Of a stretch of DNA of 64,000 nucleotides, positions 1-64,000 are shown in pieces. This DNA comes from Rhodomicrobium sp. (GTDB lineage Bacteria > Pseudomonadota > Alphaproteobacteria > Rhizobiales > HXMU1428-3): positions 62,001-126,000 of the forward strand of contig BQJK01000004.1 in assembly GCA_021604665.1 (NCBI GenBank). Direction: 5' to 3'. A program made the position numbers and the translations under genes. The notes under the pieces are model-generated. The model was not told the origin of the DNA. It saw nothing but the letters and a program-made list of their open reading frames with translations, and made no database searches. Each line of letters begins with the position of its first letter. Within the stretch, counting starts at the first letter, position 1.

Positions 1-1
1 A

Positions 2-55
2 AAAATGGCCAATAAATGGATAAAAGCGCTGGAAAAAGAAGGCCTCAGCAGTTAA
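2..55 (+). CDS. argH: 3' end of a gene, probably argininosuccinate lyase (partial)
   Basis: Only the last 17 codons are in the window, ending in a TAA stop. The visible tail ends in ANKWIKALEKEGLSS, a Trp/Lys-rich helical end that resembles the C-terminus of ArgH, the last enzyme of arginine synthesis. The main support is context: in many alphaproteobacteria argH is directly followed by a small lipoprotein gene (lptM) and lysA, as here. The identity is inferred from synteny; the residues alone do not prove it. Confidence 0.45.
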   Translation, partial: KMANKWIKALEKEGLSS

Positions 56-80
56 CTTGCAGCCATAGGGCAGCCTGTTT

Positions 81-146
81 GCGCGTTGCGGCCCGCAAAT
101 AAATGACTTTTATACGTTTTAAAGCTATTAAACGTAGTGGCCGCGC
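81..146. repeat. Nested inverted repeats downstream of the probable argH
   Basis: A 7-bp perfect inverted repeat (TACGTTT at 113-119 with AAACGTA at 130-136) lies inside a second one (GCGGCC at 88-93 with GGCCGC at 139-144). Together they could fold into a stem-loop 30-90 nt after the upstream stop codon. There is no run of T after it, so it is not a standard intrinsic terminator. It could be a processing or 3'-end structure between the probable argH and lptM. Confidence 0.35.
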
Positions 147-190
147 ATTAGCCAGGCCATAACCCGGCCTCAAGGCTAATAACACTTTTT

Positions 191-268
191 AAGGCCGAAA
201 TACTAATTAAGGCCGAAATACTAAGGCCAAATTACTAAGGCCAAAATACTAAGGCCAAAATACTAAGG
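191..268 (+). repeat. 14-bp tandem repeat leading into the lptM ribosome-binding site
   Basis: Five copies of a 14-bp unit, AAGGCCRAAWTACT, are visible at 191-204, 209-222, 223-236, 237-250 and 251-264. A 4-bp AATT insert separates copies 1 and 2. The next AAGG (265-268) begins the lptM Shine-Dalgarno sequence AAGGAAAGAG. Every unit therefore starts with the same AAGG core that forms the ribosome-binding site. Such an array can change copy number by slippage; that this alters lptM translation is inference. Confidence 0.85.
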
Positions 269-278
269 AAAGAGACCC

Positions 279-461
279 ATGTCCCTCCGCTTCGCACTAG
301 CTATGATCCTTCTAGGAGCCCTAACAAGCTTCACCACAGCATGCGGTGTGCGTGGCCCGCTGGAGCAACCCCCCTCAGCCAAAACAGCTGAAGGCGAGCC
401 GGTGCTGACAGAAGAAGACAAGCCTCATCGCGGTTTTATTCTTGATCGCATCCTGGATTAA
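279..461 (+). CDS. lptM: LptM (YifL-like) small outer-membrane lipoprotein
   Basis: A 60-residue lipoprotein precursor: a basic and hydrophobic signal at residues 2-20, then a weak lipobox ending TTAC at Cys22. Right after the cysteine comes CGVRGPLEQPP, the family signature (C-G-x-x-G-P-L-x-x-P-P). Known role: LptM helps the LptD-LptE complex, which inserts LPS into the outer membrane, to mature its disulfides. The start ATG has a good Shine-Dalgarno sequence, AAGGA, 9 nt upstream, at the end of the 14-bp repeat array. The gene sits just before lysA, a common alphaproteobacterial order. The lipobox is not ideal (Thr at -3), but the rest fits well. Confidence 0.85.
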   Translation: MSLRFALAMILLGALTSFTTACGVRGPLEQPPSAKTAEGEPVLTEEDKPHRGFILDRILD

Positions 462-577
462 GCTTAGCACTTCTCCTCAAAAAAGGAGACCAAAGCGCTA
501 ACAGCTGTAAACCCATCCCTGAAATGGGAGCAGGCGGCCAGAAAGCCCCCTTACCATCCAAACCAAAAATAATAATC

Positions 578-1843
578 ATGCACCATTTCACCTATAAAGC
601 AGGGGCCCTTCACGCAGAAGATGTGCCCATCACAACCATCGCAGACGCAGTCGGCACCCCTTTCTATTGCTATTCAACAGCCACGCTAGAGCGCCACTAC
701 AACGTCTTTAATGACGCGCTCGCAAGGTTCGACCATCTCATTTGTTTCGCCCTCAAGGCCAATTCCAATCAGGCGGTTATCAAAACCCTTGGCAATCTCG
801 GTGCCGGTATGGATGTCGTCTCTGAAGGTGAGCTGCGCCGCGCCCTCATGGCTGGTGTTCCTGGTGAAAAAATCTGTTTCTCCGGTGTTGGCAAAACCCG
901 CGATGAAATGGCCTATGCCCTGAAAAGCGGCATTTTAAGCTTCAATATAGAATCTGAGCCAGAGCTAACAGTGCTCAGCGAAACAGCAACATCTCTCGGC
1001 CTCACAGCCAATATCGCCATCCGCGTAAATCCGGATGTAGACGCAAAAACCCATGCCAAAATCTCAACTGGCAAGGCAGAAAATAAATTTGGCGTACCAT
1101 TTAAAGACGCATTGAGGGTCTATGCCCATGCCGCCAGCCTGCCAGGGCTTAAGGTGCACGGCGTTCATATGCATATCGGCAGCCAGATCACAGATCTCAC
1201 CCCATTTAAAAATGCCTTCCTTTTAATGAGAGAGCTGGTCATAGCCCTTCGCAATGCCGGCCATAGCATCACACATATAGATCTTGGCGGCGGCCTTGGC
1301 ATCCCCTATGAGGAAACAGCAGAAGCCCCCCCTCACCCGGATCTTTATGCCGATATTATCGAGAACACCGTTGGAGACCTCGGCGCGACATTCATCTTCG
1401 AGCCCGGCCGCCTGATCACCGGCAATGCCGGCATTCTTGTTTCCAAACTGCTCTACTATAAAGAGGGTGAAGCCAAAGATTTTATGATTGTTGACACCGC
1501 GATGAACGACCTCATCCGCCCAACATTATATGACGCCTACCACCAAATTCTTCCCATAGCGGAACAGCAAGCAAGCGCCCCAAAATACCTGATGGATGTG
1601 GTTGGCCCTGTTTGTGAAACCGGAGATTTTCTGGCTGAGAACCGTGAGCTCCCGCGCCTCGCACCAGATGATCTCATCGCCATACTCTCAGCCGGGGCGT
1701 ACGGCGCTGTGCAAAGCTGCACCTATAACAGCCGCCCTCTCATCCCTGAGGTTATGGTCAAAGGCGAAGAGTTTGCCATCATACGGCCGCGCCCCACCCT
1801 TGAAGAGCTGATTAATCTGGATAAGCTGCCCAACTGGCTATAA
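578..1843 (+). CDS. lysA: Diaminopimelate decarboxylase
   Basis: Catalyses the last step of lysine synthesis, meso-diaminopimelate to L-lysine plus CO2, with pyridoxal phosphate. Visible motifs in order: FALKANSN (the Lys binds PLP), HIGSQI, the glycine-rich phosphate loop GGGLG, EPGR, and the dimer-interface motif CETGD. The length, 421 residues, is normal for the family. The reading frame is open from an ATG at 524, but I chose the ATG at 578 because MHHFTYKAG aligns with the usual start of LysA; the extra 18 residues have no family counterpart. Neither ATG has a strong Shine-Dalgarno sequence, so the start is fairly but not fully certain. Confidence 0.93.
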   Translation: MHHFTYKAGALHAEDVPITTIADAVGTPFYCYSTATLERHYNVFNDALARFDHLICFALKANSNQAVIKTLGNLGAGMDVVSEGELRRALMAGVPGEKICFSGVGKTRDEMAYALKSGILSFNIESEPELTVLSETATSLGLTANIAIRVNPDVDAKTHAKISTGKAENKFGVPFKDALRVYAHAASLPGLKVHGVHMHIGSQITDLTPFKNAFLLMRELVIALRNAGHSITHIDLGGGLGIPYEETAEAPPHPDLYADIIENTVGDLGATFIFEPGRLITGNAGILVSKLLYYKEGEAKDFMIVDTAMNDLIRPTLYDAYHQILPIAEQQASAPKYLMDVVGPVCETGDFLAENRELPRLAPDDLIAILSAGAYGAVQSCTYNSRPLIPEVMVKGEEFAIIRPRPTLEELINLDKLPNWL

Positions 1844-1870
1844 ACCACACCCCGATTAAATCAACTCAGA

Positions 1871-1903
1871 GGCATTTACACGCCGTTTCCAGCGGTAAAT
1901 GCC
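1871..1903 (+). terminator. Stem-loop after lysA without a T-run
   Basis: GGCATTTAC (1871-1879) pairs perfectly with GTAAATGCC (1895-1903), and CGC/GCG can extend the stem inward across one bulged base. It lies 28 nt after the lysA stop. There is no T-run after it, so it may be an atypical terminator or an mRNA-stabilising hairpin between lysA and the DUF4175 gene. Confidence 0.4.
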
Positions 1904-2072
1904 CCTTAAGGCTGCAATATCTTCTGATGCAGCGATCTTTGCTCAACCCTAAATTCGCCCACATCTCACAATAATCTTACCACAAGGGACGCGCGTTATG
2001 ATGGGCAGCCCCCTAAAACCATGCTAAATTTTACAAAATGAGAGCACGGATAAAGAGCATAAGGTACAGACA

Positions 2073-4790
2073 TTGAACCAGAAGAATATGCACTCACAAT
2101 CAAATCACCCTCAAAGTGAGACATCATCTCACACAGAAAAACGACATGAGGGTGAACGCCTCCTGACCCGCAAATTACGCTGGAGCAAATTTGCCATCCT
2201 ATTGGAGCGCTTATGGCTGCGCCTCTGGGCCCCGGCCAGTGTTATCGCCATCTTTGTTATAGTCTCTCTGTTTGGTCTCTGGTCCTATTTAAACCCGCTT
2301 GCTCACCGGCTTCTGCTGGCAGTTTTCCTGTTTGCGCTCGTTGGTGCACTCATCCCCTTACTCTCACTACGCTGGCCGCGAGACGCAGAAGCCCTGCGCC
2401 GCCTTGATAAAAACTCAACCCTGCCGCACCAGCCCGCGCAAGCGTTCAGAGACCATCTCGGCCCAGCAATGGAACAGAGCTCAACAAGAGCCATCTGGCT
2501 CCAGTTTAAAGAGCGGTTGGTTGAAAAAATCCGCAATCTTAGAGTTAGCCCGCCCCAGCCCAACACAGCCAGCAAAGACCCCTATGCCCTAAGGGCACTG
2601 CTTCTGCTCACCCTAGTCGCTGGTTTATTTTTTCAAGCTGGCAATATCGGCACATTATTCAATAAAGCCTTCGCTCTTCCCCCAATGACAGACACCAAAA
2701 GCCTGCGTATTGATGCGTGGGTAACACCGCCAGACTATACGGGCCAGCCCCCCATTTTAATATCTGATGGCGGCCGCAATGAAACACCCGGCGAGGCCCC
2801 CCGCACCAGCTTTAAAGTACCCGAAAATTCCACACTTACTATCCGTGTGAATGGCAGCAATATTTCTAGAGTGGCAGTAAAAACCGTAAATGAAGCGGTT
2901 AAAAAACCAACCAGCCAAGCCGCCAATAGGCTGCCAGCTAACCAGAAAACACCCGCTGAAGAGAGCCCGGCTCAGCAAAAAACAGCGAATAAAACCAACA
3001 GCGACAGAAATAAGAAAAGCCGCGAATTTCAGATCAGCTTAAAGAAAGACGGCCCACTCCAGCTCACTTTGGATGAAATTCCCCTGAAAGACTGGACCTT
3101 CACTATCATCGAAGATATGCCGCCAATCATCGGCCTTATCGAAATGCCGGTGAAAGCACAGAGCGGTGCCTTAAAGCTTAAATATCGCCTGGCAGATGAT
3201 TACGGCATCATCCGCGCCAAAAGCCGAATAGATAATGTCACCTTTGATGGCATAGATAGCGCCGCTGAAACAGATGAAGACCGCCGCCCCCTTGGCGACC
3301 CACCCGAATTTCCATTGAATTTACCTCAGCTTGTCACGAAAGAAGGCAAGGCTGAAACCTTTAAAGATCTCACCAGTCACCCCTGGGCTGGTCTCACAGG
3401 TGATCTTTACCTCATTGCAGAAGATGAAGGCGGCAACAAATCGAAAAGCCCGCATATTAAGCTCCTCATTCCTGAAACAGAGTTCACCAAGCCAATGGCG
3501 AAAAATATCATTCGCCTGAGAAAGCAATTGATCATCGCGCCCTATGAATCGCGCCTCGTGGCCCGCTCTATCAGCGCCTTAAAAAGAGATAAAAAACCAT
3601 TTGAAAAAGACCTGACCCTTTATCTAGGCCTCGGCATCGCAGCAAACCGACTTGATAACGCCGTGTCCCGCCGGGAAAAAGAAGAAGTCGCCAGCCTGCT
3701 CTATAAGTTGGCCCGCCATGTTGAAGATGGCGACCTCTCAGCAGCCGAGCGCGAATTACGCACGGCACAAGAAGCGCTGCGCAAAGCTTTAGAGCAGAAC
3801 GCCCCGGCTAATGAGCTGCAAAAACGCATTGATGAGCTGAGAAAAGCCCTGCAAAAATATATGCAGGCCCTAGCCAAACAACAAGAAAAGCAAAACGCAC
3901 AGAATAATCAAAACCAACAAGATCAGAACGGTCAGGATGTTAACCCGCAAGATCTTGAGCAGATGCTCAAAACCATCGAAGAGCTTGCAAAATCAGGCTC
4001 TAAGGATTTGGCAAAACAGATGCTCAGCCAAATGCAAAATATGCTGGAGAATTTAGAGACCGGCAAAAACAACAATCGCGATCAGCAAAACCAAACCGCC
4101 AAAGACCTTGAAGAACTGGGTAAAATTCTGCGCGAACAACAAAAACTTATGGATGAGACCTACCAGGAGCGCCGCCAGAGCCAGCAGCAAAACCGTGAGC
4201 GCATGCGCCAGCAACAACAAGGTGACCGTCCCAGCCAACAACAGGGCCAGCGCGGTGGCAAGCAACAGCCCGGCCAGAAAGGCCGCCAGCAAATGGGGCA
4301 AAATGGACAACACAGCCAACAAGGTCAATCGCTAGAGCAGCAGCAGCAATCCTTGCAGGAGAAGTTAAAACAACTCATGGATCAGATGCGCCGCCAACAA
4401 GGCGGCAAAGGCCAGCAATCACTGGATAATGCCCGCGATGCCATGGGCCGTGCCCAACAGCAGTTAAAAGGCGATAATCTTGGTGAAGCCCTCACAGAAG
4501 AGGGCCAGGCCCTTGATCAGCTTCGCCGCGGCATGGAGCAAATGGCACGCCAGATGCAAAAAGGCCAGCCCGGCAAAGGCGGCGGCAAACGCACTGGCGG
4601 CAGAGATCCCCTTGGCCGCCCCGGAAGCCCAAGCGGTCTTGACACAAGTGAGAGCACCAAAGTGCCTGATGAAATTGAAATTCAGCGCGCTAGAGAAATC
4701 CTGCGCAACCTGCAGGACAAGCTGAGCGATCCAAACCGCCCGGCCCCCGAAATAGATTATTTCGAGCGCTTACTTAAGCGGTTCAATTAA
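2073..4790 (+). CDS. DUF4175 (TIGR02302 family) membrane protein with Gln-rich coiled-coil tail
   Basis: A 905-residue protein of the TIGR02302/DUF4175 family, conserved in alphaproteobacteria and of unknown function. The N-terminal part has two adjacent membrane segments (about 55-100) and a third (about 172-195). A periplasmic region to about residue 500 follows, with a charged low-complexity insert near 280-320. The C-terminal 350 residues are very rich in Gln, Lys and Glu and should form long coiled coils. The start is TTG at 2073, supported by AAGG 8 nt upstream (2061-2064); an ATG five codons later is the alternative. It follows lysA on the same strand after a 229-bp gap, a recurrent order. 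A cell-envelope role is likely from the topology but unproven. Confidence 0.8.
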   Translation: MNQKNMHSQSNHPQSETSSHTEKRHEGERLLTRKLRWSKFAILLERLWLRLWAPASVIAIFVIVSLFGLWSYLNPLAHRLLLAVFLFALVGALIPLLSLRWPRDAEALRRLDKNSTLPHQPAQAFRDHLGPAMEQSSTRAIWLQFKERLVEKIRNLRVSPPQPNTASKDPYALRALLLLTLVAGLFFQAGNIGTLFNKAFALPPMTDTKSLRIDAWVTPPDYTGQPPILISDGGRNETPGEAPRTSFKVPENSTLTIRVNGSNISRVAVKTVNEAVKKPTSQAANRLPANQKTPAEESPAQQKTANKTNSDRNKKSREFQISLKKDGPLQLTLDEIPLKDWTFTIIEDMPPIIGLIEMPVKAQSGALKLKYRLADDYGIIRAKSRIDNVTFDGIDSAAETDEDRRPLGDPPEFPLNLPQLVTKEGKAETFKDLTSHPWAGLTGDLYLIAEDEGGNKSKSPHIKLLIPETEFTKPMAKNIIRLRKQLIIAPYESRLVARSISALKRDKKPFEKDLTLYLGLGIAANRLDNAVSRREKEEVASLLYKLARHVEDGDLSAAERELRTAQEALRKALEQNAPANELQKRIDELRKALQKYMQALAKQQEKQNAQNNQNQQDQNGQDVNPQDLEQMLKTIEELAKSGSKDLAKQMLSQMQNMLENLETGKNNNRDQQNQTAKDLEELGKILREQQKLMDETYQERRQSQQQNRERMRQQQQGDRPSQQQGQRGGKQQPGQKGRQQMGQNGQHSQQGQSLEQQQQSLQEKLKQLMDQMRRQQGGKGQQSLDNARDAMGRAQQQLKGDNLGEALTEEGQALDQLRRGMEQMARQMQKGQPGKGGGKRTGGRDPLGRPGSPSGLDTSESTKVPDEIEIQRAREILRNLQDKLSDPNRPAPEIDYFERLLKRFN

Positions 4791-4842
4791 GAGCATTTTG
4801 TTTATTATCTGGAGTGCTAATGCCTGAAAACTGCTGGTAATA

Positions 4843-5235
4843 TCAGCAAAGCCCGGCAATCCGGCTTCTCATAGGCGCATGGCGAAGCGCGCTGCCTACA
4901 GCATCGCGAATATCATCAAGGCTAAAAGGCTTCTGCAGAAATCCGATAACACAAGGCGGGAATTCTTCCGGCTTAACATCACTATAGCCGGTCATTAACA
5001 GCACCGGCAGATCAGGTTGTTGGCGATAACTTAGCCGCGCTAAAGTCACCCCATCAATTATTGGCATCCGAATATCACTAATCAAAAGCTGAAAACAATC
5101 ACCCGGCACCGTCAAGCAGCGCAAAGCCTCCTGCCCCTCATGCGCGGTCATCACAGCATGCCCATCAAGTTGCAATGCACGATACGTAAAATCGCGCACA
5201 GCCAGGTCATCTTCTGCAAGTAAAATATGCGCCAT
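4843..5235 (-). CDS. cpdR: CpdR-like single-domain response regulator
   Basis: A 130-residue stand-alone receiver domain with the acidic pair D9-D10 (LLAEDD), the phosphoacceptor D54 (SDIRMP), T82 (LMTGYS) and K102 (LQKPF), so it should be phosphorylatable. It closely fits CpdR, the CheY-like adaptor which, when unphosphorylated, primes ClpXP for cell-cycle-regulated proteolysis, for example of CtrA in Caulobacter. The ATG at 5235 was chosen over two ATG codons 2 and 4 codons upstream because MAHILLAEDD matches the family start and GGGGA sits at a proper distance. It lies just downstream of the MJ0042 zinc-ribbon gene and near ftsEX. The CpdR assignment rests on sequence pattern and neighbourhood. 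Confidence 0.82.
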   Translation of the reverse strand: MAHILLAEDDLAVRDFTYRALQLDGHAVMTAHEGQEALRCLTVPGDCFQLLISDIRMPIIDGVTLARLSYRQQPDLPVLLMTGYSDVKPEEFPPCVIGFLQKPFSLDDIRDAVGSALRHAPMRSRIAGLC

Positions 5236-5261
5236 GATCATCCCCATAACTGCTAATAGCG

Positions 5262-5321
5262 TTAACTATAGAAGCTGAAGATCAACAGATAGTTAATAAA
5301 TTTTAACGATTAAAGATTTAA
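5262..5321. promoter_or_regulatory. cpdR: AT-rich region upstream of cpdR with several TTAA motifs (possible CtrA-type sites)
   Basis: Five TTAA words occur at 5262, 5293, 5303, 5310 and 5318. The pair at 5293 and 5303 gives TTAA-N6-TTAAC, one base short of the CtrA consensus TTAA-N7-TTAA. It lies 58 bp or more upstream of the chosen cpdR start. CtrA control is only a suggestion: the spacing is wrong by one and the region is AT-rich, where TTAA occurs by chance. Confidence 0.25.
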
Positions 5322-5351
5322 AGGGCACCAACACTTGAACAACTAAATTCG

Positions 5352-6563
5352 CTAGTCCTCAAAGCGCAGCAGCAAATGTTTAGCCGTTGCTGGAGGGGCA
5401 GGGATGTCAGTGATAAAAGGCGCTTTCTCACCCGGCAATAATGGCTTATCCCGCACCTTCGCAACCCAACGGAAAACCTCGCGCCGGTCCTCAGAAAGAC
5501 CGCCAATAATTATAGGTGGCAGTTGTTTATAGCTATTTGTCTGGTTAGATATTTCGCCTTCGACCTGCAATATAATGCGGTCACCAACAGTCCGCCACCG
5601 TTGCTGAACATTGGTAAAAACAATACCTCGCACATTCACTGGCAATCCAATCGCATTATAAAGGCTAGCCATAGCAGGCGCGACACGCACTACAGAATCC
5701 CTAGCGAAAACCATCACCACAGTAAACAACAGCACAGCACTCGCATAACCAGCCCAACCGGCGGCAACCTTCTTATCCATCCGTTTCCAAATTGGCAGAG
5801 CCTGTGGGTCAGGCTCATCCGCCGCCACATCTTCCTTTTCAGCTTCAATTGAGGGATTATCAAACGGATCATCAAGCTCTTCAGACGGCTCGTCAGTCTG
5901 CGCAGTAGGTGCCTCGCCCTGAACACCAGACGGCTCTTCTTCAGCTGCTGCAACCTCATCTAAAGGCGGCGCGGGGTCATCATCAAATAGCCCGTCTATA
6001 TCGTCTTGTGAATTCGGCTCACCATCATCTTCTTCAGCCCCGCTAATTTCAGGCTCATCAAACAGGCTATCAATATCATCCTGTCCATTTTCCTTGCCGC
6101 CATCAACTACCGGCTCGTCAAACAACCCATCGATATCATCTTGGGAGTTTTCTTCAGAAACTTCTGGTTCAGCATCAAACTCCATATCAGGGGTTTCTTC
6201 TGCCGCAGCCTCCATCGGGGGATCAAACAGCTCATCAAGTGCGCCGCCGCCAGCCCCTTCCTCATCCGTAAGATCAAGCTCATCAAACAGGCTATCAATA
6301 TCATCTTGCCCATTCTCTTCGGCAAGCTCATCATTGTCGGTAATATCAAGTTCTTCGAATATTTCATCGGTAGGGGAAAGCGGTGGAATTTCTTCTTCAA
6401 CAGCCGCTTCAAGCGCATTAAGCTGATCAAGATCATCTAACAGGCTGTCATTATCCGCATGCCAAGTGTGGCTGCAACTCGTGCAACGCACTTTCGCACC
6501 TTCCGAAGGCAAGGCCTTGGGTAGTTCGTAATATGTGCTACATTCTGGACAAACGAGTATCAT
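5352..6563 (-). CDS. MJ0042-type zinc-ribbon membrane protein with acidic QDDID repeats
   Basis: A 403-residue protein. The N-terminus has a four-cysteine zinc ribbon of the MJ0042 type (CPEC near residue 5 and CTSC near 27). A strongly acidic region of about 220 residues follows, holding four near-identical copies of N-[GS]-Q-D-D-I-D-[SG]-L-F-D at about residues 84, 139, 159 and 184. One membrane segment lies at about 268-287, and a DUF3426-like C-terminal domain should be outside the membrane. The start ATG at 6563 gives MILVCPECSTYYELP, the usual family start; a TTG seven codons upstream is the alternative. Function is unknown. The repeats resemble the CheY-binding motif of FliM, notable because the next gene encodes the CheY-like CpdR. 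Confidence 0.75.
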   Translation of the reverse strand: MILVCPECSTYYELPKALPSEGAKVRCTSCSHTWHADNDSLLDDLDQLNALEAAVEEEIPPLSPTDEIFEELDITDNDELAEENGQDDIDSLFDELDLTDEEGAGGGALDELFDPPMEAAAEETPDMEFDAEPEVSEENSQDDIDGLFDEPVVDGGKENGQDDIDSLFDEPEISGAEEDDGEPNSQDDIDGLFDDDPAPPLDEVAAAEEEPSGVQGEAPTAQTDEPSEELDDPFDNPSIEAEKEDVAADEPDPQALPIWKRMDKKVAAGWAGYASAVLLFTVVMVFARDSVVRVAPAMASLYNAIGLPVNVRGIVFTNVQQRWRTVGDRIILQVEGEISNQTNSYKQLPPIIIGGLSEDRREVFRWVAKVRDKPLLPGEKAPFITDIPAPPATAKHLLLRFED

Positions 6564-6842
6564 GAGTAAAGACTGCCACACCAAAGCTGATTCGTGTCTA
6601 CCTGAAGAGTTAAGCGCTATTTACTTAAAGAAGCCCTTCAAAAGACAAAGTTATCCCCGCTTTGGCCGCATTCAGGGTCTAAATAAATTTTGAAATTCAT
6701 TTTATGGTCGTATATCACAATTAACTGTCCTTGCTAACGCAGGCGGCGGCACTCACTATGCGTTACATCTCAAAACGGCGGCTACCACTCAGATACGTGT
6801 ATTGAGCCCCAAATAAAACTCGGCAAAGAAGGTAGAAATACA

Positions 6843-7502
6843 TTGATTCGATTAGAAAATGTCGCGCTCCGTTACGGTCGAGGCCCTGAAATCCTTCGCG
6901 ATGTAAACTTCCATTTGCGCCCAGGCTCCCTTCACTTTCTAACAGGCCCCTCAGGCTCCGGCAAAACCAGCCTGCTTCGCCTGCTCTTCATGTCGATCCA
7001 ACCGACGCGCGGCCTCATTCACCTTTTCGGCCAGAATGTAACCCGCATCACCCCCTCACGCCGCGCTGATTTGCGCCGCCGCATCGGCATTGTATTCCAG
7101 GATTTTCGGTTATTAGACCATCTGACCACCTGGGAAAATGTCGCGCTGCCGCTGCGCGTCACCGGCAAAAAACCCGGCGAATACCAGGAAGATGTCACCG
7201 ACCTCTTGCAATGGGTTGGCCTTGGCGAGCGCATGTACGCGCTCTCTCCCGTGCTTTCAGGCGGTGAAAAGCAAAGAGCCGCCATCGCCCGCGCTGTGAT
7301 CGGCAAACCAGAACTACTGCTCGCTGACGAACCAACAGGTAACGTGGACCCCCAAATGGCCCGCCGCCTGCTACGTTTGTTCATTGAGCTAAACCGCCTT
7401 GGCACCTCGGTCATCATCGCGACTCACGACCATCAGCTCATGCAGCAATTCCAGGCCCCGCGCCTGGAATTACATGATGGCCGCATTCATCAGGTAGGCT
7501 GA
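6843..7502 (+). CDS. ftsE: Cell division ATP-binding protein FtsE
   Basis: ATPase of the FtsEX complex, which acts at the division septum and controls peptidoglycan hydrolases across the inner membrane. The 219-residue length is typical. Visible motifs: Walker A GPSGSGKT (35-42), signature LSGGEKQRAAIARA, and Walker B LLLADEPTGNVD followed by the switch His in IIATHDH. The start is TTG at 6843 with AAGG 10 nt upstream; MIRLENVALRYG then matches the normal FtsE beginning. The stop lies one base before the ftsX ATG, so the two are translated together. Confidence 0.94.
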   Translation: MIRLENVALRYGRGPEILRDVNFHLRPGSLHFLTGPSGSGKTSLLRLLFMSIQPTRGLIHLFGQNVTRITPSRRADLRRRIGIVFQDFRLLDHLTTWENVALPLRVTGKKPGEYQEDVTDLLQWVGLGERMYALSPVLSGGEKQRAAIARAVIGKPELLLADEPTGNVDPQMARRLLRLFIELNRLGTSVIIATHDHQLMQQFQAPRLELHDGRIHQVG

Positions 7503-7503
7503 T

Positions 7504-8487
7504 ATGACATATGACACCAACATGCCAGCGCCGGGAGGAAAAGAGCTCTACGCCCCCAAACGCCCGAAAGAGCGCAAATGGTCCAACCAGCCAACGCCAA
7601 TTGTTCAGGCGAAGTCCGTTACCGGCAGCTCGCTTGTTGTTGTGATCTCGATCATGTGTTTTCTTGCTTGCCTCACAGCCGGTGCGGTTTATCTGATCAA
7701 TCAATCCGCCGCCGCCTGGACAGACGACATCGCCAGTGAAGTCACCGTTCAGGTTGGCATCGACAGCAAAGGCAATATTGATGACAAACTGTCAAAGGTC
7801 GCCTTCTTCCTGACCAATCAAAGCGGTGTGAATGGCGTACGCCCCCTCCCCGCAGAAGAAAGCTCAGTACTCCTCGAGCCATGGCTTGGTGATGGCGCAA
7901 CCTTAAAAGACCTACCAATTCCAAGGCTTATCGCCGTTGAGCTTGACCGCGCGAACCCACCCAACATGACCGCGCTCAGAGAAACTCTGAATTCCAATTT
8001 CGAAAACACTTCACTGGATGACCATCGCCGCTGGCAATCACAAATCCAAACCGTTACCCGCTCCATGGCGCTTGGCGGCCTGGCTGTATTGATACTGGTC
8101 GGCTTTGCCACCACTGCCATCATCGTTTCTGCGACCCGCTCTGCCATGTCCTCCAACCGGGAAATTGTAGAGGTGCTGCATTTTGTTGGGGCCACAGACC
8201 GCTTCATCGCCCGCGAGTTTGAGCGTCACTTTCTCTCTCTCGGCATACGCTCAGGTCTGGTGGGGGCATCTGGCGCTCTGCTTATTTTTGTTTTTATGCC
8301 TTTTTTTATGCGGCTCCTTGGCGGCAGTAACATGACCAGCGCTGAAATCCGTCGCCTGCTTGGCAGTGCCGCGCTAGACCTGCCCGGGTTCATTCTTCTG
8401 GGCATTGTCGTGGTTGTCATCGCAGCCCTTTGCATGCTAACCACCCGCTATGGTGTTTACCGCATCCTCAATTCGCAGCATCACTAG
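7504..8487 (+). CDS. ftsX: Cell division protein FtsX
   Basis: Membrane subunit of FtsEX. The 327-residue protein has a cytoplasmic N-terminal tail, a first membrane segment at about 43-66, a periplasmic domain of about 115 residues, then three more membrane segments (about 187-210, 243-268, 293-318). This is the four-helix FtsX topology. EVLHFVGATDRFIAREF, before the third helix, is the conserved cytoplasmic loop that couples to FtsE. It starts one base after the ftsE stop. Confidence 0.92.
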   Translation: MTYDTNMPAPGGKELYAPKRPKERKWSNQPTPIVQAKSVTGSSLVVVISIMCFLACLTAGAVYLINQSAAAWTDDIASEVTVQVGIDSKGNIDDKLSKVAFFLTNQSGVNGVRPLPAEESSVLLEPWLGDGATLKDLPIPRLIAVELDRANPPNMTALRETLNSNFENTSLDDHRRWQSQIQTVTRSMALGGLAVLILVGFATTAIIVSATRSAMSSNREIVEVLHFVGATDRFIAREFERHFLSLGIRSGLVGASGALLIFVFMPFFMRLLGGSNMTSAEIRRLLGSAALDLPGFILLGIVVVVIAALCMLTTRYGVYRILNSQHH

Positions 8488-8528
8488 CGTTTTAGTTAGA
8501 CGGCGCAACAAAGGGAGAGATAAAAGAA

Positions 8529-9269
8529 GTGCTGCGCTCAACCATCTTCACCGCCGGATTTTACATCGGCTCAGCTCTCATCCTTATCATTGGCTCACCG
8601 CTACTCTTCGGAAAGCGCAAATGGGCCATGGCCGGCTTGGCCTTTCACGGCGCTTTCGTACTCTGGTGGATGCGTCTTATCATCGGCACGCGCTATGAAG
8701 TCCGTGGGCGGGAAAACCTGCCGAAAAACCCCGTCCTCATTGCCTCCAAACATCAAAGCGCATGGGAGACATTTGCCTTCCCCCATATCCTTGATGACCC
8801 AGCCCTCATCATGAAAGAGGAGCTAATGTCTATTCCGCTCTATGGCTGGTTCTCCAAAAAATTTGAGATGATCCCCGTCAAAAGAGAGCGCGCGGCCATC
8901 GCCTTAAAAGAAATGATCAGCGAAGCAGAAATCAGAAAATTACAGCAGCGAGAAATCATTATCTTCCCTGAAGGCACCCGAAAACTTCCAGGCGCAGAGC
9001 CAGATTATAAACCAGGCGTCATCAAGCTTTATGAAGCGCTGAATATCCCTTGTGTGCCGGTGGCCCTAAATTCAGGCCTATTCTGGCCCCGGGGCGATAA
9101 ACGCCGCTACAAAGGCACCATCATTATTGAATTCCTCCCCCCAATAGCACCAGGATTAGGGCGCAAGGAATTCCGCGAAACTTTGATAAACCGTATTGAA
9201 GAAAAATGCACTGCCCTCACCAAAGAAGGCAGTGCAGAGCGCACCCGCCTCAATAACCTCTCCTCCTAA
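8529..9269 (+). CDS. plsC: 1-acyl-sn-glycerol-3-phosphate acyltransferase (PlsC family)
   Basis: Transfers an acyl chain to lysophosphatidic acid at the inner membrane in phospholipid synthesis. The 246-residue protein begins with one or two hydrophobic segments (residues 4-50). Motif I reads KHQSAWE, an H-x4-E variant of the usual H-x4-D. Motif III is FPEGTRK, and a proline-containing motif IV (NIPCVPVALNSG) follows. The start is GTG at 8529 with a strong AAGGGAGAG sequence about 9 nt upstream. It lies 41 bp after ftsX and is probably in the same operon. The Glu in motif I needs care in naming the exact substrate; family membership is clear. Confidence 0.87.
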   Translation: MLRSTIFTAGFYIGSALILIIGSPLLFGKRKWAMAGLAFHGAFVLWWMRLIIGTRYEVRGRENLPKNPVLIASKHQSAWETFAFPHILDDPALIMKEELMSIPLYGWFSKKFEMIPVKRERAAIALKEMISEAEIRKLQQREIIIFPEGTRKLPGAEPDYKPGVIKLYEALNIPCVPVALNSGLFWPRGDKRRYKGTIIIEFLPPIAPGLGRKEFRETLINRIEEKCTALTKEGSAERTRLNNLSS

Positions 9270-9755
9270 AATTTCCCTCTACAAACAAACAGCCCCGTTT
9301 ACTACTTATTAAGCATAACTACTTACCCGCTCTTAACTGTTAGCCAATAAAGATAGATCTCATAGTTAGTTAAGTAGCCATCACCCGCTGATAGCACCTG
9401 CTTTCACAATGAGTTTTGCCACGAGAATGCCACAGGCCAGCCATAACTAGGGCCCACGACTCAGGTAAAACCCAATAAATGAGAGAAATGAGCGCCAATT
9501 TCGCCATACCCATTAACAAGACCTTAACAGGATCAAGTCAGGGCAGGCGGCAATAGAGTTAGAAAAAAGTACTTAGTAATCGAGTACTTAGTTTTGCAGC
9601 ACTCAATAAAACGGCACTCAGAATGACCCCTATATCCAGGGATCATTCAAGGACTGCAATCGGCACCGGTTCACAGCCATGTGCGAAAGTTTCGCTTATG
9701 GCAACTGCCAACCTCGCACTTGTTGCGAAAGCGGCAAAGGATAAGGGTGATAAGG
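9270..9755. other. Intergenic region of about 490 bp
   Basis: No convincing gene. It contains a direct repeat GTACTTAG (9561-9586 area), an imperfect hairpin at 9621-9648, and the leader of the gene starting at 9756. The frame of that gene is open back to 9681, but the extra residues look like non-coding sequence. Confidence 0.5.
9621..9648. repeat. Inverted repeat upstream of the 150-residue conserved gene
   Basis: GAATGACCC (9621-9629) pairs with GGGATCATTC (9639-9648) with one bulged A, around a loop of nine bases. No T-run follows. It could be an operator or an RNA hairpin in the leader of the downstream gene. Confidence 0.4.
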
Positions 9756-10208
9756 ATGAGTTTATCTGTTCAAAGCAGGTCTAGTAATATGCGTATAAGC
9801 ACCTCTGAAGCCACTGTTGAATATATCAACCCAAACGAACCTCTCGTCATCAGCAATGATGCCGATCTAGAGAATGCCTTCCACTTCTGGCAAGGTGTCT
9901 CCGGCAAGCGCTATATCCATAGCGTTTATAGCATCTTCACTTGCCCAGAATTGCCTAAGGCTAATTATGTATTGGTAAAACGAGATGAAGAAGGCCGCTG
10001 CCAGGCTGTTGCTATCGGCCAAACGAGTAAAGCGGTTGGCTCCTTAAATCTCGCCTTTTTGCGCCAGCAAGCCGCCCGCCTCGGTGCCAATGAAATCCAT
10101 ATCAACGTCATGTCTCACTCAGATGAGGAACGCAACATGGTAAGGTTGGATCTTCTCGGTTGTCAGGCCATCAATGGCCAGCAGCCAGGGCAAAACTCCA
10201 TCATTTAA
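9756..10208 (+). CDS. Conserved hypothetical protein, 150 residues
   Basis: I do not recognise a named domain. The ATG at 9756 has AAGGG 8 nt upstream and is preferred over an ATG 25 codons earlier that has none. No signal peptide or membrane segment is visible, so it should be cytoplasmic. The protein has the even hydrophobic and charged pattern of a folded domain (for example ISNDADLENAFHFWQGVSG and YSIFTCPELPKANYVLVKR). A repeated LGANEIHINVM-type segment near the C-terminus suggests an alpha/beta fold. From memory, similar proteins of unknown function occur in Rhizobiales. It stands alone on the + strand, converging with the ChaC gene. Confidence 0.65.
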   Translation: MSLSVQSRSSNMRISTSEATVEYINPNEPLVISNDADLENAFHFWQGVSGKRYIHSVYSIFTCPELPKANYVLVKRDEEGRCQAVAIGQTSKAVGSLNLAFLRQQAARLGANEIHINVMSHSDEERNMVRLDLLGCQAINGQQPGQNSII

Positions 10209-10292
10209 CAGGAAATAATCCTGTAACAAGCTAAGAGACTGTAAAGCGGGCAGGTAATATACCCAACAGCTCGTGGCTGTTACATGTGGCGC

Positions 10293-10916
10293 CTACTTCT
10301 GGTAGTGACACCCCGTCATATTCAAAATCCGCTGCAAAAGCGGGTCATCAATCCCCAGCTCCTCTAAATGCCGCAGCGTCGAGATGAGATAATCAATATT
10401 TCGCCCCGACCGCCCACAACAATCGCGGATAATCGCAGCCTGCGTTGTTAGCGAGAGTGAATTGATATATTGCGCATGGTTTCGCTCAGCAACAAAGCAT
10501 AACGCCCGCACAATCCGCCCATCTTGCGGCCCCCCCGTTACCTCAACATTGCGGTACATCTCGCGGTAAACCCTGGTCACCTGCTCACGCCGTCTTAAAT
10601 ATCTCACCACATCAGAAGCAATTTTCGGCGCAACCCGGTAAAGCACCCCATCACAGCTGCCACCGCCATCAAGCCCCAGCACCAACCCAGGTTTCTGGTA
10701 GCTACCCCGGTGATAAACAGAGCGCACACAAAACGAGCGATGCACCCCAGCACAGCGCCCATGCACCTGCTCAACATAATCAAACACCGGATTCCAAATT
10801 AGAGAGCCATAGCCAAACACCCAAAGACCACGCCGTGCGTCTTCCTCATGCAGCGCGCCGCTGGGGTGCAATGCCACTTGCCCCTCCGCGGCAGGTGTTA
10901 AATCTGCGCTGGTCAC
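10293..10916 (-). CDS. chaC: ChaC-type gamma-glutamylcyclotransferase
   Basis: Glutathione-degrading enzyme family that releases 5-oxoproline and Cys-Gly. The substrate-binding signature VFGYGSLIWNP is at about residues 33-43. A conserved Glu, the likely catalytic base, lies in the RRREQVTRVY segment. The 207-residue length fits. It is 11 bp downstream of tyrC on the same strand, so hisC-tyrC-chaC probably form one transcript. The window also has gshA, gloB and a peroxiredoxin, so glutathione metabolism is well represented. Confidence 0.85.
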   Translation of the reverse strand: MTSADLTPAAEGQVALHPSGALHEEDARRGLWVFGYGSLIWNPVFDYVEQVHGRCAGVHRSFCVRSVYHRGSYQKPGLVLGLDGGGSCDGVLYRVAPKIASDVVRYLRRREQVTRVYREMYRNVEVTGGPQDGRIVRALCFVAERNHAQYINSLSLTTQAAIIRDCCGRSGRNIDYLISTLRHLEELGIDDPLLQRILNMTGCHYQK

Positions 10917-10927
10917 AAAAACACCCC

Positions 10928-11848
10928 TTACCTGCCAAAGTCAGGTTTTTCAGTTTCCTGACCCGCTTCAACAATCGAGCGCCGAATGGCCCGTGTCCGG
11001 GTGAAAAGATCCTCAAGCGCCTGCTCATCACCGCGGCGAATATGCCGTTGCAATTGGGTCAAATCTTCCGTAAAGCGCCCCAGCATTTCCAGGACAGCCT
11101 CTTTATTGTTCATAAACACATCGCGCCACATCACAGGGTCGGAAGCGGCAATTCGGGTAAAATCCCTGAAACCGCCAGCCGAATATTTAATCACCTCACT
11201 AGAGGTCACCTCTTCAAGATCAGCGGCTGTACCAACAATATTATAGGCGATCAGATGCGGAATATGGCTGGTGATCGCCAATACTATATCATGATGCTCT
11301 GCGCTCATTTCCTCAACAGAAGAGCCAAGCCGCTCCCAGAATTGAACAACCCTGGCAACCACCTCAGAAGGTGTTCCCTCAACAGGCGTAATGATACACC
11401 AGCGCCCTGCAAACAAACTTGCAAACCCGGCTTCAGGGCCTGAAAACTCGGTCCCTGCAACAGGGTGCCCGGGTACAAAATAAACCCCCTCGGGCAAAAG
11501 CGGCACCACAGCCTCTATAATCCGCCCCTTAACAGAGCCAACATCAGATAAAATAGCACCGGCCTTCAACTGCGGCGCAACCAAAGCGGCAAGCCCCTCC
11601 ATCGCCCCAACAGGCACCGCCATGATTACAAGGTCAGCACCATCCAAGACGCTCTCAAGGCTGTCAGCAATCGACGCGCCAAAATCAGGCAGGGCCGCCG
11701 CCAGCCGCCGCACCTCTGGTGAGGCATCAAAACCAACCACCTCATCGGCAAGCCCTTCCGCTGCGATTGCCCGCGTCAATGAGGAGCCAATAAGCCCAAG
11801 CCCAATAACTGCCACTCTCTTGAAGAGAGCCGTTTTCAAAGCACCCAT
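10928..11848 (-). CDS. tyrC: Prephenate/arogenate (cyclohexadienyl) dehydrogenase
   Basis: NAD(P)-dependent oxidative decarboxylation of prephenate or arogenate in tyrosine synthesis. The N-terminal Rossmann motif is VAVIGLGLIGSS (G-x-G-x-x-G). The active-site stretch FVPGHPVAGTEFSG carries the catalytic His, and SHIPHLIAYN is a second conserved block. The 306-residue length fits the monofunctional enzyme. Its ATG overlaps the hisC stop by one base. Substrate preference cannot be read here. Confidence 0.9.
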   Translation of the reverse strand: MGALKTALFKRVAVIGLGLIGSSLTRAIAAEGLADEVVGFDASPEVRRLAAALPDFGASIADSLESVLDGADLVIMAVPVGAMEGLAALVAPQLKAGAILSDVGSVKGRIIEAVVPLLPEGVYFVPGHPVAGTEFSGPEAGFASLFAGRWCIITPVEGTPSEVVARVVQFWERLGSSVEEMSAEHHDIVLAITSHIPHLIAYNIVGTAADLEEVTSSEVIKYSAGGFRDFTRIAASDPVMWRDVFMNNKEAVLEMLGRFTEDLTQLQRHIRRGDEQALEDLFTRTRAIRRSIVEAGQETEKPDFGR

Positions 11849-12957
11849 TATGCATTCGCCTCATTCATGCTCATAAAATCGCTCAAAGCCGCCGCAACAG
11901 CTTTCATCTCATCGCCAGAGCCAATAGTAATACGCAGCGCATGCGGCAAGCCATAACTCGTCACCTGCCGCACAATAATCCCCTGCTCTAGTAAATAGTC
12001 ATTGGCACAATCAGCAGATTTAGCCCCGCTTTGCTCAAAGTGTACCAGAATAAAGTTAGCAACACTCGGCGTCACTTTAAGACCAAGAGCCGTAAGCTCA
12101 CCGCTCAACCAATTCAGCCATTCTTCATTATGCGCCGCCGCCGCATCCCGGTGATCTGTGTCGCAAATGGCCGCAGCCCCCGCCTCTATCGCCGGGCTAG
12201 AGACATTAAACGGCCCCCGAATGCGGTTAATCACATCCACCACCGCTTCAGGGGCAAACATCCAACCAATCCGCAAAGCTGCCAGCCCATAGATTTTAGA
12301 AAAAGTGCGCGTCATAATGGTGTTATCCGTGGTGGCAACAAGCTCAATACCGGCCTCATAATCATTGGCTGAAACATATTCAGCATAGGCCCCATCAAGC
12401 ACCAACCCAACATTATCCGGCAAGCCGGCCCGCAACCGTTTCACCTCATCAACCGGCAGATAAGTGCCGGTGGGGTTATTGGGGTTGGCAATAAAAACAA
12501 GCCGTGTCCGCTCTGTGACCTTAGCTAGAATTTCATCAACATTAGCCGTCAAACCGCGCTCAGGTGCCACAACAGGCACCCCGCCAGCCGCCAAAATGGC
12601 GATTTTATAAACCAGAAACCCATGTTCAGTGTAAATAGCTTCATCACCCGGCGTCAGGTAAGCTTGCGCCAGCAAGTTCAACAGCTCATCAGAGCCCGCG
12701 CCGCAAACAAGCCGCGCCGGGTCAAGACCATAAACCTGTCCGATGGCGCGGCGCAAATTGCCCGCTGTTCCATCCGGATAGCGCAGCAAATGAGAGCCAG
12801 CCGCCGAGAACGCCTCAACAGCCTTTAAACTAGGGCCAAGCGGCGTTTCATTCGAGGAAAGCTTGATAACATTTTCGCGGCCCCCGGCAGTAGATTTACC
12901 CGGAATATATGGCGAAATATCAAGAATGCTAGCACGAGGTTTTAAGGGAGAGCCCAT
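11848..12957 (-). CDS. hisC: Histidinol-phosphate aminotransferase
   Basis: Fold-type I PLP aminotransferase of 369 residues for histidine synthesis; the alphaproteobacterial HisC beside tyrC may also act on aromatic keto acids. Visible features: [11 protein letters not shown] near the N-terminus, [15 protein letters not shown] with the PLP-ring Asp, [16 protein letters not shown] holding the PLP lysine, and LRITIG with the substrate-carboxylate Arg. It is the first gene of the minus-strand hisC-tyrC-chaC group and diverges from metX. Confidence 0.91.
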
Positions 12958-13054
12958 AGTAATTTATTTCCATTTAATGCCAAACTCCGCAAGTTATAGT
13001 GAATTTTGCCGGGCTGATGCCAGAATTTTCTGACCATAGTGAAAATTTCATCAT

Positions 13055-14392
13055 ATGAAGCCCATTTTACTCGGCAATAATCAGCAACGAAATCATTTAA
13101 AAGATGCCCTTTTTCAGAAAATGACGTATGTAAACGGGCAAGCTAAAGAGCAACCAGAGACAAGAATGCCCCGCGAGGACAAAATAACCCAGGACAGCAA
13201 AAACCGCTCTGATTCCAGCTTTGATGACGCCCCCTTAACAGATGGCCACAAAGCGGATGAGACGCTGCACCAGTCAATCACCTTTGATGAAACTGTTAGC
13301 CTGACCCTTGAATGCGGTGAGGTGCTAAGCCCTTTTACCATCGCCTATGAAACATATGGCACCCTCAATGCAGATAAATCCAACGCCATTCTCGTCTGCC
13401 ATGCCCTCACAGGTGATCAATACGCCGCCAGCACCCACCCCCTCACCGGCAAAGCCGGTTGGTGGGAAGTGTTAATCGGCCCCGGCAAACCAATTGATAC
13501 TGAAAAATATTACATCATCTGCCCCAATGTCATTGGCGGCTGCATGGGCTCCACAGGCCCGGCCTCCATCAACCCGGCCACCAAAATGGCTTATGGGCTT
13601 GATTTCCCCGTCATCACCATCGGTGATATGGTCCGCGCCCAATTGCATCTCATCGACCATCTTGGCATAGACCAGCTCTTTTGCGCCATTGGCGGCTCCA
13701 TGGGCGGCATGCAAGTGCTGGAATGGGCGGCAAAAAACACAGAACGCGTTTTCGCTGCCATTCCTGTTGCCACCGCGGCCCGCCATTCAAGCCAAAACAT
13801 TGCCTTCCATGAAGTGGGCCGCCAGGCCGTCATGGCCGACCCTGATTGGCAAGGCGGGCGCTATATGGAGCTTGGGACAAACCCGCGCAAAGGCCTGGCT
13901 GTTGCTCGCATGGCCGCCCACATCACCTATCTTTCAGATGAGGCGCTGCATTCTAAGTTTGGGCGCAATTTACAAGAAAGAGACGCCATCACCTTTGGCT
14001 TCGATGCAGACTTCCAGGTGGAGAGCTATCTGCGTCACCAGGGGTTTCGTTTCGTTGATCGCTTCGACGCCAATTCATATCTCTACATCACCAGAGCAAT
14101 GGATTATTTCGATCTCTTCAGTGAGCATGGCGGCATTCTCGCCAATGCCTTCAAAGACACGCAAACCCGCTTCTGCGTTGTTTCTTTCACCAGTGACTGG
14201 CTCTTCCCCACAAGAGAAAGCCGGCAGATTGTCCATGCCCTCACAGCAAATGCCGCCAATGTCTCCTTCGTCAATATAGAGACAGACCGCGGCCATGATG
14301 CTTTCTTGCTTGATGAGCCAGAGATGTATTCAGCCATAGATGGCTTTATCAAAGCAGCAGCCCGCCAAAAAGGCCTTGAGAAAGTCCTATAG
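13055..14392 (+). CDS. metX: Homoserine O-acetyltransferase/O-succinyltransferase (MetX)
   Basis: Activates homoserine in the first committed step of methionine synthesis. Alpha/beta-hydrolase fold with nucleophile motif [12 protein letters not shown], catalytic Asp in TSDWLFP and catalytic His in [17 protein letters not shown] forms the oxyanion-loop region. The frame gives 445 residues from the ATG at 13055, but the first 45-70 residues are not family-like. ATG codons at 13121 and 13166 are alternative starts, and none has a clear Shine-Dalgarno sequence. MetW follows 93 bp downstream, the usual pair. Acetyl versus succinyl specificity cannot be told here. Confidence 0.9.
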
Positions 14393-14485
14393 AAGGGCCA
14401 GGAAATGAGCCGTACCTAAAACCACTAAGTTAAATGCCGACTAAATCAACAGCCAACTTTTTACCAGATATGAGAGCTACACACC

Positions 14486-15133
14486 TTGGCAATCGAAGAT
14501 AATCCAACACCCCCCAGAAAGCCCCGCCAGGATCACCTGATCATCCAGAGCATGATCCACCCTGGCGCTCGCGTGCTTGACATTGGTTGCGGTGATGGCG
14601 CCCTGTTGGAGCTTTTACGGGAAAGCAGAAATATCGACGGGCGCGGCATTGAAATCAGCCAGAAAAATGTGAACCAATCAGTCGCCAGAGGTCTCAGCGT
14701 CATACAAGGTGATGCAGACCATGACCTGGTGAATTACCCTGATGCCAGCTTTGATTATGCCCTGTTGAGCCTAACCATCCAGGCAACCAAAAATCCCCGC
14801 ACCGTGCTGGAACAACTGCTGCGCATTGGCGAGCATGCCATTGTTTCATTTCCAAACTTTGGCCACTGGCTCATCCGCTGGCAGCTGTTAGCCCTTGGCC
14901 GCATGCCAGTAACAGATAAATTGCCCGAGCAATGGTACGACACACCGAACATTCACTTCTGCACCATCCGTGATTTTGTCACCCTCTGTGAAGAAATCGA
15001 CGCCGTGGTAGAACATGCCCTCGCCATAAATAGAAAAGGCGAACCCCTCAACGCTTCTACGCCGCTCTTCATTCAAAATCTTGTCGGCCGGGAAGCTGTC
15101 TTCATGCTCACCAAAAATAAAAGCAAGACGTAG
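14486..15133 (+). CDS. metW: Methionine biosynthesis protein MetW
   Basis: SAM-methyltransferase-like partner of MetX; in proteobacteria the MetX-MetW pair is needed for full homoserine acylation. The motif VLDIGCGDGALLELL is the glycine-rich SAM loop. SFPNFGHWLIRWQLLALGRMP and QWYDTPNIHFCTIRDF are strong MetW hallmarks. The start is TTG at 14486 with GAGAG upstream. The 215-residue length is usual. It is likely cotranscribed with metX. Confidence 0.91.
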   Translation: MAIEDNPTPPRKPRQDHLIIQSMIHPGARVLDIGCGDGALLELLRESRNIDGRGIEISQKNVNQSVARGLSVIQGDADHDLVNYPDASFDYALLSLTIQATKNPRTVLEQLLRIGEHAIVSFPNFGHWLIRWQLLALGRMPVTDKLPEQWYDTPNIHFCTIRDFVTLCEEIDAVVEHALAINRKGEPLNASTPLFIQNLVGREAVFMLTKNKSKT

Positions 15134-15170
15134 CATCATCTATCCAAAAAGCGAATTACCCCAGCGCTGC

Positions 15171-15902
15171 TTAAGCAGGCACCGGGCTGATAGAAATAGG
15201 TGAGGTTTTCACCCGGCTCACTTTCAAGCCTTTTGGGCGAATGGGCTGGGCAACCTCTTTAATCGCCTCCACCATCAACATACCGCAAAAACGCGGCCAG
15301 ACCTTCGCGCCAATCCTCTCAATGGCCGGGCTTGCAGTTAAGCGCAGGGGCGTCTCAAACGGGGCAAAATGTACCAACGGCTCAATTGATAATGGCCGAA
15401 ACCAACTCCTGACTAACAAGTCTCTCAATTGCCCCCGGCTAAACGGTTGTCCATGGCCAAAAGGCGTTGTGTCCATTTGCGCCCACAGCCCGCTGCGGTT
15501 CGGCACAATCAAAATCAGCCGCCCCTCAGGCCGCATAATCCGCCAGATCTCTTTCAGATGCATCTCCACATCAGAAAAAAACTCAAGCCCATGTATTTCA
15601 ATAATTCGGTCAAAACTGGCATCCGGCAACGGAAACATATCCTCATCCACCAAAGCCGCACGCAAGGGCCCCTCTGCCGGCCAAATCATGCCACCTTGTC
15701 CGGCCGGGTGAAACGCTGCCACTTGAGCAGCTTCTAACAAATATGGACGCAAATACGGGGTCGGGAATCCAACGCCAGCAATAGCGCTACCCCTAGCATC
15801 AGGCCAATGCTGCTTTATCTTCTGGCAAATATAGCGCCGCACCGTCTGGCCAAGGCGGCTGCTATAAAAATCACGAATTTCAGTTACATCAAGATGCATC
15901 AT
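15171..15902 (-). CDS. Class I SAM-dependent methyltransferase (degenerate SAM loop)
   Basis: A 243-residue methyltransferase-fold protein. The core DASFDRIIEIHGLEF and the LKEIWRIMRPEGRLILIVPNR segment are typical of the methyltransferase 11 type. The first glycine-rich loop, however, reads AGVGFPTPYL, not the standard ExGxGxG. Similar proteins occur next to gloB in alphaproteobacteria, as here, where gloB is divergent. Substrate unknown. A second ATG follows directly, so the start could be one codon later. Confidence 0.75.
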   Translation of the reverse strand: MMHLDVTEIRDFYSSRLGQTVRRYICQKIKQHWPDARGSAIAGVGFPTPYLRPYLLEAAQVAAFHPAGQGGMIWPAEGPLRAALVDEDMFPLPDASFDRIIEIHGLEFFSDVEMHLKEIWRIMRPEGRLILIVPNRSGLWAQMDTTPFGHGQPFSRGQLRDLLVRSWFRPLSIEPLVHFAPFETPLRLTASPAIERIGAKVWPRFCGMLMVEAIKEVAQPIRPKGLKVSRVKTSPISISPVPA

Positions 15903-16086
15903 TTAAGCCTGGTTAAAACCCATACAGACCGGGCTGCCATCTGGGCATAGCTGTCAGCTATCCGGCCGGCCGTTATTGCTGCGCATATCAGAGCCGCAAA
16001 TACGACAAAAGCGCAACAGGAAACATGACAAACCATTAATTTAACACTATGGTTTCAATCTAATTTGTACCGGCTAGAGGCTGCCC

Positions 16087-16854
16087 ATGACACTTGAAAT
16101 CATCCAGGTTCCCTGTTTCACAGACAATTACGCTATCTTACTTCATGAGGATACAACCGGCGAAACACTCTGCGTCGATGCACCAGAAGCGCGCCCAATT
16201 CTCCAGGCTCTTGCCGAGAAAGGCTGGAAGCTAACAACGCTGCTCATCACCCATAAACATGCAGACCATGTTGGCGGCATCAAACAGCTCAAAGAGATTA
16301 TGGGCTGCAAAACCTATGGCCCCAAAGCAGAAGCCAGAGATATCCCTGAACTGGATGAAAGCCTTGCCGAAGGCGACAGCATAACCTTTGCAGGTCACCC
16401 AATTGAAATCATCGAAACACCCGGCCATACAAGCGGCCATATATCTTACCATTGGCCGGAAGATAAATTACTCTTCGCTGGAGATACCCTGTTCGTCATC
16501 GGCTCTGGCCGCCTGTTTGAGGGCACCCCCGCCCAAATGTGGCAATCACTTAATAAATTAATGGCACTCCCTGACGACACAAAACTCTATTGCGGCCATG
16601 AATACACCCTCTCTAATGCGGAATTCGCCGCCAGGCTAGAGCCAGGCAATATAGATCTGCAAACACGCCTTTTGGATATCAGAGGCCTTAGATCAAAAAA
16701 CCAATCCACCCTGCCCTCCACCATCGGTATGGAAAAACGCACCAATCCCTTCCTCCGTCCAGATAGCGACGAGATAAAGAAAAAAGTCGGCATGCCCTTC
16801 GGCGATGAAGTTGCGATATTCGGCAAAATTCGTGAACTTAAAAATAAAGGTTAA
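16087..16854 (+). CDS. gloB: Hydroxyacylglutathione hydrolase (glyoxalase II)
   Basis: Hydrolyses S-lactoylglutathione to lactate and glutathione, the second step of methylglyoxal detoxification. Metallo-beta-lactamase fold with the metal site THKHADHVGG (H-x-H-x-D-H), later ligands in TPGHTSGH, FAGDTLF and YCGHEYT, and the glutathione-binding C-terminal region ending in RELKNKG. The 255-residue length is standard. It is separated from bluB by about 100 bp. Confidence 0.93.
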   Translation: MTLEIIQVPCFTDNYAILLHEDTTGETLCVDAPEARPILQALAEKGWKLTTLLITHKHADHVGGIKQLKEIMGCKTYGPKAEARDIPELDESLAEGDSITFAGHPIEIIETPGHTSGHISYHWPEDKLLFAGDTLFVIGSGRLFEGTPAQMWQSLNKLMALPDDTKLYCGHEYTLSNAEFAARLEPGNIDLQTRLLDIRGLRSKNQSTLPSTIGMEKRTNPFLRPDSDEIKKKVGMPFGDEVAIFGKIRELKNKG

Positions 16855-16955
16855 GCCCAAGCACACGGCCCAAATAACAAAGCAACCTCAACCGGCGATC
16901 ACAACTCTATGTATGCGCAAAGCCCCCTCATATATCCAGTCTCGAGCCCGACCCC

Positions 16956-17708
16956 ATGACTATGAAAGAAAACGGCCTAACATTTACAACAGCCGCCAGA
17001 GAGACACTGTATGAGGTGATATTCAACCGCCGCGATGTGAGGGGCGAGTTTCAATCCACCCCCATTAGCGATGATATTCTGGCGCGCCTGTTAATCGCCG
17101 CCCACCACGCCCCCTCTGTTGGCTTCATGCAGCCTTGGAACTTTCTTGTCATCCGCGATGATAAAACCCGCCACGACATTCACGCCCTTTTCAAAACCGC
17201 AAATGAAGAAGCCGCCAAAATGTTTGAAAGCGGCAAACAATCGCTCTACCAATCTTTAAAGCTAGAGGGGCTGTTAACCGCCCCGCTTCATCTCTGCATC
17301 ACTTGCGATCGCAACCGAGCTGGCCCGGTTGTGCTTGGCCGCACTCACATGACCGAGATGGACCTCTACTCAACCGTCTGCGCCGTACAGAATTTATGGC
17401 TAGCCGCTAGGGTTGAGAATATCGGCGTTGGTTGGGTCAGTATTTTCCATGAAGAGGAAGTAAAAAAACGCCTCGGCATTCCAGAGGATATTCACCTCAT
17501 CGCCTATCTGACCATAGGTCATGTCTCCTCCTTTCACCAAAAACCGGACCTCGCCCGCAAAGGGTGGCGCAAACGGCTTAACCTCAACGAATTGGTGATG
17601 GAAACTGAATGGGAGCGACAGGCAGACTTAAGCCTCACAACCAGCATTAATGAAGAGCTGGCCCGCCTTATGCCAGATAGTGAAGAAGAGAGTAATTTAG
17701 ACGAATAA
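16956..17708 (+). CDS. bluB: 5,6-dimethylbenzimidazole synthase BluB
   Basis: Oxygen-dependent flavin-destroying enzyme that turns FMNH2 into 5,6-dimethylbenzimidazole, the lower ligand of vitamin B12. The nitroreductase-like fold is recognised from FNRRDVRGEF, AHHAPSVGFMQPWNFLVI (flavin contact) and GRTHMTEMDLYSTVCAVQN, which is specific for BluB. VGWVSIF is also conserved. The C-terminal 30 residues are longer and more acidic than usual. No other cobalamin gene or B12 riboswitch is visible nearby. Confidence 0.88.
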   Translation: MTMKENGLTFTTAARETLYEVIFNRRDVRGEFQSTPISDDILARLLIAAHHAPSVGFMQPWNFLVIRDDKTRHDIHALFKTANEEAAKMFESGKQSLYQSLKLEGLLTAPLHLCITCDRNRAGPVVLGRTHMTEMDLYSTVCAVQNLWLAARVENIGVGWVSIFHEEEVKKRLGIPEDIHLIAYLTIGHVSSFHQKPDLARKGWRKRLNLNELVMETEWERQADLSLTTSINEELARLMPDSEEESNLDE

Positions 17709-17726
17709 CCACTCAAAGCTGAACTT

Positions 17727-17749
17727 AGTGCCTCTCTTTAAGGGGCACT
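17727..17749 (+). terminator. Short stem-loop after bluB
   Basis: AGTGCCTC (17727-17734) pairs with GGGGCACT (17742-17749), with one G-T pair, around a 7-nt loop. It lies 18 nt after the bluB stop. The T-run is missing, so it is a weak terminator candidate. Confidence 0.4.
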
Positions 17750-17835
17750 TAACACTGAAAGAATAGCAACTTACACCAAAAGCCTTTAGCAAAACCCCAC
17801 CGCGTATTTAACAATATTCCCTAAATTTATAAGAA

Positions 17836-17919
17836 TCACTGATTATTCGCACGAAACACAGCGCAGCCCCCTAGGGCCAAGACAAGCAGACCGGCAAGAA
17901 TGTAACATTTCTGTCGCAT
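17836..17919 (-). CDS. Possible 27-residue lipoprotein (weak)
   Basis: From the ATG at 17919 the frame encodes 27 residues: a short basic start, a hydrophobic stretch and a lipobox-like LALGGC, with only eight residues after the cysteine. This is the pattern of a tiny lipoprotein. The frame stays open 50 codons further upstream. No Shine-Dalgarno sequence is seen, so it may be chance. Confidence 0.22.
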   Translation of the reverse strand: MRQKCYILAGLLVLALGGCAVFRANNQ

Positions 17920-18080
17920 ATATCGAGAGAGCGTCAGCCGCGCGAATAAAAGCTGTGTATCTGCTGAGCTAACAAGCCCCCCGCCTCTTGAGTTAACGCC
18001 CAACCTCACCATAATAGACAAACGCTCCTTATAAGGGGAGCTGTGCTCCGGCGGGCCAGCCGAACGCACAATGTGGGGGA

Positions 18081-19691
18081 ATGAGAATGAAGAAATTGCC
18101 AGCTGAGACGCGCCTGTGTGCCGTCTTTGTTGACTATGATAATATTTACCTATCTCTCAGGCGGCAAGACGAAGCAGCCGCCAAGCAGTTCCCAAAAAGT
18201 GTAATCGAGTGGTTGGGTCAGCTAGAATCAGGTGAATTGATCACTGAAACCGGTCGCCATGGCGGCAAGGTGCAGCGCCGCTTGGTTATGGCTCGCTGTT
18301 ATGGCAACCCTGTGCCTCGCCGAAATGCTAGTGATAACAAAACAGATATCGGCTCTTTCCCCTTTATCCGCCATCATTTTTTGCGCGCGGGCTTTGAAAT
18401 CATTGACTGCCCCCCTCTTACTGCCCAGCTTAAAAATTCTTCAGATATCCGCATGGTCATGGACATCCAGGACCTGCTGGATCACCCAACCCGCTTTGAT
18501 GAGTTTATAATCCTCTCTGGTGATGCTGATTTTGCGCCCATCCTGCAACGGGTCAGGGCCTATGACAGGCGCACCACAATCTACGTCAATGAAAACACCG
18601 CCACCCCTTATGTGGCCCTGTGTGATGCTCAAATGCGCGAACAGGATCTCCTCTCTCGCCTAATAAAACTCGCCCGCAAAGACGGCGCCGCCAACCGCAA
18701 GATTGATCAAAACCGGCCAAAACAACTGCCCGAACCAGATGAGCAATCTACCCTTGCAGACATTCGCAATATCATCACATCTGAAATAGAAAAAGCCGTC
18801 CGCTCCTCAGATAAGCCCGTTGCCCTCTCCTTCCTCGCAGATAAGGCCCAGCGCAGCATCGGCTATGAAGAAACCGTTGGCTCCAATTGGGCTGGCTACG
18901 GCTCGTTCAGAAATTTTCTGGAAAATAATCTCCCAGCCAGCATGCGGCTAACCAGCACCCAACCCTATTCCGTCTATGATGAGCGCCTCCATGGCCACAC
19001 CGCCAATGAAGAGAGCAGCAGCATAGAGCCGCAAACCAGCTATGAAGCTGAGGATGAGCCTGAGTACAACATCCCGCCGCGGCAACAGGAAGCCCACCAG
19101 ATTTTAGAGAATAACCATAATATCCGAGACACCATCAGCCGTGTCCACGAATATACAAACGTGCCAGCTCTTGCCCCAAGCGAATATCAAATCATGTTTG
19201 AACTAATCGCAGAAGAGTTGAACAGTGTTGGTCTAAAGGGCCGTCAAACCGCCTTTAATATCTCCAGCCGAGCCAAGGTTGAAAGCATTGACTTCAGCCC
19301 GGAGGAAGCACAATTCGTGCTTGATATCATCTCAGAAGCAGACCCGTGGTTTGAAAAAGGCATTAGCCCACCTCTATTTGCAGGTCGCTTCCTCAATGCA
19401 GTGGTTGCCCGGTGTCGCAGTAATGGTCTGGTGCTAAATCAGCGAGAATATGACCTGGTTGCCGCCTGGTTCACTGGCAATCTCAAAAGCCTTGCCCACC
19501 AGCAGTCAGGCTCTACACCTAAGGCAGCTTATCAACCAGCTGAAACCCCGTGGATGTTGCCAAACAATCAGGAAGAAGTCACAAGAGAGCCAGCCCAGCA
19601 ATTGCGCCAGCCCTATATTGATCCCTTATCGCCATCAGATTATGACCGCCAGAAAGAGCTACCCCGCATCTTCCGCTTCGGCTCAGAATAA
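18081..19691 (+). CDS. NYN-domain nuclease-like protein with OST-HTH (LOTUS) region
   Basis: A 536-residue protein. The N-terminal NYN (PIN-like RNase) domain at about 10-200 shows FVDYDNIY, DIRMVMDIQDLL and ILSGDADFAP, the acidic residues expected to bind the metal. An OST-HTH/LOTUS-like domain lies at about 225-305 (LADIRNIITSEIEKAV, SNWAGYGSFRNFLENN). A third, less familiar helical region (about 360-465) is followed by a disordered tail. NYN plus OST-HTH proteins are thought to act on RNA. It is a single gene closed by a strong terminator. Target unknown; the domain reading is by eye. Confidence 0.8.
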   Translation: MRMKKLPAETRLCAVFVDYDNIYLSLRRQDEAAAKQFPKSVIEWLGQLESGELITETGRHGGKVQRRLVMARCYGNPVPRRNASDNKTDIGSFPFIRHHFLRAGFEIIDCPPLTAQLKNSSDIRMVMDIQDLLDHPTRFDEFIILSGDADFAPILQRVRAYDRRTTIYVNENTATPYVALCDAQMREQDLLSRLIKLARKDGAANRKIDQNRPKQLPEPDEQSTLADIRNIITSEIEKAVRSSDKPVALSFLADKAQRSIGYEETVGSNWAGYGSFRNFLENNLPASMRLTSTQPYSVYDERLHGHTANEESSSIEPQTSYEAEDEPEYNIPPRQQEAHQILENNHNIRDTISRVHEYTNVPALAPSEYQIMFELIAEELNSVGLKGRQTAFNISSRAKVESIDFSPEEAQFVLDIISEADPWFEKGISPPLFAGRFLNAVVARCRSNGLVLNQREYDLVAAWFTGNLKSLAHQQSGSTPKAAYQPAETPWMLPNNQEEVTREPAQQLRQPYIDPLSPSDYDRQKELPRIFRFGSE

Positions 19692-19744
19692 GCGGCGCAG
19701 CTCGGTATAAGCAGCGCAAAAACCAATATCTCAAAAACAAAAAA

Positions 19745-19789
19745 CCCCCGGCCGCAAACCAGCAATGGCAAGCAACCGGGGGTTTTTTT
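19745..19789. terminator. Rho-independent terminator after the NYN gene
   Basis: CCCCCGG (19745-19751) pairs with CCGGGGG (19776-19782), followed by seven T (19783-19789) and preceded by an A-rich stretch. The loop is 24 nt long. It ends the NYN gene and, because of the A-run before it, may also work in the opposite direction. Confidence 0.82.
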
Positions 19790-19853
19790 AATAACTAAGC
19801 CCAGAAAACAACTGAACCTGAAGCTTCAAATCTCACATATAACAAAATGAGAT

Positions 19854-19889
19854 AAGGCTCATAGCCCCGGTGAAAGGGCTATGAGCCTT
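19854..19889 (-). terminator. Long perfect hairpin downstream of phaB
   Basis: AAGGCTCATAGCCC (19854-19867) and GGGCTATGAGCCTT (19876-19889) form a perfect 14-bp stem with an 8-nt loop, 6 nt after the phaB stop. On the minus strand it is followed by ATCTCATTTTG, a modest T-rich tail. Best read as the terminator or 3' stabiliser of phaB. Confidence 0.65.
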
Positions 19890-19895
19890 GTCAAT

Positions 19896-20621
19896 TTAAG
19901 ACGTCAGGTACTGACCACCATTAATTGTGATCGTAGAACCGGTGATAAAACCAGTATTGTCATCAGCAAGGAAGGTCACACAAGCAGCGATCTCTTCAGC
20001 TTTACCAAGGCGACCAACCGGAATTTGCCCAATAATGCTTTCAAGTACTTTTTCAGGCACAGCAGCTACCATTTCAGTATCAATATAACCAGGTGCAACC
20101 ACATTCACGGTAATGCCTTTACGAGCATTTTCCTGAGCAATCGCTTTTGTAAAACCAATCACGCCGGCTTTCGCAGCAGAATAGTTTGCCTGGCCCATTT
20201 GGCCCTTTTGGCCATTGATAGATGAGATAGAGATGATCCGGCCAAAGCCACGCTCACGCATGCCATTGATAACAGGGCGTGACATATTAAAAAGTGATGT
20301 CAGATCAACCTGAATAACTTCATTCCACTGTTCAGGCGTCATCTTATGGAGCATACCATCACGGGTAATACCAGCATTGTTGACAACAACATCAACAGGC
20401 CCAAGCTGTGCTTCAACATCTGCAAGACCTTTTTCACAAGCTTCAAATGAGCCAACATCCCATTTAAAAACTTTAATGCCGGTTTCAGATTCAAACTTGG
20501 CCGCAGCTTCTTCATTGCCGCCAAAATTTGCAGCAACTTCATAGCCTTTAGCTTTCAGACCTTCAGAAATCGCCCGCCCAATACCACGTGTACCACCGGT
20601 AACAACTGCAACTCGCGCCAT
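19896..20621 (-). CDS. phaB: Acetoacetyl-CoA reductase
   Basis: NADPH-dependent reductase giving (R)-3-hydroxybutyryl-CoA for polyhydroxybutyrate. Short-chain dehydrogenase fold: cofactor loop TGGTRGIG, NNAG, catalytic Ser in ISSINGQKGQ, and YSAAKAG (Tyr and Lys). FGGNEEAAAKFESETG and GYIDTEMV are PhaB-like. The second of two adjacent ATG codons was chosen because AGGAG stands 6 nt before it. It lies 50 bp downstream of phaA on the same strand. No phaC synthase is in the window. Confidence 0.92.
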   Translation of the reverse strand: MARVAVVTGGTRGIGRAISEGLKAKGYEVAANFGGNEEAAAKFESETGIKVFKWDVGSFEACEKGLADVEAQLGPVDVVVNNAGITRDGMLHKMTPEQWNEVIQVDLTSLFNMSRPVINGMRERGFGRIISISSINGQKGQMGQANYSAAKAGVIGFTKAIAQENARKGITVNVVAPGYIDTEMVAAVPEKVLESIIGQIPVGRLGKAEEIAACVTFLADDNTGFITGSTITINGGQYLTS

Positions 20622-20671
20622 CATATTCTCCTAAATTATTTATTATTTCAGTTAGCTAAACTTAAGGGGTG

Positions 20672-21856
20672 TTATGCCCGCTCAACACAAAGAGCAACGC
20701 CCATACCACCGCCGATGCACAATGTTGCCAGCCCTTTAGCAGAACCACGGCGCTTCATTTCGTGAAGCAATGTAACAAGCACACGGCAACCAGACGCACC
20801 AATCGGGTGACCAATGGCAATCGCGCCGCCATTCACATTCACTTTGCTGCTATCCCAGCCAACACCTTTATTCACAGCCAATGCTTGCGCGGCAAAAGCT
20901 TCATTTGCTTCCACAACATCAAGGTCATCAATGCTCCACCCAGCTTTTTCAAGCGCCGCTTTCGACGCAGGAATAGGGCCAGTACCCATAATCGCCGGAT
21001 CAACACCAGCATTTGCAAATGAAACAATGCGAGCAATCGGCTCAAGACCGCGGGCTTTCGCATCAGCAGCGCTCATCAACATAACAGCCGCCGCACCATC
21101 ATTCAGGCCAGAGGCATTGCCAGCTGTCACAGAACCTTCTCTGTCAAACGCCGGGCGCAATTTTGAGAGGCTTTCAACTGTGGCGCCATCGCGAATATAT
21201 TCATCTTCTTCAAAGACCGTTTCGCCCTTACGGGTTTTAATCACAACCGGTACGATCTCGTCTTTGAATTTGCCGTCTTTTTTGGCTTTTTCTGCTTTGT
21301 TTTGCGACGCAACAGCAAATTCATCTTGCTCATCACGGTTCAGCTCAAACTTCTTGGCAACATTTTCAGCCGTTGTACCCATATGGTAACCATTAAACGC
21401 ATCCCAAAGACCATCTTTGATCATGGTATCGACGAGATCAAGATTGCCCATTTTCGTGCCAGAACGCAGATGCGCAGCATGTTGCGAAAGGCTCATGGAT
21501 TCCTGGCCACCAGCAATAACAATTTTACTATCGCCGCTTTTAATCGCCTGCATACCAAGCGCCACAGCACGCAGACCAGAGCCACAAACCTGATTAATAG
21601 TGATCGCCGGTGTCTCATGAGGTAATCCCGCATTCACAGAGGCCTGCCGTGCAGGATTTTGACCTTGTGCTGCAGTCAGCACCTGGCCAAGTATCACCTC
21701 AGTTACATCAGCAGGAGCAACACCGCTGCGCTCTAAAAGGCCTTCAATAACAGTTTTACCAAGGTCATGCGCCGGTACGGTCGCAAGACCACCGTTAAAC
21801 GCACCAACCGCGGTTCTAGCTGCGGCAACGATGACAATATCCTGTTCTTCTGACAT
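20672..21856 (-). CDS. phaA: Acetyl-CoA acetyltransferase (beta-ketothiolase)
   Basis: Condenses two acetyl-CoA to acetoacetyl-CoA, the first step of polyhydroxybutyrate synthesis. The thiolase active-site Cys is in [11 protein letters not shown], the His in [10 protein letters not shown] and the second Cys in LCIGGGMG. The length is 394 residues from the ATG at 21856, which has AGGAG 10 nt upstream; the frame extends six codons further back without support. It forms a two-gene unit with phaB. Confidence 0.93.
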
Positions 21857-22200
21857 ATTAGGTAGTCTCCTCATGCAATGAATGGCTTACCAGACTCTTG
21901 AAGTCAGGCAATATTAAATGAACTGGCGTAGAATATCCCAGAGATCTTCAAGAAGCCGGTACGGAATTTATTATTTATAGCTTTATATAAGCCGACTTAT
22001 CTAATTTTACTCACCTTGTCTTTTAGCTCAATGATAGGTAAGAAAAAACCACACTAAGGTAGTAAAGCAAAGCACTTCACCTGATGCAATGCCATACTGC
22101 ATGATATTGCAAAAATGAGCGTCATTTTCATCGTGATACGAAGCCATCAATGCTATGAAGCCAATAATATTACAAAGAGAGCCAGTAAGCGGAGAAAGCA
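21857..22200. other. Intergenic region between divergent phaA and the TIGR01244 gene
   Basis: AT-rich, about 340 bp, and should hold two divergent promoters. An 8-bp inverted repeat (TCTTGAAG at 21896-21903, CTTCAAGA at 21946-21953) lies 40-97 bp upstream of the phaA start and could be an operator. No gene seen. Confidence 0.45.
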
Positions 22201-22620
22201 ATGGACTATAAAACTGTCACACCTGAGTTTGCCGTCGCCCCACAAATCCAGCCAAATGACATTGAAACCATAAAAAACCTTGGCTATGTCGCCATTATCA
22301 ATAATCGCCCGGATGATGAAACACCAGACCAACCGGCCACCGGCTCTCTTGCCAAAATAGCATCTGAAGCGGGGCTGCAATATTATGACATCCCCATTCG
22401 CTCTGGGACCCTTTCAGCCGAAGCCATTGATGAAACAAGAAGCACGATCAATTCTATAAACGGGCCGGTATTTGCCTTCTGTCGCTCCGGCACCCGCTCC
22501 ATTACATTATGGGCTCTTGCACAAATTGGCCAGAAAGATGGGCAGGAAATTTTAAGCGCTGTTGCATCAGCCGGCTATGATCTCCCCTTCCTTGCCCAGT
22601 TCATCACCCCCGAACAGTAA
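22201..22620 (+). CDS. TIGR01244 / DUF442 family phosphatase-like protein
   Basis: A 139-residue protein with a protein-tyrosine-phosphatase-like loop, FCRSGTRS (C-x-x-G-x-R-S), preceded by VAIINNRPDDE and IPIRSG. This matches the TIGR01244/DUF442 family, which includes the N-terminal domain of the sulfide-response protein Blh. Some relatives are proposed sulfur transferases, others phosphatases; the sequence cannot decide. It is a single gene, with no SdoA-type or BigR gene adjacent. Confidence 0.78.
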   Translation: MDYKTVTPEFAVAPQIQPNDIETIKNLGYVAIINNRPDDETPDQPATGSLAKIASEAGLQYYDIPIRSGTLSAEAIDETRSTINSINGPVFAFCRSGTRSITLWALAQIGQKDGQEILSAVASAGYDLPFLAQFITPEQ

Positions 22621-23046
22621 ACCCTCATCGAAAGCTTCCCTCACTACGATTGCCCATAATCGTCCCCGAGATTCACAGCTGTGGTAAAAACAAACACCAC
22701 CACAGATATATTCTGAAACATAATTTCAAGCCATATCCGCCCCATAACTATTGCCTCAATCAATAGAGATGTTATCAATCCGTTAATAACTGGCACCAGG
22801 GGGGAAGGCTTAGGCCACTAACAACGGCCAAAGCACCAGGATAAGCGCCAGCAAAAACCCGGGTTTAGGATGCTTCATCGCATCAATAAGACGCGTTACG
22901 ACCTCTGTCTCGATACGACCTCAGTATTATCGAAATTATAGCAGAGATCATTCTTTTAGCGCCGGGGAAAGTTTCACATAGCATCAGGTTAAATTACACG
23001 CGTTTGAAATAAACGCAGGCACGCTGTTGAAAGGGAAGAGACGAGA
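22621..23046. other. Intergenic region of about 430 bp upstream of the GnnA-like gene
   Basis: No tRNA or clear regulatory element seen. It contains a 22-codon hydrophobic frame on the minus strand (22810-22878) and a repeated ACGACCT word near 22898 and 22915. The downstream gene has a good AAGGGAAGAG ribosome-binding site at 23029-23038. Confidence 0.45.
22810..22878 (-). CDS. Possible 22-residue hydrophobic peptide (weak)
   Basis: The frame from the ATG at 22878 gives MKHPKPGFLLALILVLWPLL plus two residues, a classic single membrane helix with a basic N-terminus. The reading frame continues upstream for 15 codons without a start and looks protein-like (RIETEVVTRLIDA). It could be a tiny membrane peptide or the tail of a decayed gene. 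No Shine-Dalgarno sequence is seen. Confidence 0.25.
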   Translation of the reverse strand: MKHPKPGFLLALILVLWPLLVA

Positions 23047-24087
23047 ATGGCAAGCATAGCCGCACCAGAAAATGGAAACCATGCTGTAAAAACCGCCGTT
23101 ATCGGTGCTGGTGATTGGGGCAAAAACCACATCCGCAAATTCCATGAACTTGGTTCTCTTATCGCCATTTCAGAAACAAATGAAGAGCGCGCCGCCACCT
23201 TCACCGCAGAATATGGCGTGGCAAATTTATCCTTCGAAGACATACTCGAAGATGATGGCATAGACGCAGTCGTACTTGCCAGCCCAGCTACAACCCATAA
23301 AGAGCTTGGCCTCAGAGCCATGGAAAAAGGTAAACATCTCTTCGTTGAAAAACCTCTGGCACTCACCGAAGAAGACGCCGCCGCTCTTACCGCCAAAGCC
23401 GCAGAGACCGGCAAAATCCTAATGGTCGGCCACCTGCTACAATATCACCCGGGATTTATCGGCATGCGTGAGCTGGTTAAATCTGGTGAACTTGGCAAGC
23501 TGCGTCATATTCATGCGCGCCGCTATAATATTGGCAAATTTCGCCAGGAAGAAAATGTCATTTGGGATCTTGGCCCCCACGACGCATCAATGGTACTTGC
23601 TCTAACCGGCACTGAACCAACCAGCATCCGCACAGAGGTTAGCAATTATCTGCTGCCAACCATCAGCGATTTTGCCACCATTCACCTCACCTTCCCAGGC
23701 AATATCAATGCAGAGCTCTCTCTCTCATGGCTCGCACCGCAAAAAGAGCACCGCCTCATCGTCATTGGCGATAAAGCCATGGCCGTCTTTGATGACACCT
23801 TGGAGTGGGATGAAAAGTTACGTATCCACCGCCACCAAACCGGCATGGAATATGGCAAACCACCCCTTCTTGAGCGCGATATGGAAGGCGAGGCCATACC
23901 AATGCCATTTAAAGAACCGCTGCTTAATGAATGTGCCACCTTCCTCTCCTCTATTGCAGAGAACAGCCAACCATTTAGCAATGGCGAAGAAGCATTAAAA
24001 GTCATTCGCCTGCTCACCAAAGCAGACCCGGCATTAGCCACAGAAACAGAAGGGACAGCAACACCGGCCATAAGCCGCGCCAGCTGA
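23047..24087 (+). CDS. gnnA: Gfo/Idh/MocA-family dehydrogenase, likely UDP-GlcNAc 3-dehydrogenase (GnnA/WlbA type)
   Basis: A 346-residue NAD(P)-dependent sugar oxidoreductase. Rossmann loop VIGAGDWGKNHIRKF, catalytic EKPLA near residue 100, and GHLLQYHPGF, a block shared with WlbA/WbpB/GnnA enzymes that oxidise the 3-position of UDP-GlcNAc. The next gene is a sugar aminotransferase of the matching type, so together they would make UDP-2-acetamido-3-amino-glucose, used for amide-linked acyl chains in lipid A of several alphaproteobacteria. Specificity is inferred from the pair; an O-antigen or capsule role (WbpB/WbpE type) remains possible. Confidence 0.7.
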   Translation: MASIAAPENGNHAVKTAVIGAGDWGKNHIRKFHELGSLIAISETNEERAATFTAEYGVANLSFEDILEDDGIDAVVLASPATTHKELGLRAMEKGKHLFVEKPLALTEEDAAALTAKAAETGKILMVGHLLQYHPGFIGMRELVKSGELGKLRHIHARRYNIGKFRQEENVIWDLGPHDASMVLALTGTEPTSIRTEVSNYLLPTISDFATIHLTFPGNINAELSLSWLAPQKEHRLIVIGDKAMAVFDDTLEWDEKLRIHRHQTGMEYGKPPLLERDMEGEAIPMPFKEPLLNECATFLSSIAENSQPFSNGEEALKVIRLLTKADPALATETEGTATPAISRAS

Positions 24088-24151
24088 ACCAAGATATTCT
24101 TTTTAAGGCAAATTGCCAGCAACTGAGTATAGAACTCTAAAGAGATACAAA

Positions 24152-25285
24152 ATGGAAAAAATCCAGTTTATTGACCTAGCCGCCCAGCAGCAACGCATCG
24201 GCGTTGACACGATCAATGAGAAAATCAGCGCAATCCTGTCCCATGGCCAGTATATCATGGGGCCGGAGGTCAAAAAGCTTGAGGAAGAGCTAAGTCACTT
24301 TGGTGGCACGGCCCACTGCCTCTCCTGCTCCAATGGCTCTGACGCTATTTTTCTGGCGCTGCTTGCCTTAGGCATTGGCCAGGGGGATGCGGTCTTCGTG
24401 CCGAGCTTCACCTTCGCGGCCACAGCTGAAATGGTCGCCCTTACAGGCGCAACCCCAGTCTTCATTGATGTACATGAAGATACCTACAATATGGACCCGG
24501 CCCACTTTCAGTTAGCTCTGGATGAAACCATTGCAAAGGGCGAACTGAAGCCCAAAGCCGTTATGCCTGTTTGCCTGTTTGGCCAAATCGCAAATTATCC
24601 GGCCATTGCAAATATTGCCAAAGCCGCAGACCTAAAAATCATCGCAGATGCCGCCCAGGGCTTCGGCTCAACATTAGAAGGAAAGCAAGCCTGCGTTTGG
24701 GCCGATATGGTCACAACCAGCTTCTTCCCAGCCAAACCCCTTGGTTGCTACGGTGATGGCGGCGCGGTTCTCACCAATTCAGATGAGCTATTCGAAATCC
24801 TGACTTCATTGCGCAATCACGGCCAGGGCACAGATAGATACGACAATGTCCGTATTGGCATTAACGGCCGGTTAGATTCAATTCAGGCCGCTATACTTTC
24901 ATTAAAGCTGGATATTTTCCCAAGCGAAATCGTCTCCAGAGGCGAAGTCGCACTACGCTATAATGAAGGGCTGAAAGATGTGGTGACCCCACCTAAATTA
25001 ATGGATGGTGTCATTTCCACCTGGGCTCAATACACCATCCGCTCAGAGAAACGCGATGCAATAGCCACCTTCCTTAGGGATCAAAATATTCCCAATGCCA
25101 TTTATTATGCCCGACCGCTTCATAAACAAACGGCATATGAAGCCTACCCAATTGCAGGCGGCAAGCTACCGGTAACAGATAAACTCGCAGGTGAAGTTAT
25201 CAGCCTGCCAATGCACCCCTACCTGAAAAGTGAAACTCAGGAAAAAATCATCACTGCCGTCAAACGCGCAGTTGATGAGGCATAA
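24152..25285 (+). CDS. gnnB: DegT/DnrJ/EryC1 sugar aminotransferase, likely GnnB/WbpE type
   Basis: PLP-dependent aminotransferase of 377 residues. FIDLAAQQQRI at the start, CSNGSDAIFLALLALGI, PSFTFAATAE, DAAQGFGS, and the PLP-lysine motif SFFPAKPLGCYGDGGA are all those of the WbpE/WlbC/GnnB group, which converts the 3-keto product of the preceding dehydrogenase into a 3-amino sugar. The ATG at 24152 is preferred; the frame opens 13 codons earlier without family match. It is 64 bp after the dehydrogenase and followed by a strong terminator, so the two form a closed operon. Confidence 0.75.
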   Translation: MEKIQFIDLAAQQQRIGVDTINEKISAILSHGQYIMGPEVKKLEEELSHFGGTAHCLSCSNGSDAIFLALLALGIGQGDAVFVPSFTFAATAEMVALTGATPVFIDVHEDTYNMDPAHFQLALDETIAKGELKPKAVMPVCLFGQIANYPAIANIAKAADLKIIADAAQGFGSTLEGKQACVWADMVTTSFFPAKPLGCYGDGGAVLTNSDELFEILTSLRNHGQGTDRYDNVRIGINGRLDSIQAAILSLKLDIFPSEIVSRGEVALRYNEGLKDVVTPPKLMDGVISTWAQYTIRSEKRDAIATFLRDQNIPNAIYYARPLHKQTAYEAYPIAGGKLPVTDKLAGEVISLPMHPYLKSETQEKIITAVKRAVDEA

Positions 25286-25308
25286 GTGGCAAAACAACAT
25301 TAAAACAA

Positions 25309-25339
25309 AAAACGGCCCGCCAATTTGGCGGGCCGTTTT
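25309..25339. terminator. Bidirectional rho-independent terminator
   Basis: AAAACGGCCCGCC (25309-25321) and GGCGGGCCGTTTT (25327-25339) form a perfect 13-bp stem with a 5-nt loop, with A-run and T-run on the two sides. It separates the convergent sugar aminotransferase and peroxiredoxin genes and should stop both. Confidence 0.9.
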
Positions 25340-25403
25340 CATTTATAGTCAACGCTTCAGCCCCTAAGTTAATAGGGCTATTTAAAGCTTTTAATTATTT
25401 GGC

Positions 25404-25889
25404 TCAAAGGCTCTCGAGCAATTTTTCAGCACTACTGCTGTTCGCATCACTTGGCACATCTTCCACATTCAGAACCTTCACAATGCCATCATCCACGAGC
25501 ATTGCATACCGGTGAGACCGCAGCCCAAGCCCAAGCCCGCTGGCATCAAGGTCGAGACCAAGCGCCTTGGCAAAATCACCATTACCATCTGAAAGCATTG
25601 TCACCTTGCCGTCAGCACCAAGCTCCTTCGCCCAGGCATCAAGCACAAAAACATCATTCACAGCAACACAAGCAATCTCATCAACGCCCTTCGCCTTAAT
25701 CGCCTCAGCATTAGAGATAAAGCCCGGCGCATGGTTTAGGTGGCAAGTTGGCGTAAAAGCACCAGGTACCGCAAACAGTACCACTTTCCGGCCCTTAAAA
25801 AATTCCGCGCTGGATTTAGCAGCCGGCCCGTCCTCTGTCGTCACATAAAGTTCGACATCAGGTATTGATCCACCCACTGAAATTGACAT
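25404..25889 (-). CDS. Peroxiredoxin (Prx5/AhpE-like thioredoxin peroxidase)
   Basis: Reduces peroxides with a reactive cysteine. The 161-residue protein has the Prx5 motif PGAFTPTC with the peroxidatic Cys at about residue 49, a later LGLGLRSHRYAML segment and VEDVPSDANSSSAEKLL, typical of this group. No second conserved Cys in the usual resolving position, so it probably works as a 1-Cys enzyme with glutathione or glutaredoxin. A DsbD-like gene follows about 200 bp away in the opposite order. Confidence 0.9.
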   Translation of the reverse strand: MSISVGGSIPDVELYVTTEDGPAAKSSAEFFKGRKVVLFAVPGAFTPTCHLNHAPGFISNAEAIKAKGVDEIACVAVNDVFVLDAWAKELGADGKVTMLSDGNGDFAKALGLDLDASGLGLGLRSHRYAMLVDDGIVKVLNVEDVPSDANSSSAEKLLESL

Positions 25890-26093
25890 AACTGCTCCCT
25901 TTAAAATTGAATATTATAGATTTCGCACAGTAAAATCCTTTGTGCGTAATTTTGCAAATTTATTTACTGCCCGCCATCTAAATCACCATAACTAAACGAA
26001 GGGCTAGGACATATATTGGGATTTGCCCTCATATCTAGCTTAAGACTAGGCACCCGACATAGAGGCGAGTAAGTAAGCAAAGTTTTAAAGCGC

Positions 26094-26972
26094 CTAGCGC
26101 AGGGGGCAAGGTTGCACAATCGCTCTTCGCTTAACCTTCAGCGTACAAATGAGCGCCGCCTTCGTCACCATCTGCGCATCATCAACCTTACTAAGATCAA
26201 CCGCAAAAGTCACAGCTCCCTGAATGGGAGCACGGTCAGAAACAAGCTGAGGTGTTGGCACATAAAGTCCATCAGGCCCTTCAATAAACAGCTCCAGCCC
26301 TTCAGCTTCGGCCGGCACCTTTAAATTAAATTCAAGAAACTTAACCCCTGAGACCTGTTGTAGAGCAACCTTTTCAACGCCAAAATCATCAATCAGACTT
26401 TGGCGCGGCGATGGCACATCCCCGAGCGCCATTTCAATTAACGGCGCATTGTGAACGCCGTCATCTCGTTTAATCAACAAAGTATGCTGCGCTTCAACCG
26501 GCACACAAAGATCATGACAAATGGCATAATTCGCATCCAGCTTCAGCCTCACTGGCTGTGAAGGGTCACGCGGCACCAACACAACAGGCAGTATCACGCT
26601 GCGTTTATAACCGATGGAAGATCCACCCGGATCTTTAAAGCGCACTGGTGCCGGATAAAGCACTTCAGCTTTTTTAAGATTCTCAGAGCCAGTCCAATCA
26701 AAATAGGGGGGGATGCCAGTGTCACCAGGGGTACGCCAATAAGTTTTCCACTCTGGCGCAAGCTTAATCTCAATGCCCGCAAATATATGTGCCTTGCCTT
26801 GCCAAACGGCCGGTGCCGCTATCAAGCGAAGCTGAGATTTATCATTCCCTTGCCAGTCCGTTTCGGCCGCCAGCCCACCTTGAGGAAACAAAACACCAAA
26901 TGCAAAGGACAACATTAAAACATTCAGCAGCAAGGCCAAAAAATGATCTTTTATATATTTAGAGAGATACAA
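26094..26972 (-). CDS. Periplasmic protein with DsbD N-terminal-like domain
   Basis: A 292-residue secreted protein: signal peptide at about 9-36, then an immunoglobulin-like DsbD/ScsB alpha-type domain. Family cues are EWKTYWRTPGDTGIPP, the region near VLYPAPVRF, and YAICHDLCVPVE with a C-x3-C pair. The membrane and thioredoxin domains of full DsbD are absent, so it must receive electrons from another protein or act as a chaperone-like thiol factor. It is a single gene beside peroxiredoxin and yqgE, an order seen in other alphaproteobacteria. Confidence 0.75.
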   Translation of the reverse strand: MYLSKYIKDHFLALLLNVLMLSFAFGVLFPQGGLAAETDWQGNDKSQLRLIAAPAVWQGKAHIFAGIEIKLAPEWKTYWRTPGDTGIPPYFDWTGSENLKKAEVLYPAPVRFKDPGGSSIGYKRSVILPVVLVPRDPSQPVRLKLDANYAICHDLCVPVEAQHTLLIKRDDGVHNAPLIEMALGDVPSPRQSLIDDFGVEKVALQQVSGVKFLEFNLKVPAEAEGLELFIEGPDGLYVPTPQLVSDRAPIQGAVTFAVDLSKVDDAQMVTKAALICTLKVKRRAIVQPCPLR

Positions 26973-27362
26973 AATCTCACCTCACATTTATTTGACAGCC
27001 CTATACCAGGCACCAGCATCTTAAGATATTCCGTCCAAAACTAGCCGGATAAGCGGCTAATACATCATATCTAACATAGAATTTTATCATTAGAGTTCAA
27101 CAAGCCTTCACAACATGGTGACACAAAAGGGCAACATAATATTCTCACAGTCACAGAAAAACAGTTAGCGCAATTCCCAAACCTTCTGTTTTTAGGTAAG
27201 CTATACACAAGAGTGGATAAGAATTATGTCTTAGCTAACTGGCGGTTTAAGATTAAACCAATCAAAGGCATAGTATTACAAAGTTTTATCAATATAGTGG
27301 CTGGATAATTAAAGTTCCAATTTTATGACCATGCCACATTGATCGAGGGTTGAAATAAAATC
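26973..27362. other. Divergent intergenic region of 390 bp upstream of yqgE
   Basis: Very AT-rich. Small palindromes: TAGCCG/CGGCTA (27042-27059) and GGTTTA/TAAACC (27244-27259). A TTGACA at 26992 has no good -10 element at normal spacing. Regulation of yqgE and the DsbD-like gene probably lies here, but no site can be named. Confidence 0.45.
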
Positions 27363-27971
27363 ATGCCCACCTTGCTTGAAATAGCAGAAGACACCGGCCT
27401 TAGCGGCCAACTCTTGGTTGCCATGCCCGGCTTGCTTGACCCAAATTTTAACCGCAGCCTTATTTATATTTGCGCCCACTCAGAAGAAGGCGCAATGGGC
27501 TTGATCATCAACCGCCCTGCCGAAAATATAGATTTCGCTGACCTGATAGATAAAGTCTTCACCCCTTCAAATAGCGAGCCTATATCGCTTACGGCTGAAT
27601 GCAGCACCCCGCCCTATATACACATTGGCGGCCCTATGGAATCTGGCCGCGGCTTTGTTCTACATTCCGCCGATTATCATGCCGATGAAAACACCTTCCC
27701 GGTTAACGACAATATTTCGCTAACAGCAACCTTGGATATATTAAAAGCCATCGCCAATGGCACTGGTCCAGAGCACTCGCTATTAGCGCTTGGATATGCC
27801 GGGTGGGCACCAGGGCAACTGGAAAATGAGTTAAGCGATAATGGTTGGCTACACTGCCCTGCCAATTCAGATTTGGTTTTTAATACGGACATTGATGATA
27901 AATATAGCCTGGCTTTCGAAACCCTGGGTATTGACCCAAGCTACCTTGTTAGCGAAACCGGCCACGCTTAA
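27363..27971 (+). CDS. YqgE/AlgH family protein
   Basis: A 202-residue member of the UPF0301/YqgE/AlgH family, widespread and of unsettled function. Hallmarks: LSGQLLVAMPGLLDPNF at the start, RSLIYICAHSEEGAMGLIINRP, HIGGPMESGRGFVLHS, and LALGYAGWAPGQLENEL. No signal peptide; cytoplasmic. Followed by non-coding sequence and convergent with the EAL gene. Confidence 0.9.
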   Translation: MPTLLEIAEDTGLSGQLLVAMPGLLDPNFNRSLIYICAHSEEGAMGLIINRPAENIDFADLIDKVFTPSNSEPISLTAECSTPPYIHIGGPMESGRGFVLHSADYHADENTFPVNDNISLTATLDILKAIANGTGPEHSLLALGYAGWAPGQLENELSDNGWLHCPANSDLVFNTDIDDKYSLAFETLGIDPSYLVSETGHA

Positions 27972-28097
27972 ACCACCCAACACATCCCATAAATTATCCA
28001 CTTAAAGCACTAACGTCACTGGCCGTTTAAAACCTTAGGGCATATGCAATGCCGTTCAGCTCCCCCACAAGCTTTGAGTTTTTCTCCGATAGATCAT

Positions 28098-28128
28098 AAA
28101 AAAACTGCCGCCTAATTAAAGGCAGCAG
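28098..28128 (-). terminator. Rho-independent terminator after the EAL gene
   Basis: On the minus strand CTGCTGCC and GGCGGCAG (plus-strand 28121-28128 and 28105-28112) pair with one mismatch around an 8-nt loop and are followed by seven T (28104-28098). It lies about 47 nt after the stop of the GGDEF/EAL gene and ends the long minus-strand run. Confidence 0.85.
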
Positions 28129-28174
28129 CTCATCATTCAAAGTCAGCTACAAGCTTTTCAAGCGCCGCACTTGC

Positions 28175-31100
28175 TTAACGCTTCGGTCCATCACCTTGTG
28201 CCGGGCGACCAGATTGCGGTTGGCGTAACCCTTCAGGCCATTGTTGCCCTTTGGTTTTTCGCGGCTTCCGCCCTGCTGGTTGCTGCCCATTACCGGTCTC
28301 AGCACGATTTATAACATCACCACCATTGCCAGCCTTACCGTTTTGCGGGCCCTGACCCTTCACCTGACCCTTCACCTGCCCCTTCACCTGGCCTTTGCCC
28401 TTTGGTGCGCCTTTAAGTTCTTTCATTTCCATCTTAAATTTACGCCCAGCTTTTGGCTGCCCAGCTTGCGGTTGGGCTACTTTCGGTTGCTGTGCCCCTA
28501 CAGGTGCATCGTTATATGACCCCCCACTCGCCAGCTGCTTGTAAACATCCATCACTTCCATCGAAGATTTTAGCGAAGAGATTTTATCACCAACACCCTG
28601 TTGCCCCATATCTTCAGGATTACCATAAGTGCTATGGTCAAAATTCGCATCGAGACCAGCAGCTTCCGGACGCCCATTCACTAAAGGTTGCTCTGTCTTG
28701 TGACCGTAAGGGTCCGGCACATCATGAGCCACAGGGTTCGCATCAGCAAGTTCCCGAATTAAAGACGGAGACCCACCCCCATTATTTGGCTCCAAGCCTG
28801 GCTTATGCGCATCCCGGTGCACCGGATTATCAGCAACAACCTGAGAATGAGCCGGCGCTTTATGGTCTTGTGGCACCTGCCTGCCATTTAAAGAGTTCAG
28901 TGCCGCATTTACAGCCTCATCAGATAAAGCCGGCTTAGGCTGCGGTGCAGGCTGCATATCAGCCGGGATAGCATGCTGCCGATCAGTCTGATGATAAGGC
29001 TCCTGCTGGGCGCCGCCCCGATCATCCGCTAAGTTAGCCTCTGCTATATATCCATCAGGGTCGCCGCCACTATGAGCCGCCTCTTTTGGTTCACCAGCCC
29101 GCTCAATACCTTCAATTAAGGCAGCATCCGGTGAAATAGCTTCCGTAACAGGGTCTACAGTGTGCTTCGCATTCTGACCGGCCTCTGACTTACTGTGCAA
29201 TTGAGCAAACAACCCGCTGCGGCCTTTATTTTTGGCATCTTTGGCCAAAGCTTCAAGCAGGTAAATTACATCTTTTTGGCTCATTGGTTCGCCAAAATAA
29301 AAGCCCTGCGCAAAGCCACAACCGATTGAGCGCAAGAAGCTTACATCCTCAGGTGATTCAACCCCTTCAGCCACCACATTCATGCCAAGCTCACTGGCCA
29401 GCGCCACAACAGAGCGTAATATTGCCGGCCCGGTTTTGCCATCAGCAACATTATGAACAATCGAGCGATCCACTTTTAGTGTATCAAACGGGAACCTATG
29501 CAAATAGCTAAGGCTTGAATAGCCCGTACCAAAATCATCCAGCGCCAGGCTCGCACCCGCATCGCGCAACCACCCAAGAATTTCAGCCGCAACTTCAGGA
29601 TTTTCCATCACAAGCGTTTCAGTGACCTCAAGGCGAAGACCATTTTCAGGCAGAGCTTCCCGCGCCAATATCATCCGCACTTCTTGATAAAGCTCCTGCC
29701 GGAACAATTCACGGCTAGATATATTAACGCTAACAACAAGCGGTTCATCTGGCCGCGCAAGGATCCTATTCCACTGCACAGCATCCTTCACCGCCTGGCT
29801 AAGCACATAAGAGCCAAGCTCAGAAATAAGGTCAGATTCTTCAGCAATCGGTATGAATTCATCAGGCGATAGCCGCCCATGCTTCGGATGATCCCAGCGC
29901 ATCAGCGCTTCAAACCCGGTTAGCCCCTCACCCTTAAGTTTGGTTATAGGCTGATAGAGTATCTTAATCTGCCGCCGCTCAATTGCCCGGCGCAATTCAC
30001 TCTCCAACGCCAACCGGTTATCTCGCTCTCCGCGCATGGTTGGCTTGAAAATCTCTATCCGGTCAGTGCCAGAGCGCTTCGCCCGGTACATCGCCAGCTC
30101 AGCCTCATTCACAAGGTCCTGATGGGTCAATTGAGTGCCGTCATAAACCGCAATACCAATCGAACCGGTAAGAATAATCTCCTTACCACCGATTTTCATG
30201 GGGCTTCGAAGTGAGCGGCGAATGCGCTCGGCTAATAATGCAATTTCCTGCGGATTATTTTCAGTAACAAGCAACACAGCAAACTGGTCACCATTTATCC
30301 GGGCCAGGCTATCCTGCGGCCCAAGATGGCGCTGCAACCGCCGCGCAATGGTCAGCAGCATGGTGTCACCAATCACCATGCCAAATGATTGGTTCACATT
30401 TTTAAAGCGATCAATATCAATAAACAGCACAGTCGGCGGGCTCACATGCCCTTCATCCTTAACCCGGGCAATCGAGATTTTTAACCGATCAAGGAACAAC
30501 TCCCTGTTTGGCAAGCCAGTCAGACTGTCATGAACCGCATCATTTAACAGCCGCTCATGAGAATGTTTGGTCGCAGAGATATCCCGCATCAAACCAACAC
30601 AGCGCAGCGAGCGCTGATGCGGCATGGTGATAGAATGCGCCCTGAGCTCATACCAAAGGAAATGCCCCTCATGCCCGCGCATGCGGAACTCCAGCTGTAA
30701 CTCACCGCCACTCTTTTCCTGCAAGGTGCGCATTAACAGCCGAAACCGCTCCCGGTCAGACGGGTGGAGATACTGCATCCACTGCTCAACCCGGCATGAA
30801 AGCTCACCTTCATGCAGGCCAAGCGCATCCTCAATCTCAGGTGAAACAAAAATCTCATCCCGCCTGGCATTCCATTGCCAGACAGCGGCCCCAGCACCCT
30901 CAAGCGCCAGCGAGCGTAATTGTAATTGGCTGGGCGGCGCGCCTGAAAGGGGCTCAAATGAGCGGAAGGCAAACTGTGTCACCGTAAAGCCAAGCAGCAC
31001 CAGAATGAGCACTAGACCAGAGGTCAGCGCTGGTGCCACAATATCACCAGAGAGCTGACCAACCGCGGCAACACCGGCGCCAAATAACCAAACAAGGAAT

Positions 31101-32293
31101 AAAAGCCAGGTCGGCACCAGGGCCAGCGCCCTATCTTGCCCGCGTACAGCCAAATAACCAATCAGCACAGAAGCCACACCACCAAGGAACAACAGTGACA
31201 AGCGCGCAGCACCTGAAACCATCGTTGGGTCAAGCACCGCAAGGCCAATCAGCCCAAGCTGGCCAAGGATCCAAAGGCCAAACAGCGCCTTGATCCAGCC
31301 ATGCCAGAAACGCAGCCGAAGGAAGGTATAAAGGAAAATAACAAGGCTCGCAGCAATGGCGGCCTCAGCCCCCGCCCGGTAAATAGCGTTATGATCCGGG
31401 TTAAGCCGAAATAGCTTGTGCCAAAAGCCAAAATCCACACAAAGATAAGCGCCAACGCACCAGGCAATAAACGCTGTAGCCGGGAAGATTGATTTATGAT
31501 TGGCAACAAAAATGGCTGTCAGAAAGATAGCCAGAATACCAACAATCCCCAACATGATGCCATTAAACAGCGTCATGTCCCGGTTCTTCTTGGAAAATGC
31601 CAACGGTTCCCAAAGAAAAACCCTCGGGAAGCGTGCATTTGAGAGCTCAGCAACAAAGGTCACCGTCGCGCCAGGCTCAAGCGAAATAGCAAAAATATCA
31701 ACCGCATCATTTGGCACCCTCAGCGGCAAAAAGCCTACAGAAGGTGTCACATGCATAATGCGCTGCGCGTCAAGGTCCGGCCGCAATACTCTGGAGCCGA
31801 CAATATTATAGCGGTCCGTCGTCACCCACCTTAAAATCTGTTTGTCAGTGGGGTTTTTAAGGGAAAATACAATCCATTTCGGGTCAGTGCCCGGCGTTTG
31901 CGCCTTCACAGCCATGCGGTTTGATATGCCAGCAGCATCGGCCGCCGTCTCAACCTGCAAAGTATCGCCGCGCTCTTTATAATGATCACTGAATTTTGTG
32001 ATTTCAATGCGCTCAACATCTGGCGTCACAACAATTGGCTCAATCGCTAAAGCCGCCGTGGAGGCAAACAATAGCGCTGCAACGGTCAGAAGTAAGAGCT
32101 TTAAATTATGTAGAAATTTTTCTGCAATGAGGGAAGCCTGTTGGGAAAAAGCCAAACAGCAATATGAGAGCCCCCATCTTATCTGGCCACAAGCACCCCA
32201 GAGCTCTTTCGTTAAAAAGAGCTTCAAACCCGCCAAAATTGCAAGTCCTTGCGTCAAGCCATTCCTCATTTTCAATTTAACAATGCCGCCCAT
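28175..32293 (-). CDS. Membrane PAS-degenerate GGDEF-EAL protein with long low-complexity tail
   Basis: About 1,370 residues, counted here from a TTG at 32302. Order: N-terminal hydrophobic region, signal-like helix (about 65-86), periplasmic domain (about 90-235), seven or so membrane helices (about 245-445, 7TMR-DISM-like layout), PAS fold (about 465-580), GGDEF domain (about 590-750), EAL domain (about 770-1015). The cyclase motif reads NGDQF, not GGDEF, so that domain is probably inactive. The EAL domain keeps FEALMRW, NISSREL, ETLVM, LDDFGTGYSS and VAEGVES, so c-di-GMP hydrolysis is likely. The last 350 residues are disordered, ending in KGQV repeats and a basic stretch. Starts at 32302 (TTG), 32293, 32269 and 32155 (TTG) are possible; none has a good ribosome-binding site. 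Confidence 0.85.
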   Translation of the reverse strand: MGGIVKLKMRNGLTQGLAILAGLKLFLTKELWGACGQIRWGLSYCCLAFSQQASLIAEKFLHNLKLLLLTVAALLFASTAALAIEPIVVTPDVERIEITKFSDHYKERGDTLQVETAADAAGISNRMAVKAQTPGTDPKWIVFSLKNPTDKQILRWVTTDRYNIVGSRVLRPDLDAQRIMHVTPSVGFLPLRVPNDAVDIFAISLEPGATVTFVAELSNARFPRVFLWEPLAFSKKNRDMTLFNGIMLGIVGILAIFLTAIFVANHKSIFPATAFIAWCVGAYLCVDFGFWHKLFRLNPDHNAIYRAGAEAAIAASLVIFLYTFLRLRFWHGWIKALFGLWILGQLGLIGLAVLDPTMVSGAARLSLLFLGGVASVLIGYLAVRGQDRALALVPTWLLFLVWLFGAGVAAVGQLSGDIVAPALTSGLVLILVLLGFTVTQFAFRSFEPLSGAPPSQLQLRSLALEGAGAAVWQWNARRDEIFVSPEIEDALGLHEGELSCRVEQWMQYLHPSDRERFRLLMRTLQEKSGGELQLEFRMRGHEGHFLWYELRAHSITMPHQRSLRCVGLMRDISATKHSHERLLNDAVHDSLTGLPNRELFLDRLKISIARVKDEGHVSPPTVLFIDIDRFKNVNQSFGMVIGDTMLLTIARRLQRHLGPQDSLARINGDQFAVLLVTENNPQEIALLAERIRRSLRSPMKIGGKEIILTGSIGIAVYDGTQLTHQDLVNEAELAMYRAKRSGTDRIEIFKPTMRGERDNRLALESELRRAIERRQIKILYQPITKLKGEGLTGFEALMRWDHPKHGRLSPDEFIPIAEESDLISELGSYVLSQAVKDAVQWNRILARPDEPLVVSVNISSRELFRQELYQEVRMILAREALPENGLRLEVTETLVMENPEVAAEILGWLRDAGASLALDDFGTGYSSLSYLHRFPFDTLKVDRSIVHNVADGKTGPAILRSVVALASELGMNVVAEGVESPEDVSFLRSIGCGFAQGFYFGEPMSQKDVIYLLEALAKDAKNKGRSGLFAQLHSKSEAGQNAKHTVDPVTEAISPDAALIEGIERAGEPKEAAHSGGDPDGYIAEANLADDRGGAQQEPYHQTDRQHAIPADMQPAPQPKPALSDEAVNAALNSLNGRQVPQDHKAPAHSQVVADNPVHRDAHKPGLEPNNGGGSPSLIRELADANPVAHDVPDPYGHKTEQPLVNGRPEAAGLDANFDHSTYGNPEDMGQQGVGDKISSLKSSMEVMDVYKQLASGGSYNDAPVGAQQPKVAQPQAGQPKAGRKFKMEMKELKGAPKGKGQVKGQVKGQVKGQGPQNGKAGNGGDVINRAETGNGQQPAGRKPRKTKGQQWPEGLRQPQSGRPAQGDGPKR
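28351..28398 (-). repeat. 12-bp tandem repeat coding KGQV units
   Basis: Three copies of a 12-bp unit (plus-strand CCTGACCCTTCA, the third with one change) at 28351-28386 plus a degenerate fourth to 28398. They encode K-G-Q-V repeats in the tail of the EAL protein. The period is a multiple of three, so copy-number change would keep the frame. Confidence 0.8.
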
Positions 32294-32310
32294 AACAGGC
32301 AAATCATCAT

Positions 32311-32895
32311 CTAGCGCGTATCATCTTCCAACAGGCTAAATAGCAGATGATCCTGCCACCTGCCATTAATGCGCAAAAAGCGCCGCGCCAAACCTTCCCG
32401 CTGAAAACCGCATTTCTCCAGCACCCTGATAGAGGCTATATTATCCGGCAAACTTGCCGCCTCAATCCGGTGCAAGGTCAATTCATTAAACCCATAACCT
32501 GTGGTCGCCTGCACAGCCTCAGACATATAGCCTTTACTCTGATAAGGCAGCCCCACCCAATAGCCAAGCGAAGCAGACTGCGTCACCCCGCGCCGCACAT
32601 TGGATAGAGTAACCCCACCAATGAGGGTTTCACCATTATTTGCAAATATAAAGAAAGGATATCCCGAATTATCTCTATACTCACGATGATAAAATCGTAT
32701 CCGGTTGCGGAATGCCTCCCGCGTAAGCTCATTACCGGCCCATTCCGGCTCATAAGGTGTTAGTCTATCCCGACTAATTTGGCGCAAAGAAGACCAGGCG
32801 ACATAATCCCCCATTTGCGGCAATCTGAGGGTCAACATACCGGTTTTTAACACCGGCCCAAAATCAACGGCACTCGCTGACCTGAGAAACACCAT
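32311..32895 (-). CDS. rimJ: RimJ/RimL-type GNAT N-acetyltransferase
   Basis: A 194-residue GNAT protein. The acetyl-CoA loop is in the GYWVGLPYQSKGYMSEAV segment, followed by LHRIEAASLPDNIASIRVLEKCGFQREG, the conserved end of the RimJ/RimL fold. FRNRIRFYHREY is like RimJ, which acetylates ribosomal protein S5 at its N-terminus. The exact substrate is not proven. It lies between the M16 peptidase and the EAL gene on the same strand. Confidence 0.8.
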   Translation of the reverse strand: MVFLRSASAVDFGPVLKTGMLTLRLPQMGDYVAWSSLRQISRDRLTPYEPEWAGNELTREAFRNRIRFYHREYRDNSGYPFFIFANNGETLIGGVTLSNVRRGVTQSASLGYWVGLPYQSKGYMSEAVQATTGYGFNELTLHRIEAASLPDNIASIRVLEKCGFQREGLARRFLRINGRWQDHLLFSLLEDDTR

Positions 32896-32984
32896 TATGA
32901 AGGACCCTCCCCCCGCTTTGTTACCAGCCCAAACTTAATCACCGGACTTACTAAATAACGATAACTGACTAAAACTGTAACGGT

Positions 32985-34325
32985 TTAAGCCCCGCCAGCG
33001 ATATCTTCAGAAGGGGCCTCACTGCTTGTTCGTTGCAGAGACCCGGAACCAATATCAGCCCTACCAGAAAAGTAAGTTGAAAACTGATCAAATGCAGAGC
33101 TGCGCCCATTCATGCCAGCCAGAGAAATGGTTGGCTCCCCAACAGCGGCCATCTCATTCATCAATGCCTGGCACTGTTCAGCGGTTACGGACTGCACATC
33201 CTCAATCAATTCTTCATTACTCAACAATTTGTCAAAAAACAGGATTTGACGAGCAATCTGTTCAGCACGAGCACCGCTACTCTCCAAGCTCATAGCAATA
33301 CCAGATCTAAGCTGCGCTTTTGCTCTGTTTATCTCTTTTAAGCTTATACCTTCGGCGCAACAATTGGCAATTTCATTCAACATTAATTCAGTAGCTTCCA
33401 CACTCCGTGCAGCATCAGTGGCCGCATAAACGCCAAAAAGGCCTGTTTCTTCAAAAGAAGAATGAAAACTGTAAACATGATAGGCCAGCCCGCGCTTCTC
33501 ACGGATCTCCTGAAACAACCTCGAAGACATCCCCCCGCCAAGCGTCGCATTTACCACCTGGGCTGCAAAAATCCGCTTATCAGTAAAGCCAATCCCCTCA
33601 AGCCCAATCACCACATGCCCCTGCTCAAAAGGATGAGCGCTATGCCCAATCCCGCCCTTATAGCAAGCAGGCTCAATCACATCCACGTGGCCAGTAGAAA
33701 GCTCGTCAAATGCCTTTGCCGCATAGTCACAAAGCTGGTCATGATCCACATGACCCGCAGCCGAAAGCACCATATTCGGTGCCCGGTAATAGCGCTTCAT
33801 ATAGCCAATCAGATCATCACGGGTAATCGATGATACTGTCTCAATACGCCCCATAACCGGCCGCCCAACCGCCTGCTCAGGGAAGGCAAGCTCCTGTGCC
33901 TTATCAAAAACAACATCTTCCGGTGAATCGGAAACCGCCATAATCTCCTGGCAAATAACCTGCCGCTCTCTGGCTATTTCTTCATCATCAAACACCGGGT
34001 TAATGACAATGTCGGCCAGCAAGTCAACGGCAAGTTTCAGGTCCGGCTTTAGGATGGTGGCATAATAGGCAGTTTGATCAAGCCCTGTTGCGGCATTCAA
34101 ATCACCGCCAACCTGCTCAATTTCTTCGACGATATCAAATGCTGATCGCCTTGCCGTGCCCTTAAAAGCCATATGCTCCAGAAAGTGAGCAACGCCATCT
34201 TCAGAAGGCGCTTCCTGCCTGTTGCCAGCCTTCACCCAAACCCCAAGTGAAACTGTTTCCAAATGCGGCATATGATGGCTAACAACCCGCAGCCCATTAT
34301 CAAGCTGGCTTAGCCGCACACTCAT
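32985..34325 (-). CDS. M16 family zinc peptidase (mitochondrial-processing-peptidase-like)
   Basis: A 446-residue single-chain pitrilysin-type peptidase. The inverted zinc motif HFLEH is at about residues 47-51, with the downstream third ligand Glu near EEIEQVGGDLNAATG. The later GGGMSSRLFQEIREKRGLAYHVYSF block binds substrate. No signal peptide. Its ATG overlaps the thrC stop by four bases (ATGA), so translation is coupled; thrC-M16 is a conserved alphaproteobacterial pair. Confidence 0.9.
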   Translation of the reverse strand: MSVRLSQLDNGLRVVSHHMPHLETVSLGVWVKAGNRQEAPSEDGVAHFLEHMAFKGTARRSAFDIVEEIEQVGGDLNAATGLDQTAYYATILKPDLKLAVDLLADIVINPVFDDEEIARERQVICQEIMAVSDSPEDVVFDKAQELAFPEQAVGRPVMGRIETVSSITRDDLIGYMKRYYRAPNMVLSAAGHVDHDQLCDYAAKAFDELSTGHVDVIEPACYKGGIGHSAHPFEQGHVVIGLEGIGFTDKRIFAAQVVNATLGGGMSSRLFQEIREKRGLAYHVYSFHSSFEETGLFGVYAATDAARSVEATELMLNEIANCCAEGISLKEINRAKAQLRSGIAMSLESSGARAEQIARQILFFDKLLSNEELIEDVQSVTAEQCQALMNEMAAVGEPTISLAGMNGRSSAFDQFSTYFSGRADIGSGSLQRTSSEAPSEDIAGGA

Positions 34326-35737
34326 AAAGCCGCCGTCCGAGGCGCACCAGCCCTGCTATGCTGGCGGATATACTCTTTCACCACGTCAAGGTCATTCGGC
34401 AAACGCTCAACCCGCTCTTCATCATGCAACTGGGCCTGCAATCGTGCTGGTTGCGCAACCTCAAAGCCCGTGGCTTTTGTGACGACATCCGGGAACTTCG
34501 CCGGATGCGCTGTCGCCAATGCCACCATCGGCACACTGGTGGTGCGCTCCCGCATCGCAGCGGTCAAACCAATGGCGCTATGGGGGTCAATCGTATAATC
34601 ACTTTTTTCAGAGCATGCTGAAATGGTTGCAAAGGTCTCATCTTCATCGACCCGCACGCCGCTGAATAACGCCCTCATGGGCGCCAACTCATTCTCTGAA
34701 AGTTCAAATTTGCCGTTTGCCGAAAGGTCATCCATCAACCCGCTCACCCGCGCCGCATCCCGGCCAGTCATTTCAAATAACAAACGCTCAAAATTAGATG
34801 AAACCTGAATATCCATACTTGGGCTATAAGTCGCAGAAACACCATCAGGCTGGTAAACACCCGTTTCCAATGTTCTGACCAAAATATCATTCACATTGGT
34901 CGCAACCACCAGCCGCTCGATCGGCAAGCCCATTTGTTTGGCCACAAACCCTGCAAATACATCACCAAAATTCCCAGTCGGTACAGAGAAAGACAGCGCC
35001 CTTTCGGGGCTGCCAAGTGCGGCAGCGGCTGTGAAATAATAAACAATCTGCGCCATAATCCGCGCCCAGTTAATCGAGTTAACACCGGTCACCTTCTGCC
35101 CGTCACGAAATTCAAGATCATTGAAAAGCGCTTTCACCACCGCCTGGCAATCATCAAAATTGCCATCTAGCGCAATATTAAAAACATTCGCTTCACGCGC
35201 CGTGGTCATCTGCCGGCGCTGCACATCTGAAACCCGGCCATGGGGGTGGAGAATAAAAATATCAATGCTATCCCGCCCGCGAAACGCCTCAATCGCCGCG
35301 CCGCCCGTGTCACCGCTCGTTGCCCCTAAAATGGTCGCCCGCTCACCGCGGTTAATTAGCGCCCGGTCCATTAACCGGCCAAGAATCTGCATGGCAAAAT
35401 CTTTAAAGGCCAGCGTCGGCCCATGGAACAATTCTAACAGCCACAAGGAAGGGTCAACCTGCACCAGGGGCGCCACGGCTTTATGGTTAAAGCTGCCATA
35501 AGCTTCCTCTATCAAGGAGCGGAACTCAGCCTCACCTATTGAGCTACCAACAAAAGGCGCCATCACCTGATACGCAACTTCAGTATAGGGTTGCCCCTGC
35601 ATGGCACGGATCTGATCGGCTGAAAAATGCGGCCAGCTTTCAGGCACATAAAGCCCACCATCCCGCGCAAGCCCCGCCAGCAAAACATCTTCAAATTCGA
35701 GGCACGGCGCATGGCCGCGGGTGCTAACATATTTCAA
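34322..35737 (-). CDS. thrC: Threonine synthase
   Basis: PLP enzyme turning O-phosphohomoserine into threonine. Motifs: STRGHAPCLEFEDVLLAGLARDGGLYVPE at the start (only partly quoted in other families), GPTLAFKDFAMQ with the PLP Lys, ATSGDTGGAA phosphate loop, and SVPTGNFGD. I set the start at the TTG at 35737: KYVSTRG follows as in the family, and GGAG stands 9 nt upstream. The frame stays open 31 codons further back to an ATG, but that part has no family match. The length is then 471 residues, normal for this class. Confidence 0.92.
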   Translation of the reverse strand: MKYVSTRGHAPCLEFEDVLLAGLARDGGLYVPESWPHFSADQIRAMQGQPYTEVAYQVMAPFVGSSIGEAEFRSLIEEAYGSFNHKAVAPLVQVDPSLWLLELFHGPTLAFKDFAMQILGRLMDRALINRGERATILGATSGDTGGAAIEAFRGRDSIDIFILHPHGRVSDVQRRQMTTAREANVFNIALDGNFDDCQAVVKALFNDLEFRDGQKVTGVNSINWARIMAQIVYYFTAAAALGSPERALSFSVPTGNFGDVFAGFVAKQMGLPIERLVVATNVNDILVRTLETGVYQPDGVSATYSPSMDIQVSSNFERLLFEMTGRDAARVSGLMDDLSANGKFELSENELAPMRALFSGVRVDEDETFATISACSEKSDYTIDPHSAIGLTAAMRERTTSVPMVALATAHPAKFPDVVTKATGFEVAQPARLQAQLHDEERVERLPNDLDVVKEYIRQHSRAGAPRTAAL

Positions 35738-36052
35738 AGAACTCGTCTCCCTATTGTAACCCCTGGCTAAAGCAACCCCTGGCGGATCGGTGATAGCTGA
35801 AAGCCAGCAAAACCATACCAAATATGGCAATAACAGTTTAACAAACCAAATCTGGCACAGCCACCGCGCTTATCAGCGCTGTTAAACCAAAATGCCAGTG
35901 TCTTAGCCAATGTAATAGTATAAGAGCAAAGGGGTTTGCAGGTTTATAAAAGAATAGCCAGCTTGCGCAAGCGCTTTGTCTTATTATAGCGGTGCCCACA
36001 AGCTTAAAATGTGCGCAAATGAGCCAATATTCTCCCCGCGCTAAACTAAACC
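35738..36052. other. Intergenic region of about 315 bp between surf1 and thrC
   Basis: Holds the thrC leader and promoter area. A perfect 12-bp palindrome GCTTGCGCAAGC lies at 35961-35972, a possible protein-binding site. No gene was seen. Confidence 0.45.
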
Positions 36053-36829
36053 CTACCCCCGCTTACGCAACAAACGCTGGGCCGCAAAGGCTGTGAAAAC
36101 ACCAACTAAAGTTAAGGCGAGCCCATACCAGGTCAACGCATAGCCAAAATGCTTGTCAGAAAAGCGAATGCGCGTCACCCCTGGCCGCGGCCAGTCACCT
36201 GAGGTCAGCTCCGCCGCCCGGCTTTGGTCTATCATAAAGGAAAGCGGTTGCACGCCCGCAAGTTCTTCATCAGACGTAGTGGACTTAACGCCAAAAGCGG
36301 AGAAGCTATTGTAAAGCCCCTCACCATCCCGCCAATACCATTTATTAGCCGCAATATCATTTGCCGGTGTAAAGAAACCAGCGGTTTCAAACTGCCGCGC
36401 TAAACCGGTTATTGTCACGGCGCCCAAAGGCACTGAGCCACCCCGGCTTTTTTGCGATTTAAATTTATCCGGCACAAAGCCCCGGTCAACAATCACAACA
36501 TCACCAGCAGTTATTTTAAAGGGTGTGAGTATATGCCACCCAACCTGGTTCTTCAGCGGCAGAAAATAATGCCGTTCCTGGCTATGATCGAACTCGCCAG
36601 ACACCTGCACCGGCTGGTATCTGATATCGCCACCCTCAGCAGCCCGCTTCTTCAGCGCCGCAAATGAGATAGGCTCAGATTTAACCCGCGCCTCAACCAG
36701 ATTAATCAGGTCTGCTTTCCATGCCTTGCGCTCCATCTGCCAATTGCCAAGACGGATCAGCACAAACAAGCCGATAAGAGTAAAGATGAGCGGCCAAATA
36801 AGGCCTGTCTCTTTAAGCCTGGCAATCAT
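36053..36829 (-). CDS. surf1: SURF1 family cytochrome oxidase assembly protein
   Basis: Helps place heme a in subunit I of cytochrome aa3 oxidase. The 258-residue protein has one membrane helix at each end (about 12-28 and 232-250) around a periplasmic domain, as in SURF1/Shy1. LGNWQMERKAWK, GWHILTPFKI and VDRGFVP are family blocks. Its ATG overlaps the DUF983 stop by four bases. It follows the cox genes on the same strand, in keeping with its job. Confidence 0.91.
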   Translation of the reverse strand: MIARLKETGLIWPLIFTLIGLFVLIRLGNWQMERKAWKADLINLVEARVKSEPISFAALKKRAAEGGDIRYQPVQVSGEFDHSQERHYFLPLKNQVGWHILTPFKITAGDVVIVDRGFVPDKFKSQKSRGGSVPLGAVTITGLARQFETAGFFTPANDIAANKWYWRDGEGLYNSFSAFGVKSTTSDEELAGVQPLSFMIDQSRAAELTSGDWPRPGVTRIRFSDKHFGYALTWYGLALTLVGVFTAFAAQRLLRKRG

Positions 36830-37191
36830 TTCTCAAGCCGCCCTTCCTGTGCCTGGTGTTTATATTGCAGCGCTATCATTAAACTTTTGAGCGGGCGCAA
36901 CAACAAACCAGAGAGCACAACCACCCCCGGCAACCAAAGCAGCGCATGGACGATATAAGGCGGCCGGTAAGTTACCTCAACCCAGATAGCCAAACCAACA
37001 ATAAAGAAGCCCACAAACAACATAATAAAAATTGCTGGCCCGTCACCACTATCGGCAAAATCATAATCCAGCCCACATTCACTACAGCTGTCATCCAGCT
37101 TGATAAAACCCTCATAGAGCTTACCCTCACCGCATTTTGGGCAGCGCCCTAAAAGGCCAGCTTTTAAGGCCGAAACAGGTTTCTCACTCAT
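36826..37191 (-). CDS. DUF983 family protein
   Basis: A 121-residue protein with an N-terminal zinc-ribbon-like CPKCGEGKLYEGFIKLDD...CSECG (four cysteines), then the DUF983 block DSGDGPAIFIM and two membrane helices (about 52-72 and 80-98). Regularly found between cox3 and SURF1 in alphaproteobacteria, where an oxidase assembly role is suspected but not shown. Confidence 0.88.
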   Translation of the reverse strand: MSEKPVSALKAGLLGRCPKCGEGKLYEGFIKLDDSCSECGLDYDFADSGDGPAIFIMLFVGFFIVGLAIWVEVTYRPPYIVHALLWLPGVVVLSGLLLRPLKSLMIALQYKHQAQEGRLEK

Positions 37192-37330
37192 CAGGTTAAA
37201 CTCCTATATATGATCTTAACTGGCTTAAAATAAATGAGCATATTGTATCTCACTTGATCTTAATCCGCTCAGTCATCATTCCCCTCATATAGCCAGGCAA
37301 ACAAGACCGAAACGCAGCCCCCAAAAAGAA

Positions 37331-37356
37331 GGCCCTCAAGATAAAATCTGAGGGCC
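37331..37356 (-). terminator. Hairpin terminator after ctaE
   Basis: GGCCCTCA (37331-37338) and TGAGGGCC (37349-37356) form a perfect 8-bp stem with a 10-nt loop. On the minus strand TTCTTTTTGG follows. It lies 34 nt after the ctaE stop and separates the ctaB-coxF-ctaG-ctaE transcript from DUF983-surf1. Confidence 0.75.
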
Positions 37357-37389
37357 ATCTTTTAAGATTTATAAATTATGCCATTGGGC

Positions 37390-38277
37390 TTAGTGAGCTA
37401 CAGGTGTTCCCTGCGCCCAAACATAAATGCAGGCAAACAGGAACAACCAAACAACGTCAACAAAGTGCCAGTACCATGCAGCAGCTTCAAAGCCAAAATG
37501 CTGCTTCGGAGTGAAATGGCCAGCCATTGCGCGGAACAGCATCACTGTCAGGGTAATGGTACCAACAAGCACATGGAACCCATGGAAACCTGTCGCCATA
37601 AAGAATGTTGAACCATAAATATTGCCGCCATTGGCTTGGCTAAAAGCAAAACCGGCATGCATATATTCATAGACTTGCAGCATTGTAAAAATGGCACCAA
37701 GCGCAATTGTAAGAACCAGACCCATGATCAGGCCTTTGCGGTTATTATGAACAAGCGAATGATGCGCCCACGTTACTGTTGTGCCTGAAAGCAGCAAAAT
37801 TAGCGTGTTAACAAGTGGCAAGCCCCACGGGTCAAATGTCTTCGTGCCCTCTGGTGGCCAAACACCTTGCGTCACTTCATTTCGTGTTACCTGGCCAAGT
37901 GTTTCCTCAGCGCCGCCAGCTGTCAGCACCGTTCTCACCTCATCAGGGAACAGCGAAACATCAAAGAACGCCCAAAACCAAGCCACGAAGAACATAACTT
38001 CAGAAGCGATAAACAGGATCATGCCATAACGGTTATGGAACTGAACAACAGGCGTATGATCGCCCATTCTTTCAGCTTCCCGAACCACATCCCGCCACCA
38101 GAGGAACATGGTCAATAGAACCAGGCCAAAACCGATAGCAAAGAGATAGCTAACATTCTCTCTCATTAACTGAATTGCACCCAAAGCCATAACAAAGGCG
38201 GAAATTGACCCCACCAACGGCCATGGGCTTGGATTCACCAGATGATAGTCATGGTGCTTACCGTGTGCGTCACCCAT
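37390..38277 (-). CDS. ctaE: Cytochrome c oxidase subunit III
   Basis: Subunit III of the aa3-type proton-pumping terminal oxidase in the inner membrane. The 295-residue protein starts MGDAHGKHHDYHLVNPSPWP, as in other alphaproteobacteria. Seven membrane helices; conserved cues are RYGMILFIASEVMFFVAWFW, PPEG and TGFHGFHVLVG. The ATG at 38277 has AGGGAG closely upstream; the frame opens 10 codons earlier without support. Confidence 0.94.
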   Translation of the reverse strand: MGDAHGKHHDYHLVNPSPWPLVGSISAFVMALGAIQLMRENVSYLFAIGFGLVLLTMFLWWRDVVREAERMGDHTPVVQFHNRYGMILFIASEVMFFVAWFWAFFDVSLFPDEVRTVLTAGGAEETLGQVTRNEVTQGVWPPEGTKTFDPWGLPLVNTLILLLSGTTVTWAHHSLVHNNRKGLIMGLVLTIALGAIFTMLQVYEYMHAGFAFSQANGGNIYGSTFFMATGFHGFHVLVGTITLTVMLFRAMAGHFTPKQHFGFEAAAWYWHFVDVVWLFLFACIYVWAQGTPVAH

Positions 38278-38393
38278 AAGTTTCTCCCTAAAGCTGTGCC
38301 CCAGCATGTCCCCGAGCGCACGATTGATTTTAACTCACTCGCCAAAGGCCCATCCACCCCTGGCATCCATTCACAAAAGCCCGTCTATTCGCT

Positions 38394-38999
38394 TTACTTC
38401 ACTGGTGCGAGGCTAGCAGCCTTCACCCCTTTTTCCTTAAGGTAAAACACATAAGACAAGGTAATCTCTTTCAACCGTTTCCCATCTTTGTCAGTGACAA
38501 TTTCCGGGTCAACGTAAAACATCACTGGCATCTCTACTTGCTGCTTAGCATCAAGCGTTTGCTCAGTGAAACAAAAGCATTCAATCTTATTAAAGTAACT
38601 ACCAGCGATCTCCGGCGTAACATTATATACGGCTGAGCCTGTCACTTGTTTATCGCTTAAATTCTTCGCCATATATTTGGCTGTCACCGTCTCACCAATA
38701 TGCGCTGTGATCTGCCGCTGCATTGGCTTGAACTTCCAGTTAAGTTTGCTCGATGTAGTCGCATCAAACTTAACCGTTATCGTCTCTTTAAGGATATCCC
38801 CTGAAGACACTTCAACCCGCTGCGTTGTCCCGCCATAGCCGGTCGCCTTACAGAACATATTATAAAGCTCCGGGGAATAAACCACGATCAATGTCATAAC
38901 AGAAATCATGCCAAGCAAAGTCATCACAACAGCGCGGTGATCCTGGCGCGGTGTCTCTGCTTTTGTCGTTTCGGTTTTATGTTCCAGATCTTTGGTCAT
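38394..38999 (-). CDS. ctaG: Cytochrome c oxidase assembly protein CtaG (Cox11)
   Basis: Copper chaperone that delivers CuB to oxidase subunit I. A single N-terminal membrane helix (about 24-45) anchors an immunoglobulin-like periplasmic domain with the copper motif IECFCFTEQ. YNMFCKATGYGGTTQ and FYVDPEI are family blocks. The 201-residue length is normal. It sits between coxF and ctaE. Confidence 0.94.
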   Translation of the reverse strand: MTKDLEHKTETTKAETPRQDHRAVVMTLLGMISVMTLIVVYSPELYNMFCKATGYGGTTQRVEVSSGDILKETITVKFDATTSSKLNWKFKPMQRQITAHIGETVTAKYMAKNLSDKQVTGSAVYNVTPEIAGSYFNKIECFCFTEQTLDAKQQVEMPVMFYVDPEIVTDKDGKRLKEITLSYVFYLKEKGVKAASLAPVK

Positions 39000-39036
39000 A
39001 TATCTCTTAAATCATTAGCACTTAAATAATTGGCAC

Positions 39037-39204
39037 TTAAAGCGGCCGATTAAACACATCCCCGCCAAGGCGAATAATTGTAATGGCATAAAACAGAACC
39101 GCAAAAGCCACCAGCATCAGTGCAATTGCTATAGAGCGTTTATTGCGCCGTTTAACCGCGGCAGCTGTCTCTTCAGCTTCATTAACATCACTCTTATCAG
39201 TCAT
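39037..39204 (-). CDS. coxF: CoxF-type small membrane protein
   Basis: A 55-residue protein found by reading the gap between ctaB and ctaG. It has an acidic start (MTDKSDVNEAEET), a basic KRRNKRS stretch, one membrane helix at about 25-45, and the tail RLGGDVFNRPL. A small gene of this size and topology is regularly placed here in alphaproteobacterial cox clusters and is called coxF. It starts 5 bp after the ctaB stop and ends 37 bp before ctaG, so it fills the gap exactly. Role in oxidase assembly is inferred. Confidence 0.82.
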   Translation of the reverse strand: MTDKSDVNEAEETAAAVKRRNKRSIAIALMLVAFAVLFYAITIIRLGGDVFNRPL

Positions 39205-39209
39205 AAATT

Positions 39210-40223
39210 TCAAACTTTCAGCTCAAGGCCCGTCGCCACAAAAGCGCCAGGTATCATCGCTTCAACCAGTAAAACCAAAAACAGGAAGAAGAGATAGAAG
39301 ATAGAATAGAGAAACAGTGATTTAGCCCGTTTATCAGCATCATTGCCAACCCGGTGGCGATAAACATCAACCGCAAGCTTAAGGAAATAAGCACCCGCGG
39401 CCACACTCGCCGCCAAATAGCCAACACCACCAAGACCAATAAAGGCAGGCAAAACGCTAAAAGTCACAAGGATAAGGCTATAAATCAGAATATGTGTGCG
39501 CGTTGAATCGGGCCCGGCAACCACTGGCAACATCGGCACGCCAACACGCTCATAATCCCGGCAACGATAAAGTGATAGCGCCCAGAAATGCGGCGGCGTC
39601 CACAAGAAGATCAACCCAAACAGCATAACGCTTTCAAGCGAGACAGTGCCTGTCACCGCCGCCCAACCGATCATCGGCGGGAAAGAACCAGCCGCGCCGC
39701 CAATAACGATATTCTGCGGCGTCCGGCGTTTCAGCCACATTGTATAAACGAAGAGATAAAACCCGATGGTTAAGGCCAGCAAGCCACCAGCAAGCCAGTT
39801 CGTTGCCAAACCAAGCACCAAAATTGAAAAGGCACTCAACACCGCCCCCAGCGCCAGCGCTTCTTGAGGCGAAACCCGGCCGCGAGGAATTGGCCGCGCC
39901 GCCGTCCGCTGCATCTGCCCATCAATATCGGCGTCATACCACATATTCAAAGCGCCAGAAGCCCCAGCGCCAACAGCAATAGCCAGCACAGCCACAAAAC
40001 CGAGAAAGGGATGAATAGAGCCAGGCGCTGCCATAAGACCAACAAAGCTGGTAAACACCACAAGAGACATAACCCGCGGCTTTAACAGCTGAATATAGTC
40101 GCCAACATCACCATCATGGATATCACACTCAGGCTGTGTCCCACGGATTGGCCCAGTAATAGCCCCAGTAACATGGCTCGCATGCCCGGCATCCTGACCG
40201 TAATTCAAGCTGACATCACTCAT
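39210..40223 (-). CDS. ctaB: Protoheme IX farnesyltransferase (heme O synthase)
   Basis: Adds a farnesyl group to heme b to form heme O, the precursor of heme A for the oxidase. UbiA-superfamily membrane enzyme of 337 residues with about nine helices. The first Asp-rich motif is NMWYDADIDGQMQRTAARPIP (N-x3-D-x3-D), and HFWALSLYRCRDY is the second conserved loop. The ATG at 40223 was chosen because GAGGATCAC lies directly upstream; the frame opens 10 codons earlier. First gene of its transcript. Confidence 0.93.
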   Translation of the reverse strand: MSDVSLNYGQDAGHASHVTGAITGPIRGTQPECDIHDGDVGDYIQLLKPRVMSLVVFTSFVGLMAAPGSIHPFLGFVAVLAIAVGAGASGALNMWYDADIDGQMQRTAARPIPRGRVSPQEALALGAVLSAFSILVLGLATNWLAGGLLALTIGFYLFVYTMWLKRRTPQNIVIGGAAGSFPPMIGWAAVTGTVSLESVMLFGLIFLWTPPHFWALSLYRCRDYERVGVPMLPVVAGPDSTRTHILIYSLILVTFSVLPAFIGLGGVGYLAASVAAGAYFLKLAVDVYRHRVGNDADKRAKSLFLYSIFYLFFLFLVLLVEAMIPGAFVATGLELKV

Positions 40224-40535
40224 GTGATCCTCACCGAAAACGCCGCCCTTCAAGCATCAAGCTGATGCAAAGGCGTTTATTATTTTTGCCTATTATTGTG
40301 TGCCAAACCTTATGCAAGGCCGGTAATTAATCGTTTTAGCCTTTAAAATTCCGCCCTAACATTTCGGGCATAAGTGCTTATTTTTATGCGCTTGATTTAC
40401 AGCACTTAAAAATAAGAACTTAGATATAAGCCACCAGCGTAAGTTTGAATAATCTCCATACCAACACCGCAGCAGAAAAAAGAGAAACCCCCGGCATCCT
40501 CAAGTGAATGAGAATGCCGGGAGCCAATAAGCTAA
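40224..40535. other. Intergenic region of about 310 bp between ctaB and ctaD
   Basis: Contains the ctaD terminator at 40490-40521 and two overlapping inverted repeats upstream of ctaB: AAGTGCT (40372-40378) with AGCACTT (40401-40407), and CTTATTTTTA with TAAAAATAAG (about 40377-40416). The promoter of ctaB should lie here. No gene seen. Confidence 0.5.
40490..40521 (-). terminator. Hairpin terminator after ctaD
   Basis: CCCGGCATCCTCA (40490-40502) and TGAGAATGCCGGG (40509-40521) form a 12-pair stem with one mismatch and a 6-nt loop. On the minus strand a T-rich stretch (GTTTCTCTTTTTTC) follows. It lies just after the ctaD stop, so ctaC-ctaD are separated from ctaB-coxF-ctaG-ctaE. Confidence 0.8.
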
Positions 40536-42158
<1,623 letters not shown>

Positions 42159-42180
42159 CTAAATTCATTATATTAATCGA

Positions 42181-43110
42181 TTATTTCTGTGCGATAGACT
42201 GCAATTCAATTTTTGCAGCTGGCGCCTTAGCCAGTTTCACACCGTCTTTGATAGTACCATTAGAGGCATATTCTTCTTCAGCCCATTGCAACCAATTCTG
42301 ATATTCTTTCTCGGTTACAACTTTCACCTGAATTGGCATAAACGCATGGTCTTTGCCGCAAAGTTCAGAGCATTGACCATAATAAGTGCCTGTTTGGCGC
42401 GCTTTAAACCAAACCCGCGTTACCCGGCCCGGCACCGCGTCAGCTTTTACACCGAAGCTGGGTACGGTCCAGTTATGAATAACACCAGAAGGGTCAGCAG
42501 TTAGCAGCACATGCACAACCTTATTCACCGGCACAACAACAGGGTTGTCAGTTGCAAGCAGACGAGGCTCGCCGCGCTCAAGCTCTTCATCAGTTTTCAT
42601 CAGAGCCGTAAACTCAATACCTTCATGATCAGGATATTCATAATCCCAGTTCCATTGCTGACCAATAGCCTTAATAGTCACCTCAGCTTTCGGGAAATCA
42701 TACTGTGCTGACAATAGCCGCCAAGATGGAATAGAGATGAATAAGAGGATGAGGATAGGCACCACAGTCCAGGCAAATTCAAGCGCTGTACTATGTGTGG
42801 TTTTAGAGGGAACAGGATTGGCCTTTTCGCTAAAGCGCATGACCACATAAATCAGCAAGCCCAGTACAAAAAGGGAAATCACAATACAAATGATCAGAAG
42901 CAGATCATGAAATTCAATGATCTGATCCATTATCGGCGTAACAGATTTTTGCAATCCCAACTGCCAGTCAACAGCTTTACCAGCTTCCGCAGAGGCGGTG
43001 CCAGACATGCCAGCAAATGACATTAGCGCTATTATAGCACTAACAAAAGCATTCGATTTGGCACTTAATTTGGCACAACGGCCAGAAAGTGACTTAAACC
43101 CAAAGGCCAT
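42181..43110 (-). CDS. ctaC: Cytochrome c oxidase subunit II
   Basis: Carries the CuA centre that takes electrons from cytochrome c. A signal peptide (about 20-42) and two membrane helices (about 70-95 and 110-130) precede the periplasmic cupredoxin domain. IGQQWNWDYEYP and the CuA motif YGQCSELCGKDHAFMP (two Cys, His, Met) are present. The 309-residue length is normal. First gene of the ctaC-ctaD transcript. Confidence 0.95.
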   Translation of the reverse strand: MAFGFKSLSGRCAKLSAKSNAFVSAIIALMSFAGMSGTASAEAGKAVDWQLGLQKSVTPIMDQIIEFHDLLLIICIVISLFVLGLLIYVVMRFSEKANPVPSKTTHSTALEFAWTVVPILILLFISIPSWRLLSAQYDFPKAEVTIKAIGQQWNWDYEYPDHEGIEFTALMKTDEELERGEPRLLATDNPVVVPVNKVVHVLLTADPSGVIHNWTVPSFGVKADAVPGRVTRVWFKARQTGTYYGQCSELCGKDHAFMPIQVKVVTEKEYQNWLQWAEEEYASNGTIKDGVKLAKAPAAKIELQSIAQK

Positions 43111-44293
43111 AAGAATCTCCCTAAATTTCTTATTGGCTGCCAGCTAGTCTCACTGCCGCGCAGCACCCGATCCCACTTAAAAACAAGGTTTCAACCTTGC
43201 CTAACCTGCTGTTACCCCATAAACCCGGCTGAAAAAACCAAAATCAGTCCGTCATATAGGTATTGGTTAGATTTAAAAGGCAAAACCCACATAAATCTCG
43301 CATCAAAAAAGCAGCAGAAGCGCCCTGAAAAGCCACGACAGCCCTACAATGGTATATCCGCTTCATAATGGCCTCAAGATTAACAGGCCATCCCCCCATC
43401 TTTGGCATCATATCTGCTGAAAATGGAAACACTGCTGGATGCATAAAGCAAAACATAAACTTAGGCAATCAAGTGGCCCCAAAAACCACTAAAACCTGCC
43501 TCTTTATTGATCATCTCTCAGCGGGATAATCAATAAAATAGCTATACATTCCTGGAAAGCAGATCGCCAACTTAAAATGCCAATTGATCATTTTGCTTCC
43601 AAAACCATGCAATACAGCACTATGCCATATCAGAGAAACACACGGCAACGCAACTGCGCAACCTTGCTATCAATGATTATCTGCGGCATATCTTCGCGCT
43701 GAAGATAAAAGTCAAAATAACAATAAGCCACAACAGGTTGCCAGCTTCAAAAATCTGCAAGCCACAAAATCTATAGCTTAAGCACGTAACATATTTACCG
43801 TACAACGTATCATTACCGCTAAGTCAGTAACAACACAATTGGCCATCAGGTCCAATTTTGGCCTGAATTACACGGCAAGTCTCACTAAATACCCCAATTC
43901 ACGTGGAGAAGAATAAAGCCCACTGTGCAATGAAGCCGAATTCTGTATAAACTGAGTCTATAAGTCCTTTTTACATCATTACCCGGATGTAAAAATGCCA
44001 AGCTGCTCAACTGTCAGCCTTATCCAATAGCCGTTCTGAAATCTATATCCAAAGTAGCGATCAGCCAAACTTGAGTTAAGGTCGAAGAGACTATAGTCCA
44101 AACGTGCAGACAGCTTGCCGGGCTTTTCTAATTTTTGACGAAAATATAGTGTGGTATAGCCTTTAACCAACAGCTGAATGTCAAACCTCTCCCTGATGAG
44201 AAATAATCAAGGGCAATGTTATAAAGAGAAAAGACAATTTAAAGGATAGCTTACAACCAGTCTCAACGCGCCAAGGACAACGCTTTTCATCCC
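43111..44293. other. Long non-coding region of about 1.2 kb
   Basis: Much the longest gap in the window. It lies between the divergent starts of ctaC and the IalB-type gene. A small inverted repeat CAAGGTT/AACCTTG (43184-43199) is near the ctaC end. The only protein-like frame is 43979-44209 on the minus strand (see that entry). No tRNA, insertion-sequence end or strong terminator was seen. It may be decayed gene sequence. Confidence 0.6.
43979..44170 (-). pseudogene. Possible remnant of an outer-membrane beta-barrel gene
   Basis: The minus-strand frame, open from about 44206 to the stop at 43979, encodes about 70 residues without an ATG. Its end (ADRYFGYRFQNGYWIRLTVE) has the alternating aromatic/polar pattern of beta-strands in opacity-type surface proteins. 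The nearest start is TTG at 44170; an AGGGAGAGG sequence lies 15 nt before it. It looks like a decayed 3' part of a longer gene, but a small real gene or chance is possible. Confidence 0.28.
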
Positions 44294-44893
44294 ATGAACA
44301 ACGCAATATCAAATAAGACCAGAGAGACAATCCGCAATAAGAGCAACCGGCAAAGCTCTCTGTCAGCCAGCGCCCTAAGCTTTTCATTGTGGCAGGTCTG
44401 CATATTCCTCCTCGCCTTTAGCGTCTTTGCCGCAATTCCCAACAACTCCCACGCCAAAGCAGAATCCTTCAAAGTTCGTAAAACTCATGGCCATTGGCAT
44501 GTAAGCTGCGGCAAACCCCCCGGGGCCAAAAATGAAAAATGTGCCCTCGTCCAGGATGTAACCGACGAAACCCGCCCCAATTACAGCCTCCGGGTAATTT
44601 TCCTGCGCTCTCGTGATGGCAAAAAAGAAGTCCTCCGCGTTGTAGCTCCCCTGGGTGTGCTACTGCCAACAGGTCTCGGGTTGAAAATTGATGACGCCGA
44701 CATGGGCCATGCCCCCTTCATGAAATGCGGTAAAATCGGCTGCATCGCAGAGGTTGTCGTCACTGATCAAATCGTCAGCAAATTTAAAAGCGGGCGTAAT
44801 GCTGTTTTCATTATATTCCAAACACCGGAAGTCGGCATTGGCTTCCCAGTTTCGCTCAATGGCTTTGGCGCTGGTTACAACACCCTGAAATAA
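44294..44893 (+). CDS. Invasion-associated locus B (IalB) family protein
   Basis: A 199-residue secreted protein. The signal peptide is at about 33-55 after a longer basic start. The mature part shows GHWHVSCGKPPGAKNEKCALVQ, LRVVAPLGVLLPTGLGLKID and CGKIGCIAEVVV, the cysteine and loop pattern of IalB proteins, first named in Bartonella for red-cell entry but common in free-living alphaproteobacteria. Exact role unknown. It is followed by a strong terminator. Confidence 0.85.
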   Translation: MNNAISNKTRETIRNKSNRQSSLSASALSFSLWQVCIFLLAFSVFAAIPNNSHAKAESFKVRKTHGHWHVSCGKPPGAKNEKCALVQDVTDETRPNYSLRVIFLRSRDGKKEVLRVVAPLGVLLPTGLGLKIDDADMGHAPFMKCGKIGCIAEVVVTDQIVSKFKSGRNAVFIIFQTPEVGIGFPVSLNGFGAGYNTLK

Positions 44894-44960
44894 AGCCGCC
44901 CATTTACATAAAAGATGAGCGCTCGTTTCAGCTTAACCAAAAAAAATGAACACAAAAAAA

Positions 44961-44997
44961 CCAGCGGAGTGGACAATCATCCCTCCGCTGGTTTTTT
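44961..44997. terminator. Bidirectional rho-independent terminator
   Basis: CCAGCGGAG (44961-44969) and CTCCGCTGG (44983-44991) form a perfect 9-bp stem with A-run before and T-run after. It lies between the convergent IalB-type and PAN-domain genes and should stop both. Confidence 0.88.
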
Positions 44998-45029
44998 GCT
45001 TTAAGACAAACTAATCAGCCCAGCGAACT

Positions 45030-46046
45030 CTATCGCCACTCAATTTTGAACTTGCCAAATAGCTTGCACGTCTTCAGCACCAGGTTCCGCTTCTTCGCTT
45101 CACGGCGGCGCGCCTTATCAGAGTTCATCCGGCACCAGTTAACATGGCGCTTATAATTATTATGCCATGTCGTACCATGCAGGTCACAGCCCTTACGGAT
45201 ATTATTGCGAAAATCAGAAATGGCCGCCTCGGCATATTTATGACAAGGGCCAGTCCGCGCTTGTTGTTTGCCTTTCTGACGGAAGCACCGGTTTAACGCT
45301 TTCTGACGCTTATCTTGCCGAGCTTCAGATTCGTCGCGGTCAGCGCGTAAACACCATTGATAGTCAGCCTTTTGGTTCGTGCTCCAAAGCCCATTACCAC
45401 CGGCTCGACAATCAGCTTTCCTGCGAGTCTCACTTTGCACAGCAGCAATTTTTGAGAAATATGAACAATAAGCACGCTTCTCAAAACCAAGTTCGCTTAT
45501 GCAACTATTGATAGCAGATCTCTGCCCTCTGCGTTCTGCACGCAAGGCTTTAGGCCCAAGCTGCATACAACGGCGAAAATGGCGCTTATCATTTGAGTGC
45601 CAAGCCCGGCCACGATAACCACAGTCATTACGAACATTCTGCGTATTTAATTTAATGGCATCCGCCGCCCAGGCACGGCAACGCTTTGCTTGACGGCCGA
45701 GTTTGCCATTATTTTTTACAATTTCTTTTGCTTTTTTATAACCAGATGTGCAGCATCCATTCTTAACGCTACGACCAATCTCATTAAATAACCTGCACTG
45801 CACATTCCCTAATGTGCCAATACGAATAAAGGTCCAGGAGCGACAGCGCTTATCCTTCTGGCATGCTCGCTTGCAGGCCCCTTGCTGGCTCTGTTTCATC
45901 GGAATGCTGCGATAAGGCGCCCCAATATAAATTGTGGTCGGGCTCACTATCATCTCGGCCCGGACTGTACTCACCCCCCCAGCAAACAACAATATAGCCA
46001 CAACACTACTAAATAGCGCCGCAACACCTCCACTAGATAACTTCAT
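45030..46046 (-). CDS. Secreted PAN/Apple-domain protein with three four-cysteine repeats
   Basis: A 338-residue exported protein. Signal peptide at about 8-30. A PAN/Apple-like domain (about 35-105) shows CKRACQKDKRCRSWTF and CRLFNEIG. Then come three tandem repeats of about 72 residues. Each has four cysteines at a strict spacing: 123-142-160-182, 194-213-232-254, 268-287-305-327, i.e. steps of 19, 18 or 19, and 22. Each also has a Trp between cysteines 2 and 3. The repeats are strongly basic and should be disulfide-bonded outside the cytoplasm. Function unknown; PAN domains bind proteins or sugars. Confidence 0.75.
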   Translation of the reverse strand: MKLSSGGVAALFSSVVAILLFAGGVSTVRAEMIVSPTTIYIGAPYRSIPMKQSQQGACKRACQKDKRCRSWTFIRIGTLGNVQCRLFNEIGRSVKNGCCTSGYKKAKEIVKNNGKLGRQAKRCRAWAADAIKLNTQNVRNDCGYRGRAWHSNDKRHFRRCMQLGPKALRAERRGQRSAINSCISELGFEKRAYCSYFSKIAAVQSETRRKADCRAGGNGLWSTNQKADYQWCLRADRDESEARQDKRQKALNRCFRQKGKQQARTGPCHKYAEAAISDFRNNIRKGCDLHGTTWHNNYKRHVNWCRMNSDKARRREAKKRNLVLKTCKLFGKFKIEWR

Positions 46047-46447
46047 TACTTCCTCCCAATTCAGTCTTTATTTCTCTAAACGCAACCAGTTATAGATAAG
46101 TATCAAATAAACTATAAGCTCAATCATGCCCCTTACCTAATCCCAGTAACATGTCAAAAATGTTACCCTGCAGCCCCCGCCAATCATATACCCTGCCTCA
46201 GCCCGGTCACCGCTTTAATGATCCTTGTGAAGATCTGCGAACGCAGGTGGCAATCCAGAGAAGAGAAAAACAGCCACATCCTAAGCCAAGAAAAATAGAG
46301 AAAGAATTGAGCTTTCCCCCGCACCGCCTTAAGGTGCACCCAGCAAAAGAACAGAACCCAGGCAGAACCTACAGAGATCAAAAAAAACCACAACAGCGCC
46401 CAAAGCGCTAAACCTGTCACCCCCAATAAAGCGAATAACCAGCCCCT
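46047..46447. other. Divergent intergenic region of 400 bp
   Basis: Lies between the PAN-domain gene and the MATE gene. It has a minus-strand hydrophobic frame (46184-46426) that may or may not be a gene, and no other recognisable element. Confidence 0.45.
46184..46426 (-). CDS. Possible small hydrophobic protein (weak)
   Basis: From a TTG at 46426 the frame gives 80 residues with two hydrophobic stretches (about 5-30 and 40-56) and a basic C-terminus. The downstream part LRSQIFTRIIKAVTG looks unremarkable. No family was recognised and no good ribosome-binding site is visible; it could be a chance frame. Confidence 0.22.
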   Translation of the reverse strand: MGVTGLALWALLWFFLISVGSAWVLFFCWVHLKAVRGKAQFFLYFSWLRMWLFFSSLDCHLRSQIFTRIIKAVTGLRQGI

Positions 46448-47821
46448 ATGAGCTCACCCATCCCGCGCGCCAAAAGAAAAAACAACGCCAAATTTCTAAA
46501 TGGCTCGATCATGTCGCACATCATCCGCATGACGCTCACATCAGCCTTTGGCCTGGTTGCAGTCTTCTCCGTAGATTTTATAGATCTGTTTTTTCTCAGT
46601 CAGCTTGAAGATAAAGATATTCAAGCAGCCCTCGGCTTCACAGGCACATTACTCTTCGCCACGATCTCCTTCGGCATTGGCCTCTCAATCGCCTCATCCG
46701 CTGTGGTCTCAAAAGCCGCTGGCGCAAAGGATGTAGAAAAATCCCACCGCCTCACAGTTAATAGCCTGATCTACGCCGCCGCCGCCGCCGCCATCACTGG
46801 CCTCATCTTATTTCTGCTTATAGAACCTTTATTGATACTGCTTGGCGCGGAAGGCCATGTGCTCGACCTCTCAGTCGAATATCTGCAAATTCTTGTACCA
46901 ACCATGCCGCTCTTCGCACTCTCCATCAGCTCAGCAGCCTGCTTGCGCAGCCATAGTGATGCAGTCCAGGCCATGTATGTCACCGTGGCTGGTGGCCTGG
47001 TTAACGCCGCCTTCGATCCCTTATTGATTTTCTGGTTTGAAATGGGAATGAATGGCGCGGCCCTTTCAACAGCTATAGCGAGGGTCGCAATGATGGTTAT
47101 CGGTTTTTATGGCATTTTCCATATACATAAAATCCGTTACCGCCCCAACATCAAAGCCCTGAAAGAAGATTTTAAACCCTATATAACCATTGCCATCCCC
47201 GGCGTATTGACAAATCTTGCAACCCCGGTTGGCAATGGTTACGTCACTTATGCCATCGCCAGCTATGGGAATCCGGCTGTTGCAGCCTGGGGAATTATCG
47301 CCAGAATTGTGCCGCTGGCCTTCTGCGCTATCTTTGCGCTTTCAGGAGCTGTTGGTCCAATTATTGGCCAAAATCTCGGTGGCAGAAAATTCGATCGCGT
47401 TCGCCAAACCCTAACCGATGCGCTTAAATTCAATACCATTTACACGCTTATAATCTGGGCCATTCTAGCCCTTGCCGCCACCTCCATCACCAGTATCATG
47501 CAGGTCAAAGAAGAAACCGGCGAACTGGTCATATTCTTTTGTCGCTGGCTCACCCCGGGCTTTGGGATGATTGGCTTTCTATTTGTCGCCAATGCTGCCT
47601 TTAACAATCTCGGCCGTGCGCATTATTCCAGCTGGTTAAACTGGTCACGCGCCACCATTGGCACCATCCCCTTTGTTCATGCGGGGGCTTATATTGCTGG
47701 GGTGAAAGGGCTTTTAGCCGGTCAAATTATCGGCGGCGCACTCATCGGTCTCTTTAGCGTCTGGCTCAGCCAACGCGCTATTAAAACAGTTACGATTGAA
47801 TATAGCGACGCACAAAAATAA
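46448..47821 (+). CDS. MATE family efflux transporter
   Basis: A 457-residue multidrug or toxin exporter of the MATE family, driven by Na+ or H+. About 12 membrane helices are visible in two halves, starting with MSHIIRMTLTSAFGLVAVFS. VDFIDLFFLSQL and the mirrored VGPIIGQNLGGRKFDRVRQ are MatE-domain hallmarks. Substrate unknown. It is convergent with gshA, 17 bp apart. Confidence 0.88.
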   Translation: MSSPIPRAKRKNNAKFLNGSIMSHIIRMTLTSAFGLVAVFSVDFIDLFFLSQLEDKDIQAALGFTGTLLFATISFGIGLSIASSAVVSKAAGAKDVEKSHRLTVNSLIYAAAAAAITGLILFLLIEPLLILLGAEGHVLDLSVEYLQILVPTMPLFALSISSAACLRSHSDAVQAMYVTVAGGLVNAAFDPLLIFWFEMGMNGAALSTAIARVAMMVIGFYGIFHIHKIRYRPNIKALKEDFKPYITIAIPGVLTNLATPVGNGYVTYAIASYGNPAVAAWGIIARIVPLAFCAIFALSGAVGPIIGQNLGGRKFDRVRQTLTDALKFNTIYTLIIWAILALAATSITSIMQVKEETGELVIFFCRWLTPGFGMIGFLFVANAAFNNLGRAHYSSWLNWSRATIGTIPFVHAGAYIAGVKGLLAGQIIGGALIGLFSVWLSQRAIKTVTIEYSDAQK

Positions 47822-47838
47822 AAGAGAAGAGGCGGCAT

Positions 47839-49242
47839 TTAGCGATAAGCCAGCTCGCGGTAAACAGCGTTGATATCTTCATTCCACTCTGATTTAAAGC
47901 GATCAATCAAACGACGCGCCTGCGTCCAGCCATCATCAGCCATATCCTGTAATGGCTCCAGATAATGCCGCTCATCAACATCGCTGAGGTCGCTACCGCT
48001 ATTGCCAAAGCGCGCCCGCGCTTTAAGTCCAGCAGCCGACATCTCTAACACTTCGCGAGCAACCATCTGCATATCGCGCGTGCCAACAGCTGTTGCCAGC
48101 CCCTCGGTTGGCACCCGGTCACGAACCTCTTGCATCATAGACGCATCCCACGATTTAATAAGGTCATAAGCTGCATCAAGCGAGCTGCTATCATAAAACA
48201 GCCCAGTCCAAAATGCTGAAAGCGCAGGCAGGTAAGGCAGCGGCCCACAATCCGCGCCGCGCATTTCAAGAAACTGCTTCAGCCGCACTTCAGGAAACAG
48301 GGTTGTGAGGTGCATCTCCCAGTCATCTAGGGTTGGAAGTTCGCCTTCAAGCCCCTCAAATTTGCCCGCCATAAATTTAGAGAAAGGCTGCCCCCGCCCT
48401 TCAATATAGCGCCCATTGCGGTAAACAAAATACATCGGGACTTCAAGCGCATAGGTAACATACCGCTCAAAGCCCATGCCATCCTCAAACACAAACGGCA
48501 ACATGCCGGTGCGCGCCGCATCCACATCTCGCCACACTTCAGAGCGGAAGGATTGAAACCCGTTCAATTTGCCATCTTTAAAAACAGAATTCGCAAACAG
48601 CGCCGTTGCCAGGGGCTGTAACGCCAGCCCAACCCGGAACTTTTTTACCATATCGGCTTCCGAGCCAAAATCGAGATTGACCTGCACAGTGCAGGAATTA
48701 TGCATCATATTCAGCCCGCGCGTGCCAACCTTCGGCATATAAGCGCGCATAATGTCATAACGCCCCTTTGGCATCCGGGGCGTTTCTTCAAGCGTAAATT
48801 TGGGTGAATATCCAAGCCCGAGAAATTGCATCTCCAGAGGTGCAGCAACCTCATGAAGGTCAGTTAGGTGAGTTTCTATCTCGGCAATAGTTTGGTGAAC
48901 ATCACTAAGCGGCGCTCCAGAAAGCTCAACCTGCCCGCCAGGCTCAAGCGTCACGCTAGCACTAAACTTCCCGCATTTTGTCGGCTGTTTCAGCCCAACA
49001 AGCCGCTCACCTTCATAAATTCCCTCAAAGCCTTTATCGGTCTCAAAAAGCCTGATTAACAGCGCCTCAATTCCGCGGTCTCCTTCAAAAGGCACTGGCG
49101 TAATATCACCAGAGAAAAAGGGAAATTTTTCATGCTCTGTGCCAATAAGCCAGTCGCCAGCAGGTTTAATCCCAGCTTCGAGAACGGCCACCAGCTCATC
49201 TTTTGTTTCAATCGGCCGGGAACGGTCCGTGCTATTTGCCAT
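47839..49242 (-). CDS. gshA: Glutamate-cysteine ligase (plant/alphaproteobacterial type)
   Basis: First enzyme of glutathione synthesis, joining glutamate and cysteine with ATP. The 467-residue protein belongs to the GCS2 group shared by plants and alphaproteobacteria. Blocks: LIGTEHEKFPF (Mg/Glu site), VTLEPGGQVELSGAP, and MHNSCTVQVNLDF. LPYLPALSAFWTGLFYD is further down. The ATG at 49242 has GGAG 6 nt upstream; the frame opens 8 codons earlier. Convergent with the MATE gene. Confidence 0.93.
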   Translation of the reverse strand: MANSTDRSRPIETKDELVAVLEAGIKPAGDWLIGTEHEKFPFFSGDITPVPFEGDRGIEALLIRLFETDKGFEGIYEGERLVGLKQPTKCGKFSASVTLEPGGQVELSGAPLSDVHQTIAEIETHLTDLHEVAAPLEMQFLGLGYSPKFTLEETPRMPKGRYDIMRAYMPKVGTRGLNMMHNSCTVQVNLDFGSEADMVKKFRVGLALQPLATALFANSVFKDGKLNGFQSFRSEVWRDVDAARTGMLPFVFEDGMGFERYVTYALEVPMYFVYRNGRYIEGRGQPFSKFMAGKFEGLEGELPTLDDWEMHLTTLFPEVRLKQFLEMRGADCGPLPYLPALSAFWTGLFYDSSSLDAAYDLIKSWDASMMQEVRDRVPTEGLATAVGTRDMQMVAREVLEMSAAGLKARARFGNSGSDLSDVDERHYLEPLQDMADDGWTQARRLIDRFKSEWNEDINAVYRELAYR

Positions 49243-49380
49243 AAAAATCTCCAAAGGCCATATCACGAAAGGCCGTAATAATTAGGACCGTGAATAAAAG
49301 GAATAAGAGCTGGCATCACCGCAAAAACGCGCCTCAGCTAATGTCTCAACAAAACCGAATGAAGCACCGCTAAACCCGTG

Positions 49381-50124
49381 TTAGTCAGCGGGGCGCCAGT
49401 CACCAAGCACCGCATTTACTAAACTAAGCGCCGCCACCGCCGCAGTATCAGCCCGCATGATGCGCGGGCCAAGTGAAATTGATGTAACAAATTCTTGTGA
49501 TTGCAGCAATAGAGCTTCCTGAGGCGAAAAGCCTCCCTCTGGCCCTATCAGCACAGCCATTTTGCCCCCCTGCAACCCCTCTAAATCAGCCACAGGACCA
49601 CTTATTTCATGCTTTTCATTGCAAAACACAAGTGACCGGTTTTTATCCCATTCACCAATCAAATCAACAAGTTTTACAGGGCTATCAATTAAAGGCAGTG
49701 AAATCAGGCCGCATTGCTCCGCAGCCTCAATAGCATTTGCCCTCATCCGCTCCAGATTAACCCGTTCAACCTGGCAATATTCAGTCAGCACCGGCGTTAA
49801 CCGCGAAGCCCCAAGCTCCACGGCCTTCTGCACCATATAATCAAGGCGCGCCTTCTTAAGAGGGGCAAACAGATAATGAAGATCAGGTCCGGCTTCTTGC
49901 GGGCGCAGTTGAGCCACAAGCGAAAGCAACGCAGATTTGCGCCCCTGCCGCTCGACCCGGGCGCGCCATTCCCCATCCCGCCCGTTAAACAGCGCAATCT
50001 CACGCCCCTCATTTAACCGCAAAACATTCAGCAGATAATTCGCCTGCGCCCGGTCGCACTCAATCACCGCCCCCTCAGCAAGCGCTGCATCAACATAAAG
50101 ACGGATAGAGGGAACCTCTGACAT
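49381..50124 (-). CDS. rsmE: 16S rRNA (uracil-1498-N3)-methyltransferase
   Basis: SPOUT-class methyltransferase of 247 residues that modifies U1498 of 16S rRNA. The knot region shows AVLIGPEGGFSPQE and SLGPRIMRADTAAVAAL, the SAM-binding hallmarks of RsmE. The N-terminal PUA-like domain has FNGRDGEWRA. Probably in one transcript with gshA, 138 bp downstream; the two are also neighbours in other alphaproteobacteria. UbiA is divergent. Confidence 0.93.
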   Translation of the reverse strand: MSEVPSIRLYVDAALAEGAVIECDRAQANYLLNVLRLNEGREIALFNGRDGEWRARVERQGRKSALLSLVAQLRPQEAGPDLHYLFAPLKKARLDYMVQKAVELGASRLTPVLTEYCQVERVNLERMRANAIEAAEQCGLISLPLIDSPVKLVDLIGEWDKNRSLVFCNEKHEISGPVADLEGLQGGKMAVLIGPEGGFSPQEALLLQSQEFVTSISLGPRIMRADTAAVAALSLVNAVLGDWRPAD

Positions 50125-50321
50125 AAACAGTCCTCAAATCAAAATGCGGCCAATAAGATTTTTTCCTTGCCGCCAGTTTAGAAACACAACCATTCAGATA
50201 TATGTATGCTAAAGCAATAAGAAAAGCGCCAATCACCACCGCTCACAATAGACAGCACAAACAGAACAGAGATATTAAACATAATGAGACTTGGCCGCAT
50301 CTGATCGCTAAGAGGTAGCAA

Positions 50322-51347
50322 ATGGCAAATCCCCCCCATAATGACAATAGCGACGAAGAGCGCATGGGCAAAACAGCTGACACAGATGTGGTAACCGCAT
50401 ATGACGGTGTCGGCGAAACCCTGGCCCACAAACTACTACCTGAAAGCGCAGAACCTTATATACGCCTATTGCGGATAGATCGACCAATCGGCACTTGGCT
50501 ACTGGCTTTCCCCGCCCTCTGGGGCCTGGCCCTGGGCTTTCACGCTCAAATAGGCACAGATCAACAAAGCCCCTCACCTCTGCTGCTCTTTCCGCTATTT
50601 CTGCTTGGCGCATTCCTGACAAGGAGCGCCGGTTGCGTCTTTAATGATATCGCAGATAGAAAAATAGACGCCCAAGTCGCCCGCACCCGGCACCGCCCGG
50701 TTGCTAGCGGGGAAATAAGCATCAAAGCCGCCCTCATAACCCTCACAATTCTTCTGGCTCTGGCCTGCCTAATTCTGCTCACCCTCAACAAGCTTACCAT
50801 CATGCTTGGTGTCTTTATCGTTGCCCCCATTCTCATTTACCCCTTCATGAAACGCATCACCAATTACCCCCAGGCCATGCTCTCGCTATGTTTTTCATGG
50901 GGCGCCTTAATGGGCTGGACAGCCGTTACCGGAACACTAACTTTACCAAACAGCCTGCCCGGCCTCCTCGCCGTGATCGCCGCTTTCGCCTGGACAATGG
51001 GCTTCGACACCATCTACGCCCATCAAGACAAAGAGGATGACGCCGTCATCGGTATGAAGTCGACAGCTCTCACATTTGGGGAAGCAACACATAAATGGCT
51101 TTGGGTTTTTTACGGGCTAACGATTGCAACGCTTTATATCGCGGGCCGGTTAGCAGGCGCACAGCTGATTTTTGTGACGTTCCTCGGCATGGCCGCCTTG
51201 CATGCAAGTTGGCAAATCACCACCTTGAAAACAGACAACCCCGCAAACTGTCTCAAACGCTTCCGTGCCAATGGCCTGTTCGGCTTAATCATATTAATTG
51301 GATTGCTGGCAGATATGACCTTCGCCATCCTGCTGCAAGATGTATAG
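50322..51347 (+). CDS. ubiA: 4-hydroxybenzoate polyprenyltransferase
   Basis: Attaches the polyprenyl tail to 4-hydroxybenzoate in ubiquinone synthesis, in the inner membrane. The 341-residue protein has about nine helices and the two Asp-rich motifs NDIADRKID and YAHQDKEDD. LLRIDRPIGTWLL starts the core. The first 40 residues are a polar extension. AGAGGTAGCAA lies just before the ATG. Convergent with the DUF6101-like gene. Confidence 0.92.
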   Translation: MANPPHNDNSDEERMGKTADTDVVTAYDGVGETLAHKLLPESAEPYIRLLRIDRPIGTWLLAFPALWGLALGFHAQIGTDQQSPSPLLLFPLFLLGAFLTRSAGCVFNDIADRKIDAQVARTRHRPVASGEISIKAALITLTILLALACLILLTLNKLTIMLGVFIVAPILIYPFMKRITNYPQAMLSLCFSWGALMGWTAVTGTLTLPNSLPGLLAVIAAFAWTMGFDTIYAHQDKEDDAVIGMKSTALTFGEATHKWLWVFYGLTIATLYIAGRLAGAQLIFVTFLGMAALHASWQITTLKTDNPANCLKRFRANGLFGLIILIGLLADMTFAILLQDV

Positions 51348-51362
51348 GCAGTCGATAAGAGG

Positions 51363-52070
51363 CTAATTTCGCGCGACAATCTCACGGCCAGCATAACGCG
51401 GCGAGGCCTCAGCCCGGCCCATGGGGCGCACCCGGCCAAAAACCGGCCGCCGGCCGCGTAACAAATGGCTTTTTCGCCGTTCAAAAACGCGGCGTAATGC
51501 CACAGCCCCCGCGCAATTATCCGGCTCATGAATGAAGCCAACATGGTCCACCAATAGCTTCGGCAACGAAAGCTTCTTCGACCAGAATTGCCATAGAGCA
51601 CTGATGTCATAATCATCACTTGCCTGATAAAGCATCAGATCTTTCGGCATATCTTCATGTAACAGATAAAGCGTAAAACCGTAATTTTCCGCAACGGTCA
51701 GATATGCTTGCAGCCGTTTTAGAACTGGAAATTTCACTGAATATTTCGCCGTGAATTTCAGAAGATTGGTAGAGATCGCTTTTGCAAACAAACGCAAAAA
51801 ACCGGTTTCAGCAACATTTGATCGCCTGGCAGCAACGCCAATAAAATCAGCTATTTTAATGGTTTGCCACTCTGGACGCGCAAAAACACGCCGCCGCCGA
51901 CAACGAACAACATGCCTGCCAACAATCACATCCATTCGCTCACGCTGCATCAAGGCAAGAAGACCCGCGGGTCTCAATGTCATCCTGAATGGCAATCGTT
52001 TGGGGAACGGGGCTGCATCGTTAAGAACCGGGGCAAAGCCCCAGCCCTTATCATGAGAAAAACGCCTCAC
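51363..52070 (-). CDS. DUF6101-like protein
   Basis: A 235-residue basic protein without signal or membrane segment. The C-terminal ending GREIVARN, the middle FTLYLLHEDMPKDLMLYQ region and the position next to ubiA fit a family I recall as DUF6101 from Rhizobiales. The N-terminal region is Arg-rich (RCRRRRVF). Function unknown. The family name is from memory of its pattern and neighbourhood. Confidence 0.6.
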   Translation of the reverse strand: MRRFSHDKGWGFAPVLNDAAPFPKRLPFRMTLRPAGLLALMQRERMDVIVGRHVVRCRRRRVFARPEWQTIKIADFIGVAARRSNVAETGFLRLFAKAISTNLLKFTAKYSVKFPVLKRLQAYLTVAENYGFTLYLLHEDMPKDLMLYQASDDYDISALWQFWSKKLSLPKLLVDHVGFIHEPDNCAGAVALRRVFERRKSHLLRGRRPVFGRVRPMGRAEASPRYAGREIVARN

Positions 52071-52267
52071 TGTAAACTCCCTGATCGGGCAATTAATACT
52101 CAGCCCGTTACAAAGAGTGTGACAAAAATAAATGAGTTTCCGCTTAAGAAGCAGGGTAAATTAAGTCCTTACCACTGATCAAATATGGAATAATTCACCA
52201 AAGCCCACTTATCATCCCTTTCAAAATGGGCTAGTCATTATTTATGGAGTTTAAGGAACCCTCACCT

Positions 52268-53071
52268 ATGCCACTGCGCACCCCTCTCTATGAGCATCTC
52301 CAGGAAACCGTCATCCGGGCTGGTGATCTAGCCGGTGAGCTTTTCCGCAAAGACATCCACATAGAAACAAAGCCAGATGGCAGCAAAGTCTCTGAGGCGG
52401 ATTACGCCGTAAATGAATTTCTCCAACAAAAACTCTGCGCCTTTGATCCAAGCTACAGCTGGTTATCAGAAGAAAGCCCGGTCACCGATGAACGGCTGGA
52501 TGCCAAACGCACCTGGATCATTGACCCCATAGACGGCACCCACTCCTTCCTAAAAGGGGACACAGACTGGACCATTGTCGCCGCCCTCATAGAAAAGGGG
52601 GAGCCGGTTCTCGGTGCTGTTTATAATCCTGTATTAAATGAGCTTTACATGGCCGAAAAAGGCAGCGGCGCTCAGCTCAATGGCATAGACATCAGCACCA
52701 ACTCATCCGAGCATGTTAAAAACGCTCATATCATCGCCTCTAAAGCCCAGTTTGATCGCGTCTTTCCAGATGAGACCACAGCCCCAAAACGCAGTTGGCG
52801 CTGTTCCATGGCCTATCGCATCGCGCTTGTCGCCGCCGGTAAAGCAGATGCCACTATTTCCATGACGCCAAAAAACGACTGGGATATAGCCGCCGCCCAT
52901 ATCATTCTTGAAGAAGCTGGCGGCCAAATGACCACGCAAAAAGGCGTTAAACTTCGCTACAACAAACCAAAGTTAAAACATTCAGGTGTCGTTGCATCCA
53001 GCACGCCGCTATATAAAAACCTGATCCAAATCACCACAGCCGCAGCTGATAAACCAAGGAAAGCACAATGA
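52268..53071 (+). CDS. cysQ: Inositol-monophosphatase-family 3'(2'),5'-bisphosphate nucleotidase (CysQ)
   Basis: Removes the 3'-phosphate of adenosine bisphosphates made during sulfate activation. The 267-residue protein has the metal sites EESP, IDPIDGTHSF and NDWDIAAAHIILEEAGG of the IMPase fold. The ATG at 52268 was chosen because family proteins begin near there and AAGGA lies 12-16 nt upstream; an ATG eight codons before is also possible. Its stop overlaps the DUF4170 start by four bases. Confidence 0.85.
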   Translation: MPLRTPLYEHLQETVIRAGDLAGELFRKDIHIETKPDGSKVSEADYAVNEFLQQKLCAFDPSYSWLSEESPVTDERLDAKRTWIIDPIDGTHSFLKGDTDWTIVAALIEKGEPVLGAVYNPVLNELYMAEKGSGAQLNGIDISTNSSEHVKNAHIIASKAQFDRVFPDETTAPKRSWRCSMAYRIALVAAGKADATISMTPKNDWDIAAAHIILEEAGGQMTTQKGVKLRYNKPKLKHSGVVASSTPLYKNLIQITTAAADKPRKAQ

Positions 53072-53307
53072 GCCCACAGCCAGACCAGCAAAAACAACTC
53101 CTACATCTCGTTTTCGGCGGCGAACTCGAAAATCTAGAGGGCATTTCATTCAAGGATCTGGAAGATCTCGATATGGTTGGCATCTATCCAAATTACGCAT
53201 CTGCTTATGCTGTCTGGAAAAACAAAGCCCAAGGCTCTGTGGATAATGCCAATATGCGCTACTTCATCGTCCATATGCACCGCCTGCTAGACCCGGAAAA
53301 CGAATAA
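53068..53307 (+). CDS. DUF4170 family protein
   Basis: A 79-residue cytoplasmic protein with LLHLVFGGELENLEGISF and MVGIYPNYASAYAVWKNKAQ, the DUF4170 pattern, and RYFIVHMHRLLDPE at the end. Unknown function. The position between cysQ and the lipid A/Kdo genes is conserved in alphaproteobacteria. Translation is coupled to cysQ by the ATGA overlap. Confidence 0.86.
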   Translation: MSPQPDQQKQLLHLVFGGELENLEGISFKDLEDLDMVGIYPNYASAYAVWKNKAQGSVDNANMRYFIVHMHRLLDPENE

Positions 53308-53447
53308 CCGGCCGTTTAGTTCAGCGCTCAACCATCGGTTATATTTTGCCGCAATTTCACAATTTTTCATTTTGAATACTGGTTTAATGTGTCAACACAC
53401 CTTATAAACCATCATATAAATTGTGAGCTAAGCGGATTAACCAACAC

Positions 53448-55328
53448 GTGCAAGAAAAATTATTTTCGGACAATAAGCTAACTGAGCGCGCACATGACAG
53501 CCTGACAGAAGAGTACACAACGGCTGAGGTCGCCTCTCGCATCTGGCATCAACATTTGCGGCCCCGTCTCAAATTGCTCTTCCTCTCAAGTTTGGCAATG
53601 GTTGTCTCTGCTGCCACAACCGGCGCCGTGCCATTGCTAATTCAGCGCGCGACAGATGATATTTTCATCAATAAAGACAGTGCCATGGTGCTGGTAATTT
53701 GCTTTGCCGTTATTGCCGTTACCACCCTTAAAACATTTTCAGAATATATCTCGAATGTCACCGTTGGTTATCTTGGCCAGCGCTTCGTTGCAGATATGCG
53801 CATCGATATGTTCGACCGGCTCACCAAAGCAGACCTCAGCTGGGTTGAGGGCGTCCACTCAGGCCGCTTCCTTGCTGGCTTCCTGAATGATGCCAACCTT
53901 ATCCGCACGACTGCCAGCCGCACCATAGTCGCCCTCGTAGAAAACCTGCTGAAAGCCGTTGCCCTCACAGCCGTCATGTTCTGGATCGACTGGAAAATGG
54001 CACTCATGATCATGATAGCCATGCCGCTCGGCGTTTACCTGCTCTCAAAACAGCGGCGCAAAATGCGCACCTCCACAACCAAAGGCCTGGTTGAAACCGG
54101 TGAACTTTCCACCCTCATCACCCAAACCCTGCGCGGGTTACGCATAGTGCGTGCCTATGGCCAGGAACACAAAGAACTTAAGCGCGCCAGCACAGTAATA
54201 AACAACGCCATGGAATACACCATGCGCGGCATGCGTGCCCAGGCTATCTCCAGCCCCTTCGTTGAACTCCTCACCGGTCTAGGGTTTGCACTTGTTATTT
54301 ATTATGCCGGCACCAACGGCATTAAGGGAGACATCACCCTCGGCCAGTTCACAGCCTTCATGGCCTCTGCCATGCTGATCTATCAACCCTTGAAAAGCCT
54401 GGCCACCCTGCAAACGGCCATCCAGGAAGGTGTCGCCGCCGCAAGCCGTGTTTTTGGCATCATTGACCACAAACCAACTTTGGCCGAAAAGAGCGATGCC
54501 AAACCCCTTGAGTTGAGTAAGGGCGAAATCACATTTGAAAACGTCTCTTTCGCCTATGAGAGTGACAATCAGGTCTTCAAAGATTTCAATCTCACAGTAC
54601 CAGCCGGCAAAACAGTGGCCCTTGTCGGCCCCTCAGGCAGCGGCAAAAGCACCATCTTAAATCTGGTTCTCCGCTTTTATGACCCCTCCATGGGCCGCAT
54701 CATGATTGACGGGCAGGACATCTCTAACCTCACACTCAATTCCCTGCGCAACTCCATCGCCCTCGTCACCCAGGAACCACTGCTCTTTGACGACAGCATC
54801 GCCAGCAATATCGCTTACGGGTCAGAAGGCGCCTCTAAAAAAGAGATCACCGCCGCCGCCCGCGCCGCCGCTGCCGATAAATTCATAGAAGCCTTCCCCG
54901 CCCGCTATGAAACACCAATGGGTGAAGCCGGCAACAATCTCTCTGGCGGCGAAAAACAGCGCATCGCGATCGCTCGCGCCTTCCTGAAAGACGCACCAAT
55001 TCTGTTATTGGATGAACCAACAAGCGCATTGGATAGCAAATCAGAAGCCACATTCCAAAAGGCCCTCACCAGCCTAATGAAGGGCAGAACTGTGCTGATG
55101 ATCGCCCACCGCCTCTCCACTGTTAAAGAAGCGGATGTTGTGGTGGTGTTAGCTAATGGTAAGATGGTTGAAATGGGCAGCTATGACGAATTACTGCAAA
55201 ATGGCGGCCTGTTCGCTGAGCTGCACGCCACCCAATTCGGCGCCATGGATAGTTTGGATGAAAGTGAAAGCGCCGCGGCCTCATCAGATGATGAAACAGC
55301 GCCCTCAAAAAAAATGCCGGTTGAATAA
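53448..55328 (+). CDS. MsbA-like ABC exporter (fused membrane and ATPase domains)
   Basis: A 626-residue half-transporter that dimerises. Six membrane helices (about 40-320) precede an ATPase domain with Walker A VGPSGSGKST, signature LSGGEKQRIAIARA, Walker B LLLDEPTSALD and switch His in IAHRLST. The start is GTG at 53448. It stands directly upstream of the WaaA and LpxK genes, so flipping lipid A-core or its precursor (MsbA role) is likely, but drug or lipid export cannot be excluded. The acidic tail after the ATPase is unusual. Confidence 0.85.
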   Translation: MQEKLFSDNKLTERAHDSLTEEYTTAEVASRIWHQHLRPRLKLLFLSSLAMVVSAATTGAVPLLIQRATDDIFINKDSAMVLVICFAVIAVTTLKTFSEYISNVTVGYLGQRFVADMRIDMFDRLTKADLSWVEGVHSGRFLAGFLNDANLIRTTASRTIVALVENLLKAVALTAVMFWIDWKMALMIMIAMPLGVYLLSKQRRKMRTSTTKGLVETGELSTLITQTLRGLRIVRAYGQEHKELKRASTVINNAMEYTMRGMRAQAISSPFVELLTGLGFALVIYYAGTNGIKGDITLGQFTAFMASAMLIYQPLKSLATLQTAIQEGVAAASRVFGIIDHKPTLAEKSDAKPLELSKGEITFENVSFAYESDNQVFKDFNLTVPAGKTVALVGPSGSGKSTILNLVLRFYDPSMGRIMIDGQDISNLTLNSLRNSIALVTQEPLLFDDSIASNIAYGSEGASKKEITAAARAAAADKFIEAFPARYETPMGEAGNNLSGGEKQRIAIARAFLKDAPILLLDEPTSALDSKSEATFQKALTSLMKGRTVLMIAHRLSTVKEADVVVVLANGKMVEMGSYDELLQNGGLFAELHATQFGAMDSLDESESAAASSDDETAPSKKMPVE

Positions 55329-55342
55329 AGCGCACCCAGAAG

Positions 55343-57403
55343 ATGCTGAAAAAAATCATAAACAACACCTATTGGGGCGATAAAATTGCAGACACTGTCA
55401 GCAATTACATCAGCTATACCCGCGCCCATTCAGAAAATATCTTCGAGCCGGAAGATATGGAAAATTTCTTCCGCCAGCATGACCCCTTCATATTAGGTGT
55501 CTGGCACGGGCAGTTTCTGCTCATCCCGACCATCCGCCCTGATGACATCTCAGCCAGCATCGTGGTTGGTCGCCACGGCGATGCGGAACTGGCCGCCAAA
55601 GTGGTCTCCCGCTTCGGTGTTAAAGCCATAAGAGGCTCCGGCGCTGGTGGCCGCCGCAGCATGAAAGACCGCGGCGGCGCAAAAGTCCTCATGCAGGCCA
55701 TCCGCGCGCTTAATAAAGGCGACTGCATCGTCTCAACAGCCGATGTCCCGCCGGGTCCGGCGCAAAAAGTCGGTGATGGTATCATAACAATGGCCCGCCT
55801 TTCAGGCCGTCCAATTATCCCGGCTGCCATGGCCACAAAACGGGCGATCACCTTAAAAAGCTGGAGCCGCCTAACAATCAATCTGCCCTATTCAAAATGC
55901 GCCCTTGTCTGCGATAACCCTATCCACATCCCAAGAGACTGCACAGAACAAGAAGCCGAGCAGTATAGGCTAAAATTAGAAGCCGCCATGGGCCGGGTCA
56001 CCAAACGGGCTTATGAGCTGGTTGGCCGCAGCCCCAAAAAAATCGCCCCCCATTGGGAGCGCTCGTTAAAGCCGGGGCTAGGCTTCACAGGCTACCGCCT
56101 GCTGACAAACCTTGCCAAACCCCTCGCCCCCTATCTCTTCCGCTATCGCCTCCGCCAGGGCAAAGAGCTGGCCGAGCGCGAGCAAGAACGTTATGGCATC
56201 GCAGCTCTGCCCCGGCCAACTGGTCAGCTATGGTGGCTACATGCCGCCAGCGTCGGTGAGGCAAACGCCGTGCTGCCGCTAATAGAAACCCTGTTGCACC
56301 GCAACCCTGAGCTCCACATTCTCCTCACAACCGGCACAGTGACCTCAGCTGCTGAAATGCAGAAGAAACTACCAGAGCGGGCTTTTCATCAGTTCATTCC
56401 ACTGGATAATAAAAAGTTTGTCCATAATTTCCTATCCTATTGGCGCCCCTCGCTGGCGGCATTTGTCGAATCTGAAATTTGGCCAAATCTCATCATGGGC
56501 GTTAAAGCGCGGGGCATACCCTTACTGTTGATCAATGGTCGCATGTCCAAGCGCTCATTCAAGCGCTGGTTTAAAAAGCCAGGCATGTCGCGACCTATTT
56601 TTGGCCGTTTTAATGCCATCCTCGCCCGCAATGCGGTTGATAAACGACATCTCATCAGCCTTGGCTGTGAGAATGTCATCCTAAGCGGTAACCTGAAAAT
56701 TGATGCCCCTCCCCTCCCCTATGAAACGGATGAACTTGCAAAGCTGCGCGCGACTATAGGTGATCGCCCGGTCCTGTTGGCCGCCAGCACCCATGCCGGC
56801 GAAGAAGAAATAATCGCCGAAGCCCATAAGATGATCGCGCTAGATTATCCAGATGCGCTCACCATCATTGCGCCGCGCCATCCAAATCGCAGAGCGGAGA
56901 TCGTTGATACCCTAACCGGGGAGCGGCTTAACCTACAGCTTCGTAGTGAAGTAAAACCGCCAAATCGCAGCACCAATATTTATATTGCAGATACTATGGG
57001 CGAACTTGGCCTCTTCTACGCCCTTGCAAACCTCGCCTTTATCGGCGGCTCTTTGATCAAACATGGCGGCCAAAATCCAATAGAGGCTATTCGCCTTGGC
57101 ACAACGGTTATGACAGGGCCTCACACCGGCAATTTCACAGATAGCTATGATGAGCTCATCCGCCGCAACGGGGCATTCAGGGTCCACTCCGCCAAAGATA
57201 TTGCGGCCAAAACCATTGATCTTTTGCAAAACCCAGCGCAACATGAAGTTATAAAAGAAGGGGCAGACGCGGCGTTAGAGTATCTTAGCGGCGCAATGGA
57301 GATAACCATAAAAACAATGGAGAGCTACCTTGCCCCCGGCTCCGCCCCACAGCAGATGACCACGAAAACCATAGGCAGCGAGAAAGGCCCCTCCACCACA
57401 TGA
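55343..57403 (+). CDS. waaA: Fusion of DUF374 acyltransferase-like domain and Kdo transferase WaaA
   Basis: One frame of 686 residues with two enzymes. Domain 1 (about 1-235) is a DUF374 protein, related to lysophospholipid acyltransferases, with VWHGQF (His55) and TADVPPGPAQKVGDG (Asp134). Domain 2 (about 245-675) is 3-deoxy-D-manno-octulosonic acid transferase WaaA/KdtA, which adds Kdo to lipid A: catalytic Glu in LHAASVGE (306), ESEIWPN (378), and FIGGSLIKHGGQNPIEA. These are normally two separate neighbouring genes; no stop or start separates them here. It overlaps lpxK by four bases. Whether the product is cleaved is unknown. Confidence 0.9.
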   Translation: MLKKIINNTYWGDKIADTVSNYISYTRAHSENIFEPEDMENFFRQHDPFILGVWHGQFLLIPTIRPDDISASIVVGRHGDAELAAKVVSRFGVKAIRGSGAGGRRSMKDRGGAKVLMQAIRALNKGDCIVSTADVPPGPAQKVGDGIITMARLSGRPIIPAAMATKRAITLKSWSRLTINLPYSKCALVCDNPIHIPRDCTEQEAEQYRLKLEAAMGRVTKRAYELVGRSPKKIAPHWERSLKPGLGFTGYRLLTNLAKPLAPYLFRYRLRQGKELAEREQERYGIAALPRPTGQLWWLHAASVGEANAVLPLIETLLHRNPELHILLTTGTVTSAAEMQKKLPERAFHQFIPLDNKKFVHNFLSYWRPSLAAFVESEIWPNLIMGVKARGIPLLLINGRMSKRSFKRWFKKPGMSRPIFGRFNAILARNAVDKRHLISLGCENVILSGNLKIDAPPLPYETDELAKLRATIGDRPVLLAASTHAGEEEIIAEAHKMIALDYPDALTIIAPRHPNRRAEIVDTLTGERLNLQLRSEVKPPNRSTNIYIADTMGELGLFYALANLAFIGGSLIKHGGQNPIEAIRLGTTVMTGPHTGNFTDSYDELIRRNGAFRVHSAKDIAAKTIDLLQNPAQHEVIKEGADAALEYLSGAMEITIKTMESYLAPGSAPQQMTTKTIGSEKGPSTT

Positions 57404-58437
57404 CGCTTCACCCTCCAAGTTGGTGGCAGAATGAAACAGGCCGCATACTGCCAAAATATCTGGCACCGCTAGGCAATCTCTATGGGGCAATTGTCAAAGC
57501 GCGCTTTCGCTACACCAAACAATATGAGTGCCGCCTGCCTGTTGTCTGCATTGGCAACTTCACACAAGGTGGCACCGGCAAAACACCCATATCCATCAAG
57601 CTTGCCAGCATGATGCAACAAGAAGGCTGGCAACCAACCTTCCTCAGCCGCGGCTATAAAGGTAAAACCGCCGGCCCGATATTGGTTGATAGTGAAATTC
57701 ACAACGCAGAAGATGTCGGCGATGAACCGCTCCTACTCACCCGCCAGGCCCCGACCATCGTCGCAAAAAACCGCGTCGATGGCATCTGGCTGATTGAGCA
57801 ACGCAAAAGCAATTTCGTCATTCTGGATGATGGATTCCAGAACCCAACAGTGCGCAAAAATATTTCAATCATCGCAATAGATAGCGCAACCGGCCTTGGC
57901 AATTACCGTATTTTCCCAGCCGGACCATTGCGCGCCCCACTGGATTTCCAGCTTGCTAGAGCAGACGCCATCATCGTCACTGGCGGCAATTCAGAGAGGA
58001 TATTCACAGAGCTGAAAACCAAATATGAGTTTAAAAACCCCATATTAAGCGGCAGCTTGCGCCCGGTTGAAGACACAGGCTGGGTGAAGGATAAGCCCAT
58101 TCTGGCTTATGCAGGTATTGCCCGGCCTGAAAAGCTGTTCGGCAGCCTGCAAAAAGCTGGCGGCAAAGTGATCCGCCGCATCCCTTTCCCCGATCATCAC
58201 CAGTTCACCGCCAAAGATGCCAACCTTTTAACAAAGCTAGCACTGGCAGATGACCTCCAGCTAATCACCACAGAGAAAGACCTTGTCCGCATCACAGACA
58301 AGCAGAGCCATCAGCTCCGCGCTTTAAAACGCATGAGCCGGGCATTCCCGGTAGAATTTGTTTTTGATGAAGATGGCGAAGCGACCCTGTTGCAGTTAAT
58401 ACAATCACACTTCCCCCGGCCACCTAAACCTGAGTGA
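57400..58437 (+). CDS. lpxK: Tetraacyldisaccharide 4'-kinase
   Basis: Phosphorylates the lipid A disaccharide at the 4' position in the inner membrane. The 345-residue protein has an N-terminal hydrophobic helix, the P-loop VCIGNFTQGGTGKTP, SRGYKGK, DVGDEPLLL and LDDGFQNP, the LpxK hallmarks. It overlaps the WaaA fusion gene by ATGA, giving coupled translation of two successive lipid A-Kdo steps. Confidence 0.94.
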   Translation: MTLHPPSWWQNETGRILPKYLAPLGNLYGAIVKARFRYTKQYECRLPVVCIGNFTQGGTGKTPISIKLASMMQQEGWQPTFLSRGYKGKTAGPILVDSEIHNAEDVGDEPLLLTRQAPTIVAKNRVDGIWLIEQRKSNFVILDDGFQNPTVRKNISIIAIDSATGLGNYRIFPAGPLRAPLDFQLARADAIIVTGGNSERIFTELKTKYEFKNPILSGSLRPVEDTGWVKDKPILAYAGIARPEKLFGSLQKAGGKVIRRIPFPDHHQFTAKDANLLTKLALADDLQLITTEKDLVRITDKQSHQLRALKRMSRAFPVEFVFDEDGEATLLQLIQSHFPRPPKPE

Positions 58438-58443
58438 TGCAAT

Positions 58444-58668
58444 TTAGCGAATGCCCCGGCGCGCTTTTTCCGCCGATAAGGCCGCAACAGCCGTCGCATA
58501 CGCCTCTTGCGAGGGAACATCCCAATATTTCAGCTGCTCCAGCTGAATTTGACCGCCCGTTACAGCACAGATCACATAATCCCCCGGTGACAACACCTGA
58601 AACTCACCATCCAGAAATTTGATCTCAGCTTGGCGTTGCTTACCAAGTAATCTATCAAACCGGTTCAT
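58444..58668 (-). CDS. DUF2093 family protein
   Basis: A 74-residue protein with AEIKFLDGEFQVLSPGDYVICAVTG and IQLEQLKYWDVPSQEAY, the DUF2093 signature. Unknown function; commonly placed right after lpxK in alphaproteobacteria. It is convergent with lpxK with 6 bp between the stops. Confidence 0.88.
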   Translation of the reverse strand: MNRFDRLLGKQRQAEIKFLDGEFQVLSPGDYVICAVTGGQIQLEQLKYWDVPSQEAYATAVAALSAEKARRGIR

Positions 58669-58829
58669 ATATCTCTAACCTTCCAGAATTTGTATCAATA
58701 CAGCCGCCAAAAGTGTCGCCAATTCTGGCGAGTGATACGATGACGATGAATACTATATTGTGATCTTGCCCGCGAGTTTGCCTTATTTCTTTTTAGAAAA
58801 CAACGCACCGGGCTTGGCTTTTTAGCCCA

Positions 58830-60470
58830 TTAAAACAAACTTCCCTGCGGCTCATCACCCTTATCAGCAGATTTATAGCCAGCTTTGGCCTTGCTTTTTT
58901 GAGGCTTCTTTTTCTGAGCAACAGATTTTTGAGTGTTTTTTTTACTGGCGCCATCACCCGGCTCACCGCCGACAACCTCAGTCCAAACCCGCCCATCGCT
59001 AAATTCCAACTCAAGCCGCGCGCCACCAGAAAGCCCCGCCCCCTGACGCAGCATATCTCCCGCCTCATCGCGCACCAGCGCAAAGCCCCGCCGCAAGGCA
59101 CTTTGGTAACTCAGTGAGTTCAGTAATTGCCCAAGCCCCAAAAGCCGTTGCCGGCGCTGCTGTAACCCATTATGAAATGTCCGCGCTTGTCGCTCGTGCA
59201 GCTGCGTCAGCGTTTGCCGGCTGCGCACAACAGCATGCAGCATCGCCTGTGGGCGCAGCCCCGTTTGCTGCTGAGTTAATTTTTGCCTTTGCCAGCGCAG
59301 GCGGCCTGTTAAATGATGCCGCAAAGCACGAGAATAAAGCCTAACCCGCTCACGGCCCCGCTCCACTGGCAGCTTCAAGAGATTGGGCTGCAAGCGCCCG
59401 TCATACCTTTGAAACTGGCTGCGCTTTGTGCGTGCAAAATGCGTTAGCCCCTGAGCCAACCGCTGGCCTGCCCCATCCAGCCGCTGCCGGGGAATACCAA
59501 CAAGATCAATCAACCGAGGCAAGCCCCGCGCCGCGCTTTTTAAATGGGTTTTATGCATCAAAAGCCCGCGCCGCACAGCTTTCACATGGCGATGCCTAAG
59601 GTCGCCCATCCGCTCTTGCAGCTCAGAGAATTTCGGCACAGCCCATTCAGCTGCCTTGGTCGGCGTTGGCGCGCGGGCATCCGCCGCATAATCAATTAAC
59701 GTCCAGTCCGTCTCATGGCCCACAGCTGAAATCAGCGGAATGTCACTATTCGCAGCAGCCCGGGCCACAGCTTCTTCATTAAAACTCCAGAGATCCTCAA
59801 GCGAGCCACCGCCCCGCGCCACAATTAACACATCAGGCCGCGGCACGGCGCCGCCGGGGGCAATCTTATTAAACCCTTCAATGGCATTGGTTATCTCACG
59901 CGCACTGGTCTCTCCCTGCACCCTAACCGGCCAAAGCAGCACATGCACCGGAAACCGCTCGCGAAACCCATGCATCATATCCCTGATCACCGCTCCAGAC
60001 GGCGAAGTTACAATGCCCACAACCTGCGGCATATAAGGCAAGCGGCGCTTGCGCTCTTCGGCAAACAACCCTTCAGCCGCCAGCTTCTTTTTCCGCTCTT
60101 CAAGCAGCGCCATCAGCGCGCCCTGGCCCGCCGGTTCAATCTGGTCAATAACGATCTGGTATTTTGATTGCCCCGGAAAGGTTGTAAGCTTGCCGCTGGC
60201 AATCACCTCAAGCCCTTGCTCAGGTCTGATCGATAAAGAAGCCGCCTTCCCCCGCCAGATCACGCCAGAAATCACCGATTTATCATCTTTAAGATCAAGA
60301 TAAATATGACCCGAGGCCGGCGTGCTCACCCGGCCTAACTCGCCGCGCACCCGTACGTAAGAAAATTCAGTTTCAATGAAAGATTTAACCTTGCCAGAAA
60401 GCTCTGAAACGGTGAATTCAGGCGCATTGCTTTGTGCCATTTTTTTCTTACCGTCAAAATCAAATTCCAT
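58830..60470 (-). CDS. xseA: Exodeoxyribonuclease VII large subunit
   Basis: Large subunit of the single-strand DNA exonuclease VII. An N-terminal OB-fold (VRGELGRVSTPASGHIYLDLKDD) precedes the nuclease domain with IVTSPSGAVIRDMMHGFRER, RGGGSLEDLWSFNEE and ISAVGHETDWTLIDYAADARAPTPTKAAE. The coiled-coil C-terminus carries an extra Lys-rich tail. The 546-residue length is slightly long because of this tail. The ATG at 60440 (MAQSNAPEF) is an alternative start that matches relatives better. Confidence 0.93.
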   Translation of the reverse strand: MEFDFDGKKKMAQSNAPEFTVSELSGKVKSFIETEFSYVRVRGELGRVSTPASGHIYLDLKDDKSVISGVIWRGKAASLSIRPEQGLEVIASGKLTTFPGQSKYQIVIDQIEPAGQGALMALLEERKKKLAAEGLFAEERKRRLPYMPQVVGIVTSPSGAVIRDMMHGFRERFPVHVLLWPVRVQGETSAREITNAIEGFNKIAPGGAVPRPDVLIVARGGGSLEDLWSFNEEAVARAAANSDIPLISAVGHETDWTLIDYAADARAPTPTKAAEWAVPKFSELQERMGDLRHRHVKAVRRGLLMHKTHLKSAARGLPRLIDLVGIPRQRLDGAGQRLAQGLTHFARTKRSQFQRYDGRLQPNLLKLPVERGRERVRLYSRALRHHLTGRLRWQRQKLTQQQTGLRPQAMLHAVVRSRQTLTQLHERQARTFHNGLQQRRQRLLGLGQLLNSLSYQSALRRGFALVRDEAGDMLRQGAGLSGGARLELEFSDGRVWTEVVGGEPGDGASKKNTQKSVAQKKKPQKSKAKAGYKSADKGDEPQGSLF

Positions 60471-60859
60471 TAGTCAGCTCTTTCTGTAATCTCAAAACCA
60501 TCTCACCATAAACGCCATCTCAAAGTAAAAGGTGTGCCCATCTCAATGAGTGTTCCCCCGCAATAAGTGATACTCCATAGCATACCCCCCGCCACTATCA
60601 TAAAAGGAAGACTGCCAGGTAGCAGATAAGATGGTTCCCAATAAGCCCTTGCAAATTACAATGAGAAACAGGCTCATTAAAGGCCCAGAGCGACCATAAG
60701 CCCGTCTATACACCACTTTCAGCACTGGTATTTCGGCTCAGAAACCTTCAGAAAGACCATTTCGTCCCTTGACAGCTAATATACGAATGCTAGGGCTAAA
60801 CAACCAAGCAGCCATTCAATTAGCTGGAACAACACCCCCTATTTAACGGATCACCTCTT
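60471..60859. other. Divergent intergenic region of about 390 bp between xseA and purD
   Basis: Holds both leaders. A TTGACA at 60769-60774 with TAGGGC 16 bp later is a candidate purD promoter. No gene was accepted; a 60-residue minus-strand frame (60543-60725) lacks coding character. Confidence 0.45.
60769..60796 (+). promoter_or_regulatory. purD: Candidate purD promoter
   Basis: A perfect -35 hexamer TTGACA (60769-60774) is followed after 16 bp by TAGGGC (60791-60796), a poor -10 match. It is 64-91 bp upstream of the purD start and in the right direction. Prediction only. Confidence 0.35.
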
Positions 60860-62131
60860 ATGAACATTCTCCTCATCGGATCTGGCGGGCGCGAACATGC
60901 CCTCGCCTGGAAAATTAGCAAAAGCCCGCTCCTCGGCACCCTTTATATTGCCCCCGGCAATGGCGGCATGGTCAGCCTTGGCACCCAAACAGATCTTGAT
61001 GTATCCGATCATCAGGCGGTCATCAGCTTTGCGCAAAAAAATGATATAGAATTAGTAGTTATAGGCCCTGAAGCACCGCTGGTTGCAGGTCTCTCTGATG
61101 ATCTGGCAGCAGATGGCATCTTAAGCTTCGGCCCCTCAAAAGCCGCTGCCCAGCTTGAAGGCTCCAAAGGTTTCACCAAAGACATCTGCCGTGATTATAA
61201 CATTCCAACCGCCGCCTATGGCCGTTTTGATAATGCCGCAAGCGCCAAAGCCTATATTCAAGACCACAGCGCCCCCATCGTCATTAAGGCAGATGGGCTG
61301 GCCGCTGGCAAAGGCGTTATAATGGCAGAAACCAACGAACAAGCCCTGGCCGCCATTGATGATTGCTTTGATGGCAGCTTTGGGGAAGCTGGTGCAGAAC
61401 TGGTGATAGAGGAATGGCTACACGGCGAAGAAGCCAGCTTTTTCGTACTAACAGATGGCGAAACCGCGCTCCCCCTCGCCACAGCACAGGATCATAAGCG
61501 CGCCTATGATGGCGATGAAGGCCCCAACACCGGCGGCATGGGCGCCTACTCCCCTGCCCCGGTTATGACAGAGGCTCTCATAAAGCAAACCATGCAAGAA
61601 ATTATTGAGCCAACTGTGAAAGCCATGAAAGATAAAGGCACCCCCTATAAGGGTGTGCTCTATGCCGGGCTGATGTTGACCAAAGACGGGCCCAAGCTGA
61701 TAGAATATAACGCCCGCTTCGGCGACCCGGAATGCCAGGTTCTCATGACCCGCCTCGCCTCGGATATTGTCCCGGCGCTCAAAGCCGTCGCCAATGGCAC
61801 ACTGGAAGGTGTGAAACTGAATTGGCATGATGAAACTGCCATCACCGTGGTTATGGCTGCCAACGGCTATCCAGGTGCTTATGAAAAGGGAAGTGAGATT
61901 AAAGGCCTTGAAACTGCAGGCGCCCCGGAAGATGTGATTATATTTCACGCTGGCACCAAAAAAGAAGGCGGCAAAACCCTCGCGATCGGCGGCCGCGTCC
62001 TCAACATCACAGCCACCGGCAGCTCAGTCAAAATTGCGCAGGAAAAAGCTTATAACGCCATTTCTAAAATCGACTGGCCAGAAGGTTTCTGCCGCAAGGA
62101 CATCGGTTGGCGGGCGATAAAGCAGGCATAA
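60860..62131 (+). CDS. purD: Phosphoribosylamine-glycine ligase
   Basis: Purine pathway enzyme joining phosphoribosylamine and glycine with ATP. ATP-grasp fold; blocks [51 protein letters not shown] and [14 protein letters not shown]. The 423-residue length is typical. It is divergent from xseA, a common alphaproteobacterial arrangement. A patatin gene follows 171 bp later. Confidence 0.95.
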
Positions 62132-62302
62132 TCATTTTGTGCAAACATGAGCGATGATAAAAGAACCAGGCACTGATCAGATCTGGCCTAAAATTGTCCA
62201 AAACAAACGCAAATTTAGGTAGCCTAGAGCGTTGTTTTATCCGCTTTAATCACTAAATAATGACTTAGCAGCAACTATACCGGCTTTTACTAAAGGCAAA
62301 TC

Positions 62303-63142
62303 ATGTCTCATTCTGTCTCCAATATCGGTTTGGCTCTTGGCGGCGGTGGTGCCAGAGGCCTGGCACATATCAAAATCCTGCAGGTGCTTGATGAATTTGC
62401 CATCCGCCCCAAAGAAATTGCAGGCACCTCCATGGGCGCCCTTGTCGGCAGCCTCTACGCCGCTGGCATGTCCGGGTTAGAGATTGAAGATTACAGCAGA
62501 GATATTTTCTCAAAACGCACCGAGCTGTTAAAACGGCTCTACGGCAACCGCCCGCCAAAATGGCTCAGCCTGATTAACTTCTCAACACCGGCCATTTTAA
62601 ATGCCGAAACCTTCTTTGAAATGATACTGCCTCAGAGTTTGCCAGCATCTTTTGAAGAGCTTGCCATCCCCTTTCATGCCATCACTGCAGATTTCTATAC
62701 CCAGGAAATTCATGTCATTAACAGCGGGCCCTTACTGCCAGCAATCGCTGCCAGCTCCGCTCTCCCTGCTCTGCTCACACCTGTCGAAATTGAAGGCCGC
62801 GTGCTGATAGATGGCGGCTTCGTCAACCCATTGCCCTATGATGTCATTAAGGACCGCGTCGGCCTAACCATTGCGGTTGATGTCACAGGGGAACCCGCCC
62901 GCTTGGCCGGCAAAATCCCAAACAGCATGAATGCCCTCATTGGTGCCAGCCAAATCATGTTGCGCTCACTAACCAACGCAATGATTAAAAATCACAAACC
63001 AGACATCCTCATCGCTCCAACCGTTGGTCGCTATAACGTTCTTGATTATTTTAAGATAGAAGACATCCTACTCCAGTCAGAAACAGCAGCAGATGAGCTG
63101 CGCCGCCAACTGGAAACAACCCTTAAAATCATTGATGCTTAA
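62303..63142 (+). CDS. Patatin-like phospholipase (RssA type)
   Basis: A 279-residue serine lipase-like protein. The oxyanion motif GGGGARGLAHI is at about 12-22, the catalytic Ser in AGTSMGALVG (G-x-S-x-G), and the catalytic Asp in DGGFVNPLP. NYSRDIF-type loop and C-terminal helical bundle follow. No signal peptide, so it should be cytoplasmic or membrane-associated. Substrate unknown. It is convergent with tadA with 4 bp between the two genes. Confidence 0.88.
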   Translation: MSHSVSNIGLALGGGGARGLAHIKILQVLDEFAIRPKEIAGTSMGALVGSLYAAGMSGLEIEDYSRDIFSKRTELLKRLYGNRPPKWLSLINFSTPAILNAETFFEMILPQSLPASFEELAIPFHAITADFYTQEIHVINSGPLLPAIAASSALPALLTPVEIEGRVLIDGGFVNPLPYDVIKDRVGLTIAVDVTGEPARLAGKIPNSMNALIGASQIMLRSLTNAMIKNHKPDILIAPTVGRYNVLDYFKIEDILLQSETAADELRRQLETTLKIIDA

Positions 63143-63146
63143 AATC

Positions 63147-63593
63147 TCAGCGCCGGGCGCGGAAAAACTCTTTTAAAAGCTTTGCTGCCGCCACGTCCTC
63201 TATGCCGCCATAAACCTCTGGCGCATGATGGCAGGTCGGCTGATCAAAAAAGCACGCCCCATGTTCAACCCCGCCGCCTTTCGGGTCCGCGCAGCCAAAA
63301 TAAAGCCGCCGCACTCTGGCAAATGAAAGCGCCCCGGCGCACATAGTGCAAGGCTCCAATGTCACATAAAGGTCGCAGCCTGTTAACCGCTCACTGCCAA
63401 GCACCAAAGCGGCTGCCCTGATCGCCAAAATTTCCGCATGGGCCGTAGGGTCAGACTGGGTTACAATTCGATTGCCAGCTTGCGCTAGCAGCCTGCCTTC
63501 AGCAGAAACAATAACCGCCCCAACCGGCACTTCACCCAAATCGGCAGCAATTTTAGCCTCTTCAAGCGCCAGCTCCATATAGGAAATTGCCAT
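63147..63593 (-). CDS. tadA: tRNA-specific adenosine deaminase
   Basis: Deaminates A34 to inosine in tRNA-Arg(ACG). The 148-residue protein has the zinc motifs HAEILAI and PCTMCAGAL and the EVPVGAVIV start block of the cytidine-deaminase fold. An essential enzyme in many bacteria. Divergent from the rluB gene, its usual neighbour in alphaproteobacteria. Confidence 0.93.
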   Translation of the reverse strand: MAISYMELALEEAKIAADLGEVPVGAVIVSAEGRLLAQAGNRIVTQSDPTAHAEILAIRAAALVLGSERLTGCDLYVTLEPCTMCAGALSFARVRRLYFGCADPKGGGVEHGACFFDQPTCHHAPEVYGGIEDVAAAKLLKEFFRARR

Positions 63594-63644
63594 CTATCTT
63601 ACCTTTTCATTGAATCTCAGCAGAATTTGCGACACAACAAAGCC

Positions 63645-64000
63645 ATGACCAAAAAAACACCCCCAGCACCGCGAAAGCCAAACACTGACAGAAGAGCAAA
63701 ACCGCGCTCTGAAGCCAGCGGCCACCATAAGGGCAAGCCCTCAAATAGCGCACGATCAACAGAGAGGCTAAAACCTCGAACTGAAAAAGCCGCGCCCTCA
63801 ACAGAGCCAATGCGCATTGCCAAAGCCATGGCCCGCGCCGGCCTCTGCTCTCGCCGCGAAGCTGAGCGATTTATAGAAGCAGGCCGGGTCACGGTCAACG
63901 GCAAGCTCATAGATAGCCCCGCCCTGAACGTCACTGGCAAAGACAGAATTCTGATAGATGGCGCCCCCCTGCCAGAGGCTGAACCCATCAGATTATGGCG
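63645..64000 (+). CDS. rluB: Ribosomal large-subunit pseudouridine synthase RluB (5' part)
   Basis: The gene runs off the end; 118 complete codons are visible. A basic low-complexity extension of about 55 residues is followed by an S4 RNA-binding domain: MRIAKAMARAGLCSRREAER and FIEAGRVTVNGKLIDSPAL. S4 followed by a pseudouridine synthase domain is the RluB/RsuA family; the catalytic part is outside the window. RluB modifies U2605 of 23S rRNA. The basic N-terminal extension is common in alphaproteobacterial members. Confidence 0.85.
   Translation, partial: MTKKTPPAPRKPNTDRRAKPRSEASGHHKGKPSNSARSTERLKPRTEKAAPSTEPMRIAKAMARAGLCSRREAERFIEAGRVTVNGKLIDSPALNVTGKDRILIDGAPLPEAEPIRLW

Follow-up and report, generated by a model that had tools for sequence, protein, structure and literature searches.

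The window, a stretch of 64,000 nucleotides of contig BQJK01000004.1 from Rhodomicrobium sp., encodes on its minus strand a zinc-ribbon membrane protein whose acidic linker contains four near-identical short peptides. A preliminary description of this DNA had placed a receiver gene next to the zinc-ribbon gene, and we find it there, downstream and on the same strand (4843-5247). The genes and features of the locus are as follows.

2073..4790, plus strand: DUF4175/TIGR02302 gene (PF13779, TIGR02302), the convergent neighbour on the other side
4843..5247, minus strand: single-domain receiver, CpdR-like but not CpdR (PF00072; NF046022, 81.4 bits; conserved neighbour)
5352..6563, minus strand: putative ZitP-type protein, 403 aa (PF13717, 5.4e-11; TIGR02098; AlphaFold2 model)
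5361..5624, minus strand: C-terminal beta domain, residues 314-401 (pLDDT blocks of about 82-92; the position of DUF3426 in ZitP)
5706..5774, minus strand: transmembrane helix, residues 264-286 (helix in the AlphaFold2 model, hydrophobic sequence)
5985..6008, minus strand: motif copy 4, QDDIDGLF, in frame
6060..6083, minus strand: motif copy 3, QDDIDSLF, in frame
6120..6143, minus strand: motif copy 2, QDDIDGLF, in frame
6285..6308, minus strand: motif copy 1, QDDIDSLF, in frame
6456..6563, minus strand: MJ0042 zinc ribbon, residues 1-36 (phmmer match to 2nb9; pLDDT about 83)
6843..7502, plus strand: ftsE, divergently oriented, the anchor of the conserved locus (TIGR02673, 277.6 bits)
7504..8487, plus strand: ftsX (TIGR00439, 69.6 bits, short of the curated cut-off of 255; position after ftsE)

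The zinc-ribbon protein consists of an N-terminal MJ0042 ribbon, an acidic disordered linker of 222 residues (85 of which are Asp or Glu), one transmembrane helix and a C-terminal beta domain. In an AlphaFold2 model built from six sequences, the ribbon is predicted with confidence and the linker comes out disordered; residues 264-286 form a helix, and residues 314-401 fold into a beta domain. When the PDB was searched for folds resembling this model, there was no match at E ≤0.001, and the best hits were generic beta sandwiches. By phmmer, the best solved relative of the ribbon is 2nb9 (E 1.5e-4), whose PDB label is merely "Uncharacterized protein" and which we take to be the zinc finger of Caulobacter ZitP.

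Caulobacter ZitP, a membrane protein located at both poles, binds PopZ through its zinc finger (PMC5182063, PMC5182065; here and below, the papers are cited from excerpts of their text). Its ribbon extends to residue 37 and its membrane span covers residues 106-127 (PMC5182063). The window protein resembles it in its N-terminal zinc ribbon, which has equal spacing, in a cytoplasmic linker followed by a single membrane span, and in a periplasmic beta domain at the C-terminus; a PopZ-family (DUF2497) protein is encoded in its genome, as a partial match of 37.6 bits against a cut-off of 27. It differs in the length of the linker, which has 222 residues as opposed to roughly 70 in Caulobacter, and in the four putative CheY-type peptides that this linker bears. 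In the excerpts of the two ZitP papers we found no mention of CheY, a linker or an acidic stretch (PMC5182063), nor of chemotaxis or an acidic stretch (PMC5182065). Because no DUF3426 (PF11906) match is listed for the C-terminal domain of the window protein at E 0.01, its membership of the ZitP family is unproven, as is orthology to Caulobacter ZitP; we treat it as a probable ZitP-type protein. One Cohaesibacter homologue has a weak DUF3426 match (E 0.27).

A repeated peptide shared with CheZ and FliM

The preliminary description had reported four near-identical [GS]QDDID[SG]LFD motifs in the acidic region, and all four are present as in-frame copies on the minus strand. A back-translated QDDIDxLF pattern has five exact matches in the whole genome (2,912,937 bases), four of them the linker copies and the fifth at the C-terminus of a CheZ, and the reversed pattern, used as a control over the same genome, has none. 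Chance repeats were ruled out by shuffling the 222-residue linker: among 300,000 shuffles, one copy arose in two and more than one in none, compared with the four observed. Any two copies show one to five synonymous differences among their nine codons and no more than one non-synonymous difference, and the spacers between copies are unrelated in length and sequence. Together, the synonymous differences and the unrelated spacers imply that the array is not a fresh tandem duplication, and that it is the peptide, and not the DNA, that has been kept. Within the genus the number of copies varies from two to six.

The motifs had also been likened to the CheY-binding motif at the N-terminus of FliM, and this likeness is borne out. 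The FliM residues that contact E. coli CheY are Q8, I11, D12 and L14 (contact table of PMC3774744), and these contact positions (Q, I, D and L at 8, 11, 12 and 14) are kept in all four zinc-ribbon copies. The FliM of the same genome carries ERILNQDEIDSLLG, with a stretch, NQDEIDSLLG, that is identical to an NMR-tested Caulobacter peptide. In Caulobacter, the FliM peptide ASERILNQDEIDSLLG binds CleD, a CheY-like protein, by NMR, and an ID-to-WA change in the peptide led to loss of CleA binding in a two-hybrid assay (PMC5677366). FliM itself differs from the zinc-ribbon protein in that it has a single copy and a motor domain.

Further support comes from CheZ, which shares with FliM one common face of CheY (PMC3774744). 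The fifth match in the genome covers the final nine residues of a protein of the CheZ family, whose tail, SQDDIDALFD, is the zinc-ribbon peptide. The proteins are otherwise different: CheZ is a phosphatase with one copy at its extreme C-terminus, whereas the zinc-ribbon protein is a membrane protein with four internal copies and no phosphatase domain. All of 30 CheZ loci end in a Q--IDxLF tail, which is exactly QDDIDALF or QDDIDSLF in 25 of them. A PDB sequence search with the 26-residue CheZ tail gave no match, chains shorter than 20 residues being probably outside the searched set. A second CheZ in the genome, with the tail SQSDIDDLF, adjoins CheY1, a classical cheY, and a third CheZ-like match (G000:C1:1204108-1204608) lies inside a longer open frame of 544 aa. 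Judged by these sequence comparisons, the repeats are likely to be CheY-type docking peptides.

The adjacent receiver and the chemotaxis CheYs

The preliminary description had identified the adjacent gene as cpdR. This identification did not survive comparison with the NCBIfam equivalog NF046022, a model built for Brucella-type CpdR with a cut-off of 180 bits, against which the window receiver scores 81.4 bits. The true CpdR of the genome is encoded elsewhere (C1:387843, L007) and scores 199.3 bits. Both proteins are single-domain receivers with Asp, Thr and Lys in place, but they are distinct paralogues with 40% identity, and the window receiver falls far under the curated CpdR cut-off.

Docking of CpdR on the motifs had been proposed from the adjacency of the two genes, and relatives that keep the cpdR neighbour and lack the motifs had been named as evidence that would refute it. 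Such relatives are common: the receiver is kept beside 23 of 41 motif-less homologues (in 22 relatives and Pseudovibrio). Because the receiver is kept where the motifs are absent, we rejected their co-occurrence as evidence of binding, and the proposal loses its basis in adjacency. At the positions with which CheY binds the FliM peptide, the window receiver has Phe106, Ala119 and Asp91, and its orthologues most often have Val106 (20/23), Ala119 (19/23) and Asp91 (17/23), as counted in 23 sequences kept by a regular expression from 29 loci. The family score, the neighbourhood survey and the surface residues together set CpdR low as a ligand of the motif. The receiver does not resemble a FliM binder.

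Across the taxonomic order (window positions 4843-5247 and loci L077-L116 and L337-L342), the presence of the receiver at the locus goes with that of FliM. In a table of 47 loci compiled by eye, FliM accompanies 31 of the 32 loci that have the receiver and 6 of the 15 that lack it (Fisher p 3e-5, ancestry ignored); with the genus left out, 25 of 26 loci with the receiver are FliM-positive (p 1e-4, ancestry ignored). For this table, the receiver of G030, which is closer to CpdR than the window receiver, was scored as present; G042, with a weak receiver-like ORF, was scored as lacking a receiver. The association suggests that the receiver may belong to motility, and it may do so without binding the motif peptide.

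Tyr106 and Lys119 are kept in each of the two chemotaxis CheYs of the genome, CheY1 and CheY2; at other contacts CheY1 departs (Thr92, Ala122 and Lys99). Of the original proposal that the motifs dock CpdR or another receiver, the part that concerns CpdR falls away, and a CheY-type receiver stands as a candidate, the key contact residues being kept. Some receiver is likely to be the docking partner, and CheY is a better candidate ligand than the adjacent receiver.

Distribution of the array, and related motifs in PopZ

In 61 genomes (our own and 60 relatives) there are 57 exact matches to the LF pattern, which divide into 21 in the zinc-ribbon gene of six genus members and 36 in CheZ-family genes. 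The arrangement ftsX-ftsE, zinc-ribbon gene, receiver, DUF4175 is found widely across the taxonomic order. Among 49 ftsE-linked zinc-ribbon proteins, the window's excluded, at least two motifs are found in seven, a single one in G050 (NQDDVEALFA) and none in 41. The seven multi-motif proteins are those of five other members of the genus and two from Cohaesibacter. As the motif is absent from most homologues, even in FliM-positive genomes such as G009, the nearest FliM-positive relative, the core role of the protein does not depend on the array. The gene was not matched in the fragmented assemblies of genus members G003 and G005, which were left out of the counts; the motif-less ZitP-like gene of G014 is absent from the set of 49, and G051 keeps the receiver with no zinc-ribbon gene detected. 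In G052 (L085), the array-less zinc-ribbon gene (4347-6005) encodes a linker with a different repeat, around EARTGTL.

The array occurs in a second lineage. Two Cohaesibacter species have seven copies each, in a gene that likewise lies next to the receiver at the ftsE locus, and an FtsE-FtsX tree of 51 taxa, read without its branch supports, places the genus and Cohaesibacter far apart among array-less relatives. A tandem-motif scan of 84,980 species genomes was limited to copies that start with a CAG codon and are spaced within set bounds, so that it misses arrays; it returned 54 loci, 52 of which have at least two copies in one ORF. A CheZ signature is present in 22 of these 52. The other 30 include the zinc-ribbon proteins of this genus, Cohaesibacter and Cohaesibacteraceae, PopZ from Magnetospirillum and relatives and from a Methylopila, and proteins of other phyla. 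In Desulfobacterota and Nitrospinota (L212, L215, L225, L247 and L250), arrays precede an apparent membrane span and a C-terminal domain that by eye resembles FliL, and the L225 protein starts with a zinc ribbon. Three to nine exact QD[DE]IDxL[LF] copies are found in Planctomycete, Verrucomicrobia and Lentisphaera proteins (L213, L246, L220, L222 and L238).

PopZ resembles the zinc-ribbon protein in that it is a polar hub protein and can carry QDD[IL]DxL[FL] motifs in an acidic linker; it differs in that it is a cytosolic scaffold and is not homologous to it. One to three such motifs are seen in the acidic linkers of PopZ at L234, L241, L244, L248, L249, L398, L399, L401 and L428, and DUF2497 was confirmed by profile in the tandem-scan loci L241 and L244. 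The PopZ of G019 (L260) has three copies and that of Magnetospirillum two. In a sample of 54 genomes with a DUF2497 protein, the motif Q[DE][DE][ILV]Dx[LM][FLM] is present in PopZ of 8 of 36 FliM-positive and 0 of 18 FliM-negative relatives (Fisher p 0.041, ancestry ignored), and a looser motif, chosen after viewing the sequences, in 11 of 36 and 0 of 18 (p 0.0099, ancestry ignored). No motif was found in the PopZ of our own genome. Loss of PopZ in M. gryphiswaldense impairs motility and aerotaxis, a defect that the authors tentatively put down to disturbed transmission of signals by the chemotaxis machinery to the motors (PMC6414705); the motif-bearing Magnetospirillum PopZ come from other species (L241, L248).

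A possible role for the array, and further carriers of the peptide

We put at about even (a probability of roughly 0.5) the reading that the window protein is a ZitP-type polarity protein that has gained a CheY~P docking array, by which motor switching is tied to cell polarity. A ZitP-type protein would present its zinc ribbon and linker in the cytoplasm, cross the membrane once and end in a periplasmic domain. In this genus the linker would have gained two to six copies of a FliM/CheZ-type peptide, the ligand of the alpha4-beta5-alpha5 face of CheY~P, and the array would dock the cell's own chemotaxis CheYs. If the zinc ribbon binds PopZ as that of Caulobacter ZitP does, the array would keep CheY~P at the pole, next to the flagellar motor. 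By competing with FliM and CheZ, it could buffer, concentrate or withhold CheY~P at this site and so tie motor switching to polarity. We infer binding, polar location and an effect on switching, and consider it most likely that the array would concentrate or buffer CheY~P at the flagellated pole.

As far as sequence can tell, the presence of putative CheY-docking copies on a probable polarity protein suggests a possible direct link between polarity and swimming, and a CheY~P docking array on a ZitP-type protein would, if real, connect polarity physically to the motor. In Caulobacter, residues 1-133 of ZitP, without the periplasmic domain, suffice for motility, and a mutation in the gene of the switch protein FliG suppresses the ZitP motility defect (PMC5182063). 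A broader and more tentative reading, to which we give somewhat less than even odds, is that Alphaproteobacterial polar hubs (ZitP-type proteins and PopZ) repeatedly acquired the CheY~P-docking peptide of FliM and CheZ, often as multiple copies, and that the polarity machinery thereby keeps CheY~P directly at the flagellated pole; the ZitP-type arrays in Cohaesibacter and in this genus would then be two independent gains at the same locus. In open-licence PMC papers, there was no match to the literal motif strings, and listings of papers on these subjects showed us no report of CheY-docking arrays on ZitP or PopZ.

Other explanations of the array have to be weighed against these data. It could recruit CheZ-type partners, or compete for a third reader of Q-D-D-I-D-x-L-F such as a CheA-independent polar CheZ landmark. 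Azorhizobium CheZ is polar without CheA, CheY1, CheY2, FliM or FliN (PMC7750401), which implies that another polar partner exists, and in most carriers of our class sample the motif lies at the extreme C-terminus. However, according to the same excerpts, it is the N-terminal helical regions of Azorhizobium CheZ, and not the tail, that suffice for polar location, and the known CheZ tail is a place where CheY binds (PMC3774744, PMC7750401). We regard such a third partner as unlikely. We hold at still longer odds the idea that the array docks the adjacent single-domain receiver, with the two genes forming a membrane-bound signalling pair. The adjacency is old and wide, the receiver goes with FliM (31/32 versus 6/15), and the Phe at 106 of the window receiver leaves a little room for it; against such a pair stand the 23 of 41 motif-less homologues that keep the receiver and the orthologues, which mostly have no aromatic residue at 106, no Lys119 and no Lys91.

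The repeats might, alternatively, reflect neutral expansion of a low-complexity acidic linker that has no specific ligand. A copy number of two to six within the genus would fit this explanation, as would the other repeats held by the long linkers of other relatives. It is harder to reconcile with the 300,000 linker shuffles, in which not even two copies arose, with residues that are kept despite synonymous drift and unrelated spacers, and with the appearance of the same motif in the same gene of Cohaesibacter and also in PopZ and FliM. We consider neutral expansion quite improbable and prefer, of these explanations, a CheY~P docking array on a ZitP-type polarity protein.

A census of the class extends the list of proteins that carry the docking peptide. 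In a sample of 385 genomes we opened 73 regions, which hold 75 of 127 pattern rows, namely those with an Ile codon outside our own genome and G041. A script classed these regions as 53 CheZ, two PopZ, one FliM, 16 other and one without the motif. When read by eye, the 16 others consist of two short ORFs that end in a CheZ-like tail (L416 and L418, the latter with LLNGP context as in CheZ), two PopZ (DUF2497; L401 and L428), seven members of an unnamed family, two MCPs and three carriers that look like chance, one dehydrogenase-like, one GlnE-like and one probably an antisense ORF. These carrier classes suggest that most carriers are chemotaxis or polarity proteins. This census shows the peptide to be a portable module, through which more CheY partners can be traced.

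One possible new CheY partner is a family of proteins of about 170-260 aa that end in QDDIDALF and have a TDYxNHxNE signature (L373, L390, L392, L396, L404, L429, L432 and L229). There was no Pfam match in L404, L429 or L392, and no NCBIfam match in two of these. In the chemoreceptor-like proteins L376 and L377, QDDIDxLL lies between an MCP and a photoactive-yellow-protein-like domain, as recognized by profile in L376 and by likeness in L377.

Follow-up and report, generated by a model that had tools for sequence, protein, structure and literature searches.

A predicted helical four-cysteine domain of the Hyphomicrobiales, repeated in a PAN protein of Rhodomicrobium

The C-terminal part of a PAN-domain protein encoded in a 64,000-nucleotide stretch of a Rhodomicrobium sp. 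genome (the whole stretch analysed, hereafter the window) consists of three copies of a predicted helical four-cysteine repeat, which we regard as solidly established as a domain: it is real, spread across the order Hyphomicrobiales and unnamed. With regard to function, we tentatively propose, giving it not quite an even chance, that the PAN domain and the repeats form a basic, multivalent array binding the cell's own envelope or matrix glycan in a lectin-like manner, in the periplasm or at the cell surface. The original prediction had described three repeats of four cysteines, with steps of 19, 18 or 19, and 22 residues, behind a PAN/Apple-like domain in a secreted and strongly basic protein, and each of these features was recovered (Table 1). 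The steps are exactly 19-18-22, 19-19-22 and 19-18-22 in repeats 1, 2 and 3 (Cys123/142/160/182, 194/213/232/254 and 268/287/305/327), with a Trp in each repeat; the N-terminus is signal-peptide-like, and the mature protein has a pI of 10.4 and a net charge of +9 to +14 per segment.

Table 1. Features of the PAN-repeat gene and its surroundings, in window coordinates
Feature	Position	Strand	Basis
PAN and three four-Cys repeats, secreted (signal-like), CDS of 338 aa from ATG	45030..46046	-	ORF call
Signal-peptide-like N-terminus, residues 1-30, h-region VAALFSSVVAILLFAGG, ending VRA, followed by EM	45957..46046	-	sequence reading
PAN/Apple-like domain, residues ~40-102, six Cys	45741..45929	-	Pfam PAN_4
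Repeat 1, residues 123-182	45501..45680	-	profile; AlphaFold2 model
Repeat 2, residues 194-254, with an additional residue ahead of Trp	45285..45467	-	profile
Repeat 3, residues 268-327	45066..45245	-	profile
15-bp perfect inverted repeat with A/T tracts that separates the PAN-repeat gene from its convergent neighbour IalB and resembles a terminator in either direction	44955..44997	.	
IalB family secreted protein, convergent neighbour	44294..44893	+	Pfam IalB E 5e-34
MATE family transporter, divergent neighbour	46448..47821	+	Pfam MatE E 1.5e-40

A repeat profile from outside the genus scored 140 bits against the window protein, in three full-length domains (i-E 3.2e-15, 1e-10 and 2.4e-18 for repeats 1 to 3), whereas the best of 5000 shuffled versions of the mature protein reached 9.0 bits, so the repeat pattern is not due to chance. 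Among 107 natural repeats, gathered by a Cys/Trp pattern that tolerated wider step ranges, 80 follow exactly 19-18-22 and 13 follow 19-19-22. The consensus is C-x2-Y-A-x2-A-V-x-Q-x3-N-x4-C-G-F-x-G-x2-W-x6-H-x2-W-C-x10-E-x3-R-x3-L-x2-C. In 154 full-length repeats, columns C1 to C4 hold Cys in 154, 152, 154 and 152 cases, respectively, and Trp27 is found in 149, His34 in 130 (84%) and Arg53 in 128; several apparent cysteine losses are alignment shifts, and one is clear (L043, C2 only). Positions between the core residues are highly variable. The net charge is positive in 79-90% of the repeats, averaging +5.7 per repeat for PAN proteins and +4.0 for frames with a single domain, and some members are acidic; basic charge lies outside the core features of the repeat. 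Since certain single-domain members (e.g. L097) are neutral or acidic, a role based on charge alone would not hold for the whole family. Repeats 1 and 3 share 65% and 67% identity with the repeat in the same position of an ortholog, versus 25-35% with other repeats, which argues for a separate constraint on two of the copies or more; the corresponding value for repeat 2 is only 34%. Two adjacent repeats of L038 are 97% identical, indicating that arrays grew by recent tandem duplication.

Related repeats without a domain name had been mentioned for Rhizobiales proteins, and they do occur in many Hyphomicrobiales. No profile of Pfam, NCBIfam, PHROGs or PADLOC matched the repeat significantly, hence none of a family of known function in the first three; other libraries (CDD, COG, InterPro members) may hold a name. 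The PDB sequences, compared by single sequence and by profile, likewise gave no significant match, and the defence library no noteworthy one. Hits to a selenate ABC protein, complement resistance and SO_alpha_A3 (NCBIfam/Pfam, E 0.002-0.1) were rejected, each coming from a single member and far under cut-off. With Foldseek, the single-repeat model had no significant match in the PDB (best E 4.6), which does not in itself prove a new fold, nor among viral models; in VIA, against 21 chains only, the best Z was 4.4. A search of the openly accessible literature likewise found no description of the repeat.

The repeats had further been proposed to be independent disulfide-bonded units. In line with independence, AlphaFold2, run on one repeat together with 35 natural repeats, predicts a unit that folds alone (pLDDT 93.8, pTM 0.79) into three helices, A (3-24), B (38-47) and C (50-72), with cysteines at positions 8, 27, 45 and 67, and single repeats exist as secreted proteins of ~100 aa with no other domain (L025, L074, L097, L135 and L143). 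In the full-length model, built with nine sequences, the repeats mostly reach pLDDT 80-93 and a long continuous helix (H135-180) links repeats 1 and 2; the PAN part is lower and the pTM is 0.35, so the arrangement of the domains is not predicted.

The repeat cysteines are presumably oxidised as disulfides. The C1-C2 and C3-C4 gaps, estimated from helix lengths at 1.5 A rise per residue, are ~20-28 A, which disfavours sequential pairing. A nested scheme (C1-C4/C2-C3) was first read from the helix ends, and C1-C3/C2-C4 fits the same geometry equally. Covariation among 187 repeats (effective number 157), analysed by mean-field coupling and mutual information, gave t values of 1.7-2.3 for a parallel A-C line versus 0.7-0.9 for an antiparallel one, with part of this weak signal in flank columns; in an earlier set of 154 repeats the two were not separated. 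The parallel signal points to C1-C3 and C2-C4, a pairing that is weakly favoured over the nested one. Co-loss of cysteines, as another test of pairing, is too rare, the C2 loss mentioned above being the single clear case. Structure prediction, originally suggested as the route to the disulfide pairing, gave a three-helix model and spoke against C1-C2/C3-C4.

In the N-terminal part, PAN_4 (PF14295) matches residues 40-75 with E 7.4e-9 (36 bits, gathering cut-off 27), and PAN_1 (PF00024) scores 21.2 bits, slightly under its cut-off of 21.4. All six PAN-part cysteines (Cys58, 62, 68, 84, 98 and 99) are invariant in the alignment of relatives. A helix (22-34 of the mature chain) carrying a CxxxC motif sits between strands in the AlphaFold2 model, and this motif and two partner cysteines in the sheet are present (Cys58, 62, 68 and 84), with putative bonds. 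The prekallikrein apple domain superposes on the PAN model at 1.7 A over 42 columns, but as a weak match (E 6.7, Z 4.0) and limited by the low confidence of the model here (pLDDT mostly 57-73).

A profile search of alphaproteobacteria with the single repeat found it in at least 71 of 397 Hyphomicrobiales genomes and 42 of 141 genera (E down to 2e-23); elsewhere in the class, outside the order, it occurs in about 1% of genomes. At least 6 of 385 genomes match in a class sample, two of the six within the order (G082 and the genome that the window comes from), and at least 5 of 398 in a phylum sample, where all five matches listed belong to the order; these counts are lower bounds, with the best 16 candidates per genome scored. 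With the full protein as query, at least 68 of 297 Hyphomicrobiales genomes gave relatives, part of them through the PAN domain only. A single-protein scan of genome contigs gave no match, and closer alignment yielded nine named loci, in Hyphomicrobiales MAGs (two labelled Methyloligella) and one labelled only Alphaproteobacteria. A single search of viral contigs found no relatives, nor did the searches of plasmids, hence there is no sign of a mobile or phage-borne gene.

The repeat occurs behind a PAN domain in one to eight copies, and on its own as pairs and triples. It was also found after a WSC domain (L026, two repeats, WSC E 2e-19), with PAN and FG-GAP (L081, FG-GAP E 4e-30), within an LCCL protein (L091, LCCL E 3e-13), and in L095 and L096, where PAN and three repeats are followed by an H_lectin-like region and one more repeat; the H-type lectin match of L096 is sub-threshold (17.7 bits, cut-off 24). 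These partners are binding and adhesion-type domains, with no enzyme domain among them. In L039 (7176-9754) the PAN-repeat-H_lectin-like frame, a single open one of ~900 aa in L095/L096, appears split into two overlapping frames, by a frameshift or sequencing error. We also noticed a second unnamed module, Cys-rich and ~70 aa long (GKCPLVRACDC..C.VY.PG....WP.GC..PP...CR), at the C-termini of WSC- and PAN-repeat proteins (L026, L069, L078 and L094; 39-83% identity, BLAST E 5e-6 to 5e-43; no Pfam match). The genome of the window also encodes a paralog (L002, G000:C1:102683-103114) with two repeats and, at its C-terminus, a Cys-rich domain that L086 has as well (29% over 96 aa, E 7e-9; no Pfam match above cut-off).

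Within the genus, the PAN-repeat gene is present in 8 of 8 sampled genomes, the seven other members sampled being 46-51% identical to the window protein, and it is probably under purifying selection (dN/dS 0.04-0.06, at dS of 1.0-1.7, close to saturation). The conserved gene order is rsmE-like, gshA-like, MATE, PAN-repeat, IalB, coxB and coxA, in which the rsmE-like, gshA-like, coxB and coxA genes are what we take them to be from reading their sequences. The PAN-repeat gene stands alone between the divergent MATE and convergent IalB genes; throughout the sampled genus the IalB gene is found next to coxBA and the PAN-repeat gene. Its neighbours include no genes for making or exporting glycan, which counts against a glycan ligand, and a consensus scan for promoters and terminators gave no more matches than shuffles. 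Relatives in other families (L038, L039) lie in different neighbourhoods, which makes gene context a poor guide to function.

Secretion and the domains joined to the repeat both suggest a binding role, at the envelope or in the matrix. PAN and WSC have a common fold and are described as modules for protein-protein and protein-carbohydrate binding, and a three-WSC array binds beta-1,3-glucan (PMC9024836); rhizobial PAN proteins were proposed, without test, to be lectin-like adhesins (PMC4653623). We hypothesize that the protein, vertically inherited and exported to the periplasm or cell surface, would contain three independently folded three-helix modules, each stapled across different helices by two disulfides, which together with PAN would form a stable, basic, multivalent array; most likely it would bind the cell's own glycan (acidic polysaccharide, LPS or peptidoglycan). 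Location, glycan ligand and multivalency are what we infer, the last being favoured by array lengths of 1-8 and the nearly identical L038 neighbours, a recent-expansion pattern of multivalent proteins. Against a glycan, PAN also binds proteins, and glycans are not the only ligands of FG-GAP, LCCL and PAN domains. That the repeat is itself a glycan-binding module of an undescribed, largely Hyphomicrobiales family, used alone, arrayed or fused (PAN, WSC, H_lectin-like) for the envelope or matrix, is possible but doubtful; the polar residues Gln11, Asn15, His34 and Arg53 share helix faces with the cysteines in the model and may be structural instead of a ligand site.

Small multi-Cys helical secreted domains are a usual design of inhibitors, and the protein could instead be an enzyme inhibitor or a protein-binding periplasmic factor, for instance in envelope growth, with the IalB neighbour acting in the same place. 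The protein binding of PAN domains and the conserved position of IalB beside the gene agree with this, as does RgsG, an IalB-domain protein essential for polar growth in Sinorhizobium (PMC7327166). Nevertheless, since IalB is convergent and a terminator-like repeat lies between, the two genes are not co-transcribed, and this, with the other neighbourhoods of L038 and L039, counts against a protein partner, which we rate as unlikely. Ranked after it, and unlikely as well, is a rigid, protease-resistant stalk in which the repeats present PAN with no binding of their own: the continuous helix between repeats 1 and 2, the free variation in repeat number and the wide variability between core residues would suit a stalk, which however leaves the lone secreted repeats (L097, L074, L025 and L143) unexplained and sits poorly with the positional identity retained by repeats 1 and 3, if not by repeat 2. 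A redox or metal site is very improbable, as the four cysteines and conserved His of each repeat, and the nearby cytochrome oxidase genes, are set against cysteines ~19 residues apart on different helices with no CxxC pair, a secreted protein with an oxidised-type PAN domain, and the absence of the cox neighbourhood from relatives outside the genus.

The glycan-binding array remains our preferred reading, with the repeat as a small candidate for binding glycans of the envelope or matrix. Methylotrophs, root-nodule bacteria and numerous aquatic bacteria are among the Hyphomicrobiales, and a compact secreted domain of theirs was missed by the libraries searched; defining it would name proteins that about 30% of sampled genera possess.

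Among known systems, CHCH/twin CX9C domains (PF06747) are similar in outline, being small helical units with two disulfides (predicted for the repeat), but the repeat is C-x18-C-x17-C-x21-C, with three predicted helices, bacterial and secreted; its steps of 19, 18/19 and 22 give no CX9C pairs, and 0 of 48 repeats match PF06747 at E 0.1. With PAN/Apple proteins (PF14295, PF00024) the window protein shares residues 40-102, PAN by Pfam and by cysteine pattern, whereas its three C-terminal repeats are all-helical in prediction, not PAN, and matched no described domain. The WSC profile (PF01822) has no match in the window protein, and the repeat is predicted to be three helices and not the PAN/WSC fold; as in WSC lectins such as SiWsc3, however, the protein is a secreted Cys-rich repeat array, and one relative, L026, carries a WSC domain followed by two of the four-Cys repeats.
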